NCBI GenBank assembly: GCA_903897805.1
Contig: CAIUCV010000021.1
Coordinates: forward strand, 1 to 61,435
Source: Candidatus Yanofskyibacteriota bacterium
GTDB taxonomy: Bacteria; Patescibacteriota; Minisyncoccia; 2-02-FULL-40-12; IGHO2-01-FULL-4-A
Direction of reading: 5' to 3'
Length of the DNA stretch: 61,435 bases
Shown: piece by piece, positions 1 through 61,435 of the stretch
How the letters are laid out: every line of letters starts with the position of its first letter
Position numbering within the stretch: the stretch's first letter is position 1
The notes under the pieces: model-generated
What the model saw: only the letters and a program-made list of their open reading frames with translations
The model's database searches: none
What the model was told of the DNA's origin: nothing
Translations under genes and position numbers: made by a program

Positions 1-119
1 CCATTTTCAATTGTACCGCCGGAACAACTCCCGGAACCTTCTCTAATTCCTGCAAGCTCAACAAAATATCACCCGATGATTTCTGTGCCAGAACAGATGC
101 GATTAACAATCTTACGGTA
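1..119 (+). repeat. Copy 1 of intragenic direct repeat (copy 2 at 844-962)
   Basis: ccattttcaattgtaccgcc...aacaatcttacggta is identical at 1 and 844; offset 843 is a multiple of 3, so both copies are in frame. Confidence 0.95.
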
Positions 120-1589
120 GGGAACGCTCCTTCCGCCACTATTACCACCCCTAGCTCTTGTACCGCCCCATGCAATATAACTGCTAATTTCAGTTCTGCT
201 AATGTTTTTAACCGTCCTCCGCCAGTTATCGCTATTTGGAAAAACGGCAGCGTACAGTTGGGGGCTTTCACTGGAAATACCAGTGAAACCGGTTTTATCT
301 TAGAATACAGCCAACCAGTTGGAACATACCAATACTGTGTCCGTGCGGTTAAGGAAGACTGGTCGCAAACAGGGAATTTAGCGTGTTCAACCACCAATGT
401 TATCGCTCCTACCACTCCTACCCCTACCCCCACTCCCACCCCTGCCGCCGACATCAAGGCCAACGGCTCCGACGGCCCCATCAGCATTCCCTACAACACT
501 TCAGCCACCATCTCCTGGACCTCAACCAATACAACTTCCTGTTCGGTTTCGCCTTCTGGCTGGACCGGCACTTCCGGTTCTCAATCTAGCGGCAATCTGA
601 CTTTTTCCCGAACCTATACCCTGACCTGCACCGGTCCTGGCGGCACGGCTACCGATTCAGTGACGGTAAATATTTCAGGCACCTGCGTATCTCAGGGCTT
701 CGTCTCCGGCTCCGTCTCTCCCTCCACGGTCAATCCCGGCGGCTCCTATACCTTCTCCTGTGATTACGGGGTCTATACCAACGCGATTGATGCTGTCCCA
801 GGTTCCGGTACCTGCGCATACGACCATTTCTCTGGAACTACCGCCATTTTCAATTGTACCGCCGGAACAACTCCCGGAACCTTCTCTAATTCCTGCAAGC
901 TCAACAAAATATCACCCGATGATTTCTGTGCCAGAACAGATGCGATTAACAATCTTACGGTAAACACCGTGGATAACCCTCCTACCGTTCCTTCCGTTAC
1001 AGTCACCGAACCTGATTACTGCGTTTCTGGTCCCTCTGCCTATATCAACTGGACCTATTCTGACCCTGAAAGCGACCCCCAGTCGGCCTATCAGGTTCAG
1101 ATAGATAACAACAGTTCTTTCAGCTCGCCCGAAGTTGATAGCGGAAAAGTATCTGACAGCGGCACAACATATTTTGCCGGCAGCGGCCTATCTTTTAATA
1201 TTACCTACAGAGCCCGCGTCCGTGTCTGGGATTCCCACGACAGCGTTTCCGGCTGGGCCGAGTCCAGTTCCTGGAAAACCCCCAAGCATGCCTATCCCTA
1301 CGTTGATTTCACTTATTCTCCCTCCACCGATATTCCTGTCAAACAGCCGGTGCAGTTTACCGACCAAACCACGTTTTATGGTGGTGGCGGCGGGACGAAA
1401 ACCTGGTCATGGCTTTTCGGCGACGGCGGTACGTCAACTCAACAAAGCCCGTCCCATACCTATAATCTGCCCGGTCTCTACAACGTATTTCTTACCGCAA
1501 CCGATAAAGACAATTATTCCTGTTCCCGCACCAAAGAACTCAATGTCGCCCAGCCCGTGCCGGTCTGGAAAGAAGTGAGTCCCCGTTAG
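3..1589 (+). CDS. Secreted PKD-domain / repeat surface protein (5' end outside window)
   Basis: Frame of ORF 258..1589 stays open upstream to the window edge (IFNCTAGTTPGTFSNSCKLNKISPDDF...). C-terminal PKD-like segment (FTYSPSTDIPVKQPVQFTDQT...WSWLFGDGGTSTQQSPSHTYNLPGLYNVFLTATD). Confidence 0.8.
   Translation: MFNCTAGTTPGTFSNSCKLNKISPDDFCARTDAINNLTVGNAPSATITTPSSCTAPCNITANFSSANVFNRPPPVIAIWKNGSVQLGAFTGNTSETGFILEYSQPVGTYQYCVRAVKEDWSQTGNLACSTTNVIAPTTPTPTPTPTPAADIKANGSDGPISIPYNTSATISWTSTNTTSCSVSPSGWTGTSGSQSSGNLTFSRTYTLTCTGPGGTATDSVTVNISGTCVSQGFVSGSVSPSTVNPGGSYTFSCDYGVYTNAIDAVPGSGTCAYDHFSGTTAIFNCTAGTTPGTFSNSCKLNKISPDDFCARTDAINNLTVNTVDNPPTVPSVTVTEPDYCVSGPSAYINWTYSDPESDPQSAYQVQIDNNSSFSSPEVDSGKVSDSGTTYFAGSGLSFNITYRARVRVWDSHDSVSGWAESSSWKTPKHAYPYVDFTYSPSTDIPVKQPVQFTDQTTFYGGGGGTKTWSWLFGDGGTSTQQSPSHTYNLPGLYNVFLTATDKDNYSCSRTKELNVAQPVPVWKEVSPR
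844..962 (+). repeat. Copy 2 of intragenic direct repeat
   Basis: Identical to positions 1-119. Confidence 0.95.
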
Positions 1590-1620
1590 AAAAATCCCCA
1601 TCAAATGGGGATTTTTCTTT
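1590..1620 (+). terminator. Rho-independent terminator after PKD gene
   Basis: AAAAATCCCCATCAAATGGGGATTTTTCTTT hairpin plus T tract directly after the stop. Confidence 0.85.
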
Positions 1621-1715
1621 GTCTCGTTTTTTGGACAAACAAAAACCCAGCATTGCTGCTGGGTGGAAGTGACCTTTGTGCCGTCGGGCTAGAGGTCAAC
1701 GCCGAAGTCGTACTG

Positions 1716-2624
1716 CTACTGGTTAACTATGATTTCCTTTTCTTCGTCGATGTAGGCAGAATATTCTGTGCCTCTTGTAGAGACAACATCCTTGCCTTTC
1801 ACAAGAACCGCCAATGGGCCCGCGAGGACAAACACCGCCACGGTCTTTCCTGTCTTATCGTCACCCTCGCGTGAAGCGGAGGCTCGGACACGTATGTTTT
1901 GGTTATCGACAGATTTCACATACTCCATGTGCATTATCAACTTACCGCCGCGGCCCAACATTCCTTTTTTCTTAGCTTCGGCAATGGTGCCGACGCCGGA
2001 AGCTCCTTTGCTGATAACGACAGCGTCGCCTACTTTGACGTCTTCGCCCACGGTAAAGTTAATCCGATCACCCGTGTTTGCTGTCGCTGACGAAATGTCA
2101 TCGCTTAGAAGCAGTCGGACCCTTTCGCCATCTCGAACCTTGACTGTTTGAGTCTGGCCGGATTTCGCGGCGGTAGCGGATTTATTAGCGTCCTCCGGAA
2201 GTTGATTGGGGATGGCAGGGGGTATTGCAATAGCTGGCGCTGGCGTTGGCGCAGCGACTGGTTGAGCTGTCGGGTCCATCAGAGTCCTGATGATGTTGTC
2301 GCTGGCGCCGGCTTTCTTCAGTTGCAGAAGCTGTTCTGTGCTCAAATCAAACGCCTTGCCATTCTTCCTGATTTTGGCGATGATCAGATCTTCTGCCAGG
2401 CCGGTTTGAACAAGCTGACAGACCTGCTCCACAGTCAACTCGTTTGCGATTGGTTGGGGTTTGGCCTGGGCTTGCGGCGCCACCGGTTTGCTGGACGCAA
2501 CAACCGACTTAATCGGTGCAGCGGCCGGCTTGTTAGCGGTTTGGGCATTCGCGAGAATGCCGGAGAGTACGACAATAGCTACAAAAGTCAACGTTTTGGT
2601 CATTTCTTCTCCTTGTCTTGTCAA
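1716..2624 (-). CDS. Secreted hypothetical protein, signal peptide, Pro/Ala-rich linker
   Basis: 302 aa ORF; N-terminal hydrophobic signal (MTKTLTFVAIVVLSGILANAQ). Confidence 0.75.
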   Translation of the reverse strand: MTRQGEEMTKTLTFVAIVVLSGILANAQTANKPAAAPIKSVVASSKPVAPQAQAKPQPIANELTVEQVCQLVQTGLAEDLIIAKIRKNGKAFDLSTEQLLQLKKAGASDNIIRTLMDPTAQPVAAPTPAPAIAIPPAIPNQLPEDANKSATAAKSGQTQTVKVRDGERVRLLLSDDISSATANTGDRINFTVGEDVKVGDAVVISKGASGVGTIAEAKKKGMLGRGGKLIMHMEYVKSVDNQNIRVRASASREGDDKTGKTVAVFVLAGPLAVLVKGKDVVSTRGTEYSAYIDEEKEIIVNQ

Positions 2625-2733
2625 TAAACCTTCGAACGAACCCTCGCTCGATACCCCTTAATTGTATCATATATCTACGCAATTGTCAAATTGGCTGTTT
2701 TTTATCTATATTTTATGCTAATTTAAGGTAATA

Positions 2734-4740
2734 GTGACCAAACAAGAAGCAAAAATAAGGTTGGTAAAATTGAGGGATTTGATAAACAAATACCGCTACC
2801 ACCGGCTGGTTTTGGATAAGCCGCTCATTGAGGAATCGGTGGAGGATTCGCTCAAAAAAGAGCTTTTTGACCTTGAGCAGGAGTTCCCCGATTTGGTAAC
2901 GCCCGACTCGCCGACCCAGCGCGTTGCCGGCAAGCCGCTCAAAAAATTTGAAAAATTCCCGCATCCCCAGAGAATGTTTTCATTCAACGACGCTTTTAGC
3001 CGGGAAGATATGAGCGATTGGGAAGAGCGGCTGAAGCGGCTTGACCCGAGAGCGACGGAATCCGGCTATTATTGTGAATTGAAAATTGACGGTCTGGCCA
3101 TAGAGCTGGTTTACAAAAACGGCGTTTTAGAGGTTGGGGCGACCCGTGGCGACGGGACGATAGGCGAAAATGTGACCCAGAACTTGAAAACCGTTGAGGC
3201 AATACCACTTTCTCTAAACCCTAAACCCCGTACCCTAACCCCTCAAAAATTGGTCGTCAGAGGCGAGGTTTTTTTGAGCAAAAAAGAGTTTGAAAAAATG
3301 AATAAAGAGCAAGAGAAAAAGGGCGGGGCGACTTATGCCAATCCGCGCAATCTTGCCGCCGGTTCAATACGCCAACTTGACCCGGCGATTATTGCTGCCC
3401 GGCGCCTTGACTCCTTCGCCTACTCGCTTGTTACCGATTTGGGGCAGAAGGTTCACGAGGACGAGCACAAGATTTTGAAAGACCTGGGTTTCAAAACAAA
3501 CCCCCACAATAAATATTGCAGGAACCTGGAAGAAGTCCAGAAGTTTCGGGATTATTGGGAAAAGCACCGCGAAAAACTCAATTATGAAATAGATGGGATA
3601 GTCGTGATACTGAACGACAATAAAATATTCGCGAAACTCGGCACGGTCGGCAAAGCCCCGCGGGCGGCAATCGCCTACAAATTCTCGCCCCGGGAATCCA
3701 CCACCAAAGTCAAAGACATTATTGTCAGTGTCGGCAGGACTGGCGTCCTGACACCTGTCGCGGTGCTAGAACCGGTTGAGATAGGAGGAACGACCGTAAG
3801 CCGCGCCACACTCCACAACGAAGACGAGATCCGCCGGTTGGAGGTAAGGATAGGGGATACGGTGGTAGTGGGCCGCGCCGGCGACGTGATTCCCGACGTC
3901 AAAAAAGTTTTGAAGGAATTACGTACCGGCAAGGAAAGGATATTTCATTTTCCGGCAAAATGCCCGGTATGTGGCGGACCGGTTAAAAGAATGCCCGGCG
4001 AAGCGGCGCATAAATGCGTCAACAAAAATTGCCCGGGCATAAAACGCAGAGCCATTTACCATTTCGTTTCAAAGGGCGCGATGGATATAGAAGAAATAGG
4101 GCCGAAGACCATTGACCAATTAATGGATGCCGGATTGATAAAAGATACAGCTGATTTCTACCTTCTCAAAAAGGAGGACTTATTGAATCTTGAAAGATTT
4201 GCTGAAAAATCAGCGGAGAACGCAGTAAGCGCCGTTCAGGCGCGCAAAAAGGTTTCTCTGGACAGGTTTATCTTTGCCCTCGGCATTCCCCATGTCGGTT
4301 CGGAGACCGCTCTGGATTTGGCCCGCCGGTTTGGAACGCTGGAAAAACTCGGAAGGACGGAGGAAGAGGAGTTGAGAAAAGTCAGAGATATTGGCGGCGT
4401 GGTGGCAAAAAGCATCTACAATTGGTTCCGCGCCGATTACAATAAGAAACTTTTGGAGAAGTTTGAAAGAGTTGGCGTGCGCGTATTAAAACAAGAAACA
4501 TCAGAGAAGTCGTCAAAACTAAAAGGATTGACATTTTTATTCACTGGCACGCTAGACGCACTTTCTCGCGAGAAGGCCGAAGAAGCGGTGCGGGAAAATG
4601 GGGGAGATGTGTCGTCCTCGGTCTCAAAAGAAACGGATTACGTAGTGGCCGGCGAGGAGCCCGGCTCTAAATACGACAAGGCCCAAAAACTTGGGGTAAA
4701 AGTCATTTCTGAAAAAGATTTCCTAAATATGGTAAAATAA
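2734..4740 (+). CDS. ligA: NAD-dependent DNA ligase LigA (GTG start)
   Basis: YYCELKIDGLAIELVY..GATRGDGTIGENVTQN, Zn finger CPVCGGPVKR..CVNKNCPG, C-terminal BRCT. Confidence 0.95.
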   Translation: MTKQEAKIRLVKLRDLINKYRYHRLVLDKPLIEESVEDSLKKELFDLEQEFPDLVTPDSPTQRVAGKPLKKFEKFPHPQRMFSFNDAFSREDMSDWEERLKRLDPRATESGYYCELKIDGLAIELVYKNGVLEVGATRGDGTIGENVTQNLKTVEAIPLSLNPKPRTLTPQKLVVRGEVFLSKKEFEKMNKEQEKKGGATYANPRNLAAGSIRQLDPAIIAARRLDSFAYSLVTDLGQKVHEDEHKILKDLGFKTNPHNKYCRNLEEVQKFRDYWEKHREKLNYEIDGIVVILNDNKIFAKLGTVGKAPRAAIAYKFSPRESTTKVKDIIVSVGRTGVLTPVAVLEPVEIGGTTVSRATLHNEDEIRRLEVRIGDTVVVGRAGDVIPDVKKVLKELRTGKERIFHFPAKCPVCGGPVKRMPGEAAHKCVNKNCPGIKRRAIYHFVSKGAMDIEEIGPKTIDQLMDAGLIKDTADFYLLKKEDLLNLERFAEKSAENAVSAVQARKKVSLDRFIFALGIPHVGSETALDLARRFGTLEKLGRTEEEELRKVRDIGGVVAKSIYNWFRADYNKKLLEKFERVGVRVLKQETSEKSSKLKGLTFLFTGTLDALSREKAEEAVRENGGDVSSSVSKETDYVVAGEEPGSKYDKAQKLGVKVISEKDFLNMVK

Positions 4741-4744
4741 AGAG

Positions 4745-5047
4745 ATGAGCAATATCACCGAAAAAGAGGTTGAACATATTGCCGGACTGGCGAGGATTAA
4801 GCTGACCGAAAAGGAAAAAGACAAGATGACCAAGGAATTGGGAGCGATTTTGGGTTACATAGATAAACTGAAAGAGGTAAATACCGAAGGCGTGGAACCG
4901 ATAGCCCATATTACGGGGCTGACCGATGTTTTTAGAAATGACGATAATCCCAGAGAGTCCGATCCTGAAAATATAAAACGCCTGTTGAAACAGGCGCCGG
5001 GCGAAAAGGATGGTTATGTAAAAGTTAAGAGCGTGTTTGAGGACTAG
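4745..5047 (+). CDS. gatC: Asp-tRNA(Asn)/Glu-tRNA(Gln) amidotransferase subunit C
   Basis: EVEHIAGLARIKLTEKEKDKMTKELGAILGYIDKL.EV; adjacent to gatA. Confidence 0.9.
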   Translation: MSNITEKEVEHIAGLARIKLTEKEKDKMTKELGAILGYIDKLKEVNTEGVEPIAHITGLTDVFRNDDNPRESDPENIKRLLKQAPGEKDGYVKVKSVFED

Positions 5048-5375
5048 GCGAGGGTTCGTTTACTATTCTATAGATGTCTATGGGCGAGAAATCAACGATA
5101 GCTATCTTGCCCTCTTTTTCCAGTTCGTCGATTAAGGTTGGGCAGTAGTGGCAGCGGTAACGGTAGGCGGGTGCTATCAGCAGGTCAAGGACCGCTAAAA
5201 ACTGATCTACCGAGAAATAGCTGGCATTGTGCTTTTCTAGCGTTGACTTCATCCTAGCCAAAATTAACATTTTAATCTCTTCTTTTGTGCAGTTAATCGA
5301 GATCACTTCTTCGGCTGGAGCCTTGATGACGCCGAATAGCAAGATTTTGCCGACTATATCAGCTATTTGTGCCAT
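5025..5375 (-). CDS. Hypothetical protein, antisense between gatC and gatA
   Basis: ORF 5025..5444 (-), likely start [10 protein letters not shown]; contains [11 protein letters not shown]. Confidence 0.5.
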
Positions 5376-5405
5376 TTTGATCCTCCCCTGATTTTCAAAG
5401 TAACC

Positions 5406-6827
5406 GTGACTAATATAGGCCATACAATTAAATCTGTCAAGCAAGGCCTTGAAAAAGGCGAATTTTCGGTTGAGGAAATTGCGGCGGAATATCGCAAGCG
5501 GATTGAAAAAGAAAATCCAAAATTAAACGCTTATCTTTCTGTTTTTGAGAATCAAAACCCTAAACCCTTAACCCTAAACCCTGGCCCTTTGTCTGGTATT
5601 CCGTGCGCGATTAAAGATAATATCTTGATTAACGGCGAAAAATGTACTGCCGGTTCAAAAATTTTAAAAAACTATGTCGCACCCTACGATGCTACGGTAA
5701 TTAACAAGCTCAAAAACGCAGGCGCAATCTTTTTGGGGAAGACAAATCTTGATGAGTTTGCAATGGGTACGACCGGAGAAAATTCCGCTTTCGGGCCAAC
5801 TTTAAATCCGCACGACCACACAAGAGTCGCCGGCGGCTCATCAAGCGGCTCCGGCGCGGCCGTCGCCGCCGACCTTGCGGTTTTCGCCCTCGGTTCCGAT
5901 ACCGGCGGTTCAATCCGTGCTCCGGCGTCTTTTTGCGGAGTGGTGGGTCTGAAACCGACCTATGGCGTGGTCTCCCGATATGGGCTGATAGCAATGGCTT
6001 CAAGTTTTGACCAGATAGGGCCAATTACCAAAACCGTAGAGGACGCAGCCATTATTTTGAACACCATTGCCGGCCGCGACCCGCTGGATTTCACTTCCGT
6101 ACCCGGAGACGTTCCCGATTATACCGCCAATCTCGGCAAGCCGATAAAAGGATTAAAGATCGGAGTCCCTAAAGAATTTATGGGCGAGGGGTTGGATTCT
6201 AAAATCAACGACTTGGTTCAAAAAGCACTTTCGGGATTGGAATCGCTCGGCGCGCATATTGACGAGATTAGCTTGCCGATGACCGATTACGCCCTAGCCG
6301 CTTATTACATAATCGTTCCGGCAGAAATTTCGGCGAATCTTGCCAGATATGACGGAATAAAATATGGATATTCAACTTTTGAAAAAGATAAGCGTCTTTT
6401 AGATGTTTATCTTGATTCCCGCGCCGGGGGACTTGGCGACGAAGTCAAAAGGCGGATTATGCTTGGCACCTATACTCTTTCAGCCGGATATTACGATGCC
6501 TACTATCTTAGGGCGCAAAAAGTCAGAGCGTTGATAAAGCGGGATTTTGAGAAAATTTTTGAGAAATACGATGCGGTCGTCGGCCCCACTATGTCTACAG
6601 TGGCGCCCAAAATTGGAGAACTAAGCGACCCCTTGTCGGCGTATATGGCAGACATTTACACTGTGCAGGTTAATATTGTTGGTTTGCCGGCCATTTCGGT
6701 GCCCTGCGGGTTTGTTGAAGTCGGTGGCGTCAAAATGCCCGCAGGATTGCAAATAATAGGAAAACATTTTGACGAAAGTAAAATTCTTCAAATCGCATAT
6801 GCATTTGAACAGAGCCGGGGATTATAA
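5406..6827 (+). CDS. gatA: Asp-tRNA(Asn)/Glu-tRNA(Gln) amidotransferase subunit A (GTG start likely)
   Basis: Amidase signature [45 protein letters not shown]. Confidence 0.95.
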
Positions 6828-6833
6828 TTGAAT

Positions 6834-7000
6834 TAGACAGGGCAAGTAATCGCTTTATAGCACCGTCAAAAGGGTGGATTGCACGGTTTGATTGAAGTAA
6901 AATATTTCTTCACTTCAATCAAAATCCACGCTTTTGACGGAATGCGGCAACCTCGCTGGGGTTGCAAGTGGTGATAGAAAGCGATTACTTGCCCTGTCTA
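6834..7000. repeat. Structured rod-like element A
   Basis: Perfect 23-bp inverted ends (TAGACAGGGCAAGTAATCGCTTT / AAAGCGATTACTTGCCCTGTCTA); inner stems CCGTCAAAAG/CTTTTGACGG and TTTGATTGAAGT/ACTTCAATCAAA. Confidence 0.85.
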
Positions 7001-7014
7001 TCAGATAAATAATT

Positions 7015-7617
7015 ATGCCAATGGAAATTCCTACAATACCGGGTCTTACAAATCAGCCCCAGATAAAATATGGGGCTGATTTGAGCCCTTTGCTTGCCCA
7101 ATCCTACGATGCCATCGCTAAATATTTTCAGAGCCCCGGGTTTTTTAATCTGTTCGGGACCGTCAAGACGGTTTTGATGCTTTTATCAATTATTTTTGCG
7201 GTGATATTGGTGATAATAATAATTAAAATGGGCAATTTGATTAAGGAGGAAGTAACTGAACTGAAAGCGGAGCTGGCGCTGCCCGGAGAAGCGGTCGGTG
7301 CTTCCGACAATCGCTGGCAGGAGATTAAAAGCCACGTCAATTCGTTCAAGGAATCAGAGTGGAAATTTGCCGTCATTGAGGCGGACAAGCTGGTTGACGA
7401 TGTTTTAAAATCCGCCGGCTTTGCCGGCGAGTCAATGGGGGAGCGCCTGATGATCATAAAACCGGACCAGCTTATAAATCTGCAATATCTTTGGGATGCC
7501 CACAAATTTCGCAATCTCTTGGTTCACGACGTTAATTACCAGATGACTCACCGTCAGGCGATTTGGGCCATTGAGGCGTTTGAGAGCGTCTTGCGCGAAT
7601 TGGAAGCGCTCTCGTAG
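7015..7617 (+). CDS. Single-TM protein with HEPN-like C-terminal domain (tentative)
   Basis: TM segment FGTVKTVLMLLSIIFAVILVIIIIK; FRNLLVHDVNYQMTHRQAIWAIEAFESVLREL with R-x4-H motif. Confidence 0.6.
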   Translation: MPMEIPTIPGLTNQPQIKYGADLSPLLAQSYDAIAKYFQSPGFFNLFGTVKTVLMLLSIIFAVILVIIIIKMGNLIKEEVTELKAELALPGEAVGASDNRWQEIKSHVNSFKESEWKFAVIEADKLVDDVLKSAGFAGESMGERLMIIKPDQLINLQYLWDAHKFRNLLVHDVNYQMTHRQAIWAIEAFESVLRELEALS

Positions 7618-7675
7618 GTAAACAAAAAACAGCCGTAAGCCGCTTGGTTGATAACTGAAGGAGGATTTTGAAAAA

Positions 7676-8016
7676 TAAAAATCCCGGGGGAGTGGGAACC
7701 ACAACTGCGGCCACTCTACCCGGGGGTGCTGATTTTCATCCGGGATCGCACCTTCATCCCGAATATACCTGACTATCGCATCGAAGCCCGCCAGGAAGAC
7801 TCCGATAAACTTTATACGAACTTTTTTGCCCTGAACTTGTCGAAGGGCTAGCCCTAATTTCTTACTTGTTCCGGCAACTAAGGTCGGACTGTGGGCGGGG
7901 TTCGTAATCTTGTGAAAAGAGCGGGCCGAGAGGAGAAGGGCGCCTCATCCGGTCAGGCCTAGCCACCACAGGCATAGCCAGCCCCTTACCTCGGATGTCC
8001 CTTTCCTCTCAGCCTG
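7676..8016 (-). ncRNA. Orphan structured ncRNA RNA1 (~340 nt)
   Basis: Minus-strand promoter TTGACA(8046-8051)-18 nt-TATACT(8022-8027); GC-rich non-coding segment; ends in a hairpin CCCGGGTAGAGTGG...CCACTCCCCCGGGATTTTTATTTTT. Confidence 0.65.
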
Positions 8017-8021
8017 TATCC

Positions 8022-8051
8022 AGTATAGCATAGTGCTTATATGTTTGTCAA
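8022..8051 (-). promoter_or_regulatory. Sigma70-like promoter of RNA1
   Basis: TTGACA-N18-TATACT on minus strand. Confidence 0.75.
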
Positions 8052-8175
8052 GTGCTTTATAAGAAATCCGTAAAAACCCCTTATTTTAAGCCGTTTTTTT
8101 GGCAGTATTCTATAATGAATGAAGCGAGGCCCATCCCCATTTTCGCGACATCGGAGCCAAGTAACATATTCTGTA

Positions 8176-8363
8176 GCAACCCGCCTGATTTTTCTGACTC
8201 TATCTGCCGACTAGCAAATTGACGAGTTGAGCGTATATTGTTCCGTATGAAATATGCGGGTCGCGAAGCAGGAATGGATAACCGCATATTTCCAGGAACA
8301 ATAGCTCAACGAGGATAATTTGCAGAAAGGCATGATACCGGAAGAAAAATCAGGGGGGTTGCG
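8176..8363. repeat. Rod-like palindromic element G
   Basis: Outer arms GCAACCCGCCTGATTTTTCT / AGAAAAATCAGGGGGGTTGC (19/20 pair); inner GAAATATGCGG/CCGCATATTTC and GTTGAGC..ATTGTTCC/GGAACAAT.GCTCAAC. Confidence 0.75.
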
Positions 8364-8373
8364 GAAAGTTTTA

Positions 8374-9930
8374 ATGCCAGACAAATCACGCATATTTTTT
8401 TATTCATTGTTAGCTTTTGCCGGAGGAATCTTCGCTGGTTCCTTTTTTGACATCCCCAAGACCATTGTTTTGGCCGCCGCCCTCATTTGCGTATTGTTAA
8501 TCGCGGTATTTTTCAGAAAGGGTTCTCGGCTGGTGAATTTTAAAATAACCTTTGCCTCCTTTTTGGTCATCTTCTTTTTACTGGGTGTCGCACGCTATAA
8601 CGCCGTTCATTCAAAACAGCTCACTCTGACAAAAATAGCCGAGGCCTCCGCCCAGTTGATTGACCCAGCCCAAAAACACCCGATTCAGGTCGCGCTTTAC
8701 GGTTATGTCAGTGGAGAGCCGGTAACGAAAGGCGACAAACAGCAGTTCGTTTTTTTTGCGAAAGAGACGGATGCTCTTTCCCGCAGAATTGAAATTAACG
8801 AACGAGTGCTTATCACCGCCCGCCCGTATCCTAAATATGAATACGGGCAAAATTTGAAAGTTTTCGGCGAAATAAAACTTCCGCAGAATTCCGAAGATTT
8901 TGATTATCAATCATATCTGGCAAAAGACGATATTTTTACCGTTAGTTATTACCCGGAGGTATCACCGGGCAATCTCAACCTTGGTCCTTACGAGAAAATT
9001 AAAATTGGTTTTTTTCGCGGCATATTCAGGGTAAAGAATGCTTTTGAAGCGTCAATCAGCCGTTCCGTCCATGAGCCGAATGCAGCTTTTATCAACGGTA
9101 TTTTGCTCGGTTCCCGCGCCGAAATCCCGACGGATGTTAAGAACGACTTCAGCCGCACAAGCACGACCCACATTTTGGCGATATCGGGCTATAACATTAC
9201 CATAATCGCCATGATAATTTCGTGGTTCTTTCTTTTCTTTTTCCGCCGGCCGATCGCTTTCTGGTTTTCCGTCGCGGGCATTGCCATTTTCGCGATTTTG
9301 ACCGGCGCCCAGGCATCAGTGGTCAGGGCGGCGATTATGGGCGTTTTGGTTTTGTTGGCCCAGCGGGAGGGGAGATTAAGCGATCCCCGCAACGCACTGA
9401 TATTCACCGGCGCGCTGATGGTTTTTCTTAGCCCGCGGATTTTGAGATATGATGTTGGTTTTCAGTTGTCATTTGCGGCGACCATCGGGCTGATTTATGT
9501 AGCGCCTCTTATAAAAAGATATTTTGAAAAACTGCCGAGCTTTTTCAGTTTCCGCGAGACATTTGTGATGACGCTTTCAGCCCAGTTTTTCGTCTTGCCT
9601 CTCTTGATATACTATTTCAAAAATCTTTCACTGGTTTCCTTGCCCGCGAATATTATTGTTTTGCCGATAATACCCTTTGCGATGCTGCTTGGCGCCCTGA
9701 CCGGCGTTGCCGGACTGATTTTGCCGTTTCTCGGCCGACTGGTCGGCTATTTCGCTTGGCTGGTTTCGGCGTTTGAACTCGGCGTAATAAAACTTTTTGC
9801 CAAACCCAGTTGGGCCGCCGTTTCCGTCCAATTCAATTGGTACGCTGTCATTTTGGCCTACGCGGCGATTATCGGGTTTTTAATTTGGCTGAGCCGGAGA
9901 AGTAAGAAGAAAGAAAACGTGGGGCATTGA
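8374..9930 (+). CDS. comEC: ComEC/Rec2 competence channel protein lacking the fused MBL domain
   Basis: Multi-TM; NAAFINGILLGSRAEIPTDVKNDFSRTSTTHILAISGYNITI; start chosen at MPDKSR because the upstream ORF part overlaps the element G arm. Confidence 0.85.
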   Translation: MPDKSRIFFYSLLAFAGGIFAGSFFDIPKTIVLAAALICVLLIAVFFRKGSRLVNFKITFASFLVIFFLLGVARYNAVHSKQLTLTKIAEASAQLIDPAQKHPIQVALYGYVSGEPVTKGDKQQFVFFAKETDALSRRIEINERVLITARPYPKYEYGQNLKVFGEIKLPQNSEDFDYQSYLAKDDIFTVSYYPEVSPGNLNLGPYEKIKIGFFRGIFRVKNAFEASISRSVHEPNAAFINGILLGSRAEIPTDVKNDFSRTSTTHILAISGYNITIIAMIISWFFLFFFRRPIAFWFSVAGIAIFAILTGAQASVVRAAIMGVLVLLAQREGRLSDPRNALIFTGALMVFLSPRILRYDVGFQLSFAATIGLIYVAPLIKRYFEKLPSFFSFRETFVMTLSAQFFVLPLLIYYFKNLSLVSLPANIIVLPIIPFAMLLGALTGVAGLILPFLGRLVGYFAWLVSAFELGVIKLFAKPSWAAVSVQFNWYAVILAYAAIIGFLIWLSRRSKKKENVGH

Positions 9931-9998
9931 CAGATGCCAAGTATTGCCCCATTATTAGTTCCAGTTGCTTTTACAGGCAAAATAATCAGGAGACGCAA

Positions 9999-10451
9999 AT
10001 GTTGTCACGAACGAGAAACCTTTTTGAATTAACCGAGGATGAAAAGCGAGAGCTGGCTGGATTTGACCAAAAGATAGGCGAGCTTCAACGACAGAAGGAA
10101 TTAAAGTTGCGGAAATTAGCCAGACAAAAAGGCATATCAGCTCTGAAGCTGGAAGACCTCGAATCGGAATGCGGCCAACCGTTTGTTGAAGAAAAAGAAC
10201 ACAGCATTTATCGACGGGCGATGGCAAGAGATAAAACCGATTCCCTTCGCTTTGAATCTGCCTATCTATGCGCCTCACGATATGAAGCCCCCTCTAGGAC
10301 TGGAAATAAAGACACCTGCGGTTGGGTCAAGGGCGAACCGAGAGAAGAGCGATATGATAGTATAGGACCGCTTTGCGGTTCGGCCGGAATAAGATTTTAC
10401 TGCAGAATTTGCGGCAAAATGGTGGGAGAGCTTCAGGAGCGCGTATCATAA
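9999..10451 (+). CDS. Hypothetical protein, coiled-coil plus small Cys-containing tail
   Basis: MLSRTRNLFELTEDEKRELAGFDQKIGELQRQKELKLRKLARQKG...FYCRICGKMV; terminator AACCGAGGAAACTCGGTTTTT follows. Confidence 0.6.
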   Translation: MLSRTRNLFELTEDEKRELAGFDQKIGELQRQKELKLRKLARQKGISALKLEDLESECGQPFVEEKEHSIYRRAMARDKTDSLRFESAYLCASRYEAPSRTGNKDTCGWVKGEPREERYDSIGPLCGSAGIRFYCRICGKMVGELQERVS

Positions 10452-10493
10452 ATTTAACCGAGGAAACTCGGTTTTTATCTTTTTGAGGCAGAC

Positions 10494-11063
10494 CTAATCG
10501 TTAATAAAATCGGCGAATTCTTTCCAGGATTTAATCCTTCCGAAGCGCGTGACATGAGGAAATAAATTGTGGGCATCAAAGAGTATTTTATTTTCAATAT
10601 TGACCAGTTTTTCAAGGACGCCGAGTTCGTCGTCAATGTAGTGAGTTATGCCTAATTTCCGGCCTATTTCGTTTTTGTCCTCCGGTTTTATGACAAAAAA
10701 AGCATTATTTTCGTTAAAAAACTTGGGCCACAACCCCTTGAATTTTAAAATATGAATGGCCCATTGCGGATCTCTTCGCCTTGATACCAGAAAGTACGGA
10801 TATTTATTTTTTAGCTTTGCAAGCACGTTCTTTGCCCCTCTCGTCAGAGGCGACAGAAGCGATATTTTGGGGTCGTAATATAAAATATTTTGCAATTGAT
10901 CATAAATTGGCTCGGGAATAATATGTTTAAGTGTTTCTGATTGCGTTTGCTCGGGCTTTAATTCCCAGCCAAATTTTTTAGCCAATCTAATCTTATTCAT
11001 TGTATGGTCCAAGATAACCCCATCCAGGTCAAAACCGATGATTTTGTTTTTATAATTAGCCAT
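10494..11063 (-). CDS. HAD-like hydrolase
   Basis: MANYKNKIIGFDLDGVILDHT (DxDG motif). Confidence 0.7.
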   Translation of the reverse strand: MANYKNKIIGFDLDGVILDHTMNKIRLAKKFGWELKPEQTQSETLKHIIPEPIYDQLQNILYYDPKISLLSPLTRGAKNVLAKLKNKYPYFLVSRRRDPQWAIHILKFKGLWPKFFNENNAFFVIKPEDKNEIGRKLGITHYIDDELGVLEKLVNIENKILFDAHNLFPHVTRFGRIKSWKEFADFIND

Positions 11064-11225
11064 ATTTTCACAAGTCAGTCCAGATTTACGCTTGGTTGCG
11101 ATTCGTTTATAATAACTCCAAATCAGAACTTTTAAAACAAGATGGAGCCGCGATGGAACAAGCAATTAACGAAAATGTTTTTGAACAAAAAGCGCAAACC
11201 ATTCTAGCCTATCTTATAAAGCCAC

Positions 11226-11888
11226 TTGCGTTACGACGATGGTTTTCTCCCGAGGCCGTTTTTCTTGGAGTTTACGGGCTCGCCCTCGGCGGGCAAGACT
11301 ACGACCATTACCGAACTTGATAAATTTTTGCGCAGGCAGGGCTTTAGAGTATTAAGGCCCCAGGAAGGCGCCGAGGTAATTCGCCACATTGAACGAAATA
11401 CCCCTCTCTATAATATCAGGACTGGCATATACGCCCTGACTCAGCTTATAGATTTTAGCGCCGGTCATCCTTATGACGTGGTTATCTTTGACCGATGCAT
11501 TTTCGACGCTTATTGCTGGATGATGTATTGGGTTGAAAAGGGCAAATTAAGCTCAGAGGAGAAGGATATAATTCAAGCCTTTTTCTTATCGCGTTTCTGG
11601 GCGAATAAAATAGATGTGGCATATTTTATGATTTGCGAGCCAGAGGTGGCCGCAGAACGGGAATTGAGGATTGCCTTAAGCCAAAAACTTGGCGAAACGA
11701 CAAGTCCGCAATCTATTCGTACTCTCGTAGAGCGCTATAAACAGACCCACGAGACGCTTTCCAGAGATTATAAACAGTTATTTTTGGTTAATACAACCCA
11801 TATGAGCGAAGAGGAGATGGTTAAATATATTGCCACACAAACCCTTGATATACTTGAACAAAAATCAAGGAACGGGGGACGGGGCTAA
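11226..11888 (+). CDS. P-loop kinase-like protein (thymidylate kinase-like fold)
   Basis: Walker A FLEFTGSPSAGKTTTITELDKFLRRQGFRV; D-R motif VVIFDRCIFDAY. TTG start; the N-terminus may be frameshifted. Confidence 0.65.
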   Translation: MRYDDGFLPRPFFLEFTGSPSAGKTTTITELDKFLRRQGFRVLRPQEGAEVIRHIERNTPLYNIRTGIYALTQLIDFSAGHPYDVVIFDRCIFDAYCWMMYWVEKGKLSSEEKDIIQAFFLSRFWANKIDVAYFMICEPEVAAERELRIALSQKLGETTSPQSIRTLVERYKQTHETLSRDYKQLFLVNTTHMSEEEMVKYIATQTLDILEQKSRNGGRG

Positions 11889-11959
11889 TCGTCTCACGAA
11901 AAAACACGCCGCAATTAAGCGGCTTTTGTTTTGCCAAATTTTGTGTTATTAAAATTCTG

Positions 11960-12832
11960 ATGCTTTCCGCCTCTCAACCAAGAAAAATCTCAAAACTTGA
12001 ATGGTCAATCTTTGCCATTCTCGTCATCTCGGCCGTTTTAAGTTTTATCGCTATCCCGGCGCTGGCCGGCGACGGCTTGCTCTATGTTTGGTTTCTTGAT
12101 GTCGGGCAGGGAGACGCAATATTTATCCAGGCGCCAAATGGCAATCAGATTCTCATTGACGGCGGGCCGGATAGTAAGGTTTTGCAGGAGCTCGGGCGGA
12201 TTATGCCCTTTTTTGACAGTTCAATTGACGCAGTTGTGCTTACTCATCCTCACGCCGACCATTTAAGAGGCCTGATTGAAGTTTTGAAAAATTACAGCGT
12301 TGGCAAGGTGCTGGAAAACAAAATACCGTGCGATTCTCCGGAATGCCTGGAATGGGACAAGGTGGAGCAAAAATCCGAAATGGTGCAGGCGGAAGCCGGT
12401 CAGATTGTTGATTTGGGAGGCGGTGCGGAGCTCAAAGTTATTTATGCCCGCCAACCCGATGCCAGGGCCAATGCCGCCAAGAACGCCCACGATTATATGC
12501 TTGTAACCGAGCTTGAATATGGCAGCGAGTCATTGCTTTTAATGGGCGATGCCGAAAAAAATATTGAGCAGACCCTAACCACCAGCAGTAATTTGCGGGC
12601 GCAATTTCTCAAAATTGGCCATCATGGCAGTAAAACCTCAACTACCGCCCAGTTCTTGGATGCCGTACGGCCGGAGCTGGCCTTTATGGAGCTGGGAGCG
12701 CAGAACTCGTATGGTTTTCCACACCCCGATGTTGTAAAGCGTCTTGATGACTTGGGAATAAAATATTATCGTACGGATATAGATGGTACCGTTGAATTGA
12801 CGCTGGACGGTGAAAATTATAAAATCAAGTAA
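11960..12832 (+). CDS. ComEC-type metallo-beta-lactamase domain protein (stand-alone)
   Basis: FLDVGQGDAIFIQAPNGNQILIDGGPDSKVLQEL, VLTHPHADHLRGL, LKIGHHGSKTSTTAQFLDAVRPELA. Confidence 0.85.
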   Translation: MLSASQPRKISKLEWSIFAILVISAVLSFIAIPALAGDGLLYVWFLDVGQGDAIFIQAPNGNQILIDGGPDSKVLQELGRIMPFFDSSIDAVVLTHPHADHLRGLIEVLKNYSVGKVLENKIPCDSPECLEWDKVEQKSEMVQAEAGQIVDLGGGAELKVIYARQPDARANAAKNAHDYMLVTELEYGSESLLLMGDAEKNIEQTLTTSSNLRAQFLKIGHHGSKTSTTAQFLDAVRPELAFMELGAQNSYGFPHPDVVKRLDDLGIKYYRTDIDGTVELTLDGENYKIK

Positions 12833-12842
12833 AACCAAAACC

Positions 12843-13346
12843 ATGAATTTGCAGAGGACATTAATTTTGTTGAAACCCGACGCCCTAGACAGGGGTATCA
12901 CAGGAGAGATAATCTCCAGATTTGAGCGTGTTGGCGCCAAGATCGTTGGCATGAAGATGCTTGTTTCCGAGAAAGATACCGCGATGAAACATTATAGAGA
13001 GGAATTGGCCGAGAGACGGGGAGAGGCGATAAGGCAAAGAATGATTGATATGCTGATTTCCGGTCCGATCGTTGCTTTGGTGCTTGAGGGGATAGAAATG
13101 GTTGAGGTCGCAAGAAAAATGGTGGGTGCGACCGAACCCAAGGTGGCTGCCCCGGGCACTATTAGGGGGGACTATACCCATGTTTCGTATGGCTACGCGG
13201 AGGATAAAAAAATCGGGATTTTTAATTTAATCCACGCTTCGGCCTCGCCCGAAGAAGGAGAACTAGAAATTAACATTTGGTTTAGACCGGAGGAGCTGGT
13301 TGAGCATAAACCGTCTTATACGAAATTTACTTTAAAAGAAGATTAA
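12843..13346 (+). CDS. ndk: Nucleoside diphosphate kinase
   Basis: MNLQRTLILLKPDALDRGITGEIISRFERVGAKIVGMKM, APGTIRGDYTHVSYGY, LIHASASPEEGELEI. Confidence 0.9.
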   Translation: MNLQRTLILLKPDALDRGITGEIISRFERVGAKIVGMKMLVSEKDTAMKHYREELAERRGEAIRQRMIDMLISGPIVALVLEGIEMVEVARKMVGATEPKVAAPGTIRGDYTHVSYGYAEDKKIGIFNLIHASASPEEGELEINIWFRPEELVEHKPSYTKFTLKED

Positions 13347-13350
13347 TTCA

Positions 13351-13397
13351 CCCAGTCAAATCCCCAAAGGGGAACTCCAAAGGAGTTATTTGACGGG
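13351..13397. repeat. Three-way-junction palindrome
   Basis: GTCAAAT [CCCC AAA GGGG] [AACTCC AAA GGAGTT] ATTTGAC. Confidence 0.85.
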
Positions 13398-13406
13398 GTA
13401 AAAAAT

Positions 13407-13877
13407 ATGGAACAAACACTAGACCCTCGTCTGCACTTCGTGGTCGCCACGGCAATCATCGTAAAAGATGGCAAGTTTTTGATTGCCAAGCGGGCGCCGC
13501 ACGAGAAGGCATTTCCTAACAAGTGGACAGTGCCCGGCGGCAAGCTGGTTTCTCATGAGTACGGCAAGCTACCCTATAAGACCGACTATCCGCAATGGTA
13601 CAACGTTGTAGATTGGGTTTTAAAAAAAGAAGTGAGAGAGGAAGTGGGTTTGGAAATAGAAAAACCGAATTATCTTTGCGATTTGGTTTTCGTCCGGCCC
13701 GATGGTTTCCCGGTGGTCACGCTTTCTTATTGGGCCAAGCACAAATCAGGGGAAGTTCAGCTTTGCAAAGATTTGACCGAACACGCCTGGGTAACCTTGG
13801 AAGAAGCAAAAAATTACGATTTAATTGACGGAATTTGGGATGAGTTAAAACTTGTAGCCGAGGCGGAGAATATTTAA
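13407..13877 (+). CDS. NUDIX hydrolase
   Basis: KWTVPGGKLV...VDWVLKKEVREEVGLEIEKPNYL NUDIX-like box. Confidence 0.8.
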   Translation: MEQTLDPRLHFVVATAIIVKDGKFLIAKRAPHEKAFPNKWTVPGGKLVSHEYGKLPYKTDYPQWYNVVDWVLKKEVREEVGLEIEKPNYLCDLVFVRPDGFPVVTLSYWAKHKSGEVQLCKDLTEHAWVTLEEAKNYDLIDGIWDELKLVAEAENI

Positions 13878-13899
13878 AAGTTTTTGGTTTTTAGCCAAG

Positions 13900-14244
13900 G
13901 TGCTACACTGGAAACAGTTCTTTGGCCATAAGGATTTGAGGAGGCCGCCCGTGGAAAATATTGTGGGCATCGGCTGCCGCGTCCGTACCAGGTACTTTAT
14001 GGGTCAGGGCCTTGGCAATAAAAGGCGTTACGAGCCGATTGGCGAAGAAACTTATGAAATCGGGGGTTACATCGTCCCGCCAAATAGCCCGCCAAATAGA
14101 GTTTCCTATGACTCGTGGATTGGAAGAGCACTTATGGGCGCTCGTGTTGGCCAAACCGTAAAGGTCAGCATGGGCGGAAGCGTAGATGGGATTTCAGTCG
14201 ACTTCTTGCTTGAAATCCTTGAAATAATCCAGCCACAACAATAA
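13900..14244 (+). CDS. Small protein with GreA/GreB C-terminal-like segment (tentative)
   Basis: IGRALMGARVGQTVKVSMGGSVDGISVDFLLEILEI resembles the SPLGRALLGKKVGD...I pattern of Gre factor C domains. Confidence 0.45.
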   Translation: MLHWKQFFGHKDLRRPPVENIVGIGCRVRTRYFMGQGLGNKRRYEPIGEETYEIGGYIVPPNSPPNRVSYDSWIGRALMGARVGQTVKVSMGGSVDGISVDFLLEILEIIQPQQ

Positions 14245-14290
14245 AGACGTCCTCGCGGCGTCTTTGTTTGTTTAGTTTAATTTCAAAACT

Positions 14291-14794
14291 TTATAAATGA
14301 ATTATCGTCTTTAAAATTAAATTGCCCAGAAGTTTGCTGGCAGCAATAACTATTAACGCAACTACCAAATGCCAAACTACTTCTCGCAAAGGATTTGTTT
14401 TCTTACTTTTTGCGATTAAATAGCTTAAGATAGCGAGCAAAACCAAACCCCAGATGGAGGAAACAATAAGGGCGGCGTGCGAAGAAAATAATAAAACTAT
14501 TAAAACGAAAGTGAATGCAAGAAATAATCTTACTATAAAATTTCCATATGTAAATGAATTGATATCCTGTCTGGAAGCTCCTTCCGACTCTTTATATATA
14601 TGGATACCTAATGAGTCAGAGATATTATCCGCGATCGCAATAATCAAAAGACCGGTAATTATACCTGTTTTTGCGCCGTCTCCTTGGGTCAGTCCCGCAA
14701 TTAACCCCATGCTGGTGATAATCGCCGCCGTAGCGCCCATACTAAATTTATTTATGTTTACCATTCTATTCAATATTACCAAAAAACCGCTCAC
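14291..14794 (-). CDS. Multi-TM protein, VIT1/CCC1-like (tentative)
   Basis: MGATAAIITSMGLIAGLTQGDGAKTGIITGLLIIAIADNISDSLGIHIYKESEG. Confidence 0.55.
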   Translation of the reverse strand: MSGFLVILNRMVNINKFSMGATAAIITSMGLIAGLTQGDGAKTGIITGLLIIAIADNISDSLGIHIYKESEGASRQDINSFTYGNFIVRLFLAFTFVLIVLLFSSHAALIVSSIWGLVLLAILSYLIAKSKKTNPLREVVWHLVVALIVIAASKLLGNLILKTIIHL

Positions 14795-14979
14795 AAGGCG
14801 ATTCTTTGTTGGATACCAACCGTATTGTCGGGCCGCCGGGCGATTGAAATGAACTGCTTCATTTCAATCCCGAATTTTAGTCCCGCCTTGTGCTAAACAC
14901 GGCGGGGCGTTAAAAAATTCGGTAGAACATCTGCTCCTTCGGAGCAGTTACATCCTCCGGGGAATTTTCGTTTCCTTAG

Positions 14980-15051
14980 TCGGGGTACCCGGATTCGAAC
15001 CGAGATTAAATCCACCCCATGGACTCGTGCTACCGTTGCACTATACCCCGA
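14980..15051 (-). tRNA. tRNA-Pro(GGG)
   Basis: Minus strand TCGGGGT...AGTCC-ATGGGGT-GGATT...CTCGGTTCGAATCCGGG-ACCCCGA; anticodon GGG. Confidence 0.9.
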
Positions 15052-15156
15052 CCCAAGAAACGACGAAAACTTTCAGTTTTCTAAAATTCCCGTTGAGATA
15101 AAATCGTTTATCTCAACCCCCATGGACGCGTACTACCGGCATACTCCGGCCCGGGC

Positions 15157-15678
15157 TTAAATCCTTTCCCCGAATATTTTAAACATCCAATTCTTCGCTT
15201 TTTGTCTCATTGCTTCAGCCGTCAGACCATAGATTTTTTCATCGCCCCGCCAAGAATTATCCAATCCCATGGCCTTCATTTTTCTAGATAAAATATTAAT
15301 TGAATCTATAAATCTATTATGAAGGGCATTTTCAATCGCATCAGCTCTTTTTACTTCGGCCTGATAGTCTTGAATGGTATGATACTCTTCGACTCTTTTT
15401 CTTTTTGCCGTTTCTTTGTGGGTAGTATAGGTGCTATTGTAATCTTTTAGCACCCTGACTAAGTCTTCAATTAAATCAAGAATCTCTTGCCTTTGCTCAC
15501 TTTTTAAATTATCCCAGCCCTCATTTATAGTTCTGAATATTTTTTGGAAAATCTGGTCGTCTTCAATTAAATAGGCGTGTTTTTCAAAAAGATCAGCGAT
15601 TCTCTTATCAACAAAACCTCGGGCCGTTTTCTCGGGCCTTATTGGGGGCAACCTTTTGGTTTCTGAAACCGATTTCAT
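15157..15678 (-). CDS. Hypothetical protein
   Basis: 173 aa ORF, charged helical composition. Confidence 0.65.
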   Translation of the reverse strand: MKSVSETKRLPPIRPEKTARGFVDKRIADLFEKHAYLIEDDQIFQKIFRTINEGWDNLKSEQRQEILDLIEDLVRVLKDYNSTYTTHKETAKRKRVEEYHTIQDYQAEVKRADAIENALHNRFIDSINILSRKMKAMGLDNSWRGDEKIYGLTAEAMRQKAKNWMFKIFGERI

Positions 15679-15682
15679 GCGG

Positions 15683-15865
15683 CTAAATTTTACTTTGCTT
15701 TTTGATGCAGGACGTGCAGATTTTTACCCGCCTACCGTTGACTTTTGCCCACTGGAGGTTGGGATATTTGCGGTAGCGATTTACGGGATTGTAATGGCCG
15801 CGCAGAAGTTTGCGCTTATTTGCCATCATTGATTTTTTGCCGCAGAGAGGACAGCGGGTAGCCAT
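15683..15865 (-). CDS. rpmB: 50S ribosomal protein L28
   Basis: [56 protein letters not shown]. Confidence 0.85.
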   Translation of the reverse strand: MATRCPLCGKKSMMANKRKLLRGHYNPVNRYRKYPNLQWAKVNGRRVKICTSCIKKQSKI

Positions 15866-16514
15866 GATGTTTACAGAGTATCAAAAAAATGATATTTTTA
15901 CAAGTATGTTTTTGTGGTATATCCTTATAATACTTTTTTCGGTTGTTATTCATGAGGTCTCCCATGGAGTGATGGCAAATAGCTTGGGCGACCCTACGGC
16001 CAAAAATCTCGGCCGCATAACCCTTAATCCAATCAAGCATCTGGATTTGTTCGGGTCAATTTTATTGCCGTTCTTTCTTTTTGTGGTGGGCTCGCCTTTC
16101 GTATTTGCCTATGCCAAGCCGGTGCCCTATAACCCGGCCAATCTGAGAGACCGGAAATTCGGTCCGGCCAAAGTTGCGCTTGCTGGCCCCGCAGTCAATC
16201 TTGTGCTGGCGGTTCTTTTTGGACTGGTCTCGAGGTTTCTGCCGCACTCGCTTGGATCTACTCTTCTGCCGGATTTATTGAAACCGATAATCCAATTTAA
16301 CTTAATTCTTGCTATTTTTAATTTAGTTCCTATACCGCCGCTTGATGGCCACTGGCTGCTGTTTACTTTCTTGCCTGCTAAGTTTACCGCCTTCAAGCTG
16401 TTCCTGATGCATTACAGCTTAATTATTTTCATCGCATTCCTTATCTTTATATTCCCCTTTGTTTATCCCTTGATTAATTTTTTGTTTAGAGTTATAGTTG
16501 GAAGAAGCGCATAA
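15864..16514 (+). CDS. Site-2 protease-like M50 metalloprotease
   Basis: [35 protein letters not shown] (HExxH) and [13 protein letters not shown]. Confidence 0.9.
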
Positions 16515-16530
16515 TAGCCGCTTTTTATAT

Positions 16531-16944
16531 ATGCCTACTTTTAACCAGTTACTGAAAAGACCGAGAAAAAAAGCGAGGGCGAAAACAAAATCGCCGGCTT
16601 TGTCGTACAGTTTTAACAGCATTGAAAATCGTCCTGTTTTCCGCGGTTCGCCATTTAAGAGGGGGGTGGCGATAAAAGTTGGCACGATGACTCCTAAAAA
16701 GCCCAACTCGGCCCTGCGCAAATTCGCCCGCGTCCGGCTGACCAACGGAATGGAAGTAACCGCCTACATCCCGGGAGTGGGGCACAATCTTCAAGAACAC
16801 TCTGTGGTTACGATTCGCGGCGGCCGCGTCAAAGATTTGCCCGGAGTGAGATATCATGTAATCCGCGGCAGATTGGATGCCTCTGGCGTTGACAATAGAA
16901 GGCGTGGCAGGAGCAAGTACGGCGTTAAGATGCCTAAAAGCTAA
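16531..16944 (+). CDS. rpsL: 30S ribosomal protein S12
   Basis: [13 protein letters not shown]...[60 protein letters not shown]. Confidence 0.97.
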
Positions 16945-16958
16945 TAGTCAATTTATTT

Positions 16959-17426
16959 ATGCGCAAACCACTAAAGAAAAAAAATATAGTTGAGCCGGAT
17001 TTTAAATATTCATCGCCGCTGGTGGCCGTTTTTATCAACAAGATAATGAAGGAGGGGAAGAAAAGCGTTGCCGAAAGAATTGTCTATCACGCCCTGGAAA
17101 GGGCCGAAAAGGAATTGGGCAAACCGGCGCTGGAGGCGCTTGATACGGCAATAAATAATGCCGGTCCCCAGCTGGAATTAAAATCCCGCCGCATCGGCGG
17201 AGCCAATTATCAGATTCCCTATGAGGTGAAGGGCGAGCGAAAAATAGCTCTCGCGATGAGATGGATAATTGATGCGGCAAGAAGCGGGAAGGGCAAACCG
17301 ATGGAGGAAAAATTGGCGCAAGAAATCGTAAATGCCTGCAACAATACCGGGGCGGCGATTAAAAAGAAGACGGATACCCACAAGATGGCCGAAGCAAACA
17401 AGGCATTTGCACACTTTGCTTGGTAA
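16959..17426 (+). CDS. rpsG: 30S ribosomal protein S7
   Basis: SPLVAVFINKIMKEGKKSVAERIVYHALE...RRIGGANYQIPYEV...ALRWII-like. Confidence 0.95.
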   Translation: MRKPLKKKNIVEPDFKYSSPLVAVFINKIMKEGKKSVAERIVYHALERAEKELGKPALEALDTAINNAGPQLELKSRRIGGANYQIPYEVKGERKIALAMRWIIDAARSGKGKPMEEKLAQEIVNACNNTGAAIKKKTDTHKMAEANKAFAHFAW

Positions 17427-17642
17427 AAACCGAGGTATTGCCAATTTTTTCTTATGTTCTCTGCGCAGACAAATGTTATTCAAATTTTCTTATTTTCTGT
17501 GATAAAAAATCGTACCCCTTCCGTCCCTCGCTACGCTCGGGACTACGTCCCAATTTTTTATCAGAAGGAAAATATCAAAAATTTGAATACATTTGTAACT
17601 GCTCGTTCAGAAAAGAAAAAATTGGCAATACCTCGGTTTTAA
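17427..17642. repeat. Rod-like structured element D
   Basis: Perfect 28-bp outer stem AAAACCGAGGTATTGCCAATTTTTTCTT/AAGAAAAAATTGGCAATACCTCGGTTTT; inner stems; loop TACCCCTTCCGTCCCTCGCTACGCTCGGGACTACGTCCCA shared with element F. Confidence 0.85.
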
Positions 17643-17703
17643 AAAGGAAAAGCCCGCATTTCCACCGAAGTGTACTTTGCGGGCAGAGAGTGCCGCGCGC
17701 GGC

Positions 17704-17913
17704 CTAACTAGTGAGCTTGGCCACTGTGAAGCCGGCCGTGAGCAAGCCAGTGATGGCGAGAAGACCCAAGATCGTCGCCCATTTCTTTGCGGCTGGCAAG
17801 AGGGTCTTTTGTTCCTCCGGCCCGGCTTCGGCAAAAAGATAGAAGACCTTTCGAGCCTTTCTGGCCGCTAAGATCGTGGCCAGAAGAAGCGACATCGTGA
17901 TCCAAAACAGCAT
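17704..17913 (-). CDS. Small two-TM protein
   Basis: 69 aa MLFWITMSLLLATILAARKARKVFYLF...ATILGLLAITGLLTAGFTVAKL; upstream minus promoter TTGACA-N18-TATAAT and GGAGG. Confidence 0.7.
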   Translation of the reverse strand: MLFWITMSLLLATILAARKARKVFYLFAEAGPEEQKTLLPAAKKWATILGLLAITGLLTAGFTVAKLTS

Positions 17914-18075
17914 GGGGAATCCTCCTACTTTAATTATATCATATTTTATTAACCCTTGTCAAATTTAACCAAAAACCCTTGATTTCCCTAGCTTTTTAAC
18001 CGATTGACTTTTAGAAATTATTCGTGTCATTCGCATGCATTCGTAAATTGGCATCGCGGGTGAGCGTTAGCGAAT

Positions 18076-20184
18076 ATGGCCGACTACCCGATAGAAAAAA
18101 TCCGTAATATAGGCATTGTTGCCCACATTGACGCCGGAAAAACGACAACTACCGAGCGGGTTTTGTTTTACACGGGTTTGTCGCATAAGATCGGCGAGGT
18201 TCACGAAGGCGAGGCGATAATGGACTGGATGGAGCAGGAGCGCGAAAGGGGAATTACGATTACCTCAGCAGCGGTTACGGCCTATTGGCATAAAGTCGGT
18301 TTGCCGAAAACAAAGGAAAACGAATACCGGATTAATATCATTGACACGCCGGGCCATATTGATTTTACCGCGGAAGTGAAGAGGTCGTTGCGGGTGTTGG
18401 ACGGGGCGGTGGTGGTGTTTGACGGTGTTGCCGGCGTTGAGCCGCAGTCCGAAACAAACTGGCGTTATGCCGACGATTACAAAGTGCCGCGGGTTTGTTT
18501 CATCAACAAGCTTGACCGGCTGGGCGCATCTTTTGAAAAGTCGTTCAGGTCAATCCTTGAGCGGCTGACGCCCAATGCGGTCAGAATGCAGCTGCCGGAC
18601 GGAGAAGAGGATAAGTTTCAGGGGGTGGTGAATCTGTTGGAGATGAAATATTTCACATTTGAGGGTGAATACGGCGAGCGTATGGTGGAAGCTCCGATCC
18701 CGTCGGAGGACTTGAAGAAAAGAGCCGAGGTAGCTCGCGCCGAACTGGTAGAAAAAATAGTTGAGCAGGACGATGGCGCGATGGCGGAATTTCTTGACGG
18801 AAAGGAAATCCCCACCGAACGGCTTATGGCTATTTTGAGAAAGGCGACCATTGAAAACAAACTGGTCCCGGTTTATTGCGGCTCGGCTTTGCATAATCAA
18901 GGTGTCCAGTTTGTGCTTGACGGTGTTGTTGATTTCTTGCCGTCCCCGGTTGATAAAGAGGCCGTTAAGGGTATTGACCCCAAAACAGGGGAGGAATTAA
19001 TGCGTGAACCTGATGAAAACGCGCCCTTTGCCGCCTTGGCTTTTAAGGTGGCCACTGATCCTTACGTTGGCCAATTAACCTACTTTCGTGTTTATTCCGG
19101 CGTTTTGGCCGCCGGTTCCTATGTTCTCAACAGCGTAAACGGCCAGCAGGAAAGAATCGGGAGAATCTTACGGATGCGCGCGAACGACAGGGAAGAGATT
19201 AAAGAGGTTTATGCAGGAGGTATTGCCGCTACGGTGGGTCTTAAGGCGACCAAAACGGGGGACACGCTTTGCGCCGTCAATAATCCGATTATTCTTGAAA
19301 AAATCATTTTCCCTGAGCCGGTCATATCACTTCGCATTGAACCTAAGACCAAGGCCGACCAGGAAAAAATGAGCTTGGCCCTTAGGAAACTGTCAGATGA
19401 AGACCCGACCTTTAAGATAAAAACCGACGAAGAAACTGCCGAAACGATAATTTCAGGAATGGGCGAACTGCATCTGGACATCATAGTTGAAAGAATGAAG
19501 CGCGAGTTCGGTGTCGGCGCCAATGTCGGGCGGCCGCAAGTGGCTTATAAGGAAACAATCAAGGCAACGGCCGAAGCCGAAGGCAAGTATATCAAGCAAT
19601 CAGGTGGCCGCGGTCAGTACGGCCATGTCTGGTTAAGATTGGAGCCACAGGAACGGGGCAAGGGTTTTGAATTTGTGAACGCCATTAGAAGCGGCGTCAT
19701 TCCGCAGGAATTTATCCCGGCCGTAGAAAAGGGCGTACACGAAGCGTTGGACAAGGGAGTAGTCGCCGGCTTTCCGATGGTTGATATGAAGGCGACGCTT
19801 TATGACGGTACTTATCATGAAGTTGACTCTTCCGAAATTGCTTTTAAGATTGCCGCTGCAATGGCCATGCACGAAGGAGCGAAAAGAGCCAAGCCGATCT
19901 TGCTTGAGCCGATAATGAAAGTAGAAGTTATTGTGCCGGAGAGATTTTTAGGAGAGGCCACCGGAGATTTGAACTCGCGCCGGGGGCAGATAGAGAAAAT
20001 GAGCGACCGCTCGCCGCTTAATCTCAAAGTCATTGACGCAAAAGTTCCGCTCTCGGAAATGTTCGGTTACGCAACGACAATCCGTTCTCTCACGGAGGGC
20101 CGCGGGACTTTCAATATGGAATTTGACCATTACGAAGAGGCGCCGCAGAGTATTGCCCAGTTGATTATAGAGGGCAAGAAATAA
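18076..20184 (+). CDS. fusA: Elongation factor G
   Basis: [26 protein letters not shown]...[29 protein letters not shown]. Confidence 0.98.
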
Positions 20185-20192
20185 CACTTCAG

Positions 20193-20375
20193 AACTCTCA
20201 TTTCCGCTTAGTCCTCGCCTGCGCTCATCAACTCATTCAAAACATGATTTGTAACCAAAATTTTAGGTAACCCTCATCTGCTCCGCGACGCTCTCGACCT
20301 AAAATTTTGGACAAATCCTGTTTTTCTGTTCGTTGATTCACTTGGCTGCGAGGTCGCGGAAATGAGAGTTCCTTC
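20193..20375. repeat. Rod-like structured element E
   Basis: AACTCTCATTTCCGC/GCGGAAATGAGAGTT outer stem; ATCAAC/GTTGAT; GATTTGT..CCAAAATTTTAGGT/ACCTAAAATTTTGG.ACAAATC. Confidence 0.8.
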
Positions 20376-20554
20376 GTTACTGTTTAGGACGTTTTGTATC
20401 AGCGAAAAACTTCTAAAATTTCAATGAATTTGTTACCTGCCCAGCCACCGAGACGCAAAAAGTAATGAGGGCTTCGCTAGAATTGGGCTATTGACTTTTT
20501 GTTTGGTTCGGCATTATAATACAACCGGTATATTTACAACAAGGAGGATTCCTA

Positions 20555-20791
20555 GTGGTGATAAGAACAGAAAGCTCAAAAAGAACCCTTTTTCGCTGGT
20601 CACAAACTCTAATAGGTTTAATCGTGGCCCTGATTCCGATTTGGCTTTATATCTTGGCGAACTTTGTTTTTTCGCCTGAAGGTTTTTGGCAAAAGATTGT
20701 TTTGGGGGCAGTTTGTCTTTTCTTTTTGAGCGGTTTCCAGATCGTTCTTTTAGTTCTGTTCATTGTTTGGCTGTCCGTTGTTTGGGATTAG
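20555..20791 (+). CDS. Small two-TM protein (GTG start)
   Basis: 78 aa hydrophobic ORF; AAGGAGG upstream; terminator CGCGGCCAATCGGCCGCTTTTTG follows. Confidence 0.65.
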   Translation: MVIRTESSKRTLFRWSQTLIGLIVALIPIWLYILANFVFSPEGFWQKIVLGAVCLFFLSGFQIVLLVLFIVWLSVVWD

Positions 20792-20858
20792 TAAGCCCTT
20801 GTCTCTTTTAATTTTTCCGCGGCCAATCGGCCGCTTTTTGTTTTTTAGGGGGGCGCTA

Positions 20859-20887
20859 TTGCACTTTTTAAATAAGGGGAGTATAAT
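20859..20887 (+). promoter_or_regulatory. Promoter of RRM gene
   Basis: TTGCAC-N17-TATAAT. Confidence 0.7.
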
Positions 20888-20894
20888 ACAAGTA

Positions 20895-21020
20895 TTGTAG
20901 GTGTTCTCAGGGCCATTAGCTGTAGGGTAACCTTAGCTTTACGCATCTCGGGAATAGGTCATCCTACAGCAGTACATTGGCGCAATTGGGCAGTGATACG
21001 CGAATGAATTCGCTTTTTAT
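20895..21020 (+). promoter_or_regulatory. Structured 5' leader with attenuator-like hairpin upstream of RRM gene
   Basis: GCTGTAGG...CCTACAGC stem and GCGAATGAATTCGCTTTTTATTTG terminator-like hairpin just before the CDS. Confidence 0.5.
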
Positions 21021-21041
21021 TTGTCTCTTTGCGTCGGATAA

Positions 21042-21368
21042 ATGGGTACAAAATTATATGTAGGCAGTCTGTCCTACGACACGACTGACGAGAGCTTGAA
21101 ACAGCATTTTTCCCAAGCGGGAAGCGTTGTTTCGGCTTCCGTCCTCGTTGATAGGATGTCTGGCCGTTCGCGCGGTTTCGGATTTGTTGAAATGTCAACT
21201 CCGGAAGAGGCCGCAAAAGCCATTGAGATGTTCAATGGCCAGGAATTGGACGGTAGGACCATCGTCGTCAACGAAGCCAAGCCCATGGAACCGAGAGCTC
21301 CACGTAGCGGCGGATTTAGCCGCGGCGGTGGCGGCGGACGCGGTTTCGGCGGCGGCAGAGATTACTAA
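21042..21368 (+). CDS. RRM-type RNA-binding protein, Gly-rich C-terminus
   Basis: KLYVGSLSYDTTDESLKQHF (RNP2), SRGFGFVEM (RNP1), GGFSRGGGGGRGFGGGRDY. Confidence 0.95.
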   Translation: MGTKLYVGSLSYDTTDESLKQHFSQAGSVVSASVLVDRMSGRSRGFGFVEMSTPEEAAKAIEMFNGQELDGRTIVVNEAKPMEPRAPRSGGFSRGGGGGRGFGGGRDY

Positions 21369-21389
21369 ATTTTTTTAGGATCCTGTAAA

Positions 21390-21424
21390 TCAAAACCCCC
21401 CGCAAATTTGCGGGGGGTTTTGAT
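21390..21424 (+). terminator. Rho-independent terminator
   Basis: CAAAACCCCCCGCAAATTTGCGGGGGGTTTTG. Confidence 0.9.
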
Positions 21425-21443
21425 TTGAACTCTCGTTACTTGA

Positions 21444-21860
21444 CTAATGGGGCGGGCAAGAATAAATGGGAATGGGTGACGCGGTAGAACTTTGCAAATG
21501 GTCGGCAGGGTAGGGGGTTTGGTCGGAAAAAGCGTTGATTATTTTCCCGATTTGGGAGCCGATTATGCCTGTCTCGCCGTTTATCTTAGAAATTTCACCC
21601 AGAATATCTTTTGAATTTTCCAGCAGATTTTTACTGCTTTTAATCCCACTTTTTATGTCCGCAGCGGTTTTTTGTCCTCCGGCCTCATCTAAGTTTTGGC
21701 CGAGTTCATCTAGATTGGCCTTTAGTTCTCCGAGAAGACGTTCTTCTTTGACGGCAGGATTAATCGCCTCAATTACGCGCTCTTTTAGCGACGGAATTTG
21801 ATTTATAACAAAATAAGCCCCGACAGCCAGCACCATCAGAATAATTAAAAATTTGAGCAT
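21444..21860 (-). CDS. Hypothetical membrane-anchored protein
   Basis: MLKFLIILMVLAVGAYFVINQIPSLKERVIEAINP... Confidence 0.65.
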   Translation of the reverse strand: MLKFLIILMVLAVGAYFVINQIPSLKERVIEAINPAVKEERLLGELKANLDELGQNLDEAGGQKTAADIKSGIKSSKNLLENSKDILGEISKINGETGIIGSQIGKIINAFSDQTPYPADHLQSSTASPIPIYSCPPH

Positions 21861-21967
21861 CTTTTCTTTTAAATTATACCAAAAATCGAAAAACCTTACC
21901 GTTATTGACAAAAACTCAAAATTGCTCTACGTTGCTATGGAACAAGCACATTAAAAAACGAGGGAGT

Positions 21968-22717
21968 ATGGGCAAGACTGGACGCCTGTGTATAGCTGTT
22001 TGTATTTTGTTCAGCTTGGGCGGGCGTAACCCGACTTTTGGGCAAACACTGACCCCTGACGAAATTATAGCCAAATTTTTAGAGAAGGCCAGAAAGGACT
22101 TTTTGTATATTGGAGACAATTACATCCACGAAGAGTTGGAGATTACCGATAATCTCAAAAACGGCGTGGTGACGGAAAGAGGAGAGAAACTCTTTATTGT
22201 GAAGAAAGAGGAGGAGAGCTTTTATAAAAAACTGGTCGCTAAAGATGGAGTTCCGGCGGATGATTCCAAGTTTGAACTAAAAAGAGAGATTGTTTCCATA
22301 AGTCCCGGATTTTTCAAGAGGTACTTTTTCGCTCTTGAGAGAAGCGAGGTTTTTGAGGGGAGAAAGTGCTGGGTCTTGTCGTTTAAACCGAGGGGAAATT
22401 TCCCGGAGGAGAAGCGGGAAGACAGGATACTGAACAACTTAGCCGGAGAGATTTGGATAGTCCAAAATACTTTTGATTTGGCGAGAATCACATTCCGCCT
22501 GACAAGAGAGGTGAGCTATGCTTGGCCCGGTTTTGTGGGCGGCAAGGCGAGGAAAGTTGAGGGTGTTATAATCGGCGGCCTGATTAATGGTTATTTAGTT
22601 GTTAATTCCGTTCGGGTTGAGTACGAGTATTCTGTAAGAGCTTTATTCTGGCCTAAGAATGTGCATTTAATCAAAACGATCCGTTACCAAAACTATGAAA
22701 GGAGGAACCCCCGATGA
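21968..22717 (+). CDS. Secreted hypothetical protein (outer-membrane lipoprotein-sorting-like fold, tentative)
   Basis: Signal peptide; FELKREIVSISPGFFKRYFFAL.RSEVFEGRKCWVLSFKP..LAGEIWIVQNTFDLARITF. Confidence 0.6.
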   Translation: MGKTGRLCIAVCILFSLGGRNPTFGQTLTPDEIIAKFLEKARKDFLYIGDNYIHEELEITDNLKNGVVTERGEKLFIVKKEEESFYKKLVAKDGVPADDSKFELKREIVSISPGFFKRYFFALERSEVFEGRKCWVLSFKPRGNFPEEKREDRILNNLAGEIWIVQNTFDLARITFRLTREVSYAWPGFVGGKARKVEGVIIGGLINGYLVVNSVRVEYEYSVRALFWPKNVHLIKTIRYQNYERRNPR

Positions 22718-22923
22718 AAAAGGCTTTCTGCTCGCTTTATTTTGCCGTTCTTTTTCTCTTGTTAGGTTGCGGTATCGCTAAGAGTTTTTTAAGTGATTTT
22801 TCACTATTTGAGGCGTCCCTTTGGTCTTATTTCTGGCCGCTTCTGTCTGCTTTCTTTTTTACCGTTTCAGGTATTCTCTTTTGGATCTTTGGGGAGAGAA
22901 TGGGCAAGAGGAAGGGACAATAA
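22714..22923 (+). CDS. Small membrane protein / lipoprotein
   Basis: 69 aa with LLGC lipobox-like motif; overlaps previous stop; AGGAGG-like SD. Confidence 0.55.
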   Translation: MKKAFCSLYFAVLFLLLGCGIAKSFLSDFSLFEASLWSYFWPLLSAFFFTVSGILFWIFGERMGKRKGQ

Positions 22924-22990
22924 TAACACTCTCGGGCAACCGGGAGTTTTAATTTGTCTATGGACGCCACGCCGTGATATAATCGCATAA

Positions 22991-23254
22991 ATGGCTACCG
23001 GAAATCCAAAAATACCTAAGGCAAACAAGGTGGAGATATATTCCACCCCGTTTTGTGCTTATTGCAAAATGGCCAAGGAGTATTTTAGACAAAACAATGT
23101 GCCCTACACCGAATACGACGTCTCAAAAGATGTAGCGAAACAACAGGAGATGATAGTTAAAACTCATCAATATGGCGTGCCCGTTATCATCATCAATGGT
23201 CAAATTGTTCTCGGTTTTGATAGGGCGAAAATTAATCATATCCTCGGTCTCTGA
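22991..23254 (+). CDS. Glutaredoxin / NrdH-like
   Basis: VEIYSTPFCAYCKMAKEYFRQNNVPYTEYDV...GVPVIIINGQIVLGFD. Confidence 0.9.
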   Translation: MATGNPKIPKANKVEIYSTPFCAYCKMAKEYFRQNNVPYTEYDVSKDVAKQQEMIVKTHQYGVPVIIINGQIVLGFDRAKINHILGL

Positions 23255-23281
23255 CTTGGCCCCAAGCCCATGGTGCCGGAT

Positions 23282-24688
23282 TTATTGCCAGCCGGGGAAC
23301 CAGGCCCTCAGGTGATAGGCGGAATTAGTAAGGGGCAGACCGTAAGTTAGCGGGGCGAAAAATATAAAAACAGCAACGCTCGCGATTAAAAGAGCTACGA
23401 ACGCTCTTTTTTTGTTTTCCAATTGGTCCAGAAGATAGACGAGCGCGATTATTGCAAATATCAGCCCGATCATATAGTGGTACAGAAACATTGCCCGGGT
23501 GATGCCGATGAATGGCAGCAAATTTAATAAATATGCTCCACCAAGCAAAGCCGGCAAGAACCTAATCTTATGTCTTGCGATATCGTAAGTTCGGATTTTG
23601 GACATCACAAGACCAAATATAGACAGGGCTAAACTGATAAGCAAATAAAGCATCGCTACCGTGGAGCTCCACCAGATGAGCGGATTGCCTAAGAAGTAAA
23701 TCCTAGAAGCAACGCCAGCACCCGCCTCAGTTTGTGATGAACCTGCCGAACCATACCAGTAGTAAATCGGGCGGGCCATAAGAGGCCAACTATACCATTT
23801 GCTCGAATAGGGATGACCGGCAGTCAAGGTCGCGTTTGATTTATACATCTGGATATTAAGCTCTTCAAATTTCTGGAAAAGATTAAGCGGTTTAGCGTCG
23901 GGGCTGTTTTGATAGTTGCTGCCGGCTAAAGTTTTTTGGAAGGCCGGTGTCATAAAGGCGTCGCCGGGACCGGATTTGGTCAGGAGACCAAGGTGAATAG
24001 CGAAAATGGAGAAGTAGATAGCGAGGGGAAGCAATATCAGAGCTATTAAATCTTTCAGCGCGCGACTCCAACTCCTTTCTCTAACGATTTTTATTATTTC
24101 CAGAATGATAATAAGAGCCAAAAATGTAGCGCCGGTCCATTTAACGGAAAGCGACAAAACGGCAAACACGCCGCTCAAAAACAAATAAAGAATTTTATTT
24201 TCTTGGGCATATTTAAAATATGCGAGCAGAGCCGAGAACCCAAAAAGAAGAAGAAACGAATCAAGCAGAATGAACCGCGATTGAGCCAAGATAGCGTTTT
24301 CAAAAACAACCAGCATGGCGGCCGAAAACGCGGCAAATCGCGAGAGCCCTAGCCGAAGGACGAGGAAGAAAATGATCAGAGGCAATAAAACGCCTGCTAA
24401 TGTCGGCAATAATCTTAACCAGAGATAAATATTGTCTGGAAATTTCTGGCCGATTTCGGCAAAACTAAAGCCGGGCTTAAAACCGGCGAGATAACCAGCT
24501 CCTGAAATGAGCAGCTTCCCCAACGGGGGATGAATGTCAAAGAAGTACTCGTGGGTAAAATAGCCGGAGATAAATTTGCCGAAATGAACCTCGTCAAAAA
24601 CCGTCTCGTTCGGATGGCCGAAAAACAAAAAATGCGTCAGCAAGCTCGCCAGAATGATTATGAAAATGTAAATCTTAGAACTGCTCAT
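23282..24688 (-). CDS. Protein O-mannosyltransferase (PMT)-like glycosyltransferase
   Basis: Multi-TM; PNETVFDEVHFGKFISGYFTHEYFFDIHPPLGKLLI. Confidence 0.9.
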   Translation of the reverse strand: MSSSKIYIFIIILASLLTHFLFFGHPNETVFDEVHFGKFISGYFTHEYFFDIHPPLGKLLISGAGYLAGFKPGFSFAEIGQKFPDNIYLWLRLLPTLAGVLLPLIIFFLVLRLGLSRFAAFSAAMLVVFENAILAQSRFILLDSFLLLFGFSALLAYFKYAQENKILYLFLSGVFAVLSLSVKWTGATFLALIIILEIIKIVRERSWSRALKDLIALILLPLAIYFSIFAIHLGLLTKSGPGDAFMTPAFQKTLAGSNYQNSPDAKPLNLFQKFEELNIQMYKSNATLTAGHPYSSKWYSWPLMARPIYYWYGSAGSSQTEAGAGVASRIYFLGNPLIWWSSTVAMLYLLISLALSIFGLVMSKIRTYDIARHKIRFLPALLGGAYLLNLLPFIGITRAMFLYHYMIGLIFAIIALVYLLDQLENKKRAFVALLIASVAVFIFFAPLTYGLPLTNSAYHLRAWFPGWQ

Positions 24689-24784
24689 CGTAAATTTGGC
24701 ATGGATAATTAAAAAATAGCAGAAATAGCGATAAAAAAGAAGAGGAGCATTTATACCAGCCCTAGGTTATGGTATAATTGATAC

Positions 24785-25711
24785 ATGTTAGACCTGATAA
24801 TTATCGGGGGTTCGGCGGCGGCGACGGCCGCCGGAATCTATGCTGCCCGCCGTGGTTTGAATTTTAAAATTATAACCAAGGACTTTGGCGGAGAAGTGGC
24901 CACTTCCGGCGAAATTGGCAATTGGCCGGGGACGATAAAGACCGACGGCATAGCGCTAGCCCAGCAATTTAAAGAGCATCTGAAATTTTATAGCGTTGAG
25001 CCGGAAGAGGGCATTGAGGTGGAAAAAATTACCCGGCTTGAAGACGGGACATTTTGCATTGCCGTTAAAGACAGCAAGGCCGGTAAATGTGATTACGCCG
25101 CAAAAGCGGTGATAGTCGCGACAGGCGTCCGCCCTAAAGAGTTGAATATTTCTGGCGAAAAAGAATTTCGCAATAAAGGCGTGACCTATTGCACCGTTTG
25201 CGATGGGCCGTTATTTGCCGGTAAGATTACGGCGGTCATCGGAGGAGGGAATTCTGCCCTTGAAGCGGGCTTAATGCTGGCCGATATTGCTGAAAAAGTC
25301 TATGTAATTAACAAAAACCCGATTTTTAAGGGCGATGCGATACTGCTTGATAATTTGAAAACCAGGAAGAATGTTGAGATAATTTATAATGCCAGAGCCA
25401 AAGAAGTTATCGGCAGTGAATTTGTGAACGGCCTGAAGTATAATGACGGGGCGGGCGATACCCAAGAGCTTAAAGTTAACGGCATTTTCATTCATATTGG
25501 TATGGTGCCGAATTCAACTCTTGTCCCGTCGGAAACAGAGAAAAACGCTTTTGGGGAAATTATAGTGAATAAGAATTGCGAGACCAACATTCCCGGTTTG
25601 TATGCCGCCGGTGATATGACGGATACGCCGTTTAAGCAGATCATAATAGCGGCAGGGCAGGGGACGACCGCGGCTCTTAACACCGTTAGTTATTTAAACA
25701 AACTAAAATGA
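24785..25711 (+). CDS. trxB: Thioredoxin reductase-like
   Basis: IIGGSAAATAAGIYAARRGL, YCTVCDGPLFAGK, GLYAAGDMTD. Confidence 0.9.
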   Translation: MLDLIIIGGSAAATAAGIYAARRGLNFKIITKDFGGEVATSGEIGNWPGTIKTDGIALAQQFKEHLKFYSVEPEEGIEVEKITRLEDGTFCIAVKDSKAGKCDYAAKAVIVATGVRPKELNISGEKEFRNKGVTYCTVCDGPLFAGKITAVIGGGNSALEAGLMLADIAEKVYVINKNPIFKGDAILLDNLKTRKNVEIIYNARAKEVIGSEFVNGLKYNDGAGDTQELKVNGIFIHIGMVPNSTLVPSETEKNAFGEIIVNKNCETNIPGLYAAGDMTDTPFKQIIIAAGQGTTAALNTVSYLNKLK

Positions 25712-26151
25712 TTTACATAGGTGCTGACCATCGCGGATACGAATTGAAAGAGAAACTCAAGAAATTTCTTGAAGAGCTTGGCCATGATTATGAAGACATG
25801 GGTGCTTTTGAGTATAATAAAGATGACGATTATGTTGATTACGCCTCTCGGGTAGCCGAAAAAGTTGCCCAAGACCCAGACACGAACAGGGGAATATTAA
25901 TTTGCCGGAACGGCGCAGGAATGGATATTGTTGCCAATAAATTTAAAGGGACGCGTTCAGTGTTGGGTTTCAATGCAGAGCAAGTGCGTCTGGCGCGAAA
26001 TGATGATAATATGAACATTCTGGCCTTGCCCAGTGATTTTGTAAGCGAGAAAGAGGCAAAAGACGCGGTGGAGATGTTTTTGGACGCACCCTTCGAAGGT
26101 CACGAAAGGTTTGTGAGGAGAATCAATAAAATTAAGGAATTAGAAAAATGA
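25708..26151 (+). CDS. rpiB: Ribose 5-phosphate isomerase B
   Basis: MIYIGADHRGYELKEKLKKFLEELGH..DMG...GILICRNGAGMDIVANKFKGTRS. Confidence 0.9.
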   Translation: MIYIGADHRGYELKEKLKKFLEELGHDYEDMGAFEYNKDDDYVDYASRVAEKVAQDPDTNRGILICRNGAGMDIVANKFKGTRSVLGFNAEQVRLARNDDNMNILALPSDFVSEKEAKDAVEMFLDAPFEGHERFVRRINKIKELEK

Positions 26152-27116
26152 GGATTTTTGTCACAAGACCGGTTCCCGAGGCGGGGATTAAAATGCTTCG
26201 CGATAAGGGATATGAAGTTTTGATCAATGAAGCGGCCAAAGACCGGGCCGCAACTTTGGACGAGCTAAAAGAGGGCGTCAAGGGCACCGATGCTGTTTTG
26301 GCCGTCTTGACCGATAAAATTACCGCGGAAGTTATGGATGCCGGTTTGCCGACGCTGAAAATAGTCGCTAATTTTGCGGTCGGCTATGACAATATTGATC
26401 TGGGGGCGGCGAAGCAAAAAAATATTATGGTAACGAATACCCCCGGAGTACTTACGGAGACCGTCGCCGAACATACATTCGCGCTGATGATGGCAATCGC
26501 CCGCAGAATTCCGGAGGCAGACAAATTTGCCCGGGCGGGGAAATTTACTGCCTGGGGGCCGGAGTTATTTTTGGGCACCGACTTGTGCCATAAAACCTTG
26601 GGTATAATAGGTCTCGGCCAAATTGGTTCTCGCGTTGCTCTCCATGCCGCGAAAGGTTTTGAGATGAGGGTTCTTTACTATGACCCAAAACCAAATCCGG
26701 ATTTTGAGAAAGAATTCGGAGCGGTCTATGTCGCGGATATAGATGAACTTTTGCCACAATGCGATTTTATTTCCATTCACGTGCCTCTGCTTGATTCAAC
26801 ACGCCATCTTATCAATGAGGAACGGCTAAAGAAGATGAAACCCTCCGCGTATCTGATAAATACCTCGCGAGGACCGGTGGTGGACGAGAAGGCCCTGGCC
26901 CAAGCCCTCAAAAACGGTGTAATCAGGGGAGCGGCGCTGGATGTATTTGAGTTTGAGCCGGAGATCACCCCGGAATTGAAAGAATTGGATAACATTGTCC
27001 TTACTCCGCACATTGCTTCGGCAACTATCGGGACGCGTTCCAAAATGGCCGAGCTTGCGGCAAATAATATAATTGAGGCTCTTGAGGGCAGAACGCCGCC
27101 TAATTTGGTTAAATAA
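26148..27116 (+). CDS. D-glycerate / 2-hydroxyacid dehydrogenase
   Basis: TLGIIGLGQIGSRVALHAAKGFEM, LINTSRGPVVDEKAL, NIVLTPHIASAT. Confidence 0.92.
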   Translation: MRIFVTRPVPEAGIKMLRDKGYEVLINEAAKDRAATLDELKEGVKGTDAVLAVLTDKITAEVMDAGLPTLKIVANFAVGYDNIDLGAAKQKNIMVTNTPGVLTETVAEHTFALMMAIARRIPEADKFARAGKFTAWGPELFLGTDLCHKTLGIIGLGQIGSRVALHAAKGFEMRVLYYDPKPNPDFEKEFGAVYVADIDELLPQCDFISIHVPLLDSTRHLINEERLKKMKPSAYLINTSRGPVVDEKALAQALKNGVIRGAALDVFEFEPEITPELKELDNIVLTPHIASATIGTRSKMAELAANNIIEALEGRTPPNLVK

Positions 27117-27758
27117 ATGCCAATAGAGATAATCCCTTCAATACTTGTCAAAACAAGGGAAGAATTAGTGGAAAAAATCATTGCGGTTGAACCGTATGCC
27201 GATAGTGTTCATCTTGATATTGCCGACGGTATTTTTGTTCCTAACATCACAATCCTTGGTTTTGAAGAGACGGAGACGGTTGAAACAGATTTGAAAATCG
27301 GAGTACATCTGATGGTTTCAAAACCGGAAAATCACATTGTCCGTTGGCTTGCGACGCCGGCCGACAAGTTTATTTTTCATATAGAGGCCACACAAAAGGC
27401 GCAGGAAATTATAGATACGATAAAAGAGGCCGATAAATTAGTGGGGATAGCAATTAATCCGCAGACCCCGACCGACAGTATAAAACCTTTTATAGATTTT
27501 ATTGATTTTGTACATTTCATGACGGTTGAGCCGGGGTTTTACGGCGGCGAGTTTGTGGAGAGTGTTTTGGATAAAATTGCCGACTTTCATTATTTTTATC
27601 CGGATAAGCCGATTGAAGTTGATGGGGGAATTAACCCCGAAACCGCGCCCAAATTAGTCAAGGCGGGAGCAAGCATACTGGTGGCCGGGAGTTATATTTG
27701 GGAGAGTAAAGACGTCGGCAAAGCGGTGGCAGAATTAAAATCAGTCGTTAGTGGTTAA
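27117..27758 (+). CDS. rpe: Ribulose-phosphate 3-epimerase-like
   Basis: VHLDIADGIFVPNIT, VHLMVSKPE, MTVEPGFYGGEF, IEVDGGINPETAP. Confidence 0.88.
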   Translation: MPIEIIPSILVKTREELVEKIIAVEPYADSVHLDIADGIFVPNITILGFEETETVETDLKIGVHLMVSKPENHIVRWLATPADKFIFHIEATQKAQEIIDTIKEADKLVGIAINPQTPTDSIKPFIDFIDFVHFMTVEPGFYGGEFVESVLDKIADFHYFYPDKPIEVDGGINPETAPKLVKAGASILVAGSYIWESKDVGKAVAELKSVVSG

Positions 27759-28737
27759 TTTTGTGTACGACATAATCACAATCGGTTCAGCAACTCGCGA
27801 TGTCCTTTTGGAGGCCGAAGGTTTTGAATTGCGCAAGCACGCGGATTCTCCCACTGGTGTGGAACAGTGTTTCCCCCTCGGTTCAAAAATTGAGATAAAA
27901 AAAATCGTTTTCACCACCGGCGGAGGAGGAACGAACGCGGCGGTAACATTTGGCAGGCAGGAATTTAAGACCGCATGTGTCGGAGTGATCGGCAGTGACA
28001 TAGCAGGCGAGGAAATTACTGAGGAATTAAAAAAGGAGGGAGTAGAGCCGTTATTTCAAAAACACAATGATGATTTTACCGCTTACTCAATTATTTTGGT
28101 ACATCCCAATGCCGAACGCACCATTTTAAGCTATAAAGGTGAAGGCCAGCATTTTGACGTAAACAGAGTGCCCTTCAATAAGCTCAAGGCCAAGTGGTTT
28201 TATATTGATTCCCTCGGAGGGCATTACGATCTATTTGAAGCCCTGGTCAACCATGCGGTTGAGAACGGGACAAAAATTGCTTTTAACCCCGGGGGGAAAG
28301 AGTTGGCGTTTGGACCGGACAAGCTCGGGCCGTTATTAAAGCATATTGATATTTTTGCCGCCAATAAAGAAGAGGCCGCCGAACTGGTCGGCATGAAATC
28401 GGAGGAGCAGGAAGAAACATTAAAAAAACTAGCCGAGATTTGCGGCGGGATTGTGGTTCTGACCGATGCTCACAATGGGGTTCAGGTTTTGGCTGATTCG
28501 GTTTTGTATTCGGCGGGCGTGCCAGATTCTCCGGTTGTTGAACGCACCGGGGCGGGGGACGCTTTTAATTCCGGGTTTGTTTGCGAATATATTAGAAGCG
28601 ATGATATAAAAAAAGCAATCCAGTTTGCGACGGCAAATGCGTCGTCGGTAGTGACGAAGTGGGGGGCGAAGGCCGGTATATTAAAAAAAGAGGATTGGGG
28701 CCCTTGGCCGTTGGTTGAAGTTGAGGAACGTAGGTGA
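27751..28737 (+). CDS. PfkB-family carbohydrate kinase
   Basis: GGGGTNAAVTFGRQEFKTACVGVIGSD and ERTGAGDAFNSGFV. Confidence 0.92.
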   Translation: MVNFVYDIITIGSATRDVLLEAEGFELRKHADSPTGVEQCFPLGSKIEIKKIVFTTGGGGTNAAVTFGRQEFKTACVGVIGSDIAGEEITEELKKEGVEPLFQKHNDDFTAYSIILVHPNAERTILSYKGEGQHFDVNRVPFNKLKAKWFYIDSLGGHYDLFEALVNHAVENGTKIAFNPGGKELAFGPDKLGPLLKHIDIFAANKEEAAELVGMKSEEQEETLKKLAEICGGIVVLTDAHNGVQVLADSVLYSAGVPDSPVVERTGAGDAFNSGFVCEYIRSDDIKKAIQFATANASSVVTKWGAKAGILKKEDWGPWPLVEVEERR

Positions 28738-28786
28738 CGAAATACTGAAGCCGCCAGGTTGAATGTATTGAAAAATTTTGAAAAAC

Positions 28787-29120
28787 AAAAAAAGGACCCC
28801 GGGGGAGATGGCAACGCCGTGCATGATGCACGCTCGCTGCGCGCCGTCTCCGGCCGGGGTATGCAGGTCCTCATCCTCTTCGTAACCTGGCCGTCTTTCA
28901 CAGCCGTCACAGTGACGGGGGACAAGACGGACTACGGGGAAATTCCGCCGGGCCGTTTCGAATCAGCCCCGACGTAGGCTAGGTTGCCGATCCCGCAATC
29001 GGCGTGGCGCCCGCCCCACGTGACACGTGATGGGGGCTGGACCCTACCTAGGAGGAGTTCCTTGCTGGAAACGATGGGTTGTTATCACTTCCACCAAGTA
29101 ACCCCTCCTATTCCTAACCA
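28787..29120 (-). ncRNA. Orphan structured ncRNA RNA3 (~335 nt)
   Basis: Minus promoter TTGACA(29151-29156)-18 nt-TACACT(29127-29132); terminator-like GGACC..CCCCGG...CTCCCCCGGGGTCCTTTTTTT at 28787-28830. Confidence 0.65.
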
Positions 29121-29126
29121 AATTCA

Positions 29127-29156
29127 AGTGTAGCAAAATGGTCTAGGCATTGTCAA
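29127..29156 (-). promoter_or_regulatory. Promoter of RNA3
   Basis: TTGACA-N18-TACACT; shares GGCTTGACAATGCCTAG with the RNA2 promoter or its rc. Confidence 0.75.
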
Positions 29157-29392
29157 GCCCCTAAGCTCAAACTATCAAAAACCATTGATTTTGCTGGTAA
29201 TTTTGCTGGATTTTTAAAAGTAAAAACCCCTCCCCGTTGATCCTTTCAGCTTCTATGCCTTGCGGTGCCTTGCGGCTCCGCGTAGCTCCACTTACTCGGG
29301 CGAGGAGGGGGTACTGCTGCGCTGGATACGGCCACCCAGAAACTACTCCGCATCCTCCTATAGGTTATCAAAGCCGCTCATACTTTGTCAAT

Positions 29393-30670
29393 ATGTCAGA
29401 AACCCACAAAAAGTTAGCGAGAGTATTTCGTACCAAGCCGGAAGTGCTTTTGGATTTGGAGAGAAAAATGGAAAAACTGACCGGTAAAAGCGGAGTGATG
29501 GAAAAAATAGTTGAAGAAAATGAAACCTTGATCGGGCAAACGCTTAAAGAGCTAGGTTTGCAGGAAAACAATCAAAGCGCCAAAGACGTCCATAATGTCT
29601 TGATCGGGTACATCAAGAATATAGATGAGCGTTTGTATGATTTTCTGGATAAACCAGATTTGTCCAAAATGTCAGGCAAATGCTGGAAGCTTTGCGAGAC
29701 AGCGCTGGCCCTTACTAAACCTAGTCCCGGCTTTTTTATAAAAAAAGAGAAGGCCGTTGAGATGCTTGAAAAATTTCCGCCGCAAAGCATGCTTGACTTT
29801 TTCGGCTGCAAAACCGCGGCCGAGCTGGTTGAGAAAAAAGGTTTATCGTCGGTTTTTAGCGCTCTGCGTTTTACCCAAAACACGGAATGGATGCATAAGT
29901 TTTTTGACGAAGCGTATAATGACCTCACTGCCGATGATTTTGAAGAACGTGAAGTTGAGTTGAAAGTTTTAGAGCCGGAATGGCTGGACGCGGCCGGGAA
30001 ATTTTTGGAGAAAAAATATCATAACCTTAGCCACCTCAAAGAGCTTGGCGTCATCTTCATAATCCCCATACAAATTGACACGCCAGGCGAGACCCTCCGC
30101 ATGTTCACGCTGCTCTTACACTATCTGAACGAAGTACCGTTTTATTCGGGGTTGTTCAAGAAATTTTCAAAAGAGCAGGATTTTGCCGGTAAAGTAAAAT
30201 CCCTGCTCCGCGGAGATGTGCCGGAGGATAAGCTGCCCGATTCGGAAAACATTGTTCTCAGGATCGTGCAAAGATATCTTGCCAAGGATGACCCAAATGA
30301 CTTTCGCTTGATGGAACCCCACATTAATCCCGAGGCGGAACATTGGTATAAAGCCGAAGGGGATTTGGCTGGGATTTCAAATATGCCCTCCTTCGCCGAG
30401 GTTTCGGACGGGCGAGCTTTTGCCTCTTGGCAAAAGCTCGATTTTGTCGGTGGTTTCTTCCCCAATGGCTTGACTGGAGTCGGCGACGAGGAATTGGTGA
30501 GTTTTGATTTGATAGACCTAACGATGTCGCTTGCCAAAAAGGGTGAAATTAAATACCTTTATCATCAGCAAGAAGCCCTCTGGAATAAGATTTTTATTGA
30601 ATATCTCGGCCGTGATAAACTTAATGAGTTGATAGAGGAAAATATTATAGATGGGTTTATAAAATTGTAG
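29393..30670 (+). CDS. Conserved-looking hypothetical protein (~425 aa)
   Basis: Long ORF; start set at MSETHKKLARVF because the upstream segment is structured/GC-rich. Confidence 0.75.
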   Translation: MSETHKKLARVFRTKPEVLLDLERKMEKLTGKSGVMEKIVEENETLIGQTLKELGLQENNQSAKDVHNVLIGYIKNIDERLYDFLDKPDLSKMSGKCWKLCETALALTKPSPGFFIKKEKAVEMLEKFPPQSMLDFFGCKTAAELVEKKGLSSVFSALRFTQNTEWMHKFFDEAYNDLTADDFEEREVELKVLEPEWLDAAGKFLEKKYHNLSHLKELGVIFIIPIQIDTPGETLRMFTLLLHYLNEVPFYSGLFKKFSKEQDFAGKVKSLLRGDVPEDKLPDSENIVLRIVQRYLAKDDPNDFRLMEPHINPEAEHWYKAEGDLAGISNMPSFAEVSDGRAFASWQKLDFVGGFFPNGLTGVGDEELVSFDLIDLTMSLAKKGEIKYLYHQQEALWNKIFIEYLGRDKLNELIEENIIDGFIKL

Positions 30671-30830
30671 GCGGATCGGCAATGCCTTCTATCACCACTT
30701 GAATCCCCAGCGAGGATTCTGCATTCCGTCAAAATTGTGGATTCTGGTTTTGTTGAAAAGAGATATTTTAACAAAACCAGACCGTGCAATCACACAATTT
30801 TGACGGTGCTATAAGGCATTGCCGATCCTA
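30670..30830. repeat. Structured element B (same family as A, opposite orientation)
   Basis: GGATCGGCAATGCCTT/AAGGCATTGCCGATCC outer stem; CCGTCAAAATTGTG/CACAATTTTGACGG; CTGGTTTTGTT/AACAAAACCAG. Confidence 0.85.
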
Positions 30831-30841
30831 TACAGCCAAAT

Positions 30842-31705
30842 ATGAAGACGTTGCAACAATACTTCCAAGAAGCAAAAACCGGCAAATGGGCAATCGGGCA
30901 TTTTAATTTCTCAACGGCGGATCAGTTAAGGGCAATTGTGGAAGCGGCCGCCGAACTCAAAGTGCCGGTGATGGCGGCAACATCTGAAGGCGAAGCCGAT
31001 TTTGTCGGACGCGACCAAGCGGTGGCTCTCGTTCAATCTTATCAAAAGGAGGGTCACGACGTTTTTCTTAACGCCGACCATCATAAAAGCTGGGAAACGA
31101 TTAAGGCGGCGATTGATGCTGGTTACGACTCTGTTCTCATCGACGCTTCTAAATTGCCTTATGAAGAAAACATTGCTCTGACGAAAAAGGTGGTTGACTA
31201 TGCGCGGGAAGTTGCGAAATCAAGCGGAAGAGAAATTCCAGTAGAGGGGGAGCTGGGGTATTTGAAGGGCAGTTCCGAAGTCCAGAAAAAAGTTGAAATC
31301 AGCAGGGAGGATTATACGAAACCGGAGGAGGCAAAAGATTTTGTTACCCGCACAGGCATAGACCGGCTGGCAATAGTTTTCGGTAACATTCACGGCATTG
31401 TAACCGAGCAAGAGGAGCATTTGGACATTGAAACGCTGAAAAATGTTACTGCGGCCGTACCTGAAATGCCGCTAGTTTTGCATGGGGCTTCGGGGTTAAA
31501 AGACGAGGAAGTAAAAGATGCGATTGCGAACGGGATAAGCAATGTCCATATCAATACTGAATTGCGCGTAGCATATCATGAAGCGTTGGAAGGGGAGTTG
31601 GAAAAAGAACCCAGCCAGACCACGCCGTATAAATTCCTTGAGCCCTCGTACGAGGCGACTAAAAAGATAGTTTTGGAGAAACTCAAACTTTTTAATAATT
31701 TGTAG
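30842..31705 (+). CDS. fba: Class II fructose-bisphosphate aldolase
   Basis: GHFNFSTADQLRAIVEAAAELKVPVM, DVFLNADHHKSWE, VEGELGYLKG, LVLHGASGL. Confidence 0.9.
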   Translation: MKTLQQYFQEAKTGKWAIGHFNFSTADQLRAIVEAAAELKVPVMAATSEGEADFVGRDQAVALVQSYQKEGHDVFLNADHHKSWETIKAAIDAGYDSVLIDASKLPYEENIALTKKVVDYAREVAKSSGREIPVEGELGYLKGSSEVQKKVEISREDYTKPEEAKDFVTRTGIDRLAIVFGNIHGIVTEQEEHLDIETLKNVTAAVPEMPLVLHGASGLKDEEVKDAIANGISNVHINTELRVAYHEALEGELEKEPSQTTPYKFLEPSYEATKKIVLEKLKLFNNL

Positions 31706-31720
31706 AAAACAAAAGGCCGC

Positions 31721-32185
31721 CTAGTGGCGGTCCTCTCTTTCGGCCTTTTTAACCAGGGCGGCAAAGAAATCGCGCAAGTCATTTGCCGTTTTTTGGTCTT
31801 CCTCGCCCAGCGGAACTGAAGGTTGCTTGGCAAACCCCTCGTTTAATGGGACGGTGGGTTGGCTTTCTAAGCTTTCCAGAAATTTCGCGAATCTGCGAAA
31901 ATGACCATCGGCCTCTTTTCTCGTGTGAGTTCTCAAATCAGGGCAGTTATTCAGGACATTCCACGCAATAACATGAGCATTTAATTGGGCCGGCCAATTG
32001 TCAAAGTGAGAGCCAGTTTTCCGGCCCAAGACAACCTTGAAAAACAGCTGGGCGTCATGGAGTACGCCAAGAGGTATCTTTATCTTTTGGCCCTTTATAA
32101 TTTGATCAAGACGCATTTCCATGACCGCGGCCGGATATAACCAATGCTTTGCCCCAACCACGCCGACAGAAATAGTGCGCGACAT
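31721..32185 (-). CDS. Hypothetical protein
   Basis: MSRTISVGVVGAKHWLYPAAVMEMR; upstream minus promoter TTGACA-N17-TATACT and GGAGG. Confidence 0.65.
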   Translation of the reverse strand: MSRTISVGVVGAKHWLYPAAVMEMRLDQIIKGQKIKIPLGVLHDAQLFFKVVLGRKTGSHFDNWPAQLNAHVIAWNVLNNCPDLRTHTRKEADGHFRRFAKFLESLESQPTVPLNEGFAKQPSVPLGEEDQKTANDLRDFFAALVKKAEREDRH

Positions 32186-32267
32186 CTCTTTCCTCCTTGT
32201 TTTCAAAAACCTGCCAGCAGTATAGAAAACTCCATCTCGGCTGTCAACACGGCACTTTTGGGCTCTA

Positions 32268-33335
32268 TCATATTTTTATTTCCACCACGTCTCCTTCTTG
32301 GATAATATAATCTCGGCCAACGGTGCGCATTTTCCCCAAACTTTTTGCTTGCGACCAGCCGCCGATTTTAAGCAATTCCTGCCAATTTATAACTTCAGCG
32401 CGGATGAATAATTTTTCAAAATCGGTGTGAATCGCCCGCGCCGCTTGAGGTATAGGCATACCTATTTTTGCCGTCCAGGCGCGGGTCTCATCTTCACCGG
32501 TCGTAAGGAAGGTGATAAGGCCAAGCGTGTGGTAGGCCCTTTTTATCAGCGCGTCCAACCGGCTTTCTTTTAATCCCGTTTCTTCAAGGTAGATTTGCTG
32601 TTCTTCGGGGTTTGATTCGGAAAGAAGCAACTCAAACGTACCGCACATTGCCACAAAATCATTTTCGCCGATTGCTTTTTTAAGATTCTCATCTGGCGAC
32701 CAATTCTCTTTGAGCTGAGCCTCGGAAACATTAAGGACATAAATGAATTTTTTGTTGGTCAGGAGATTTAATTCCCGGGCCGTTTCTTTTTCTTTTTCAT
32801 CCAGCTTTATATTTATTGCCAGAATGCCCGATTCAAGGCCCGATTTAAGTTTTTTCAGGGCCGAGATTTCACTTGCCGATTTTTGGTCTCCCTTTGGTGC
32901 TTTTTCAGCCCGCCGACCCACCGTTTCCAGGTCAGCTAATATCAATTCAGCGTCAATGATTTCTATGTCGTTGGCAGGATCTATTTTTTTGTGGACGTGA
33001 ACGATATTTTCATTTTCAAAAACTCTTACCACTTCAGCGATGGCGTCCACTTCGCGGATATTGGCAAGAAACTTATTACCCAACCCCTCGCCAGCCGCCG
33101 CCCCCTTGACTAGCCCCGCAATATCTATGAATTCAATTGCAGTCGGCACTATTTTTTTTGAACCGGACATTTTGACCAACGGCTCAAGCCGTTCGTCGGG
33201 CACGGCAACGACGCCGATATTCGGGTCAATCGTTGTGAAGGGATAATTTGAAATATCAACTTGTTTTTTTGTCAGGGCCTTGAAAAGCGTTGACTTTCCT
33301 ACATTAGGCAAACCGACTATTCCGATTTGTAGCAT
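32268..33335 (-). CDS. ychF: Ribosome-binding GTPase YchF/OLA1
   Basis: [47 protein letters not shown]. Confidence 0.97.
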
Positions 33336-33383
33336 AGGCCAATAATATCAAAAAACCCAATAAAAACCAAGGTTTTTCTACAA

Positions 33384-33412
33384 TTGACAAATAAATATAA
33401 AAGGAGTATAAT
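33384..33412 (+). promoter_or_regulatory. Sigma70-like promoter of DGR variable protein
   Basis: TTGACA(33384-33389)-17 nt-TATAAT(33407-33412). Confidence 0.85.
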
Positions 33413-33454
33413 TAAGGTATAACAATAAAGTTCTTTTATACTAAAACTTACAAT

Positions 33455-33503
33455 TTTGCCACAGCAGAGAGCGCCTTGGGCGGACTTTCTCTGCTGTGGC
33501 AAA
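33455..33503 (+). promoter_or_regulatory. Long 5'-UTR hairpin of the DGR variable protein
   Basis: 16-bp perfect stem TTTGCCACAGCAGAGA/TCTCTGCTGTGGCAAA, 17-nt loop. Confidence 0.85.
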
Positions 33504-33575
33504 GCGAAGGCTGAGCCAAATCAAAACAGCGCAACGGACGTGTTCCGAAAGAACGTGTCCAAAGGAGAACGTGTC

Positions 33576-34253
33576 ATGTTTGACAAGTTTACTTTCAGTA
33601 GTGCCGGTGAAGTTCAAGAGGTAGAATTCGCTCTAGCTAGGGCGTGCTATACCCACCCCGAGGTCAAAGAGTTGTCGAAGGGCGATCTCTTGGGCCAGGT
33701 CCGCCAAATCATCCTTGGCCAAGCCGTAATCAAGCCGGTGGCCGAGGATGCCACTCGGGAGATCACTCTCAACGAAACCACGATCGTGGTGAACCTTGGT
33801 GCCGCACCTAAGCTACCATTCAATGGAGCAGAGGTCGAGAGCCACGCCGGCGAGGGTTGGGCTATCGTCGAGAAGAGTCCCGACGGATTGTATGTGAACG
33901 GCCGCAAGGTCGTATTGCATCTGTCCCGTCGGCAGCAGAATGGCAAGTCGCTCAAGGGCTACGAGCTTCGTGAAGAGCTGACGGGTAAGCCCGTACTCAA
34001 CGCGAATCTGCTCGACACGCTCGCAGACAACTCCCACCTCATACCCGAGGACTGGAAGAAGGACGAGCAGGGTAACACCCGCTACATCTTCTTCTGGGGC
34101 ACCATTTACCGCAGCTCGCGCGGCCACCTCTGTGTCCGCTATCTGTATTTCCACGTTGGGATGTGGGATCGGTACTACGACTGGCTTGACTACGACTGGC
34201 ACGGCAGCCGCCCCGCGGCTCTGCTCGCAAGTAGTAGGTCCTTGGACTTTTGA
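33576..34253 (+). CDS. DGR variable (target) protein, C-type-lectin-like C-terminus
   Basis: SD AAAGGAG then ATG at 33576; C-terminus RYIFFWGTIYRSSRGHLCVRYLYFHVGMWDRYYDWLDYDWHGSRPAALLAS carries the VR. Confidence 0.92.
   Translation: MFDKFTFSSAGEVQEVEFALARACYTHPEVKELSKGDLLGQVRQIILGQAVIKPVAEDATREITLNETTIVVNLGAAPKLPFNGAEVESHAGEGWAIVEKSPDGLYVNGRKVVLHLSRRQQNGKSLKGYELREELTGKPVLNANLLDTLADNSHLIPEDWKKDEQGNTRYIFFWGTIYRSSRGHLCVRYLYFHVGMWDRYYDWLDYDWHGSRPAALLASSRSLDF
34107..34230 (+). repeat. DGR variable repeat (VR)
   Basis: 124 bp aligning to TR 34623-34746 at constant offset 516 without gaps; 16 mismatches, all at TR adenines. Confidence 0.97.
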
Positions 34254-34258
34254 ACCTT

Positions 34259-34274
34259 GGGTCCTCTTGGACCC
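34259..34274 (+). other. Hairpin downstream of VR (possible retrohoming hairpin/cruciform)
   Basis: GGGTCC TCTT GGACCC, 28 nt after the VR 3' end, within a GGTCCTTGGA-type repeat. Confidence 0.6.
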
Positions 34275-34338
34275 TTGGAACTTGGTCCTTGGAGCCGGCA
34301 ATTTTGCCGAAACGCTTTCCAGATATGCGTTCAACTGG

Positions 34339-34370
34339 AACCCTGCATGAAGTCTTGTGCGGGGTTTTTA
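34339..34370 (+). terminator. Terminator of variable-protein gene
   Basis: AACCCTGCA...TGCGGGGTTTTTA (9-bp stem with one G-U). Confidence 0.75.
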
Positions 34371-34403
34371 CTTTTTGATTTAATTTTGTGTTAAGATGTG
34401 TTT

Positions 34404-34445
34404 GGCAGTAGGCGAATATGTGGGAGATTACGGTTTCCTGCTGCC
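34404..34445 (+). ncRNA. 5' leader hairpin of putative TR RNA
   Basis: GGCAGTAGG / CCTGCTGCC (9 pairs, one G-U) about 180 nt upstream of TR. Confidence 0.5.
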
Positions 34446-34622
34446 GAACCCAGTATCCATACATTGAGAATATCTCCGACCAAGGTTTGAGATAGAGTGA
34501 TGTATGCAGAAACTTCAAAAATGAAGCTACTTGGTATAGGATGCTAGGGCATTACGATGCCGAATACGATACAGCCTTGAGAGTTATTCAATGGGCAGTG
34601 GCAAGGAAGGCATTCTATACGC

Positions 34623-34746
34623 AACCGCAACTCGAACGGCAACCTCTATGTCCGCTATCTGTATTTCAACGATGGGATGTGGAATCGGAACTACAACTGG
34701 CTTGACAACGACTGGAACGGCAACAACCCCGCGGCTCTGCTCGCAA
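34623..34746 (+). repeat. DGR template repeat (TR)
   Basis: Adenine-rich, AAY-enriched copy; translated in VP frame NRNSNGNLYVRYLYFNDGMWNRNYNWLDNDWNGNNPAALLAT. Confidence 0.97.
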
Positions 34747-34752
34747 CTTACT

Positions 34753-35112
34753 TCATTTCTCTCCCTTATTGGGAGAGTTTTGTTTTTGTAGCTGGCCATA
34801 CCAGCCACCGAGCATCCTGCCAATCTCGTCTATTTTTACGGATAGAGCTATATATTTCTTATTGTCCAAAGACTTGGTTTCCCAGAGTATCATCAAGAAT
34901 ATTTTTAATGTATCAACTTTTCTTATTGCTAGGCGGACATACGGTAGCTTTTCTTCACGCACCAAGAAACTAGCGGTTGCCAGTGCTTCTATGATTTCAA
35001 CGAAGAGAGCATCAATTCTGACGCCAAGCGAGTGCCTATGTGTTTTGGGTATAATTTGATAATATTCATACCAAAGCAAATAAGCACTTTTTACTTTCTG
35101 AAGCAGAGGCAA
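34753..35112 (-). CDS. avd: DGR accessory variability determinant (Avd)-like four-helix protein
   Basis: PLLQKVKSAYLLWYEYYQIIPKTHRHSLGVRIDALFVEIIEAL...VDTLKIFLMILWETKSLDNKKYIALSVKIDEIGRMLGGW; TTG start as annotated. Confidence 0.88.
   Translation of the reverse strand: MPLLQKVKSAYLLWYEYYQIIPKTHRHSLGVRIDALFVEIIEALATASFLVREEKLPYVRLAIRKVDTLKIFLMILWETKSLDNKKYIALSVKIDEIGRMLGGWYGQLQKQNSPNKGEK
34759..34787 (+). terminator. Probable TR-RNA terminator (inside antisense avd 3' end)
   Basis: CTCTCCC TTATT GGGAGAG TTTTGTTTTTG, 12 nt after the TR end. Confidence 0.75.
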
Positions 35113-35117
35113 GAGCT

Positions 35118-35129
35118 GGGGGGGGGGGG
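35118..35129 (+). repeat. Poly(G)12 homopolymer between avd and RT
   Basis: agct + 12 G + ctta. Confidence 0.9.
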
Positions 35130-35147
35130 CTTAGAAGAGGTATTTTT

Positions 35148-36137
35148 ATGAAAATCCAATTGGCTCATAATTATGAGTATATCATTTCTCTTGAAAATCT
35201 CCTTAATGCATGGAAGGAGTTTATTAAAGATAAAAAATTAAGGAAAGATGTGCAAATTTTTGAACTGGATCTGATGGGCAATATCATTTCGCTCCACAAC
35301 GATCTTGCCGCCAAAATATATAAGCATTCACCGTATCAGCCATTCAATATCTCAGATCCCAAGCCAAGAAAAATACACAAAGCTAGCGTCAGGGATCGGC
35401 TATTGCACCACGCTATATATCGGGCACTCTATCCATTTTTTGACAGAACTTTTATATCCGATTCTTATTCTTGCAGACTAAACAAAGGGACGCACAAAGC
35501 CATAAATAGGTTCTGTAATTTTGCATATAAGGTATCACAAAATCATAAGAAAACTGTGTGGGTTCTCAAGTGCGATATTAAAAAGTTTTTTGCTTCAATT
35601 GACCAAGATATTCTAGCCGAAATCATTAGAGATTATATACCCGACCCAGATATTGTCTGGCTTATCTCTCGAATCATCAGGAGCTTTTACTCAACGAATA
35701 TTGGTGTCGGTTTGCCCTTGGGAAATCTAACCTCACAGCTTCTGGTTAATATCTATATGACTAGGTTTGACCAATTTGTGAAGCATACACTAAAGGCAAA
35801 ATACTATATCCGCTATGCTGACGACTTTGTTATTTTATCTCCAGACAAAAAATGGCCTGAGGAAACAATTCCAAAAATCAGAGATTTTTTATGGAATAAA
35901 CTTCATCTTCAGCTACATCCAGATAAAGTATCAATTCAAACACTAACATCTGGTGTCGATTTTCTCGGTTGGGTGCACTTTCCAAACTACAGGGTTTTGA
36001 GGACCACAACCAAAAAGAGAATGTTTAGGAATATAAAAAATAAACAAGGGAATATAAATACGGTGCAATCTTATCTTGGGCTTATTAGTCATGGAAACTC
36101 AAGAAGATTAGAAGCAAGATTAGGGATTACCGATTGA
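35148..36137 (+). CDS. DGR-type reverse transcriptase
   Basis: VGLPLGNLTSQLLVNIYMTRFDQFVKHTLKAKYYIRYADDFVIL (xxDD catalytic box, GNLTSQ motif); SD AGAAGAGG. Confidence 0.96.
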   Translation: MKIQLAHNYEYIISLENLLNAWKEFIKDKKLRKDVQIFELDLMGNIISLHNDLAAKIYKHSPYQPFNISDPKPRKIHKASVRDRLLHHAIYRALYPFFDRTFISDSYSCRLNKGTHKAINRFCNFAYKVSQNHKKTVWVLKCDIKKFFASIDQDILAEIIRDYIPDPDIVWLISRIIRSFYSTNIGVGLPLGNLTSQLLVNIYMTRFDQFVKHTLKAKYYIRYADDFVILSPDKKWPEETIPKIRDFLWNKLHLQLHPDKVSIQTLTSGVDFLGWVHFPNYRVLRTTTKKRMFRNIKNKQGNINTVQSYLGLISHGNSRRLEARLGITD

Positions 36138-36168
36138 GAGCATAGAGTAGTATAATTATTAAAAACGC

Positions 36169-36313
36169 AGTCGTAATGCCTTTTGGGCATTCCAGCGAGC
36201 GGATTGCTTGGTTAATTTTTGATATAATGTTTCGGCATCAAAAATTAAATCCGTGAGCTGAAATAGCGTAGCCGCCGCTGGAGCGGCGGAGCGTGCCCAG
36301 AAGGCATTATGAC
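36169..36313. repeat. Structured element C (possible relative of A/B) downstream of RT
   Basis: GTCGTAATGCCTT/AAGGCATTATGAC outer stem, TTAATTTTTGAT/ATCAAAAATTAA, CCGCCGCT/AGCGGCGG; CCAGCGAG loop motif. Confidence 0.7.
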
Positions 36314-36337
36314 GGAGTTTGTAATTTAATTCAAGAA

Positions 36338-37606
36338 ATGAAGTTCAATCCCGAAATTTTTAGGGATTACGATATCAGGGGCGTCTATGGCAAAGATTTT
36401 GACGCCAGTTTCGCCTTTCAATTGGGCGGGGCCTTTGTCCGCTATTTAAACCGCAAGAAGTTTCTGGTGGCGCGGGACGGGCGGGATTTTTCTCAAGCGC
36501 TTGCGGAATCGTTGATCGAAGGTATTACAAGTGCTGGCGGAGACGTTGAATATATCGGGCTTGCCTCGCTCCCGTTTTTTTATTTTGTCCTGGAAAAGCT
36601 GGGAGTAGATGGGGGAGTGATGGTAACGGCATCGCACAATCCTCCGGAATATGGAGGTTTCAAACTTTTTCGCGGAGACGGTTCTCAAATAGATTCAGAA
36701 AGCGGCCTTTCTGTCGTGGAACAGCTATTGGCCACAGGCGGGGAAATTTCTAGGTACGGCGGCCGTGTCGGCAAAAGTCAGGCGGGAGAGCTCAAAAGAA
36801 AATACACCGAATATGCCAAAAAGGAATCCGGCTTCAATCCAGCCGACATTAAGGGCTTGAAAGTAAAAATTAAAGGGGAGGGAATAGGCGCCGAAGAGGC
36901 AAAGATCTTGTTGAGCGATATCGGAATTTCGCGCGATGAGGCACAATTTGACATTGCGTTTTCATTTGATGGCGATGCCGACAGATTGATTGTGCTGAAT
37001 GGAGCCGACGAACAAATACTGCCCGATTTCATATTGGGCCTCATCGTTAAGGATAAGAGAGGATTCTTTTCCAAACCAAAAGTGGTTCATGCCCTTAATT
37101 TTTCAAAAGGAGTGCTGGAAAAATTTGAGGGGTGGGGGGTTAAAACTTACGAATCAAAAGTCGGAAGGCCGCACATCAGAGAGCTTATGGTGAAACACCA
37201 CGCCGATTACGGCGGAGAATTATCGGGTCACATCTTATTTAAGAATAATAATTATTGCGAGTTGCCATTGGAGGCGATGCTGACGATTTTGAAAATTATA
37301 GCCAGGACGGACAAGGACATAGACCAACTCGTTGAAGAATTTAAAACCTGGTTTAATTCCGGTGAGATAAATATAGGATCAGAAAACCCGGGAAAAAATA
37401 TGGCGAACTTGGTACCACTATTAAAAGAAAAATATACCGACGGAAGATATAAAGAATTAGATGGATTGACCGTGGAATATCCTGACTGGTGGTTTAATTT
37501 GCGGCCATCCAACACAGAACCGATTTTGCGATTGGTCGTTGAAGCGAAAACAAAAAACCTTCTCAATGAGAAGGTGGGAGAAATAATGAAAATTGTGGAG
37601 GTCTAG
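36338..37606 (+). CDS. Phosphomannomutase/phosphoglucomutase
   Basis: IFRDYDIRGVYGKDF, VMVTASHNPPEYGGFKLFRGDG, FSFDGDADRLIVL. Confidence 0.92.
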   Translation: MKFNPEIFRDYDIRGVYGKDFDASFAFQLGGAFVRYLNRKKFLVARDGRDFSQALAESLIEGITSAGGDVEYIGLASLPFFYFVLEKLGVDGGVMVTASHNPPEYGGFKLFRGDGSQIDSESGLSVVEQLLATGGEISRYGGRVGKSQAGELKRKYTEYAKKESGFNPADIKGLKVKIKGEGIGAEEAKILLSDIGISRDEAQFDIAFSFDGDADRLIVLNGADEQILPDFILGLIVKDKRGFFSKPKVVHALNFSKGVLEKFEGWGVKTYESKVGRPHIRELMVKHHADYGGELSGHILFKNNNYCELPLEAMLTILKIIARTDKDIDQLVEEFKTWFNSGEINIGSENPGKNMANLVPLLKEKYTDGRYKELDGLTVEYPDWWFNLRPSNTEPILRLVVEAKTKNLLNEKVGEIMKIVEV

Positions 37607-37830
37607 AACCCCAAAGCTCCAATGAGCCGCGGGACAAATGGAGGCTGGTCGTATTTCTTCTTGCACTTTTCACATTGATAGCCGACAAGAAGTCCGGGGC
37701 CATATAAAAGTTCTCCGCTTTCAGTAAATCTCGCTTTTAATATTTCAACAATATCTCCGCCGCAGACATTACCAAGACCAAAGAATCTTTTTCTAGTGCA
37801 TTTACTGACTATTCTCGGGTAACAGCCCAT
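37603..37830 (-). CDS. Small CxxC-containing hypothetical protein
   Basis: 75 aa, VGYQCEKCKKKYDQPPF. Confidence 0.5.
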   Translation of the reverse strand: MGCYPRIVSKCTRKRFFGLGNVCGGDIVEILKARFTESGELLYGPGLLVGYQCEKCKKKYDQPPFVPRLIGALGF

Positions 37831-37838
37831 GCTTCCTC

Positions 37839-38822
37839 CTATAGACCCATTTTTTGCTTGACCTCTGTCAAGGTACTGCTGGCTATAATTCTAGCTTTTT
37901 CTTCGCTTTCCATCAAGACATCCTCAACATAGGTCAAATCGCTCTCTAACTCTTTACGTTTTTCTTGGAAGGGTTTCAGGAAATTAACAACTACTTCAGC
38001 TAAGTCGTTTTTGAACTCTGAATAGTTTTTGCCGCCGTATTTTTTCTCAATTTCCTTGACGCTATTTTGTGATAACAAGTGATAAACCGTCATTAAGTTA
38101 GAAATTGCCGGCTTTTTGTCCGGATCAAAAACTATTTCTTTGCCGGAATCTGTCACCGCTTTTTTTATTTTCTCGCGAATCTCATCCGGGTTGTCGGAAA
38201 GCGCTATGCCCTCATCGCCGGTTTTAGACATTTTTTTAATTGGGTCTTGTAAAGACATAATCCGAGTCCCCATTGCCAAATACGGTTTTACCGGTTCAAA
38301 AGTTTGGCCGAACATTGAATTGAATTTTTTCGCGACCTCATTAGTTAAATCTATGTGCGGCAACTGATCCTCGCCTACGGGCACGAGATTTGACTTGTAA
38401 AGCAGAATATCAGCAGCCATCAAGATAGGGTAATCCAATATGCCCATATGATTATATCTTCCACCGGTTTCTCCCAGTTTCTCTTTGTAGGTCGGGAGGC
38501 GATCCAGCCAGCTTACCGGCGTAATTGTATTAAAAATCCATGCGAGCTCGGTATGCTCCGGGACTTTTGACTGGCGGATAAGCAGAGATTTTTTGGGGTC
38601 AATGCCAGCGGCGAGAAAATCCAAGGCCGTATCCATAATCTGTTGGTGATATGTTTTTGGGTCAAACGGCGTTGTAATGCCGTGATAATCCACTACGGCA
38701 AAAACTGCCCGTTCCGTATCCGGTTTATCCTGTAATTCTATCCAGTTTTTTATCGCCCCTAGGTAATTACCCAAATGCAGTTTCCCCGAAGGGCGAATCC
38801 CGGAAAAGATTTTATTTGGCAT
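37839..38822 (-). CDS. trpS: Tryptophanyl-tRNA synthetase
   Basis: IFSGIRPSGKLHLGNYLGAIKNW, VGEDQLPHIDLTNEVAKKFN, KKMSKTGDEGIAL (KMSKS-like). Confidence 0.95.
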   Translation of the reverse strand: MPNKIFSGIRPSGKLHLGNYLGAIKNWIELQDKPDTERAVFAVVDYHGITTPFDPKTYHQQIMDTALDFLAAGIDPKKSLLIRQSKVPEHTELAWIFNTITPVSWLDRLPTYKEKLGETGGRYNHMGILDYPILMAADILLYKSNLVPVGEDQLPHIDLTNEVAKKFNSMFGQTFEPVKPYLAMGTRIMSLQDPIKKMSKTGDEGIALSDNPDEIREKIKKAVTDSGKEIVFDPDKKPAISNLMTVYHLLSQNSVKEIEKKYGGKNYSEFKNDLAEVVVNFLKPFQEKRKELESDLTYVEDVLMESEEKARIIASSTLTEVKQKMGL

Positions 38823-38935
38823 GATTTCATTGTAGCAGAAACTTGAGAGAAAGCCACCTATTAACAACTTGACAATGCCCGAAAAAATCCCATACTAAAG
38901 TTGAGTTGTTTAAAATATAGAGAGGGGGGATAATT

Positions 38936-39469
38936 ATGAGCTGGGCCGAGGATGCCAAATATAGGCAGGAAGTTTTTGATTTAATTTTGTTTATTGCTTC
39001 GGAAGAGGGGATGAAGCCGATACCGAGCGGCGAGACAGAAGTTTTGCTTGAAATGGCCACGGCTGTCAGCGAATATCTAGTGGGCGATACCAAGGGAATG
39101 CCGGGGCCCTATGATCTTATCTTGGGTCTTGATGATAGATGGACCGGGTGGGTTGACCAAAAAATAGAAGAAGTGTTACGGCAAAATAGCAAACACCTTA
39201 ACCCGGCATTAGTAGAAGCGATAAACGATTTGTTAAAGATAGAATGGCATCATGACCACGGCGATAGTTGGTGGGAAAGCGGAGTTAAGGGGCAATTGAT
39301 GTTTCGGCAGAAAGGATTTAGGGGAACCTTTTGTCTTACTGTGCTGGATGCCCAAGCAGCTCGCGAAAATCTGGAGAAACTGGATGCGGATACGGTAGAA
39401 CACTGCAAACAAATTGGTATCCTAATGAGAAAATATATCGCTAGGGACTTGAGCAAGGCCGCCAACTAG
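38936..39469 (+). CDS. Hypothetical protein
   Basis: 177 aa ORF preceded by AGAGGGGGG. Confidence 0.7.
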   Translation: MSWAEDAKYRQEVFDLILFIASEEGMKPIPSGETEVLLEMATAVSEYLVGDTKGMPGPYDLILGLDDRWTGWVDQKIEEVLRQNSKHLNPALVEAINDLLKIEWHHDHGDSWWESGVKGQLMFRQKGFRGTFCLTVLDAQAARENLEKLDADTVEHCKQIGILMRKYIARDLSKAAN

Positions 39470-39525
39470 CACAACGGGCCAAACCCCGTTTTTTGTTTTT
39501 ATGACGGGTCATGCGCGGGCGAGCG

Positions 39526-41424
39526 CTACACCTCGATAACAACCGGCAGTATCATTGGTCGTCTCTCGGTCTTCTGGAACAAAAACAAACCAATCTCATC
39601 GCGAATCAAATCTTTTAGATAAACCCAGTTAATCGGCCGCGTAGTTTTTTTCTCAATAACAAATCTGATTTTCTTGCGAACCTGCGCCAGAAGCTCTTTG
39701 TTCTCTTTCAAATAAACGAAGCCTCGGGAAATAATATCGGGACTGCCGCGGACCTTCCCGGTTTTTGAATCAATCAGGGCGACAATTACGAACATGCCGT
39801 CCTCGGCGAGAACCTGTCTGTCGCGTAAAACCACATTACCGATATCGCCGATGCCAAGGCCGTCCACCATCACGGTGTCCGACGGCGCAGTTTTCTTATC
39901 AAACCACCACTCATCGGGAGTGATGTGAATAATGGAACCGTTGTCGGCGATAATGACATTCTTTTCGGGAATGCCCTCCTTCTGTGCTAAATAGCCGTGA
40001 TTAACCATCATAGAATAGTGGCCGTGGATTGGCATAATGAATGCGGGCCTGATAAGGCGAATCATTTGTCTCAAGTCATCTCTGTAAGCATGGCCGCTGG
40101 CGTGAATATCCATCATGCCGTAGTGATAAACTCTGGCGCCGAGGCGGTAGAAAAGATCTTTCAACCGCTGAATCGTCCTTTCATTGCCTGGGATAACGGA
40201 AGAAGAGAAAATAACCGAATCGTTCTTTTTTAGCTGAATGTGACGATGTTCGCCGGAAGCGATGCGCATCAAAACTGCCTGTCCCTCTCCCTGCGCGCCC
40301 GTGCCTATGACCGTCACCTTCGCCCGTGGATAGCGGTCAATCTGGTCAATCGGTATCTGGGTGTCCTTTTTGATTTTGATTTGGTTGAGCTCCTTTGCGA
40401 TTTCAACATTGCTCTTTAAGCTGAAGCCGTCAAACACAACCTTGCGGCCGTATTTTTCCGACAAAGTGATCAGTTGCTGAATGCGGTTAATCAGAGATGA
40501 AAATGTGCCGGCGATTATCATGCTAGTGGCTTCCTTGAAGATAATTTCAAGGTTATCCTGAATAACGCTTTCCGAAACTGAAGGTCCGTCCTTTTCGGCG
40601 CCAGTTGAATCCGACATCAAAACCGTAACGCCTCTGTCACCGACGCTTTTTATAAATTCAAGATCGGCCGGTTCCTCATTTAACGGTTTGGGGTCAAATT
40701 TAAAATCTGCCGTGTGAACCACAATCCCGGCCGGAGTCGTAATAATGAGCGCGACGTCATCGGGAATATTGTGGTTCACGTGGAAAAATTCCACTTCAAA
40801 ATCGCCAAGGTGAATTTTTTCGCCAGAGTGGACAAGATTAATGTCTAGCTCCGGCAGGGAGTGGAATTCCAGATGGCGCCTTAAAACTATGCCCCTGGTA
40901 AGTTCTGTGGCGTAAATCGTGGGGTTGCCCAATCTCTGTATCAAGTAGGGCAGGCCGCCTATGTGATCCATGTGGCCATGGGTTATTATCAGGCCCTTAA
41001 TTTGGTCTTGTCTGCCGTCAAGATAATCTATATTGGGAAGCGTATAGTCAATTCCGGGCATATCATCTTCGGGGAAACCAAAACCGGCATCAATTACAAT
41101 AATGTCGTTTCCGTATTCAAGCACAGACATATTTCTGCCAACTTCGCCCAGCCCACCCAAGGGGATGATCTTCAGAGTGTTTCTTTTGCCTGACTCCTCG
41201 CTTTCTCTTTCGGGCCGTGGAATTGGCGCTAATCGCCGCGACCTCGGCAGGTCTCTGCGCCTGTCATTATAACGCGGCGGTTTACCTCGGTTTGAAAATC
41301 GTTGCGGGGCAACGGACAAACTGTCTGCTTGGCGGGTTCTGGTTTTCTGTGTACTTCTGTTGTCATTTCTGCGTTGGCCTTGCGTTCTCACGGACACCAA
41401 CCTCACTTTTGAATCATCAGTCAT
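39526..41424 (-). CDS. rnj: Ribonuclease J
   Basis: IIPLGGLGEVGRNMSVLEYGNDIIVIDAGFGFPEDDMPGIDYTLPN; THGHMDHIGGLPYL; basic N-terminal extension. Confidence 0.95.
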   Translation of the reverse strand: MTDDSKVRLVSVRTQGQRRNDNRSTQKTRTRQADSLSVAPQRFSNRGKPPRYNDRRRDLPRSRRLAPIPRPERESEESGKRNTLKIIPLGGLGEVGRNMSVLEYGNDIIVIDAGFGFPEDDMPGIDYTLPNIDYLDGRQDQIKGLIITHGHMDHIGGLPYLIQRLGNPTIYATELTRGIVLRRHLEFHSLPELDINLVHSGEKIHLGDFEVEFFHVNHNIPDDVALIITTPAGIVVHTADFKFDPKPLNEEPADLEFIKSVGDRGVTVLMSDSTGAEKDGPSVSESVIQDNLEIIFKEATSMIIAGTFSSLINRIQQLITLSEKYGRKVVFDGFSLKSNVEIAKELNQIKIKKDTQIPIDQIDRYPRAKVTVIGTGAQGEGQAVLMRIASGEHRHIQLKKNDSVIFSSSVIPGNERTIQRLKDLFYRLGARVYHYGMMDIHASGHAYRDDLRQMIRLIRPAFIMPIHGHYSMMVNHGYLAQKEGIPEKNVIIADNGSIIHITPDEWWFDKKTAPSDTVMVDGLGIGDIGNVVLRDRQVLAEDGMFVIVALIDSKTGKVRGSPDIISRGFVYLKENKELLAQVRKKIRFVIEKKTTRPINWVYLKDLIRDEIGLFLFQKTERRPMILPVVIEV

Positions 41425-41440
41425 ATTTTTTTTATTTAGA

Positions 41441-41941
41441 TTATTTGTCTAATTTTTTATTCCAAAAGATTTGTTCTACTTTGCGGACCGGCTGGCCGTT
41501 TTTTATGCCGTAAGTCCAGTGGTGCAAAATTGGCTGACCTTTCTTAAAAGGGGTGCTTATTGCTTTGTTTTTTTCTATGTAAAATCCGATATGCCTGTGG
41601 TGAGGATAAACATCCCCATCTTGATCAATGGTTTCTTTTTCTTCCCAAACCAACACGGCGCCAGGTCGGGGTTTTTCTATCTTCTTCCATTGAGCCAGCT
41701 CCATATCTTTTACCGCACCGTCAACTGTCACGTGCACGTCATTACATAATTTGAAAAGGTAAAGTATTGACGAGACAAATCTAGAACAAGAAAGGCTACC
41801 ATCTTTGGTCATGTCAATTTTTTTGCCATCAACATAGGCGTAAAGATTGCGGAACAAATTTGAACCTACGCTATTCTTGATAGCTTTGATATACGATTTA
41901 TTCAGAACGATCTTAACATCAAGCGATTTCTTGCTAATCAT
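41441..41941 (-). CDS. Hypothetical protein, NlpC/P60-like (tentative)
   Basis: CSRFVSSILYL...KPRPGAVLVWEEKE..HHRHIGFYI. Confidence 0.5.
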   Translation of the reverse strand: MISKKSLDVKIVLNKSYIKAIKNSVGSNLFRNLYAYVDGKKIDMTKDGSLSCSRFVSSILYLFKLCNDVHVTVDGAVKDMELAQWKKIEKPRPGAVLVWEEKETIDQDGDVYPHHRHIGFYIEKNKAISTPFKKGQPILHHWTYGIKNGQPVRKVEQIFWNKKLDK

Positions 41942-41965
41942 TTACTTTATGAGAAAGGATGAGAA

Positions 41966-42052
41966 TGGTGGGCGCGGAGGGATTTGAACCCTCAAGAGAT
42001 TGCTCTCATACGCTCCTGAAGCGTACGCGTATGCCAGTTCCGCCACGCGCCC
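41966..42052 (-). tRNA. tRNA-Leu(CAG), 3' CCA encoded
   Basis: Minus GGGCGCGTGGCGGAACTGGCA...TACGC-TTCAGGA-GCGTA...GGTTCAAATCC-CGCGCCC-A-CCA. Confidence 0.92.
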
Positions 42053-42125
42053 GCAGTGGCCAAAAACGAGATTCCCAATAAGAAATTCCATTATAGCACC
42101 ATTAGCATGGCGCTGTCAACTACCA

Positions 42126-43940
42126 CTACCGGCGCACTCGCTTTGTATTTATGTACCACTGATTAACTGTTGCAAATCTATCTGAAGGAATTGATACGAT
42201 GCTCGTATTATTATTTTTTATCTTGGCCGGTTGGGCGTAGAGATAGTCGGGGCTATAAAGGAAAACCGCCGGTACGTCTGTGGCTACAATTTTTTGGAAG
42301 TCATCATATTTGGACAGTCGTGCGGACTTATCCTGCGTCAATCTGGCATCCTCAAGCAATTTATCGGCATCCTTATTGTCATAAAGTGCGAGATTCAGGC
42401 CGGGGTCTCTTTTTTGGGACGAGTGCCAAAAACTAAGAGGATCCGGGTCAAGTCCTAAAACTTCCCCGAAAAGCAGGGCTTCGTAATCCCTGTCTCTGAT
42501 TACCTGTTGTAGCTCGGACAGGTCCAGCGTTTCTACGTTGACCCTCGCGCCCACGGCTTCCCATTGTTTCTTGATTTGGTTGGCAACCATAGTCAGTTCC
42601 GGCCAATTTGAAGTGGTGAGACGGATCTCAAGTTTTGTGGGCTCGGCGGGTTGGGCTCCTTTCTTGACGGGCGCCGCCGCTTTTTCTCTGACTCCGTCCG
42701 TTTCGGAAAACTTCCAGCCCGCATCGTCCAGGGTTTTCTTGGCCTTTTCAATATCAAAATTATATTTTTCCGCGTCGTCGGGGATATTAATAATGCCGGG
42801 CAGCATGGGGGAGTCAACAACTGTGCCATTATCGGATAAGATCTCCTTGAGAATTTCTTTCTTGTCTGTGGCATAACTTAGCGCCACGCGCACATTTTTA
42901 TCGGACAATTGTTTGCTCTGATTTTGATTAAAGAAAACAGCAAAGTATCTCGGCAATTTGAGTTTTTTAATTTTCAATTGGCCCAAAAAGCGGATTGAAT
43001 TTATTTTTAGGGGGGATACGGAACTGATACCATCTATGTCATTGCTGTTATACGCGCTTATTAACTCATCGTCGGAGGCGTAAAATTTGAAAATTATTTT
43101 TGATATATAGGGTTTTCCCGCGTAATATTTATCAAACGCTTCCAGTTCGAATGATTTTACATTACCGAGCGAATCCCGTTTTATTTTTGAAAACTTATAA
43201 GGTCCCGAACCGACCGCTGGCTTGATATTCATTTCCGATAGAGCGAAATTGGCAGCTTTTACGTTTTCCCATATGTGTTTTGGCAATATTCCGAGAGTTG
43301 TGTTGCTGAGAAACTGCGCATACCTGGTTTTGAGCTTAAACACAACCGTTTGCTCGTCCAGTTTACTGACATCCACGCCCTGCCAGTTTGGCATTTGGAA
43401 ACTGCCATAGTCGGTATTTTGGGCGGTTAGAACGGTGAATATGACATCATCGGCCGTTATCAGTTGGCCGTCATGCCATTTAAGGTTGTTTCTTAATTTG
43501 AAGGTGTAATTCAGGCCATCGTCGGATATATTGTAAGAGCCGGCAAGACCCGGCTCAAGCTCTCCATTGTCGCCATATCTCATCAGGCCAGAGTAAATCA
43601 AATTGGACAAATCTCTGTCCACGTCGCTTGCCTGCGCAAGCAAAGGATTAATATGCTTGGGCGCGCCAACGAGCCCTTCGGTAAAACTGCCGCCGTAATC
43701 CGGCGCCGATTTGGTGAAATGGTAGTAGGTGCTTATCGGGATGGCAAGCAGAGCGCAAATGGCTACTACACCCAAAACTAAAATCAGGTATCTTTCTCTT
43801 TTGGAGAGTACTTTTGGCAGATGGCGCAGCTGTTTTTTAGTCGGCAAGAGGTCGGTAAAGCGGTTTTTGCGTTCCCGCTCTTCTTTTTTTGGCGCCCTTA
43901 GCGATATAAAAAAATTATCTAATTGGTTTGGGTCACTCAT
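42126..43940 (-). CDS. ABC transporter extracellular solute-binding protein, family 5 (peptide)
   Basis: SFTEGLVGAPKHINPLLAQASDVDRDLSNLIYSGLMRYG...LKWHDGQLITADDVIFT. Confidence 0.92.
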   Translation of the reverse strand: MSDPNQLDNFFISLRAPKKEERERKNRFTDLLPTKKQLRHLPKVLSKRERYLILVLGVVAICALLAIPISTYYHFTKSAPDYGGSFTEGLVGAPKHINPLLAQASDVDRDLSNLIYSGLMRYGDNGELEPGLAGSYNISDDGLNYTFKLRNNLKWHDGQLITADDVIFTVLTAQNTDYGSFQMPNWQGVDVSKLDEQTVVFKLKTRYAQFLSNTTLGILPKHIWENVKAANFALSEMNIKPAVGSGPYKFSKIKRDSLGNVKSFELEAFDKYYAGKPYISKIIFKFYASDDELISAYNSNDIDGISSVSPLKINSIRFLGQLKIKKLKLPRYFAVFFNQNQSKQLSDKNVRVALSYATDKKEILKEILSDNGTVVDSPMLPGIINIPDDAEKYNFDIEKAKKTLDDAGWKFSETDGVREKAAAPVKKGAQPAEPTKLEIRLTTSNWPELTMVANQIKKQWEAVGARVNVETLDLSELQQVIRDRDYEALLFGEVLGLDPDPLSFWHSSQKRDPGLNLALYDNKDADKLLEDARLTQDKSARLSKYDDFQKIVATDVPAVFLYSPDYLYAQPAKIKNNNTSIVSIPSDRFATVNQWYINTKRVRR

Positions 43941-44034
43941 GCGAGATTATCAGCGGACAACCAATCCCGCAAATCCCGCGGGTGTTCGCCTGCGCCCGCC
44001 CCCACACTCAAAATGAGTGTGGGGGCAAGGACAA

Positions 44035-44247
44035 TTAGTAGAGAATTATTCTCAAAAAAGAAATTCCGAAGAAAAGTACGGCAATTACGATGGTTGATAT
44101 GAATATAATCTTTTCGGCTCCGCGTCGCGTGGAATAAACACTGCCTTCGCCGCCGAAAGCACCCGAAAGCCCAGCTCCTCTTTGCTGCAAGAGGATGGCA
44201 ATAATAAGAAGCGACGCCAAGACTATCTGGATGATTGTTATAACCAT
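44035..44247 (-). CDS. secG: Preprotein translocase subunit SecG
   Basis: IVLASLLIIAILLQQRGAGLSGAFGGEGSVYSTRRGAEK. Confidence 0.9.
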   Translation of the reverse strand: MVITIIQIVLASLLIIAILLQQRGAGLSGAFGGEGSVYSTRRGAEKIIFISTIVIAVLFFGISFLRIILY

Positions 44248-44254
44248 TTAGAAA

Positions 44255-44590
44255 TCATTTAAACCAATGGGCGATAAAATTAACCGCTGCGATAATTAAT
44301 GTTGCCCAAAGGAGGGCAATCAGATTTTCAATTATTATATAATGCGTCAGCTGTGCGGTAAACCATAATATTACCGCGTTTATAACTATCAGGAAAAGCC
44401 CGAGGGATATGATAATCAGAGGAGTGGAAATAATTTTCAAGATAGGCCTGACAATCAGGTTCAATATCCCCAAAACAAGGCCGGCTATCAAATACCCCTG
44501 CCAACCTCCGCTGACCGCAAAACCGGCAACCCAGAGATCGGCCAGATAGAGAGCCAAGACATTAGCTAAAAGGCCAATTATAATGCCCAT
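44255..44590 (-). CDS. Phage holin family 4-like membrane protein
   Basis: 111 aa, GLVLGILNLIVRPILKIISTPLIIISLGLFLIVINAVILW. Confidence 0.8.
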   Translation of the reverse strand: MGIIIGLLANVLALYLADLWVAGFAVSGGWQGYLIAGLVLGILNLIVRPILKIISTPLIIISLGLFLIVINAVILWFTAQLTHYIIIENLIALLWATLIIAAVNFIAHWFK

Positions 44591-44638
44591 TTATTATGCT
44601 GTTCAAGTATAGCATCTTAGGCCTCTTTTTAGCAAATA

Positions 44639-44667
44639 TTGACATTACTATTGGGATATGCTATAAT
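44639..44667 (+). promoter_or_regulatory. Consensus sigma70 promoter of RNA4
   Basis: TTGACA(44639-44644)-17 nt-TATAAT(44662-44667). Confidence 0.9.
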
Positions 44668-44673
44668 TGAAAG

Positions 44674-45012
44674 AGTCGGGTGGAAAGCGCCTTCTAGCTT
44701 AGAAAGGGCTAGAAAGCGTCCAGCCACCGACTCGGAAGTACAATGAAGTACGGCAATGAGGCCGAGAAGTAAGATCGGGGGTGGTAGAAGTGCGATTATG
44801 AAGCTATGCCGTTGCTCGTCAGTTACCAAGGCTGACAAGCAACAATTGAAAAAACAGGCGCGACGACGGTGATTTTGTGACTTTTGTCACCGGCGGGGAG
44901 GCCTAGTAAACGTCCCTGCAAAGTAAGCCCCGAAAGGGCCGAAAAGAAGTCTCCTCGGGTATGGAGGTAGATACCCAACGGACCCCAGTGGCCATTGCGC
45001 TGGGGTTCTTTA
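44674..45012 (+). ncRNA. Orphan structured ncRNA RNA4 (~339 nt)
   Basis: Consensus promoter; 5' hairpin GAGTCGGGTGG...CCACCGACTC; terminator ACCCCAGTGGCCATTGCGCTGGGGTTCTTT. Confidence 0.75.
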
Positions 45013-46323
45013 ATTTTGGGCTTCCCGATGCAACTTTCTATAATATCCAATTGCGAACCTATGCGCCTCGGCATCTATTTGCAGAATGAGATTCCTGACT
45101 ACCGGCGGCAGTTTTTTTATTTTGATGGTGGCTTTTCTGGTTGTTGATAATATATGATCGCCGACATGTTTTTCGTTTTTGGTCAGAGCAATAATCGGAA
45201 TATTTAATTTGCGATTCTGATTTTTTTTGAAAATTGAAAATTGAAAATTGAAAATTGCTGAACGCGCAGCGTTCAGCTGTCCCTTGCCGCCATCTATTAA
45301 TATCAAATCGGGATATCGCCACTCGGGATGGTTGAATCGGCGCGTTAAAACCTCTTTTAACATGGCAACGTCATTTGATTTACCGGCAATCCTTATCTTG
45401 AATTTGCGGTATTCATTTTTATCCGGCCGGCCGTCAATAAAAACCACCATTGCGCTGGTGGCGAATTCGCCCTGTATATTGGAAACGTCATAACCCTCAA
45501 TACGCCTTGGCAGGGTGGACAGGTTGAGCGTCTTTTTTAAAGCATCAAGGCCGCGAGTGCCCTCTTTGTTTTTTAATTCGAGCTTGCGGATGATTTTAGA
45601 ATTTTCAAAAACGCTTTTAATCTTTTCCAACTGGTCACGCAACCCGATAGCCCTCTCAAAATCTTTTTTCTTAGCCGCTGAGGCCATATCTTTTTCCAGT
45701 TTTTTGATTAGCGATGTTTTGCGGCCGTTTAGCATTTCTTCAATTGCCACAATGTTCTTCTTGTACGAGTTTATTTCTTTGGCGCTTGCCTCTTTTTTAA
45801 GGCAGCAAAAGCCGGAGCAATTGCCGATGTGATAATTCAGGCAATAATTATTATGTTTTTGTTTGCAGGTGCAGTAGGGGAATATCCTGCGGAGCAACTT
45901 CAGGGTTACGCGCAGAGCCGTTCCGTCGGTAAACGGGCCGATAAAACTAGGGTATAGGGTATGGGGTTTAGGGTGTGAGGGTTGATGAGTAACAATCAGT
46001 TTTGGAAAATCTTCTTTCGTGAAGCCGATATAGAAATACTGCTTGTCATCGCGAAGCATTATATTAAACGGCGGCCGACACTTTTTAATTAATTGCGATT
46101 CCAGTATCAGGGCCTCTATCTCCGAACCTGTTTCTTGCCAATCAATGCTCTTGGCTGTCTCCAGCATTTTCTGAAGGCGGGGGTTGCCCAGATTTTTGTT
46201 GAAATACGAATTAAGGCGATTTTTCAGATTAGCCGCTTTGCCGATATACAAAACCCGCCGATTTTTATCTCGGAAGAAGTAAACCCCGGAATTTTTCGGA
46301 ATTTTTTTGACGTTTCTAATCAT
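45010..46323 (-). CDS. uvrC: Excinuclease ABC subunit C
   Basis: GIY-YIG GVYFFRDKNRRVLYIGKAANLKNRLNSYF; C-terminal LILIDGGKGQLNAA. Confidence 0.93.
   Translation of the reverse strand: MIRNVKKIPKNSGVYFFRDKNRRVLYIGKAANLKNRLNSYFNKNLGNPRLQKMLETAKSIDWQETGSEIEALILESQLIKKCRPPFNIMLRDDKQYFYIGFTKEDFPKLIVTHQPSHPKPHTLYPSFIGPFTDGTALRVTLKLLRRIFPYCTCKQKHNNYCLNYHIGNCSGFCCLKKEASAKEINSYKKNIVAIEEMLNGRKTSLIKKLEKDMASAAKKKDFERAIGLRDQLEKIKSVFENSKIIRKLELKNKEGTRGLDALKKTLNLSTLPRRIEGYDVSNIQGEFATSAMVVFIDGRPDKNEYRKFKIRIAGKSNDVAMLKEVLTRRFNHPEWRYPDLILIDGGKGQLNAARSAIFNFQFSIFKKNQNRKLNIPIIALTKNEKHVGDHILSTTRKATIKIKKLPPVVRNLILQIDAEAHRFAIGYYRKLHREAQN
45229..45277. repeat. (GAAAATT)x4 plus 9-bp hairpin inside uvrC
   Basis: GAAAATTGAAAATTGAAAATTGAAAATT then GCTGAACGC GCA GCGTTCAGC. 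Confidence 0.9.
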
Positions 46324-46383
46324 GGGCCGACATTGATTTTAGGTTAATATTATGCCATAGTTTCTGCATAATTTCCAGCGAAA

Positions 46384-47373
46384 ATGTATTGGAGAAACAA
46401 TGTCCTAGCCACTCTTGCCTATTATGATGTTTTTGATTTTCCGCTGAAGGAGGAAGAGGTCTTCAAATTCCTCTTTAATTTTGAGCATCTTTCAGCATCC
46501 GGGGACGGACGAGCGCCGGATCTCGGCGAGATAAAAGCCGAGCTGGAAACATTGAAAAGCAATGGCGCCGTTAATTTTTACGACGGCTTTTATTTTTTGT
46601 TTGACCGCGATTATCTTATACCATTGCGATTGAGGCGCGAGAAAATAGCGAATAAGAAGTGGAAAAAAATTTACCGTGCAGTTTGGTGGCTAAAATTTTT
46701 GCCGTATGTAAAAGTTGTTTTTGCATCCGGTTCCCTAGCGATGAGCAACGCGGAAGAACTGGGGGATTTGGACATTTTAGTTGTCGTGAAGCACGGCCGT
46801 ATATGGTTATCGCGCCTGCTTATCTCGGGCCTATTATCACTAATCGGAATCCGTCGCAGATATAACCAAAAAATCGCGCCGGATAAGATCTGCCTTAATC
46901 ACTATATCACTAATAAATCCCTGCTGATCCCTTACAAGAGCATCTATACCGCCCAGACGTATATCAATCTCAAGCCGGTTTTTGTTTCCGACCCGCAGAT
47001 TATTGCCGAGTTTTACAAAGCCAATTCCTGGCTTGCCAATTTCGTTTTAAATTTTAATATTTCTTCTCGCCGGCACGAAGGAAAAAAGATTTTGGGGCGT
47101 AATTTTTTAGCCAAAATTAAATCAACGGCCTGGGAGATGATTTTGAATTCCAAATTAGGCGATTGGCTGGAGGACTGGGCGAAACGGTGGCAGATAAAAA
47201 GAATTGAGAAGCATAAAAAACAAGATCCGCCGGGCGGGCGGGTAATTTATACTGACGAGCAGTTAGAATTTCATCCAGGCTCGGTGGAGAAAGAAATAAT
47301 AGAAAAATATAATCAGCGCCTGATTGCTCTGGGCCTGGACGAATTTGCCGTGGAAAAAAAATCAGAGACTTGA
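46384..47373 (+). CDS. Nucleotidyltransferase-like hypothetical protein
   Basis: FASGSLAMSNAEELGDLDILVVVKHGRIW (GS...D.D pattern). Confidence 0.65.
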   Translation: MYWRNNVLATLAYYDVFDFPLKEEEVFKFLFNFEHLSASGDGRAPDLGEIKAELETLKSNGAVNFYDGFYFLFDRDYLIPLRLRREKIANKKWKKIYRAVWWLKFLPYVKVVFASGSLAMSNAEELGDLDILVVVKHGRIWLSRLLISGLLSLIGIRRRYNQKIAPDKICLNHYITNKSLLIPYKSIYTAQTYINLKPVFVSDPQIIAEFYKANSWLANFVLNFNISSRRHEGKKILGRNFLAKIKSTAWEMILNSKLGDWLEDWAKRWQIKRIEKHKKQDPPGGRVIYTDEQLEFHPGSVEKEIIEKYNQRLIALGLDEFAVEKKSET

Positions 47374-47375
47374 CA
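47370..47375 (+). promoter_or_regulatory. groES: -35 element of groESL promoter
   Basis: TTGACA followed by TAATAT about 16 nt downstream. Confidence 0.6.
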
Positions 47376-47405
47376 CCCTTTTTTATTTGAGTAATATGGG
47401 GGTAG

Positions 47406-47432
47406 CTGGCACTCTGGGGTCGGAAGTGCTAA
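47406..47432 (+). promoter_or_regulatory. CIRCE-like HrcA operator
   Basis: CTGGCACTC-N9-AAGTGCTAA, close to TTAGCACTC-N9-GAGTGCTAA. Confidence 0.75.
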
Positions 47433-47511
47433 TATCTGATGTTAGGTGTTGGATTTTAGGTGTTAGATGGTTTCTAAAACCTAGAAATCAAAACCTAAAA
47501 ACTAAAGAAAT

Positions 47512-49432
<1,921 letters not shown>

Positions 49433-49444
49433 AAAAGATAATCA

Positions 49445-49480
49445 ATCACAAAAGCCCCGCAGGGGGCTTTTGTGATTAGA
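49445..49480 (+). terminator. Terminator after groEL
   Basis: TCACAAAAGCCCCGCAGGGGGCTTTTGTGA. Confidence 0.9.
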
Positions 49481-49560
49481 AAGAGCGCTTAACCTTGACT
49501 TTGACGAGACATGTCTAGTAAAATAAATCCAGACCTTTTCAAAAATTGGGGAGGAATCAA

Positions 49561-50061
49561 ATGTCGCCAATATCGCCTTTTTGTGGTCTAAATAGTTGGG
49601 ATGTGCAAGTACCTGATTACAACGAAAAATGTCCAATCTGCGGAAGCGTCCTTGAGGATGTATGGGGAACCATAGGCGGTTTTCCCGGCCATGAGCATGT
49701 TCATCCCTCATCGGTTGTGGGGTATAGGTGTAATAAGTGCATTCGCTATTTCCCGCTCGGAGAATTCCTGATGTTGAAATTGGAAAAAGAAAAAAAGCGC
49801 GAAGAAGCGCATTCCGATTTCGCAAAAAATTATTGGCAGGGCGTCCGCGCTATTTTCAAAAATCCTTATCTATATCTTATTGTAGTCGGGTTCATGTTGA
49901 TTAGCCGCAACTTTTGGGTAGGGATCTTAGCCGGGGTTGTTATTGTTCTCTTGATGCCGCTTCTGGCGAAATGTCTTGAGATAGTTTTCACACCGCTTGG
50001 CAGATTGGTCAGGAAAATCCTGCCCTCCGATAAATCGCCGGATAATCCTAAAACCCCATAA
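49561..50061 (+). CDS. Hypothetical membrane protein with N-terminal Zn-ribbon-like Cys pairs
   Basis: CPICGSV...GYRCNKCIRYF followed by a TM segment. Confidence 0.65.
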   Translation: MSPISPFCGLNSWDVQVPDYNEKCPICGSVLEDVWGTIGGFPGHEHVHPSSVVGYRCNKCIRYFPLGEFLMLKLEKEKKREEAHSDFAKNYWQGVRAIFKNPYLYLIVVGFMLISRNFWVGILAGVVIVLLMPLLAKCLEIVFTPLGRLVRKILPSDKSPDNPKTP

Positions 50062-50145
50062 GGGGTTTTTCTTTTATTTTGCCTTGACAAACCTTCGTCT
50101 TAGGATTAAAATAACGGAAGCTGTTTTGTTACAAGGAGATAACCA

Positions 50146-50334
50146 ATGCCAGGTACCGCCAGCGATTCCCAAGAAAAAAGACCCTGCCTCGTTTCCCTCC
50201 CCGTTCCCTGCTTCGATCCTTCTGAGGATTGCGAAATAGGTCGCACGGAAATATTTGAATCATTGCCGCCTGACATGCGGGAGGCGATACTGGAAGCCAA
50301 CATGGAAAATTATTTGACGAATGGCGGCTATTGA
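50146..50334 (+). CDS. Small acidic hypothetical protein
   Basis: 62 aa between TTGACA promoter-like / AAGGAG and terminator CCACCCCCATCTCACTGGGGGTTT. Confidence 0.55.
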   Translation: MPGTASDSQEKRPCLVSLPVPCFDPSEDCEIGRTEIFESLPPDMREAILEANMENYLTNGGY

Positions 50335-50466
50335 ATTCTGTTTCCACCCCCATCTCACTGGGGGTTTATTGTGGGCTTGTGATTGATGGACAATCCTTGA
50401 TGTGTTAAAATTAATCCAATAATTAACCTAAAAAACTACCAATTTTCTTCATAAAATAGGTGTTTT

Positions 50467-51036
50467 TTGAATAAATATATGCCAATTGTTTTAATTGTCA
50501 TTCTGGCGATGGCCGTTGTTTTGGTATTGTGGGTTGCAGGGTCATTCAATTCTCTGGTGCGGTCGCGAAACCGTGTAAAGGAATCCTGGTCGGATATTGA
50601 TGTGCAGTTGAAAAGACGGCACGACCTGATACCAAATCTGGTTGAGACCGTGAAGGGCTATGCCGCTCACGAGAAGGATGTTTTTGAAAGAGTGATAAAA
50701 GCACGGTCGGCGGCGATGGGAGCAAAAACAGTAGGGGAAAAAGGTGAAGCCGAAAATATACTTTCCGGTGCGTTGAAAAATCTATTCGCGCTGGCCGAGG
50801 CATATCCGACTCTGCGGGCATCGGAGAATTTTTCAAAGCTTCAGGATGAATTGACCGACACCGAGGACAAAATCCAAGCCGCGAGGAGATTTTATAATTC
50901 AAATGTTCTCGTTCTCAATACCAAAGTTGAACAATTCCCGACGAATGTCGTAGCTTCAGCGTTCGGTTTTAAGAAAGAAGCGTTTTTCGAACTTAGTTTG
51001 GCAGAAGAAAAAGAGCCCGTGAAGGTTAAGTTCTAA
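50467..51036 (+). CDS. lemA: LemA family protein
   Basis: [53 protein letters not shown]. Confidence 0.95.
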
Positions 51037-51052
51037 TTTTGGCCGACTGATT

Positions 51053-52702
51053 ATGGTGAAAACAAAATACATCTTTGTTGCTGGCGGAGTAATGTCTGGC
51101 GTAGGCAAGGGTGTGGCGACAGCGTCAATCGGCCGTATTCTCAAAGAATACGGCTATTCTGTAACTGCGGTTAAAATAGATCCCTACATAAATGTAGATG
51201 CCGGCACGATGAATCCGATTGAGCACGGAGAGGTTTTTGTGACGGAAGACGGACTTGAATGCGATCAGGATATAGGCAATTATGAAAGGTTTCTAGATTG
51301 TAACATTTTGAAAAGCAACTATATGACCACGGGTTCGGTTTATCAGGCGGTGATCCAACGCGAGCGAAATCTTGAATACGGCGGCCGCTGCGTTGAGGTT
51401 GTGCCGGATATCCCAAATGAAGTCATAAGCCGCATCAAAAGCGCCGGCAAAATCAATAAAGCCGATTTCGTGCTGGTGGAGATCGGCGGCACGGTAGGGG
51501 AATACCAGAATGTGATTTTTCTTGAGGCGGCGAGAATGCTGAAACTTGCCGAGCCGGAAAACGTGATGTTCGTTATGGTGAGTTATTTGCCGGTGCCGAA
51601 TATGATTGGCGAGATGAAAACTAAACCGACCCAGTATGCTGTCAGGACGCTGAATGCCGCCGGTATCCAGCCAGACATGATTATTGCCAGATCTTCCGTG
51701 CCGTTGGACGGTTCCCGCAAGAGAAAAATATCCGTTTTTTGCAATGTTGCCGAAAAAGACGTCGTTTCCGCACCGGACGTCGCTACGATTTATGAGATTC
51801 CGATTAATTTTGAAAAAGATAAGCTTGGCCGGAGAATTCTGGCGCATTTCGGATTTAGGATCAGAAAAAAAGATTTTAGAAGATGGAATGCTTTGGTTAA
51901 AAAAGCGCGTGACGGAGATTTAAAGACCGTAAAAATCGGTATTGTGGGTAAGTATTTTACAAGCGGCAATTTTGTGCTTGCGGATTCGTACATCTCGGTA
52001 ATTGAAGCGGTTAAGCACGCTGCTTGGGCTTGCAACCGGAAACCGGTGATTACCTGGCTTGATGCCGAAGAATACGAAAGAAATTCAGCCGCCCTTTTAG
52101 GGTTGAAGAAGTTTAACGGCATAATTGTGCCTGGCGGTTTTGGTTCGCGCGGCATTGAAGGCAAAATGAAGGTTATTGGATTTGTCCGTAAAAATAATAT
52201 CCCGTTTCTCGGCCTTTGCTACGGTTTACAGCTCGCTGTGATAGAGTTTTCCAGAAATGCCTGCGGGCTTAAGAATGCCCATACGACGGAAGTGCGCTAC
52301 GATACGCCCCATCCTGTGATTTGCACGATGCAGGAACAGCTGGCGAATATTATCAATAAAAATATGGGCGGGACCATGCGGCTTGGCGGATATGTTTGTG
52401 AATTAAAAGAGGGTTCATTGGCCAGGAAACTTTATGGTTCTAATTTGATTTCCGAACGCCACCGCCACCGCTACGAGGTCAATAACAAATACTTACCCGA
52501 TCTTGAAAAACGCGGTTTACTGGTGTCGGGCGTTAACCCAAATAAAAACCTGGTTGAAATCATTGAACTGCCGAAACATAAATTTTTTATGGCGACCCAA
52601 TTCCACCCCGAACTTAAATCGCGGCCCCTGAACCCGCACCCGATCTTTAAGGGGTTTATCGCGGCTGCAGCTGGGTTTGGCGGAAGAGAAGGAGCCGGTT
52701 AG
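51053..52702 (+). CDS. pyrG: CTP synthase
   Basis: KYIFVAGGVMSGVGKGVATASIGRILKEYGYSVTAVKIDPYINVDAGTMNP; FLGLCYGLQLAVIEFSRN. Confidence 0.97.
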   Translation: MVKTKYIFVAGGVMSGVGKGVATASIGRILKEYGYSVTAVKIDPYINVDAGTMNPIEHGEVFVTEDGLECDQDIGNYERFLDCNILKSNYMTTGSVYQAVIQRERNLEYGGRCVEVVPDIPNEVISRIKSAGKINKADFVLVEIGGTVGEYQNVIFLEAARMLKLAEPENVMFVMVSYLPVPNMIGEMKTKPTQYAVRTLNAAGIQPDMIIARSSVPLDGSRKRKISVFCNVAEKDVVSAPDVATIYEIPINFEKDKLGRRILAHFGFRIRKKDFRRWNALVKKARDGDLKTVKIGIVGKYFTSGNFVLADSYISVIEAVKHAAWACNRKPVITWLDAEEYERNSAALLGLKKFNGIIVPGGFGSRGIEGKMKVIGFVRKNNIPFLGLCYGLQLAVIEFSRNACGLKNAHTTEVRYDTPHPVICTMQEQLANIINKNMGGTMRLGGYVCELKEGSLARKLYGSNLISERHRHRYEVNNKYLPDLEKRGLLVSGVNPNKNLVEIIELPKHKFFMATQFHPELKSRPLNPHPIFKGFIAAAAGFGGREGAG

Positions 52703-52717
52703 GATTAGTTTTTAAGA

Positions 52718-52925
52718 AGCTTTGCCAATCTCTGATTTCCTTTCAGCATTTCGCAGGCAAATAATATTCTGATTTTCTCATTTTTCTGGATGAAAAAATC
52801 GTACCCCTTCCGTCCCTCGACAAGCTCGGGACTACGTCCCAATTTTGTTCATCAGCGAAAAATTTCGAAAATCATCATTTATTTGCACTGCTCTATTTGA
52901 ATGACGGAAATCAGAAATTGGCTCC
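52718..52925. repeat. Rod-like structured element F (same family as D)
   Basis: GCCAATCTCTGATTTCC/GGAAATCAGAAATTGGC outer stem; loop AAAAAATCGTACCCCTTCCGTCCCTCGACAAGCTCGGGACTACGTCCCAATTTT nearly identical to D. Confidence 0.85.
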
Positions 52926-52940
52926 GCTACGTAAAATTAA

Positions 52941-53267
52941 AAATAAAAAAGCCGGGGTTACGTCACAACGTCCCGGCTACGAGCTGCAAAGATCCCCGCC
53001 TTTACTGCGCGAGGCCCACTAGAGAGGCCACCTAAGTGGACTGTCTACTTGGGAGTCATGTCCCGGGCTGCCGTCGCAGTCCTGACTCATCCATGCAACC
53101 TGGCCATGATTGCGTATATAAAACGGTATAATTAGTAAAGAGCCGGCCGGAGGAGGAGTGGGGTAAGGTGGGCATGAGCCGAATCCCCGCCCGCATCCGA
53201 AGGAAAGGAGCACGTTCTGGCCTGCAGTTCCTCGCGATGGTCGAGCCCCCAGTTCCTCCTCTAGCCT
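52941..53267 (-). ncRNA. Orphan structured ncRNA RNA2 (~327 nt)
   Basis: Minus promoter TTGACA(53298-53303)-18 nt-TATACT(53274-53279); terminator AGCCGGG..CCCCGGCTTTTTTATTTTT. Confidence 0.7.
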
Positions 53268-53273
53268 GTTTTA

Positions 53274-53303
53274 AGTATAGCATAATCGGCTAGGCATTGT
53301 CAA
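53274..53303 (-). promoter_or_regulatory. Promoter of RNA2
   Basis: TTGACA-N18-TATACT. Confidence 0.8.
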
Positions 53304-53368
53304 GCCCTCGGTTGAAAATTGCCAAAAACCCTTGATTTTGCAAGGATTTTGAGGTATTTTGAGAAAAT

Positions 53369-54271
53369 ATGAACCTATATACCCAAAAAGATGCGAATAT
53401 TAGGCGGACGTGGTTATTAATGACCGTGTTTTTGGTGTTGGTGATAGCGTTGGGGTGGGTGATCGGGTATATTTTGCAATCACCAAGCATTTTGTATTTT
53501 GCCGTTATACTGGCCGTTGCAATGAATCTCGTAGCTTATTGGAATTCCGACAAAATCGCCTTGGCGATGTCGGGCGCGAGGCCGATCGGCCACAATGATA
53601 ACCAAAATCTTTATCATATAATTGAAAATCTTTGCATCACCGCCGGTCTGCCGATGCCTAAAGTTTATGTAATCGGCTCGCCCCAGATAAACGCTTTTGC
53701 AACCGGGCGCGACCCGAAACATGCGGCAATCGCCGTAACCGAGGGCGCGCTTGCCAAGCTCAATAAAAACGAACTTGAGGGCGTGATTGCCCACGAGCTA
53801 TCGCATATCGGCAACAGAGACATTCTGGTTTCCACGGTAATAGTGGTTCTTGCCGGAATCATCGCGATTATGGCTGATTGGGCGTTGCGGGTAAGTTTTT
53901 TTGGCGGAGGGCGCAGCAGAGACAGCGATAACAATTCGGGCGGAGCGCTAATTTTAATTATTGGACTTGTAGTTGCGGTTCTCGCGCCTCTGGCTTCTAC
54001 ATTGATTCGTTTGGCGGTTTCCCGAAAAAGAGAATATCTTGCCGATGCTTCGGGCGTTCTTTTGACCCGCTACCCCGAAGGTCTTGCCGGCGCCCTCGAA
54101 AAAATTAGAGACGACGACAATCAACTTCGCACGGCGACAAATGCAACAGCGCATCTTTTCATCTCATCGCCATTTAAGGGGAAACAAAAAACCGGCTGGC
54201 TGGTTTCGTTGTTCAACACCCATCCGCCGATTGAAGAGAGGATAAGAATATTGCGGGGAATGCGGATTTAG
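53369..54271 (+). CDS. htpX: M48 family zinc protease HtpX
   Basis: ALAKLNKNELEGVIAHELSHIGNRDILVST; SRKREYLADASGVLLTRYPEGLAGALEKI. Confidence 0.95.
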   Translation: MNLYTQKDANIRRTWLLMTVFLVLVIALGWVIGYILQSPSILYFAVILAVAMNLVAYWNSDKIALAMSGARPIGHNDNQNLYHIIENLCITAGLPMPKVYVIGSPQINAFATGRDPKHAAIAVTEGALAKLNKNELEGVIAHELSHIGNRDILVSTVIVVLAGIIAIMADWALRVSFFGGGRSRDSDNNSGGALILIIGLVVAVLAPLASTLIRLAVSRKREYLADASGVLLTRYPEGLAGALEKIRDDDNQLRTATNATAHLFISSPFKGKQKTGWLVSLFNTHPPIEERIRILRGMRI

Positions 54272-54290
54272 AATAAAGTATAGAGAAACT

Positions 54291-54377
54291 GGAAGGGTGC
54301 AGGAGTGGTTTAACTGGCGGTCCTGGAAAGACCGTGTGCCAGAAATGGTACCGCGAGTTCGAATCTCGCCCCTTCCG
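54291..54377 (+). tRNA. tRNA-Ser(GGA)
   Basis: GGAAGGG...CGGTC-CTGGAAA-GACCG...GAGTTCGAATCTC...CCCTTCC-G. Confidence 0.92.
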
Positions 54378-54392
54378 CACAAGCTCCGCGAA

Positions 54393-54548
54393 GTGCGGAA
54401 GGGAGTAAAGCGCCTGCGCGCTTTGCGAGTGAGATGAGAACAGCGGAGCAATATTTCGCAAGCAGACGGCGAGCGAAATTGCGAGCAGGTGGCTAGGCCA
54501 AGCGAGCGGAAGCGAGCTTGAGCCGAAGCCGAATCTCGCCCCTTCCGC
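54393..54548 (+). repeat. tRNA-like appendage with duplicate tRNA-Ser 3' end
   Basis: GTGCGGAAGGG (54393-54403) ... CGAATCTCGCCCCTTCCGC (54530-54548), the latter identical to the tRNA-Ser 3' end at 54360-54378. Confidence 0.8.
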
Positions 54549-54578
54549 CAGTTAATAATAAATCTGACCTGCTTTTTT

Positions 54579-55094
54579 ATGATCAGAACCGGTGAATTTC
54601 CTAAAAAACTGTTTAATCTTTCGGACTATTTTGGCCGTGATTTTAACCGTAACTTGACGCCTCATGAGAGGGGAGCGCTTACGCCGTCTCAAGGCGAGTT
54701 CGTTAAAGCGGTAAATAATCTTGACTTTAGTTATGCCGAAGAGCGTATCCCGCCGGAAGACCAGAGAATTATCGGAGAGGCCCACTCTATTGTCAAGCGC
54801 GAACTTTCGGAGCTTGCGGGTCTTATCCCGGAAATGGAAGAGGGGGGATTCCAAATCTCTGTTTTTGCGGAAAAATGCGATCCCGGCGGACTCGGATGCA
54901 TTCCTTCTGTCTCGGTGGTTCTCAAGAGGAATGGCAGATTTGATACTGTTTATGAGAGGACTTTCGGGCCAAGAGATCTTGCCGGAATCATTAAAGATCA
55001 GTGGAGCAAAGACCGTTTTCTTCTTGCTATCCGCAAGGCAAAGGCGAAGATAGAAAAAGAAGAGAAGGGGGAGACAAAAAAGAGTACAAATTAG
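54579..55094 (+). CDS. Hypothetical protein
   Basis: 171 aa ORF. Confidence 0.6.
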   Translation: MIRTGEFPKKLFNLSDYFGRDFNRNLTPHERGALTPSQGEFVKAVNNLDFSYAEERIPPEDQRIIGEAHSIVKRELSELAGLIPEMEEGGFQISVFAEKCDPGGLGCIPSVSVVLKRNGRFDTVYERTFGPRDLAGIIKDQWSKDRFLLAIRKAKAKIEKEEKGETKKSTN

Positions 55095-55097
55095 ACG

Positions 55098-55451
55098 TTG
55101 TCTTATATGAGCACAAGAGGGAAAATTTTTCTAATTTCTTTTTTGCACTGGGCTTTTTCTCTTCTTTTCATGGCGTTTTATTGCGTTTCTTTTAAATTTG
55201 ATTATTTTTATAACTGGTTTCTTTTCTTAACAATTGCAGCCGTTTTTTCTTGGCTTCCATATAAGGCGTGCCCCTTTACGGTATGGGAGAATAAATTGCG
55301 CGAGAGGGCTGGCATCCCTAAACGTCGGCTTTTCGGTTTAACCGAGATGTTTGATCGAGGATTGAAAAAAGTATTTGGAATCGGTTTGCCGAAGGGTTCA
55401 ACCTTTTCCCTCATTATTTCTATGGTTCTTGTTCGAATCTGGGTTGATTAA
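55098..55451 (+). CDS. Hypothetical membrane protein
   Basis: 117 aa, two TM segments at N-terminus. Confidence 0.6.
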   Translation: MSYMSTRGKIFLISFLHWAFSLLFMAFYCVSFKFDYFYNWFLFLTIAAVFSWLPYKACPFTVWENKLRERAGIPKRRLFGLTEMFDRGLKKVFGIGLPKGSTFSLIISMVLVRIWVD

Positions 55452-55564
55452 ATTTTCCAAAAAGTTTACCGCTCTGACATCTCTGGCATAGTTTCCTTTA
55501 TTTTGATATGATCTGCGACATAAATACTGTTGCTTTAAAATAACGAAAACAGGGGGCAATCATT

Positions 55565-56260
55565 ATGAATGACGCCGAGCGGAAATATCTTGCCAAATTT
55601 ATTTACGAATCCGATGCCATTGAGAATATAAGAGACGACGTTGATCTACTGGAAAGGCAAATCGCCGAGGGCAAGAAGGACGGCCATGTTGGAGCTATGC
55701 TTTTATTGGAATCGCTGGCGCAGAGGGGAAACGGCGACAGTTTGGTTAACAAAGGGCTCATTTGCCAAATCCAAGGCCTCATTACCGCCGAACAGCATCT
55801 AAAACCCGGCGGGCCGAGATTGCCGAAGGAAAAGGTCGGAAAATACAGGAAGACAAACGTATTGGTATTGAATGGCAGCGGGGGCGGCAGAAAATGTCCC
55901 AATCTCGAATCAGTTCCTACCCTGATGAACACCTTGCTTAAGGAAATTCGCAAGTGGCAGAAGGGTGTCAAGAATTGCAAGTCGGGATCTAATATCTGCA
56001 CCGTGGCGGATTTTCACTTTATTTTTGAGTCGATACATCCCTTTGCCGATGGTAACGGCAGAACCGGCCGCGCCCTGGTTTGGTATCTTTTCAAGTATGC
56101 CGGCATCAAGCCGTTCATTTTTACCAATTGCGACAAGCACGAAACGTATTATCTGTGTTTTGAAAAATACGAGGCGATGCGCAGATATTTTATGAGGAAA
56201 ATGGGCTTTGGCATCCGGACCTTGCCCATTCGACATACTCAGGGCGAGCCTGCCCAATGA
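55565..56260 (+). CDS. Fic/DOC family protein
   Basis: Fic motif HPFADGNGRTGRALVWYLF. Confidence 0.93.
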   Translation: MNDAERKYLAKFIYESDAIENIRDDVDLLERQIAEGKKDGHVGAMLLLESLAQRGNGDSLVNKGLICQIQGLITAEQHLKPGGPRLPKEKVGKYRKTNVLVLNGSGGGRKCPNLESVPTLMNTLLKEIRKWQKGVKNCKSGSNICTVADFHFIFESIHPFADGNGRTGRALVWYLFKYAGIKPFIFTNCDKHETYYLCFEKYEAMRRYFMRKMGFGIRTLPIRHTQGEPAQ

Positions 56261-56491
56261 TAAGGGGGAATAACCCTCTTTTATTTTTGTAAAAACCTCA
56301 TTTAAACATCAAAAAGCGATGCTATATTAAGAGAGCCGACTTGTTTAAATTCGGATTAATTAGTCGTAAAATGGCCCAAAATAGCCATTTTTAAGTGCTT
56401 GACAAAGGGGTTAGAATTTGCTATAATTAAGTTATCAAGATGAGGTCAGATATTTAACAAGAATAAGCCATAAAAAAGCCAGTTAAATACG

Positions 56492-56547
56492 CTTGTGAGG
56501 ATTAAATTGGTAGCCACTAGTTTGGTTACTAATTTAATCCTCACAAG
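56492..56547 (+). promoter_or_regulatory. Long 5'-UTR hairpin
   Basis: CTTGTGAGGATTAAATT.GTA / TAC.AATTTAATCCTCACAAG downstream of promoter TTGACA-N17-TATAAT (~56400-56430). Confidence 0.8.
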
Positions 56548-56602
56548 TCCCCAAGCTCAAGGGCGTAGTAGATGGGACAAATGTGAGAAAGGAGAGAAGA
56601 AG

Positions 56603-57337
56603 ATGTCGAAATTAGGAAGGATAGTTTTGGTTTCGATGGTGGTGCTACTGGTGCTCACCACGTTGGTGCTGTTGTTTCACAAGGCAGTTGCCGACGGTCG
56701 GGCTCAAAAAGAGGCCGTACAGCAAGTTGCCGAACTGCAGAAGCAGCTCGATGCCTGCAAGGCGACGGCTGCGAAGCCGACTTCGGTGATTGTGGTTCCA
56801 GTAAGGCCGACTCTGGCCCCGACAAAGCCGGCGCCGGCCAAGAAAGTGACCGTTCCGCCGCCGACTGCTCCAGTAGTGGCTGTGCCGGAATCACTGGCTC
56901 CTAACACTTTGGTATCTGGCGACTTTAGCCAGTTCAAGACCGAGGCGGCGAGATTGGCCACGCTCTATGGAGTGGTGGCCGACAAACATCGCCTATTCTT
57001 CTCGCAAGAGAGCAACAACGGGCACTACCTTGTGAGGTCGGGAGTCGTGCCGGCGACGCTGGCATATGACGACTTAGTGAGTGATTGGGCCGATGTTGTG
57101 GCCCAGCGAGACAAGGTGATAAGTGTTTCCCGGCAGGTCATCTCCGGTCCCTTCGCCAGCAATGGCGAGAAGGATAAGGTGATCGATTTCGTCGGCAAGA
57201 TGAGCAACTGGCCGGCCAAGACGAGATTTGTATCTTGCGCAAACTCGGCCACTGGGGCAATCGACCCCGGTGATTTCAAGAGGATTCAAGATTCCGCGAA
57301 GGAAGCGGAACTGGAATCCAAAGCTCTAGCCAAGTAA
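56603..57337 (+). CDS. Membrane-anchored hypothetical protein with Pro/Ala-rich linker
   Basis: AAAGGAG upstream; MSKLGRIVLVSMVVLLVLTTLVLLF anchor. Confidence 0.7.
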   Translation: MSKLGRIVLVSMVVLLVLTTLVLLFHKAVADGRAQKEAVQQVAELQKQLDACKATAAKPTSVIVVPVRPTLAPTKPAPAKKVTVPPPTAPVVAVPESLAPNTLVSGDFSQFKTEAARLATLYGVVADKHRLFFSQESNNGHYLVRSGVVPATLAYDDLVSDWADVVAQRDKVISVSRQVISGPFASNGEKDKVIDFVGKMSNWPAKTRFVSCANSATGAIDPGDFKRIQDSAKEAELESKALAK

Positions 57338-57500
57338 CTCGCTATGCGCGGTTTGGATGATCCGCGCGCCACCAATTAAGATCATCTAGGGTTGTGATCG
57401 GCAAGATCCAATCCAGGCACGTCTCCGGACGTGTCCTTTTTTTGAAAAAATTTAGGACAGGGGCTTTTAATTTTGATTTAATCGGAGTACAATTTGTTCA

Positions 57501-59285
57501 ATGGCTGGTGTTGTGGATCAAATCAAGGATCGCGTTGACATTGTCGACCTGATTTCGGGTTATTTAAAACTGAATAAGTCGGGCGTGAATTACAAAGCTA
57601 GATGCCCATTTCATAACGAAAAATCGGCTTCTTTTTTTGTTTCGCCGGAAAGGCAGATCTGGCACTGTTTCGGCTGTTCGGCCGGTGGTGACGTCTTCGG
57701 TTTCGTAAAACAGATTGAGGGCATAGAATTTGCGGACGCCTTGAGGATATTAGCAGGCCGGGCAGGGATTGAGCTTCACCGCCAAAGCCCGGAATACCAG
57801 CAATACCAGACCGCCAAAACTAAACTTTATGAGATCTGCGGTTTAGCAACGAGGTTTTTTGAAAAACAACTCCGCGAGTCAAACGCCGGCAGAAAAGCTC
57901 TTGCCTATTTACACGACAGGGGATTGGCCGACGAGTCAATAAAGAATTTCCGTCTCGGCTATGCGCCGGATTCCTGGAACGCTCTCGGCGATTTTCTGGA
58001 AAGGAATTATGAGAGCAAGGATATATTTGATGCCGGCTTGGTGGTGAAAAAAGACGGCGGAGGCCATTACGACCGTTTTCGCTCCCGAATCATGTTCCCG
58101 ATTTTTGATTTGAACGGTCAGGTTGTAGGATTTGCCGGCAGAGTTTTCGGCGATTTGGCGAAAGATGCCGAAGCCGCAAAATATGTAAACACCCCGCAAA
58201 CGGCCATTTACGACAAAAGCCGGGTTCTTTACGGCTTGGATAAGGCCAAACTGGCCGTCAGGCGCAAAAACAAATGTCTTGTGGTGGAGGGTAATATGGA
58301 TGTGATTATGTCGCATCAGGCCGGAGCGACAAATGTGGTCGCATCTTCCGGTACGGCCTTGACTGACGGGCATCTGAAGATCATCAAAAGATACACCGAT
58401 AATCTTGACCTGTGTTTTGACGCCGACAACGCCGGTACGTTAGCGACCGAAAGAGGCGTGGATTTGGCGCTCGCGCGGGGATTCAATGTCGGGATTGTTG
58501 CGATAGATGAACCGGAGCTGAAAGACCCGGCTGATTATGTAAAAAAATACGGCTCAAAATGGTCGGAGTATTCGCAAAGTTCGCGGCCGTTTCTGGAATT
58601 CTATTTTGAGACCGCCAAAAAAACTCTGGATGTAACAACTGCTCTGGGCAAAAAATTGCTGGCCCAAAAGATTTTGCCGTTTCTGGCCTCAATGGTCAAT
58701 AAAGTTGAGCAGGCGCACTGGGTGAGCGAAATTGCCTTGGCTCTGAAGCTGAAAGACGACATTTTATTTCAAGAGATTGCCGCGGCTAAACCGAAGGGCT
58801 TGGAGATTCAGGACGAAGAGCCAAATCAAGTCGAACCACCGAAGGAGAACTTTGATGTGCTGGAAGAAGGACTGCTCGCTTTGCTCATGAAAAAACCTGA
58901 CCTTGTTTTGGACATTCAGCCGGAGGATAAAGAATTTTTGTCCGGCCGAATGGCGGTTTTGGTGAAAGACATCGGCCTTTCTCTCAATGAAACCCGCGAA
59001 GACAGCAAAAAAATGATGGCCCAGCTGACATCCGCGGCGGGGCCTGAATCGGCGATGAATTTGGAATTTATATATTTGAAATCACAGGAACTGTGGAAAG
59101 ACATTGAAGACGATGAACTGGCCGGCGAATTTAAAAAAATACTCGGGCAGATGAAACGGCGCAAGATCTTAGCCCAGCTGGAAGGTTTAGAGTTTGACAT
59201 TAAAACTGCCGAGAAAAATAGGGAGAAGGAAAAATTAGTGACCCTGACGGTTGAATTTTCAAAAATTTCCAAGCAACTTTTATAA
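57501..59285 (+). CDS. dnaG: DNA primase
   Basis: [58 protein letters not shown]. Confidence 0.97.
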
Positions 59286-59298
59286 ATTTACATTTACT

Positions 59299-60534
59299 AT
59301 GCCTAAAAAAATGAAAAAGGGTAAAAAATCGTCCAAGAAAAAACCTTTGAAAAAGAAGGTCGGTTTGAAATCGGCCAGAAAGAAAGTGGCCGGCCGCGGC
59401 AGGCCCAAAATTAAGCGTGCCAAAGTCGTAAAAGCAAGAGTTGCTAAAGTTTCAAAACCTTTTTCCGAAGACAAAATCCTGAAGCTGATAGAAAAAGGTC
59501 GTCATCGCGGGTTCATCACCGAGGCGGAAATTTTGCATACCTTCCCAAACGTTGAAAAAAATATAGAGGGGCTTGAACGGCTTTATGAGCGGTTGGAGGC
59601 GGCAAATATAAATATCATTGACGCGGGCAAGGTTTTTTCCGAGGAACAGACGAAAGAGCATGAGGAAAAAAAGAAACTGGAAACGGAGCAGATAGAAGCT
59701 GGTTCCGATTCCGTCCAGATGTATCTGCGGGAAATCGGTCAGTATCCGCTACTTCGCGGCGAAGAAGAGGGGGAGCTTGCCAAAAGGATTGAAAAAGGGG
59801 ACGAGTCCGCCAGGCAAAAGCTTATGCTTTCAAACTTGCGATTGGTCGTTTCCATCGCCAAAAAATACGTCGGCCGTTCCGCGAACCTAACCCTCCTGGA
59901 TTTGATCCAGGAGGGCAACATCGGGCTTTCGCGCGCGGCGGAGAAATTTGATTATAGGAGGGGATATAAATTTTCAACATATGCCACTTGGTGGATAAGG
60001 CAGGCAGTTACAAGGGCCTTGGCCGACCAAGCGCGCACTATCCGCATTCCGGTGCACATGATTGAAACGATAAACAAGTACCAGCAAGTCGTGAGGCGAT
60101 TGGTACAGGATTTGGGGCGCGAGCCGTTGCCGGAGGAAGTGGCGGCAGAGATGGGAGTTAATGTGGAAAAAATCAGGCATATACAGAAAATCTCGCAGGA
60201 CACCGTATCACTGGAAGCGCCCGTGGGGAGCGACGATGAGGAAAGCTCGCTTCTGGCTGATTTCATCGCCGACGAGGATTCGGCAACTCCCGAAACCATG
60301 GCTGGCCGCAGGATATTAAGAGACCATTTGCAGGAAATTATCAGCGAGTTGTCAATGCGCGAGCAGAAGATTTTGGAAATGCGGTTCGGGCTGAAAGACG
60401 GAGTAACTCATACGCTTGAAGAGGTGGGTAAGGTGTTCGGCGTAACCCGCGAGAGGATCAGGCAGATTGAAGCGAAGGCGCTTGAGAAAATCAGACAGCA
60501 CCACAAGATTGATAAGTTGAAAGGGTACTATTGA
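59299..60534 (+). CDS. rpoD: Primary sigma factor RpoD/SigA
   Basis: [54 protein letters not shown]; Lys-rich N-terminus. Confidence 0.97.
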
Positions 60535-60606
60535 TAAAATTGAAGATAGAAATTTTAAGAGGGCGCCCTGGTTATAAAAACAAAAACTCCACTTCCGCAG
60601 AGTTCT

Positions 60607-61230
60607 CTACTCAATGTCAGGAATTTTGTGGCACGTCCGGCAGCGGGCCTCGTAAAGCTCCGCATCGCCGATCTCAATCCGTTCACTCGTTCCGCCCTTT
60701 TTTTGCGTGTAAACTGCCGGACCAAATTTACCGTGGCATACAAAACATACGGCCGCTTCTTTTCTTATCTCGTCAGCCATTGCCATTAGCGCGGGCATAG
60801 GGTCGAACGGCTTTCTCCAAGCGTCAAGGTCAAGCCCCGCCGCTATTATTAGAAGTTCGCCTCTCGGTGCCTCTCCGGCATGATTTGGTGCCGCCCTCAT
60901 TTTCATTAACAGTTCCAGAAAATCGACTATCCAATTTCCGAAAAGTTGGGCTTCGTCTATGCCGACAACCTCTGGTCTTTTCTCTATGATTAGATTTCTT
61001 AATTCTTCTTCGCTTCCAATCGGAATGGCTTCCAATTCGTCATGCGGCTCAAATCCCAAACCCTCGGCTTTTTGCTGTCTGGCTATGATTTTATTTTCAG
61101 TCCTTTTATCAGTTTTAGGTTTTATAACCAGAATCCTCTTTTGGCCGTGTTGGGCCTTCCTTAACCTTTTTATCAATTCCTCGCTTTTCCCCGAAAACAT
61201 CGGACCGGTGATGACTTCCAGACGCACCAT
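60607..61230 (-). CDS. tdk: Thymidine kinase (type II)
   Basis: MVRLEVITGPMFSGKSEELIKRLRKAQ; EVVGIDEAQLFGNWIVDF; CFVCHGK..CRTCH. Confidence 0.95.
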   Translation of the reverse strand: MVRLEVITGPMFSGKSEELIKRLRKAQHGQKRILVIKPKTDKRTENKIIARQQKAEGLGFEPHDELEAIPIGSEEELRNLIIEKRPEVVGIDEAQLFGNWIVDFLELLMKMRAAPNHAGEAPRGELLIIAAGLDLDAWRKPFDPMPALMAMADEIRKEAAVCFVCHGKFGPAVYTQKKGGTSERIEIGDAELYEARCRTCHKIPDIE

Positions 61231-61344
61231 ATTCGTCTCCTCGGTTTTTAAGCAACTTCCGGCATTATATAGCAATCGTTTAAAAATTCAACCGGGGTTG
61301 AATTCCCGCCGATTTTCTGTTAAAATATCTTTACAATTAAATAT

Positions 61345-61416
61345 TCCGGGGTAGCTCAATGGTAGAGCGGCTCCCTGTTAAGGAGATGGTTCCAGGTTCG
61401 AGTCCTGGCCCCGGAG
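61345..61416 (+). tRNA. tRNA-Asn(GTT)
   Basis: TCCGGGG...CTCC-CTGTTAA-GGAG...GGTTCGAGTCC-CCCCGGA-G. Confidence 0.93.
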
Positions 61417-61435
61417 CAAGGTTGGACAGACCGAG

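Follow-up and report, generated by a model that had tools for sequence, protein, structure and literature searches.

The comparative analysis of a diversity-generating retroelement (DGR) locus from a Patescibacteria genome outlines a system in which avd most likely acts as a phase-variable switch for mutagenic retrohoming, and in which the template repeat (TR) appears to be carried by a short RNA gene of its own. Taken together, a DGR with a separate TR RNA bearing a structured 5' domain and with a repeat-based avd switch is, in our judgement, very probably the best overall explanation of this locus and its relatives. The locus is located on a 61-kb contig (61,435 nt, hereafter termed the window) belonging to a 622-kb genome that is 90% complete.

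Components and layout of the retroelement

In DGRs, a reverse transcriptase (RT) acting with Avd copies TR into cDNA, introducing errors opposite adenines, and the cDNA then replaces VR. The window locus is a genuine DGR, complete and chromosomal, because the mismatches between VR and TR are confined to adenines and because both the RT and Avd match the corresponding protein families (Table 1). VR and TR lie 516 bp apart and differ at 15 of 123 positions, with all 15 differences falling on TR adenines (33 in total), a result with a chance probability below 3e-9 if mismatches are assumed to be randomly placed. No further copy of either repeat was detected anywhere in the 622-kb genome, and the search for a second target in this genome yielded only a paralogue on C17 with no DNA-level match to TR.

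Table 1. Features of the DGR locus, in window coordinates.
Feature	Position	Strand	Evidence and remarks
Promoter of target gene (TTGACA-17 nt-TATAAT)	33384..33412	+	12/12 consensus matches
Variable (target) protein gene, 225 aa	33576..34253	+	Open reading frame (ORF); ATG with AAAGGAG upstream
VR	34108..34230	+	At 3' end of target gene; 15 mismatches to TR, each falling on a TR adenine
Terminator-like hairpin between target mRNA and TR RNA gene	34337..34368	+	14-pair stem and T-run
Putative extended -10 (TG-T-TAAGAT) of TR RNA gene	34389..34397	+	TGnTAnnnT (at least 4 of 6) at this site in 44/59 relatives; shuffled expectation 4.0
Structured 5' domain of TR RNA, 220 nt	34404..34623	+	Covariation; no Rfam match; start placed from the putative -10
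3' arm of 12-bp closing helix (helix 6)	34612..34623	+	10/12 pairs with compensatory change; ends at base before TR
TR	34624..34746	+	Unique in genome apart from VR
avd body (frame open to 35130)	34753..35112	-	PF22296 (bAvd) 7.7e-11, above cutoff; NF033474 1.8e-18, below its own cutoff; phrog_3206 ("Avd protein of DGR") 1.1e-15; dN/dS
Terminator-like hairpin with T-run, downstream of TR	34757..34787	+	Begins 10 nt after TR; antisense to avd 3' codons; 71/78 loci have one at most 70 nt from TR, shuffled expectation 3.7
Frame opened by conserved avd ATG	35091..35168	-	Stops after 25 aa with C12, giving a dead-end peptide
C12 tract inside avd, proposed phase switch	35118..35129	-	Only C9+/G9+ tract in genome; repeat at this place in 133/152 loci
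RT of DGR type, 329 aa	35148..36137	+	phrog_1423 1.2e-107; RVT_1 1.2e-22; PDB 8ub7 4.3e-41
Candidate extended -10 (TG-A-TATACT), 7 nt before avd ATG	35176..35184	-	Sequence; consensus over relatives GAAATgATATctTCATAatTATG; weak, overlaps RT codons

The best family match of the RT is phrog_1423 and its best PDB sequence is the BPP-1 bRT, the next PDB match (4e-19) being 22 orders weaker, while group II and retron models score far below their cutoffs. The minus-strand ORF matching the Avd families is the only Avd in the genome, and presented no sequence match in PDB. VR is contained at the 3' end of the open target ORF, relatives of which are present in 57 of 384 genomes of the class. By homology, and given the A-only differences, RT and Avd would here copy TR and the product would replace VR, so that a small target protein of this Parcubacteria (Patescibacteria) cell would be diversified in its C-terminal part. 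The original prediction, formulated without database searches, had proposed a complete DGR in a CPR-like genome, with a promoter-driven target gene, VR at its 3' end and TR at the distance reported above, an Avd-like gene and a DGR-type RT. All these parts were recovered where it had placed them, including a perfect promoter sequence, the Avd matches returned by all three models and A-only mismatches, and the DGR relatives of the locus belong to the Parcubacteria and other Patescibacteria. Its alternative of an RT grouping with retrons or group II introns finds no support in the profile and PDB matches, on which the assignment is based. Neither Pfam, where no family scored above cutoff, nor Foldseek (best E-values 0.31 for PDB and 0.11 for BFVD) confirmed the proposed C-type-lectin-like C-terminus of the target, despite a confident AlphaFold model (pLDDT 95-98 over most of residues 61-220). 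A search for the target protein in viral contigs found none.

Relatives of the locus were collected by RT similarity in a first set and in a second set extending across the phylum. The avd gene is encoded opposite to the RT in 128 of the 138 first-set loci with avd (repeats included) and in 62 of 63 second-set loci. The ten first-set loci that deviate are phage-type contigs, their RT being approximately 30% identical. Among CPR-type loci with a detected avd, the gene is opposite to the RT in all but one. Loci with a detected TR/VR pair all run target, TR, inverted avd and RT. TR is encoded on the same strand as the RT, and its 3' end usually lies within a few tens of nt of the avd stop; in the window, the 5' ends of avd and RT overlap head to head by 21 nt. 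The arrangement VP> TR> <avd RT> is the rule across this whole Patescibacteria lineage. The original prediction was correct in pointing out a departure from the co-directional layout, but understated what is a property of the whole lineage, and it missed both the apparently independent TR RNA gene and the probable repeat-based avd switch that accompany the inverted layout.

The putative TR RNA gene

The interval between the target gene and TR spans approximately 250 to 470 nt and, as judged from sequence features, TR appears to constitute its own short RNA gene of about 380 nt, comprising a putative promoter, a 5' domain, TR and a terminator-like hairpin. Separate transcription of RT and TR had been deduced earlier from rare inversions (PMC3521204). 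The fold of the 5' domain is shown by covariation. Its consensus structure encompasses 57 pairs in 33 sequences, with 97.0% of cells paired versus 82.9% in shuffled controls and 43 pairs presenting compensatory change versus 27.7 (0 of 500 shuffles, which, like the other shuffle controls here, leave relatedness in), and sliding the structure by 1 to 3 columns lowers the paired cells to about 52% or less. A covariance model (R1) built on the 5' half of the domain, for which E-values are rough, identified it in many loci that were not used for training, some of them from distant RT lineages, and did not match the canonical phage-type loci (L016-L027).

In the DGR of Bordetella phage BPP-1, the spacer bound by RT-Avd sits 3' of TR (PMC12875486). 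No BPP-1-type sense spacer is present between TR and RT in the window, where the hairpin and antisense avd are found instead. Since antisense avd occupies the place of the 3' spacer, we infer that the 5' domain is its replacement; given its position and conservation, it would take over the role of recruiting RT-Avd and framing the template. The alternative is a DGR RNA of BPP-1 type, with a functional 3' spacer located on the avd antisense and a 5' region serving some other purpose, such as control of the target mRNA. The binding of BPP-1 RT-Avd to RNA 3' of TR and the raised synonymous codon conservation at the avd 3' end both speak for this arrangement, but the latter is confined to the last codons, at the site overlapped by the terminator-like hairpin, and the 5' domain covaries strongly, ends at the TR boundary and follows what appears to be its own promoter. 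We regard this alternative as unlikely. The antisense avd body was also considered as a conserved 3' spacer and rejected, with codon conservation lying near expectation in all but the last bin, that of the terminator-like hairpin.

The simple repeat at the start of avd

The conserved avd ATG (position 35168 on the avd strand) opens a frame starting MSQLDFHKN and is followed in this assembly by a C12 tract that leaves it out of frame with the Avd body. Replacing C12 with C10 or C13 would restore Avd in full, with 137 or 138 aa, respectively, and the most likely reading of the sequence is hence that the switch is OFF in this assembly and would be ON with either of those lengths. The avd ORF as originally listed begins at a TTG immediately 3' of the 12-C tract, which could act as a weak start for the Avd body. 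The placement of the candidate -10 just upstream of the ATG weakly suggests a leaderless avd mRNA.

The region was compared across 152 distinct loci, for which the predicted ATG was taken as the avd start. A simple repeat is present at the same place, between the ATG and the Avd body, in 133 of them, comprising 115 mono-C tracts, one other homopolymer, 11 dinucleotide, five tetranucleotide and one pentanucleotide repeat; the remaining 19 loci have none, and a search for units of 3 and 6 nt found no instance in the 152 loci. The relatives share the ATG context, which is mostly followed by C7 to C14, and the other units (CT, GA, CA, AACC, CAGC, ACGA, CAAT and ACAGG) form tracts of up to 47 nt, reaching (GA)23, (AACC)10 and (ACAGG)8. 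Strong repeats were identified in 129 of the 152 loci, compared to 245 of 19,990 background windows (1.2%).

The ATG and the Avd body share a reading frame in all 19 repeat-less loci and in only 21 of 131 repeat-bearing ones (Fisher P = 2.4e-13), and the former result validates the choice of the upstream ATG. When mapped on an RT tree comprising 149 loci, the presence of a repeat shows clustering (13 changes versus a shuffled mean of 18.2; 0 of 200 shuffles as low), whereas neither the frame state (56 changes versus 54.5) nor the ON/OFF state (19 versus 18.8) carries phylogenetic signal, in shuffle controls that leave relatedness in. Random frame on a clustered repeat is the prediction of fast switching acting on an inherited repeat. 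Furthermore, dN/dS values of the Avd bodies range from 0.07 to 0.09 between the window locus and two relatives (L112 and L004), all three out of frame, which indicates that the Avd protein is made at least at times. The repeat differs among four loci (L044, L047, L058 and L129) with nearly the same Avd body (nonsynonymous difference of 2-5%), which present no repeat, AACC, ACGA and no repeat, in frames 0, 1, 2 and 0, respectively; L046, with a slightly more distant body, presents CAGC. In-frame loci (16%) are fewer than the one third expected under neutral lengths (P = 1e-5, uncorrected for relatedness). This excess of OFF frames calls for a bias towards OFF, as if most cells were OFF.

These comparative data are best read as follows. 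An unstable simple repeat, C12 in the window, separates the predicted avd start codon from the Avd body, and replication slippage would reversibly shift the body in and out of frame in each cell lineage, turning Avd, and with it hypermutation, on and off. The avd gene presents three features of contingency genes, namely a repeat unit not divisible by 3, random frame and a body under purifying selection. In other bacteria, reversible switching by simple repeats close to the start of a gene is known (PMC2831843). When the BPP-1 DGR was rebuilt in E. coli, removal of Avd resulted in the lowest repair of all knock-outs, approximately 1e-9 (PMC12875486). Given that Avd is essential in BPP-1, a switch of the avd frame would also be a switch of retrohoming.

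Other functions of the tract may also be considered. Transcriptional slippage or ribosomal frameshifting could take place there, providing a constant small share of Avd at any tract length and no heritable switch. Long C runs can slip in transcription, and random frames among loci are also to be expected if length is irrelevant. However, slippage by RNA polymerase is unlikely on the 2-, 4- and 5-nt repeats, up to the longest tracts reported above, the two out-of-frame states are about equally frequent, so that no single direction of shift would serve, and repeats of this length should themselves undergo length changes during replication. This explanation ranks slightly below that of an antisense spacer, and we deem it rather unlikely. 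A programmed frameshift of fixed direction was rejected, given that both out-of-frame states are common.

It is considerably less probable that Avd starts 3' of the tract, at the TTG in the case of the window, with frames of no relevance and a repeat that is either an unrelated spacer or, within the RT leader, a G-rich element. The first core codon is TTG in 31 of 91 repeat-bearing first-set loci and the tract also precedes the RT start codon, both in favour of this scenario; yet 21 of 75 out-of-frame first-set loci have no ATG, GTG or TTG 3' of the tract before core codon 16, and the upstream ATG is in frame whenever the repeat is missing. A downstream start would also leave unexplained why a repeat is kept without its sequence and why 3- and 6-nt units are absent. 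The least credible proposal is that frame disagreements in a plain DGR reflect assembly errors or a decayed avd: homopolymer lengths in draft metagenome assemblies may be off by one, and C8 to C14 tracts are prone to such errors, but di-, tetra- and pentanucleotide tracts give the same frame picture as C tracts, errors would not place a repeat at one site in 133 loci, and decay is rejected by the strong purifying selection on the bodies of out-of-frame pairs.

Relation to known systems

The window locus resembles the BPP-1 DGR (mtd, avd, TR, brt) in its RT and Avd families, in the A-only differences between TR and VR and in the location of VR at the target 3' end. In BPP-1, however, avd, TR and brt share a single operon in which TR is preceded by avd and followed by a structured spacer (PMC12875486), whereas the window presents an inverted avd with an unstable repeat, no sense 3' spacer and a structured domain 5' of TR. 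The IMG/VR contigs L016-L027, with canonical avd, likewise share TR/VR, Avd and an RT approximately 30% identical, but their avd is co-directional with and upstream of TR, and a spacer separates TR from RT. A pattern search for the avd switch in viral contigs did not return any match. A further related group is the Patescibacteria/CPR-restricted DGR clade (clade 2, Roux et al. 2021, PMC8144416), which shares with the window the host group, a chromosomal location and targets without recognisable domains, and which presents lower-than-average measured activity in metagenomes.

With respect to regulation, avd resembles the phase-variable contingency genes of Neisseria, Haemophilus and Campylobacter, which have simple repeats near the 5' end of the coding sequence, units not divisible by 3 and random frame among relatives. 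The products of those genes are for the most part surface structures or DNA methyltransferases, whereas the gene switched in the window would control a targeted mutator. Our literature search found nothing joining DGRs, avd and phase variation and, in the papers covered, no mention of an inverted avd, a repeat-controlled avd or a 5' TR RNA domain; Paul et al. 2017 and Wu et al. 2018 fell outside its coverage, and a prior mention there is possible.

It is probable, if somewhat less so than the reading of the locus itself, that Patescibacteria DGRs are gated in single cells by a hypermutable avd repeat and define a new class of stand-alone TR RNA, with the recognition domain located 5' rather than 3' of TR. 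If confirmed, the 5' RNA domain and separate TR transcript would represent a second way to build the DGR template RNA, and a design with a separate TR RNA may help in rebuilding DGRs as tools. As to the timing of DGR activity in nature, a review supposes suppression in stable conditions (PMC8867640). The avd repeat switch would fit the lower activity of CPR DGRs (PMC8144416) and, if true, would provide a simple and testable answer to the question of timing for the whole phylum, in which hypermutation would be a bet-hedging state adopted by a minority of cells.

Elements flanking the target gene and the RT

Between its promoter and its start codon, the target gene has a perfect inverted repeat, TTGCCACAGCAGAGA ... 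TCTCTGCTGTGGCAA, which lies in the 5' leader of the mRNA. Immediately 3' of the VR and the target stop codon lies a run of CCTTGG/CTTGG repeats, and relatives show a similar pattern. This run may act as a homing signal, a role that a stem-loop fulfills in the DGR of Bordetella phage BPP-1. A second inverted repeat (32 nt, 84%, arms 104 nt apart), immediately 3' of the RT, occurs only once in the genome.

The RT presents a good ribosome binding site, AGAAGAGG, with the ATG 7 nt downstream. Since this site is located between the C12 tract of avd and the RT start codon, a longer or shorter tract could affect the RT leader as well.

Coordinates of the features described
Feature	Sequence	Position
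Inverted repeat, target mRNA leader	window	33456-33504
CCTTGG/CTTGG run	window	34250-34300
RT ribosome binding site	window	35134-35148
Inverted repeat 3' of RT	window	36158-36325
Target paralogue	own-genome contig C17 (locus L216)	~82463-82984 (L216:2464-2985)
C13 tract	L008	2592-2604
TR RNA 5' domain, two copies	L066	7491-7610; 2776-2884
G10 tract	L066	~1576

A distant paralogue of the target protein

Another contig of the same genome, C17, encodes a distant paralogue (31% identical) of the DGR target protein, the N-terminus of which resembles a signal peptide (MRTLKVFLPILLVTLVSIASGQ). No TR match was found in this paralogue, which may be a DGR target that has been retired or has become fixed.

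Related loci with and without a repeat in avd

The DGR at L008 has an avd devoid of the repeat, and a C13 tract a short distance 3' of the RT end. Four IMG/VR contigs (L012, L013, L014 and L015), with RTs 46-48% identical, likewise encode an inverted, in-frame avd without the repeat; they could stem from viruses that infect Patescibacteria, or be host contigs that were misplaced.

The TR RNA 5' domain appears twice within 5 kb in L066, which also contains a G10 tract and probably comprises two adjacent DGRs. A relative from the same family (G007) harbors four DGRs (L217, L218, L219 and L220), each with a separate avd repeat (C10, C9, C9 and (CT)10) and with mixed frames, and hence the switch states of these four DGRs could combine.

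What the first reader, a model, noticed from the sequence alone, without database searches (positions are those of the whole stretch)
35110..35168. Poly(G)12 tract between avd and RT could be a phase-variable switch
A 12-G run (35118-35129) separates the divergent avd and RT starts and sits next to the RT Shine-Dalgarno (AGAAGAGG). On the avd strand, an ATG at 35168 opens ATG AGC CAA TTG GAT TTT CAT AAA AAT ACC TCT TCT AAG-C(n)-AGCTCTTGCCT. This frame joins avd only if n = 1 mod 3 (10 or 13 Cs). At n=12 it is out of frame, and avd must start at a TTG after an in-frame TAA. Homopolymeric G tracts are classical contingency loci, so slippage could toggle the Avd N-terminus or expression and hence diversification. 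A sequencing or assembly error is the main alternative.
Basis: partly seen in the sequence, partly recalled or inferred. Interest (0 to 1): 0.72.

Follow-up and report, generated by a model that had tools for sequence, protein, structure and literature searches.

The report
Phase-variable switch on a hypermutation system
Across the tiny, mostly uncultured Patescibacteria, the gene for an essential helper protein (Avd) of a targeted hypermutation machine begins with a slippery DNA repeat that puts it in or out of frame, so cells probably flip the machine on and off at random; this way of controlling directed mutation appears to be unreported.

Summary
The 12-G run at 35118-35129 is real, the longest G/C run in this 0.62-Mb Patescibacteria genome, and lies inside the 5' coding region of avd in a diversity-generating retroelement (DGR). 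It is not a one-off. Of 207 distinct Patescibacteria avd loci with a divergent RT, 170 carry a simple sequence repeat in this slot: 148 C-runs (6-15) and 22 repeats with units of 2, 4 or 5 bases, never 3 or 6. An ATG opens into the repeat in 169/170, but is in frame with avd in only about a quarter. All 34 repeat-less loci have an in-frame ATG. Avd stays under purifying selection when assembled OFF, C-run length shows no phylogenetic signal although repeat type does, and mismatch-repair genes are absent. Best explanation: translational phase variation of avd by replication slippage, gating DGR mutagenesis in a minority of cells. The window's copy is OFF (25-codon stub); 10 or 13 C would be ON. 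Avd is essential in the reconstituted BPP-1 DGR (PMC12875486). Not shown: length variation within one population, or Avd expression. I found no prior report. A new variant combining two known kinds; high interest.

The parts
35118..35129 (-). C12 tract (G12 on + strand): slippery repeat in the 5' coding part of avd; also lies in the RT leader, about 19 nt from RT's ATG
   Evidence: homologous slot carries a repeat in 170/207 relatives
35166..35168 (-). ATG start codon of avd, overlapping the first codons of RT on the other strand
   Evidence: open into the tract; homologous ATG is in frame in 34/34 repeat-less loci; open ATG within 60 nt of the tract in 167/167 loci against a shuffled mean of 88.9
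35130..35168 (-). avd 5' coding segment before the tract (MSQLDFHKNTSSK)
34753..35117 (-). avd body (accessory variability determinant), out of frame with its ATG at C12
   Evidence: Pfam bAvd PF22296 42.9 bits, cut-off 40; PHROG 3206 Avd; NCBIfam NF033474 66.7 bits, below its cut-off of 80
35148..36137 (+). DGR reverse transcriptase, 329 aa, divergent from avd
   Evidence: RVT_1 81 bits; PHROG 1423 RT 362 bits
34624..34746 (+). template repeat (TR); approximate ends
   Evidence: core 34641-34744: 12 of 26 A differ from VR, 0 of 78 other bases
34108..34230 (+). variable repeat (VR) at the 3' end of the target gene; approximate ends
   Evidence: ungapped match to TR at offset 516
33576..34253 (+). 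DGR target protein gene carrying VR (ATG start inferred)
   Evidence: no Pfam, NCBIfam or PHROG match
34237..34295 (+). hairpin just downstream of VR, in the position of the DGR target hairpin
   Evidence: fold -16.2 kcal/mol for 34228-34310, z = -3.6
35176..35184 (-). TGATATACT, possible extended -10 element 7 nt before the avd ATG (tentative)
   Evidence: similar pattern upstream of 41 of 169 ATGs; overlaps conserved RT codons, so weak

Best explanation
The tract is the slippery part of a translational phase-variation switch in avd. Replication slippage changes the number of C residues between the avd ATG (35168) and the rest of the gene. One length in three gives full-length Avd (ON); the other two give a short stub (OFF). 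Because Avd is needed for mutagenic retrohoming, the switch should gate diversification of the target protein stochastically and heritably, so that only a minority of cells diversify while most keep a fixed variant. Shown here by comparison: position, unit sizes, reading-frame behaviour, conservation across the phylum, purifying selection, lack of MutS/MutL. Inferred: slippage within a population, loss of Avd in OFF cells, and the effect on DGR activity (from BPP-1).
For: (1) 170 of 207 distinct loci have a repeat in this slot; units 1 (148, all C), 2 (17), 4 (4), 5 (1), none 3 or 6. Background: 4.5% of tiles, and a single C/G run of 8 or more in 630 kb. (2) An ATG open into the repeat in 169/170; within 60 nt in 167/167 (shuffled mean 88.9, max 101). 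(3) Phase of that ATG: in frame 36, other two frames 60 and 49 among single-phase loci; any in-frame ATG in 50/170 repeat loci against 34/34 repeat-less loci (Fisher p = 6e-16). (4) avd body intact and under purifying selection when OFF: median dN/dS 0.08 for OFF-OFF pairs, similar to ON and repeat-less. (5) On an RT tree, repeat type is conserved (21 changes, 51 shuffled) while C-run length has no signal (78 against 79.5). (6) Close pair L210/L211 (avd 97.6% identical) differs by 2 nt at the tract edge, OFF against ON; in one clade repeat-less in-frame loci (L192, L197) sit beside (CAAT)7, (CAAC)11, (ACGA)9. (7) MutS and MutL not found here; MutS in only 9/285 genomes of the class. (8) Avd nonsense mutations drop the reconstituted BPP-1 DGR to about 1e-9 (PMC12875486). 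(9) TR/VR core differs only at adenines, so the element has been active. (10) Roux 2021 reports lower-than-average activity for the Patescibacteria-restricted DGR clade 2 (PMC8144416).
Against: No reads were available, so length variation within one population and reversibility are not shown. The ON share is below one third (36/155, p = 0.008) and lower still for long runs (10/71 at C10 or more), so states are not purely neutral. ON/OFF keeps a weak phylogenetic signal (26 changes, 31.3 shuffled). Essentiality of Avd is known from BPP-1, not from Patescibacteria. dS is near saturation in most pairs, so dN/dS values are rough. The avd ATG overlaps conserved RT codons, so its sequence conservation alone proves little.
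Confidence: 0.88

Rival explanations
1. The tract sets RT (or avd) transcription or translation by changing spacing in the short divergent promoter/leader, a rheostat like poly-C in fetA of Neisseria; the reading frame is incidental.
For: The tract lies in the RT leader, median about 19 nt from RT's ATG; the intergenic region is very short; such transcriptional poly-C switches exist (PMC5320596).
Against: A spacing role does not demand that an ATG be open into the repeat in 167/167 loci, that units avoid multiples of 3, or that every repeat-less locus be in frame. An SD-like AGAAGAGG lies between tract and RT start, which suits a leader rather than a -35/-10 spacer. It may still act in addition.
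Confidence: 0.06
2. Programmed transcriptional slippage or ribosomal frameshifting on the C-run yields some Avd at every length, so the gene is never OFF.
For: OFF alleles keep intact, purifying-selected avd; homopolymers can cause slippage.
Against: Both wrong frames are common (60 and 49), which no single programmed shift corrects; (CAAC)n, (CAAT)n, (ACGA)n, (AGGAC)n and (CT)n in the same slot are poor substrates for polymerase or ribosome slippage but classic for replication slippage (established knowledge, not tested here).
Confidence: 0.06
3. Avd is normally translated from a start downstream of the tract (TTG at 35112 here), so tract length does not matter.
For: The window has an in-frame TTG just after the tract; an Avd profile match begins at that residue.
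Against: No in-frame ATG, GTG or TTG between tract and codon 6 in 74/170 loci; the TTG position is TTA, CTG, ATA, CTT and others elsewhere; repeat-less loci all have an in-frame ATG upstream.
Confidence: 0.03
4. Sequencing, dark-cycle poly-G or gap-fill artefact.
For: Single MAG; homopolymers are error-prone; N-runs are enriched at the slot (7 of 258 slots against 11 in 929 kb).
Against: Same position in well over a hundred genomes from unrelated projects, with other repeat units in some. The N-runs are equally what length heterogeneity would produce. The exact count of 12 in this MAG could still be off by one.
Confidence: 0.01

Closest known systems
Translational phase-variable genes with 5' homopolymer or short tandem repeats (pilC poly-G, opa CTTCT, autA AAGC of Neisseria; PMC5320596)
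   Same: Repeat near the 5' end of a coding region; units not divisible by 3; two of three frames give truncated product; homologues vary in length.
   Different: Known cases mostly concern surface structures or modification enzymes of host-associated bacteria; here the gene is the accessory factor of a hypermutation machine, in mostly uncultured Patescibacteria. Clonal switching not shown here.
Avd-type diversity-generating retroelements (BPP-1 type; Patescibacteria-restricted DGR clade 2 of Roux 2021, PMC8144416)
   Same: RT, Avd, TR/VR with adenine-only differences, hairpin after VR.
   Different: avd is divergent from RT and antisense to the region after TR, and starts with a slippery repeat; BPP-1, BalMu-1 and 8 related viral avd loci have no such repeat.
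Phasevarions (phase-variable DNA methyltransferases)
   Same: A random switch sits on a controller gene and so changes a whole downstream programme.
   Different: The controlled output would be targeted mutagenesis of a protein, not methylation-dependent gene expression.
Hypervariable gene with repeat arrays in a Gracilibacterium (PMC6851277)
   Same: Slipped-strand mispairing proposed in a CPR genome.
   Different: Arrays encoding tripeptide motifs within a protein; no reading-frame switch and no DGR mentioned.

Membership tests
Diversity-generating retroelement (Avd type) | Reverse transcriptase of DGR type | tested here: met
   RVT_1 81 bits; PHROG 1423 RT 362 bits. NCBIfam models for group II, retron and DRT enzymes match only below their cut-offs
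Diversity-generating retroelement (Avd type) | Avd accessory protein | tested here: met
   PF22296 above cut-off; PHROG 3206 Avd; NF033474 66.7 bits, below cut-off 80
Diversity-generating retroelement (Avd type) | TR and VR differing only at TR adenines | tested here: met
   12/26 A, 0/78 other bases in the core
Diversity-generating retroelement (Avd type) | Hairpin downstream of VR | tested here: met
   34237-34295, z = -3.6
Diversity-generating retroelement (Avd type) | Mutagenic retrohoming activity | not testable with these tools
   needs reads or a reconstitution assay
SSR-mediated translational phase-variable gene | Repeat with a unit not divisible by 3 between start codon and gene body | tested here: met
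   170 loci, units 1, 2, 4, 5 only
SSR-mediated translational phase-variable gene | Length change moves the gene in or out of frame | tested here: met
   window recomputed for n = 8-15; ON and both OFF frames among relatives
SSR-mediated translational phase-variable gene | Repeat length differs among relatives faster than flanks | tested here: met
   no phylogenetic signal in C length; L210/L211 pair
SSR-mediated translational phase-variable gene | High-frequency, reversible switching within a clonal population | not testable with these tools
   no reads; only one genome per species held
SSR-mediated translational phase-variable gene | ON/OFF protein expression | not testable with these tools
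   needs proteomics or reporter fusions

The most novel reading that the evidence does not exclude
Across Patescibacteria, DGR hypermutation is gated by a contingency locus in avd: one random generator (slippage) switches another (targeted mutagenesis), confining diversification to a transient ON minority, and the repeat has arisen repeatedly with different units at the same site.
Probability: 0.75. Interest if true: 0.92.

Novelty: new variant of a known kind. Interest (0 to 1): 0.87.

Why it matters
How cells restrain DGR mutagenesis is largely open. This gives a concrete, sequence-visible switch for a large share of Patescibacteria DGRs: evolvability itself would be bet-hedged. It makes a testable prediction in existing metagenomes: tract length is mixed within populations, and the in-frame fraction tracks VR diversity. 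It may help explain the lower observed activity of the Patescibacteria DGR clade (PMC8144416), and it warns that gene callers may mis-start or truncate avd in these genomes.

Tried and rejected
Artefact: rejected by recurrence in unrelated genomes and other repeat units. TTG start: rejected by codon variation. Dead element: rejected by intact RT, intact avd in 203/207 loci and low dN/dS. Search for near-identical alleles in viral contigs: one avd relative only, with (GA)19. Literature searches for DGR with phase variation, homopolymer, slippage, frameshift or repeats found no report; the library lacks most subscription papers, so absence is not proof. A leaderless promoter for avd is only hinted at (extended -10 pattern at 41/169 ATGs) and is confounded by conserved RT codons. 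PDB sequence search with Avd gave nothing.

Full report
OBSERVATION. The + strand has exactly twelve G at 35118-35129. It is the only run of nine or more in the window and the longest in the genome, where all other runs found are exactly eight. On the minus strand the ATG at 35168 runs 39 nt to the tract; with C12 the frame ends after 25 codons, while C10 or C13 gives an Avd of 137 or 138 codons.

WHAT IT SITS IN. The surroundings are a complete DGR of a Patescibacteria genome: target gene with VR, TR, avd on the minus strand, RT on the plus strand. In the core of TR, 12 of 26 adenines and none of 78 other bases differ from VR, the signature of past DGR activity. A hairpin follows VR.

RELATIVES. 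Avd was used to find homologues in GTDB contigs, in the family, phylum and class and in viral contigs. After fetching flanks, requiring a divergent RT nearby and removing exact duplicates, 207 loci remained. In 170 the 115 nt before avd codon 6 hold a simple sequence repeat. 148 are C-runs of 6-15, mode 9-10, always C on the avd strand. The other 22 are CT, TC, CA, GA (17), CAAC, CAAT, ACGA, CCAA (4) and AGGAC (1). No unit is 3 or 6 long. With the same detection rule, 4.5% of 5,185 background tiles score, and C/G runs of eight or more occur once in 630 kb of flanks; that one lies beside the RT of L013, which has no repeat in its own avd slot. Eight related viral avd loci, BalMu-1 and BPP-1 have no repeat there.

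READING FRAME. In 169 of 170 loci an ATG is open into the repeat. Within 60 nt this holds for 167 of 167 testable loci, against 88.9 on average (maximum 101) in shuffles and 64% in neighbouring RT-antisense segments. Among loci with one phase only, the ATG is in frame in 36, and in the two other frames in 60 and 49. In the 34 loci with no repeat and no N an in-frame ATG exists every time; Fisher p = 6e-16 against 50 of 170. The repeat-less loci thus serve as a natural control which indicates that this ATG is the start of avd. The TTG after the tract sits at a codon that varies among TTG, TTA, CTG, ATA and CTT, and 74 of 170 loci have no possible start between repeat and codon 6.

MAINTENANCE AND TEMPO. 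avd is intact downstream in 203 of 207 loci, and dN/dS is about 0.08 whether the assembled state is OFF or ON (dS is near saturation, so values are rough). A gene permanently OFF would decay. On an RT tree the kind of repeat is conserved (21 changes, 51 in shuffles) but C-run length has no signal (78, 79.5), with a weak signal for ON/OFF (26, 31.3). Two loci with 97.6% identical avd, L210 and L211, differ by two bases at the tract edge and so in phase; a clade with in-frame repeat-less members (L192, L197) also has members with (CAAT)7, (CAAC)11 and (ACGA)9. Unresolved bases are strongly enriched at the slot (7 of 258 slots, 11 elsewhere in 929 kb, p = 2e-7), as length mixtures in the sample would cause, though assembly difficulty alone could too. 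MutS and MutL are not found in this 90%-complete genome, with positive controls, and MutS is found in only 9 of 285 genomes of the class; slippage should therefore go largely unrepaired.

MECHANISM. The evidence fits translational phase variation of avd, as in pilC, opa and autA of Neisseria (PMC5320596). Because nonsense mutations in avd abolish activity of the reconstituted BPP-1 DGR (PMC12875486), an OFF cell should not diversify its target. In the assemblies ON is the minority (36 of 155, p = 0.008 against one third; 10 of 71 for C10 or longer; 4 of 4 for C6), which suggests that most cells in a population are OFF. Roux et al. found lower-than-average activity in the Patescibacteria-restricted clade 2 (PMC8144416), in line with this but not proof.

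RIVALS. An effect on RT spacing may coexist, since the tract is also in the RT leader, but it does not predict the frame statistics. Transcript slippage does not fit tetranucleotide units or both wrong frames. A downstream start does not fit codon variation. Artefact does not fit recurrence.

LIMITS. No reads were available; only one genome per species is held; loci were found by similarity to this Avd, so the share with repeats may differ in more distant DGRs (most repeat-less loci are among the more distant ones). The ATG was chosen by a mechanical rule, and 24 loci had open ATGs in more than one phase. The exact C count of any one MAG may be off by one. Avd essentiality is carried over from BPP-1. 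The absence of earlier reports rests on an open-access library.

Noticed in passing
L013:2990-3003: A C13 run flanked by sequence resembling an avd/RT junction lies between the RT and the 3' end of what looks like a triosephosphate isomerase gene, in a locus whose own avd has no repeat; possibly a remnant of an older junction.
   Followed up: partly
34624-35112: avd ends about 7 nt after TR on the opposite strand, so the RNA region following TR (the structured spacer in BPP-1) would be antisense to avd mRNA.
   Followed up: no
L204, about 20-40 nt upstream of avd codon 6: C9 directly followed by G9 in the avd slot, a perfect palindrome.
   Followed up: no
L004:1501-1508 and L005:1501-1508 (own genome): G8 runs a few bases before ATG codons; possible spacing-type contingency tracts or extended SD sequences.
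   Followed up: no
L079, L125, L126, L229, L245, L253, L259: Runs of N fall in the avd repeat slot far more often than elsewhere in the loci.
   Followed up: partly
L124: A relative in an IMG/VR 'viral' contig has (GA)19 in the avd slot; either a Patescibacteria virus or a misclassified host contig.
   Followed up: no
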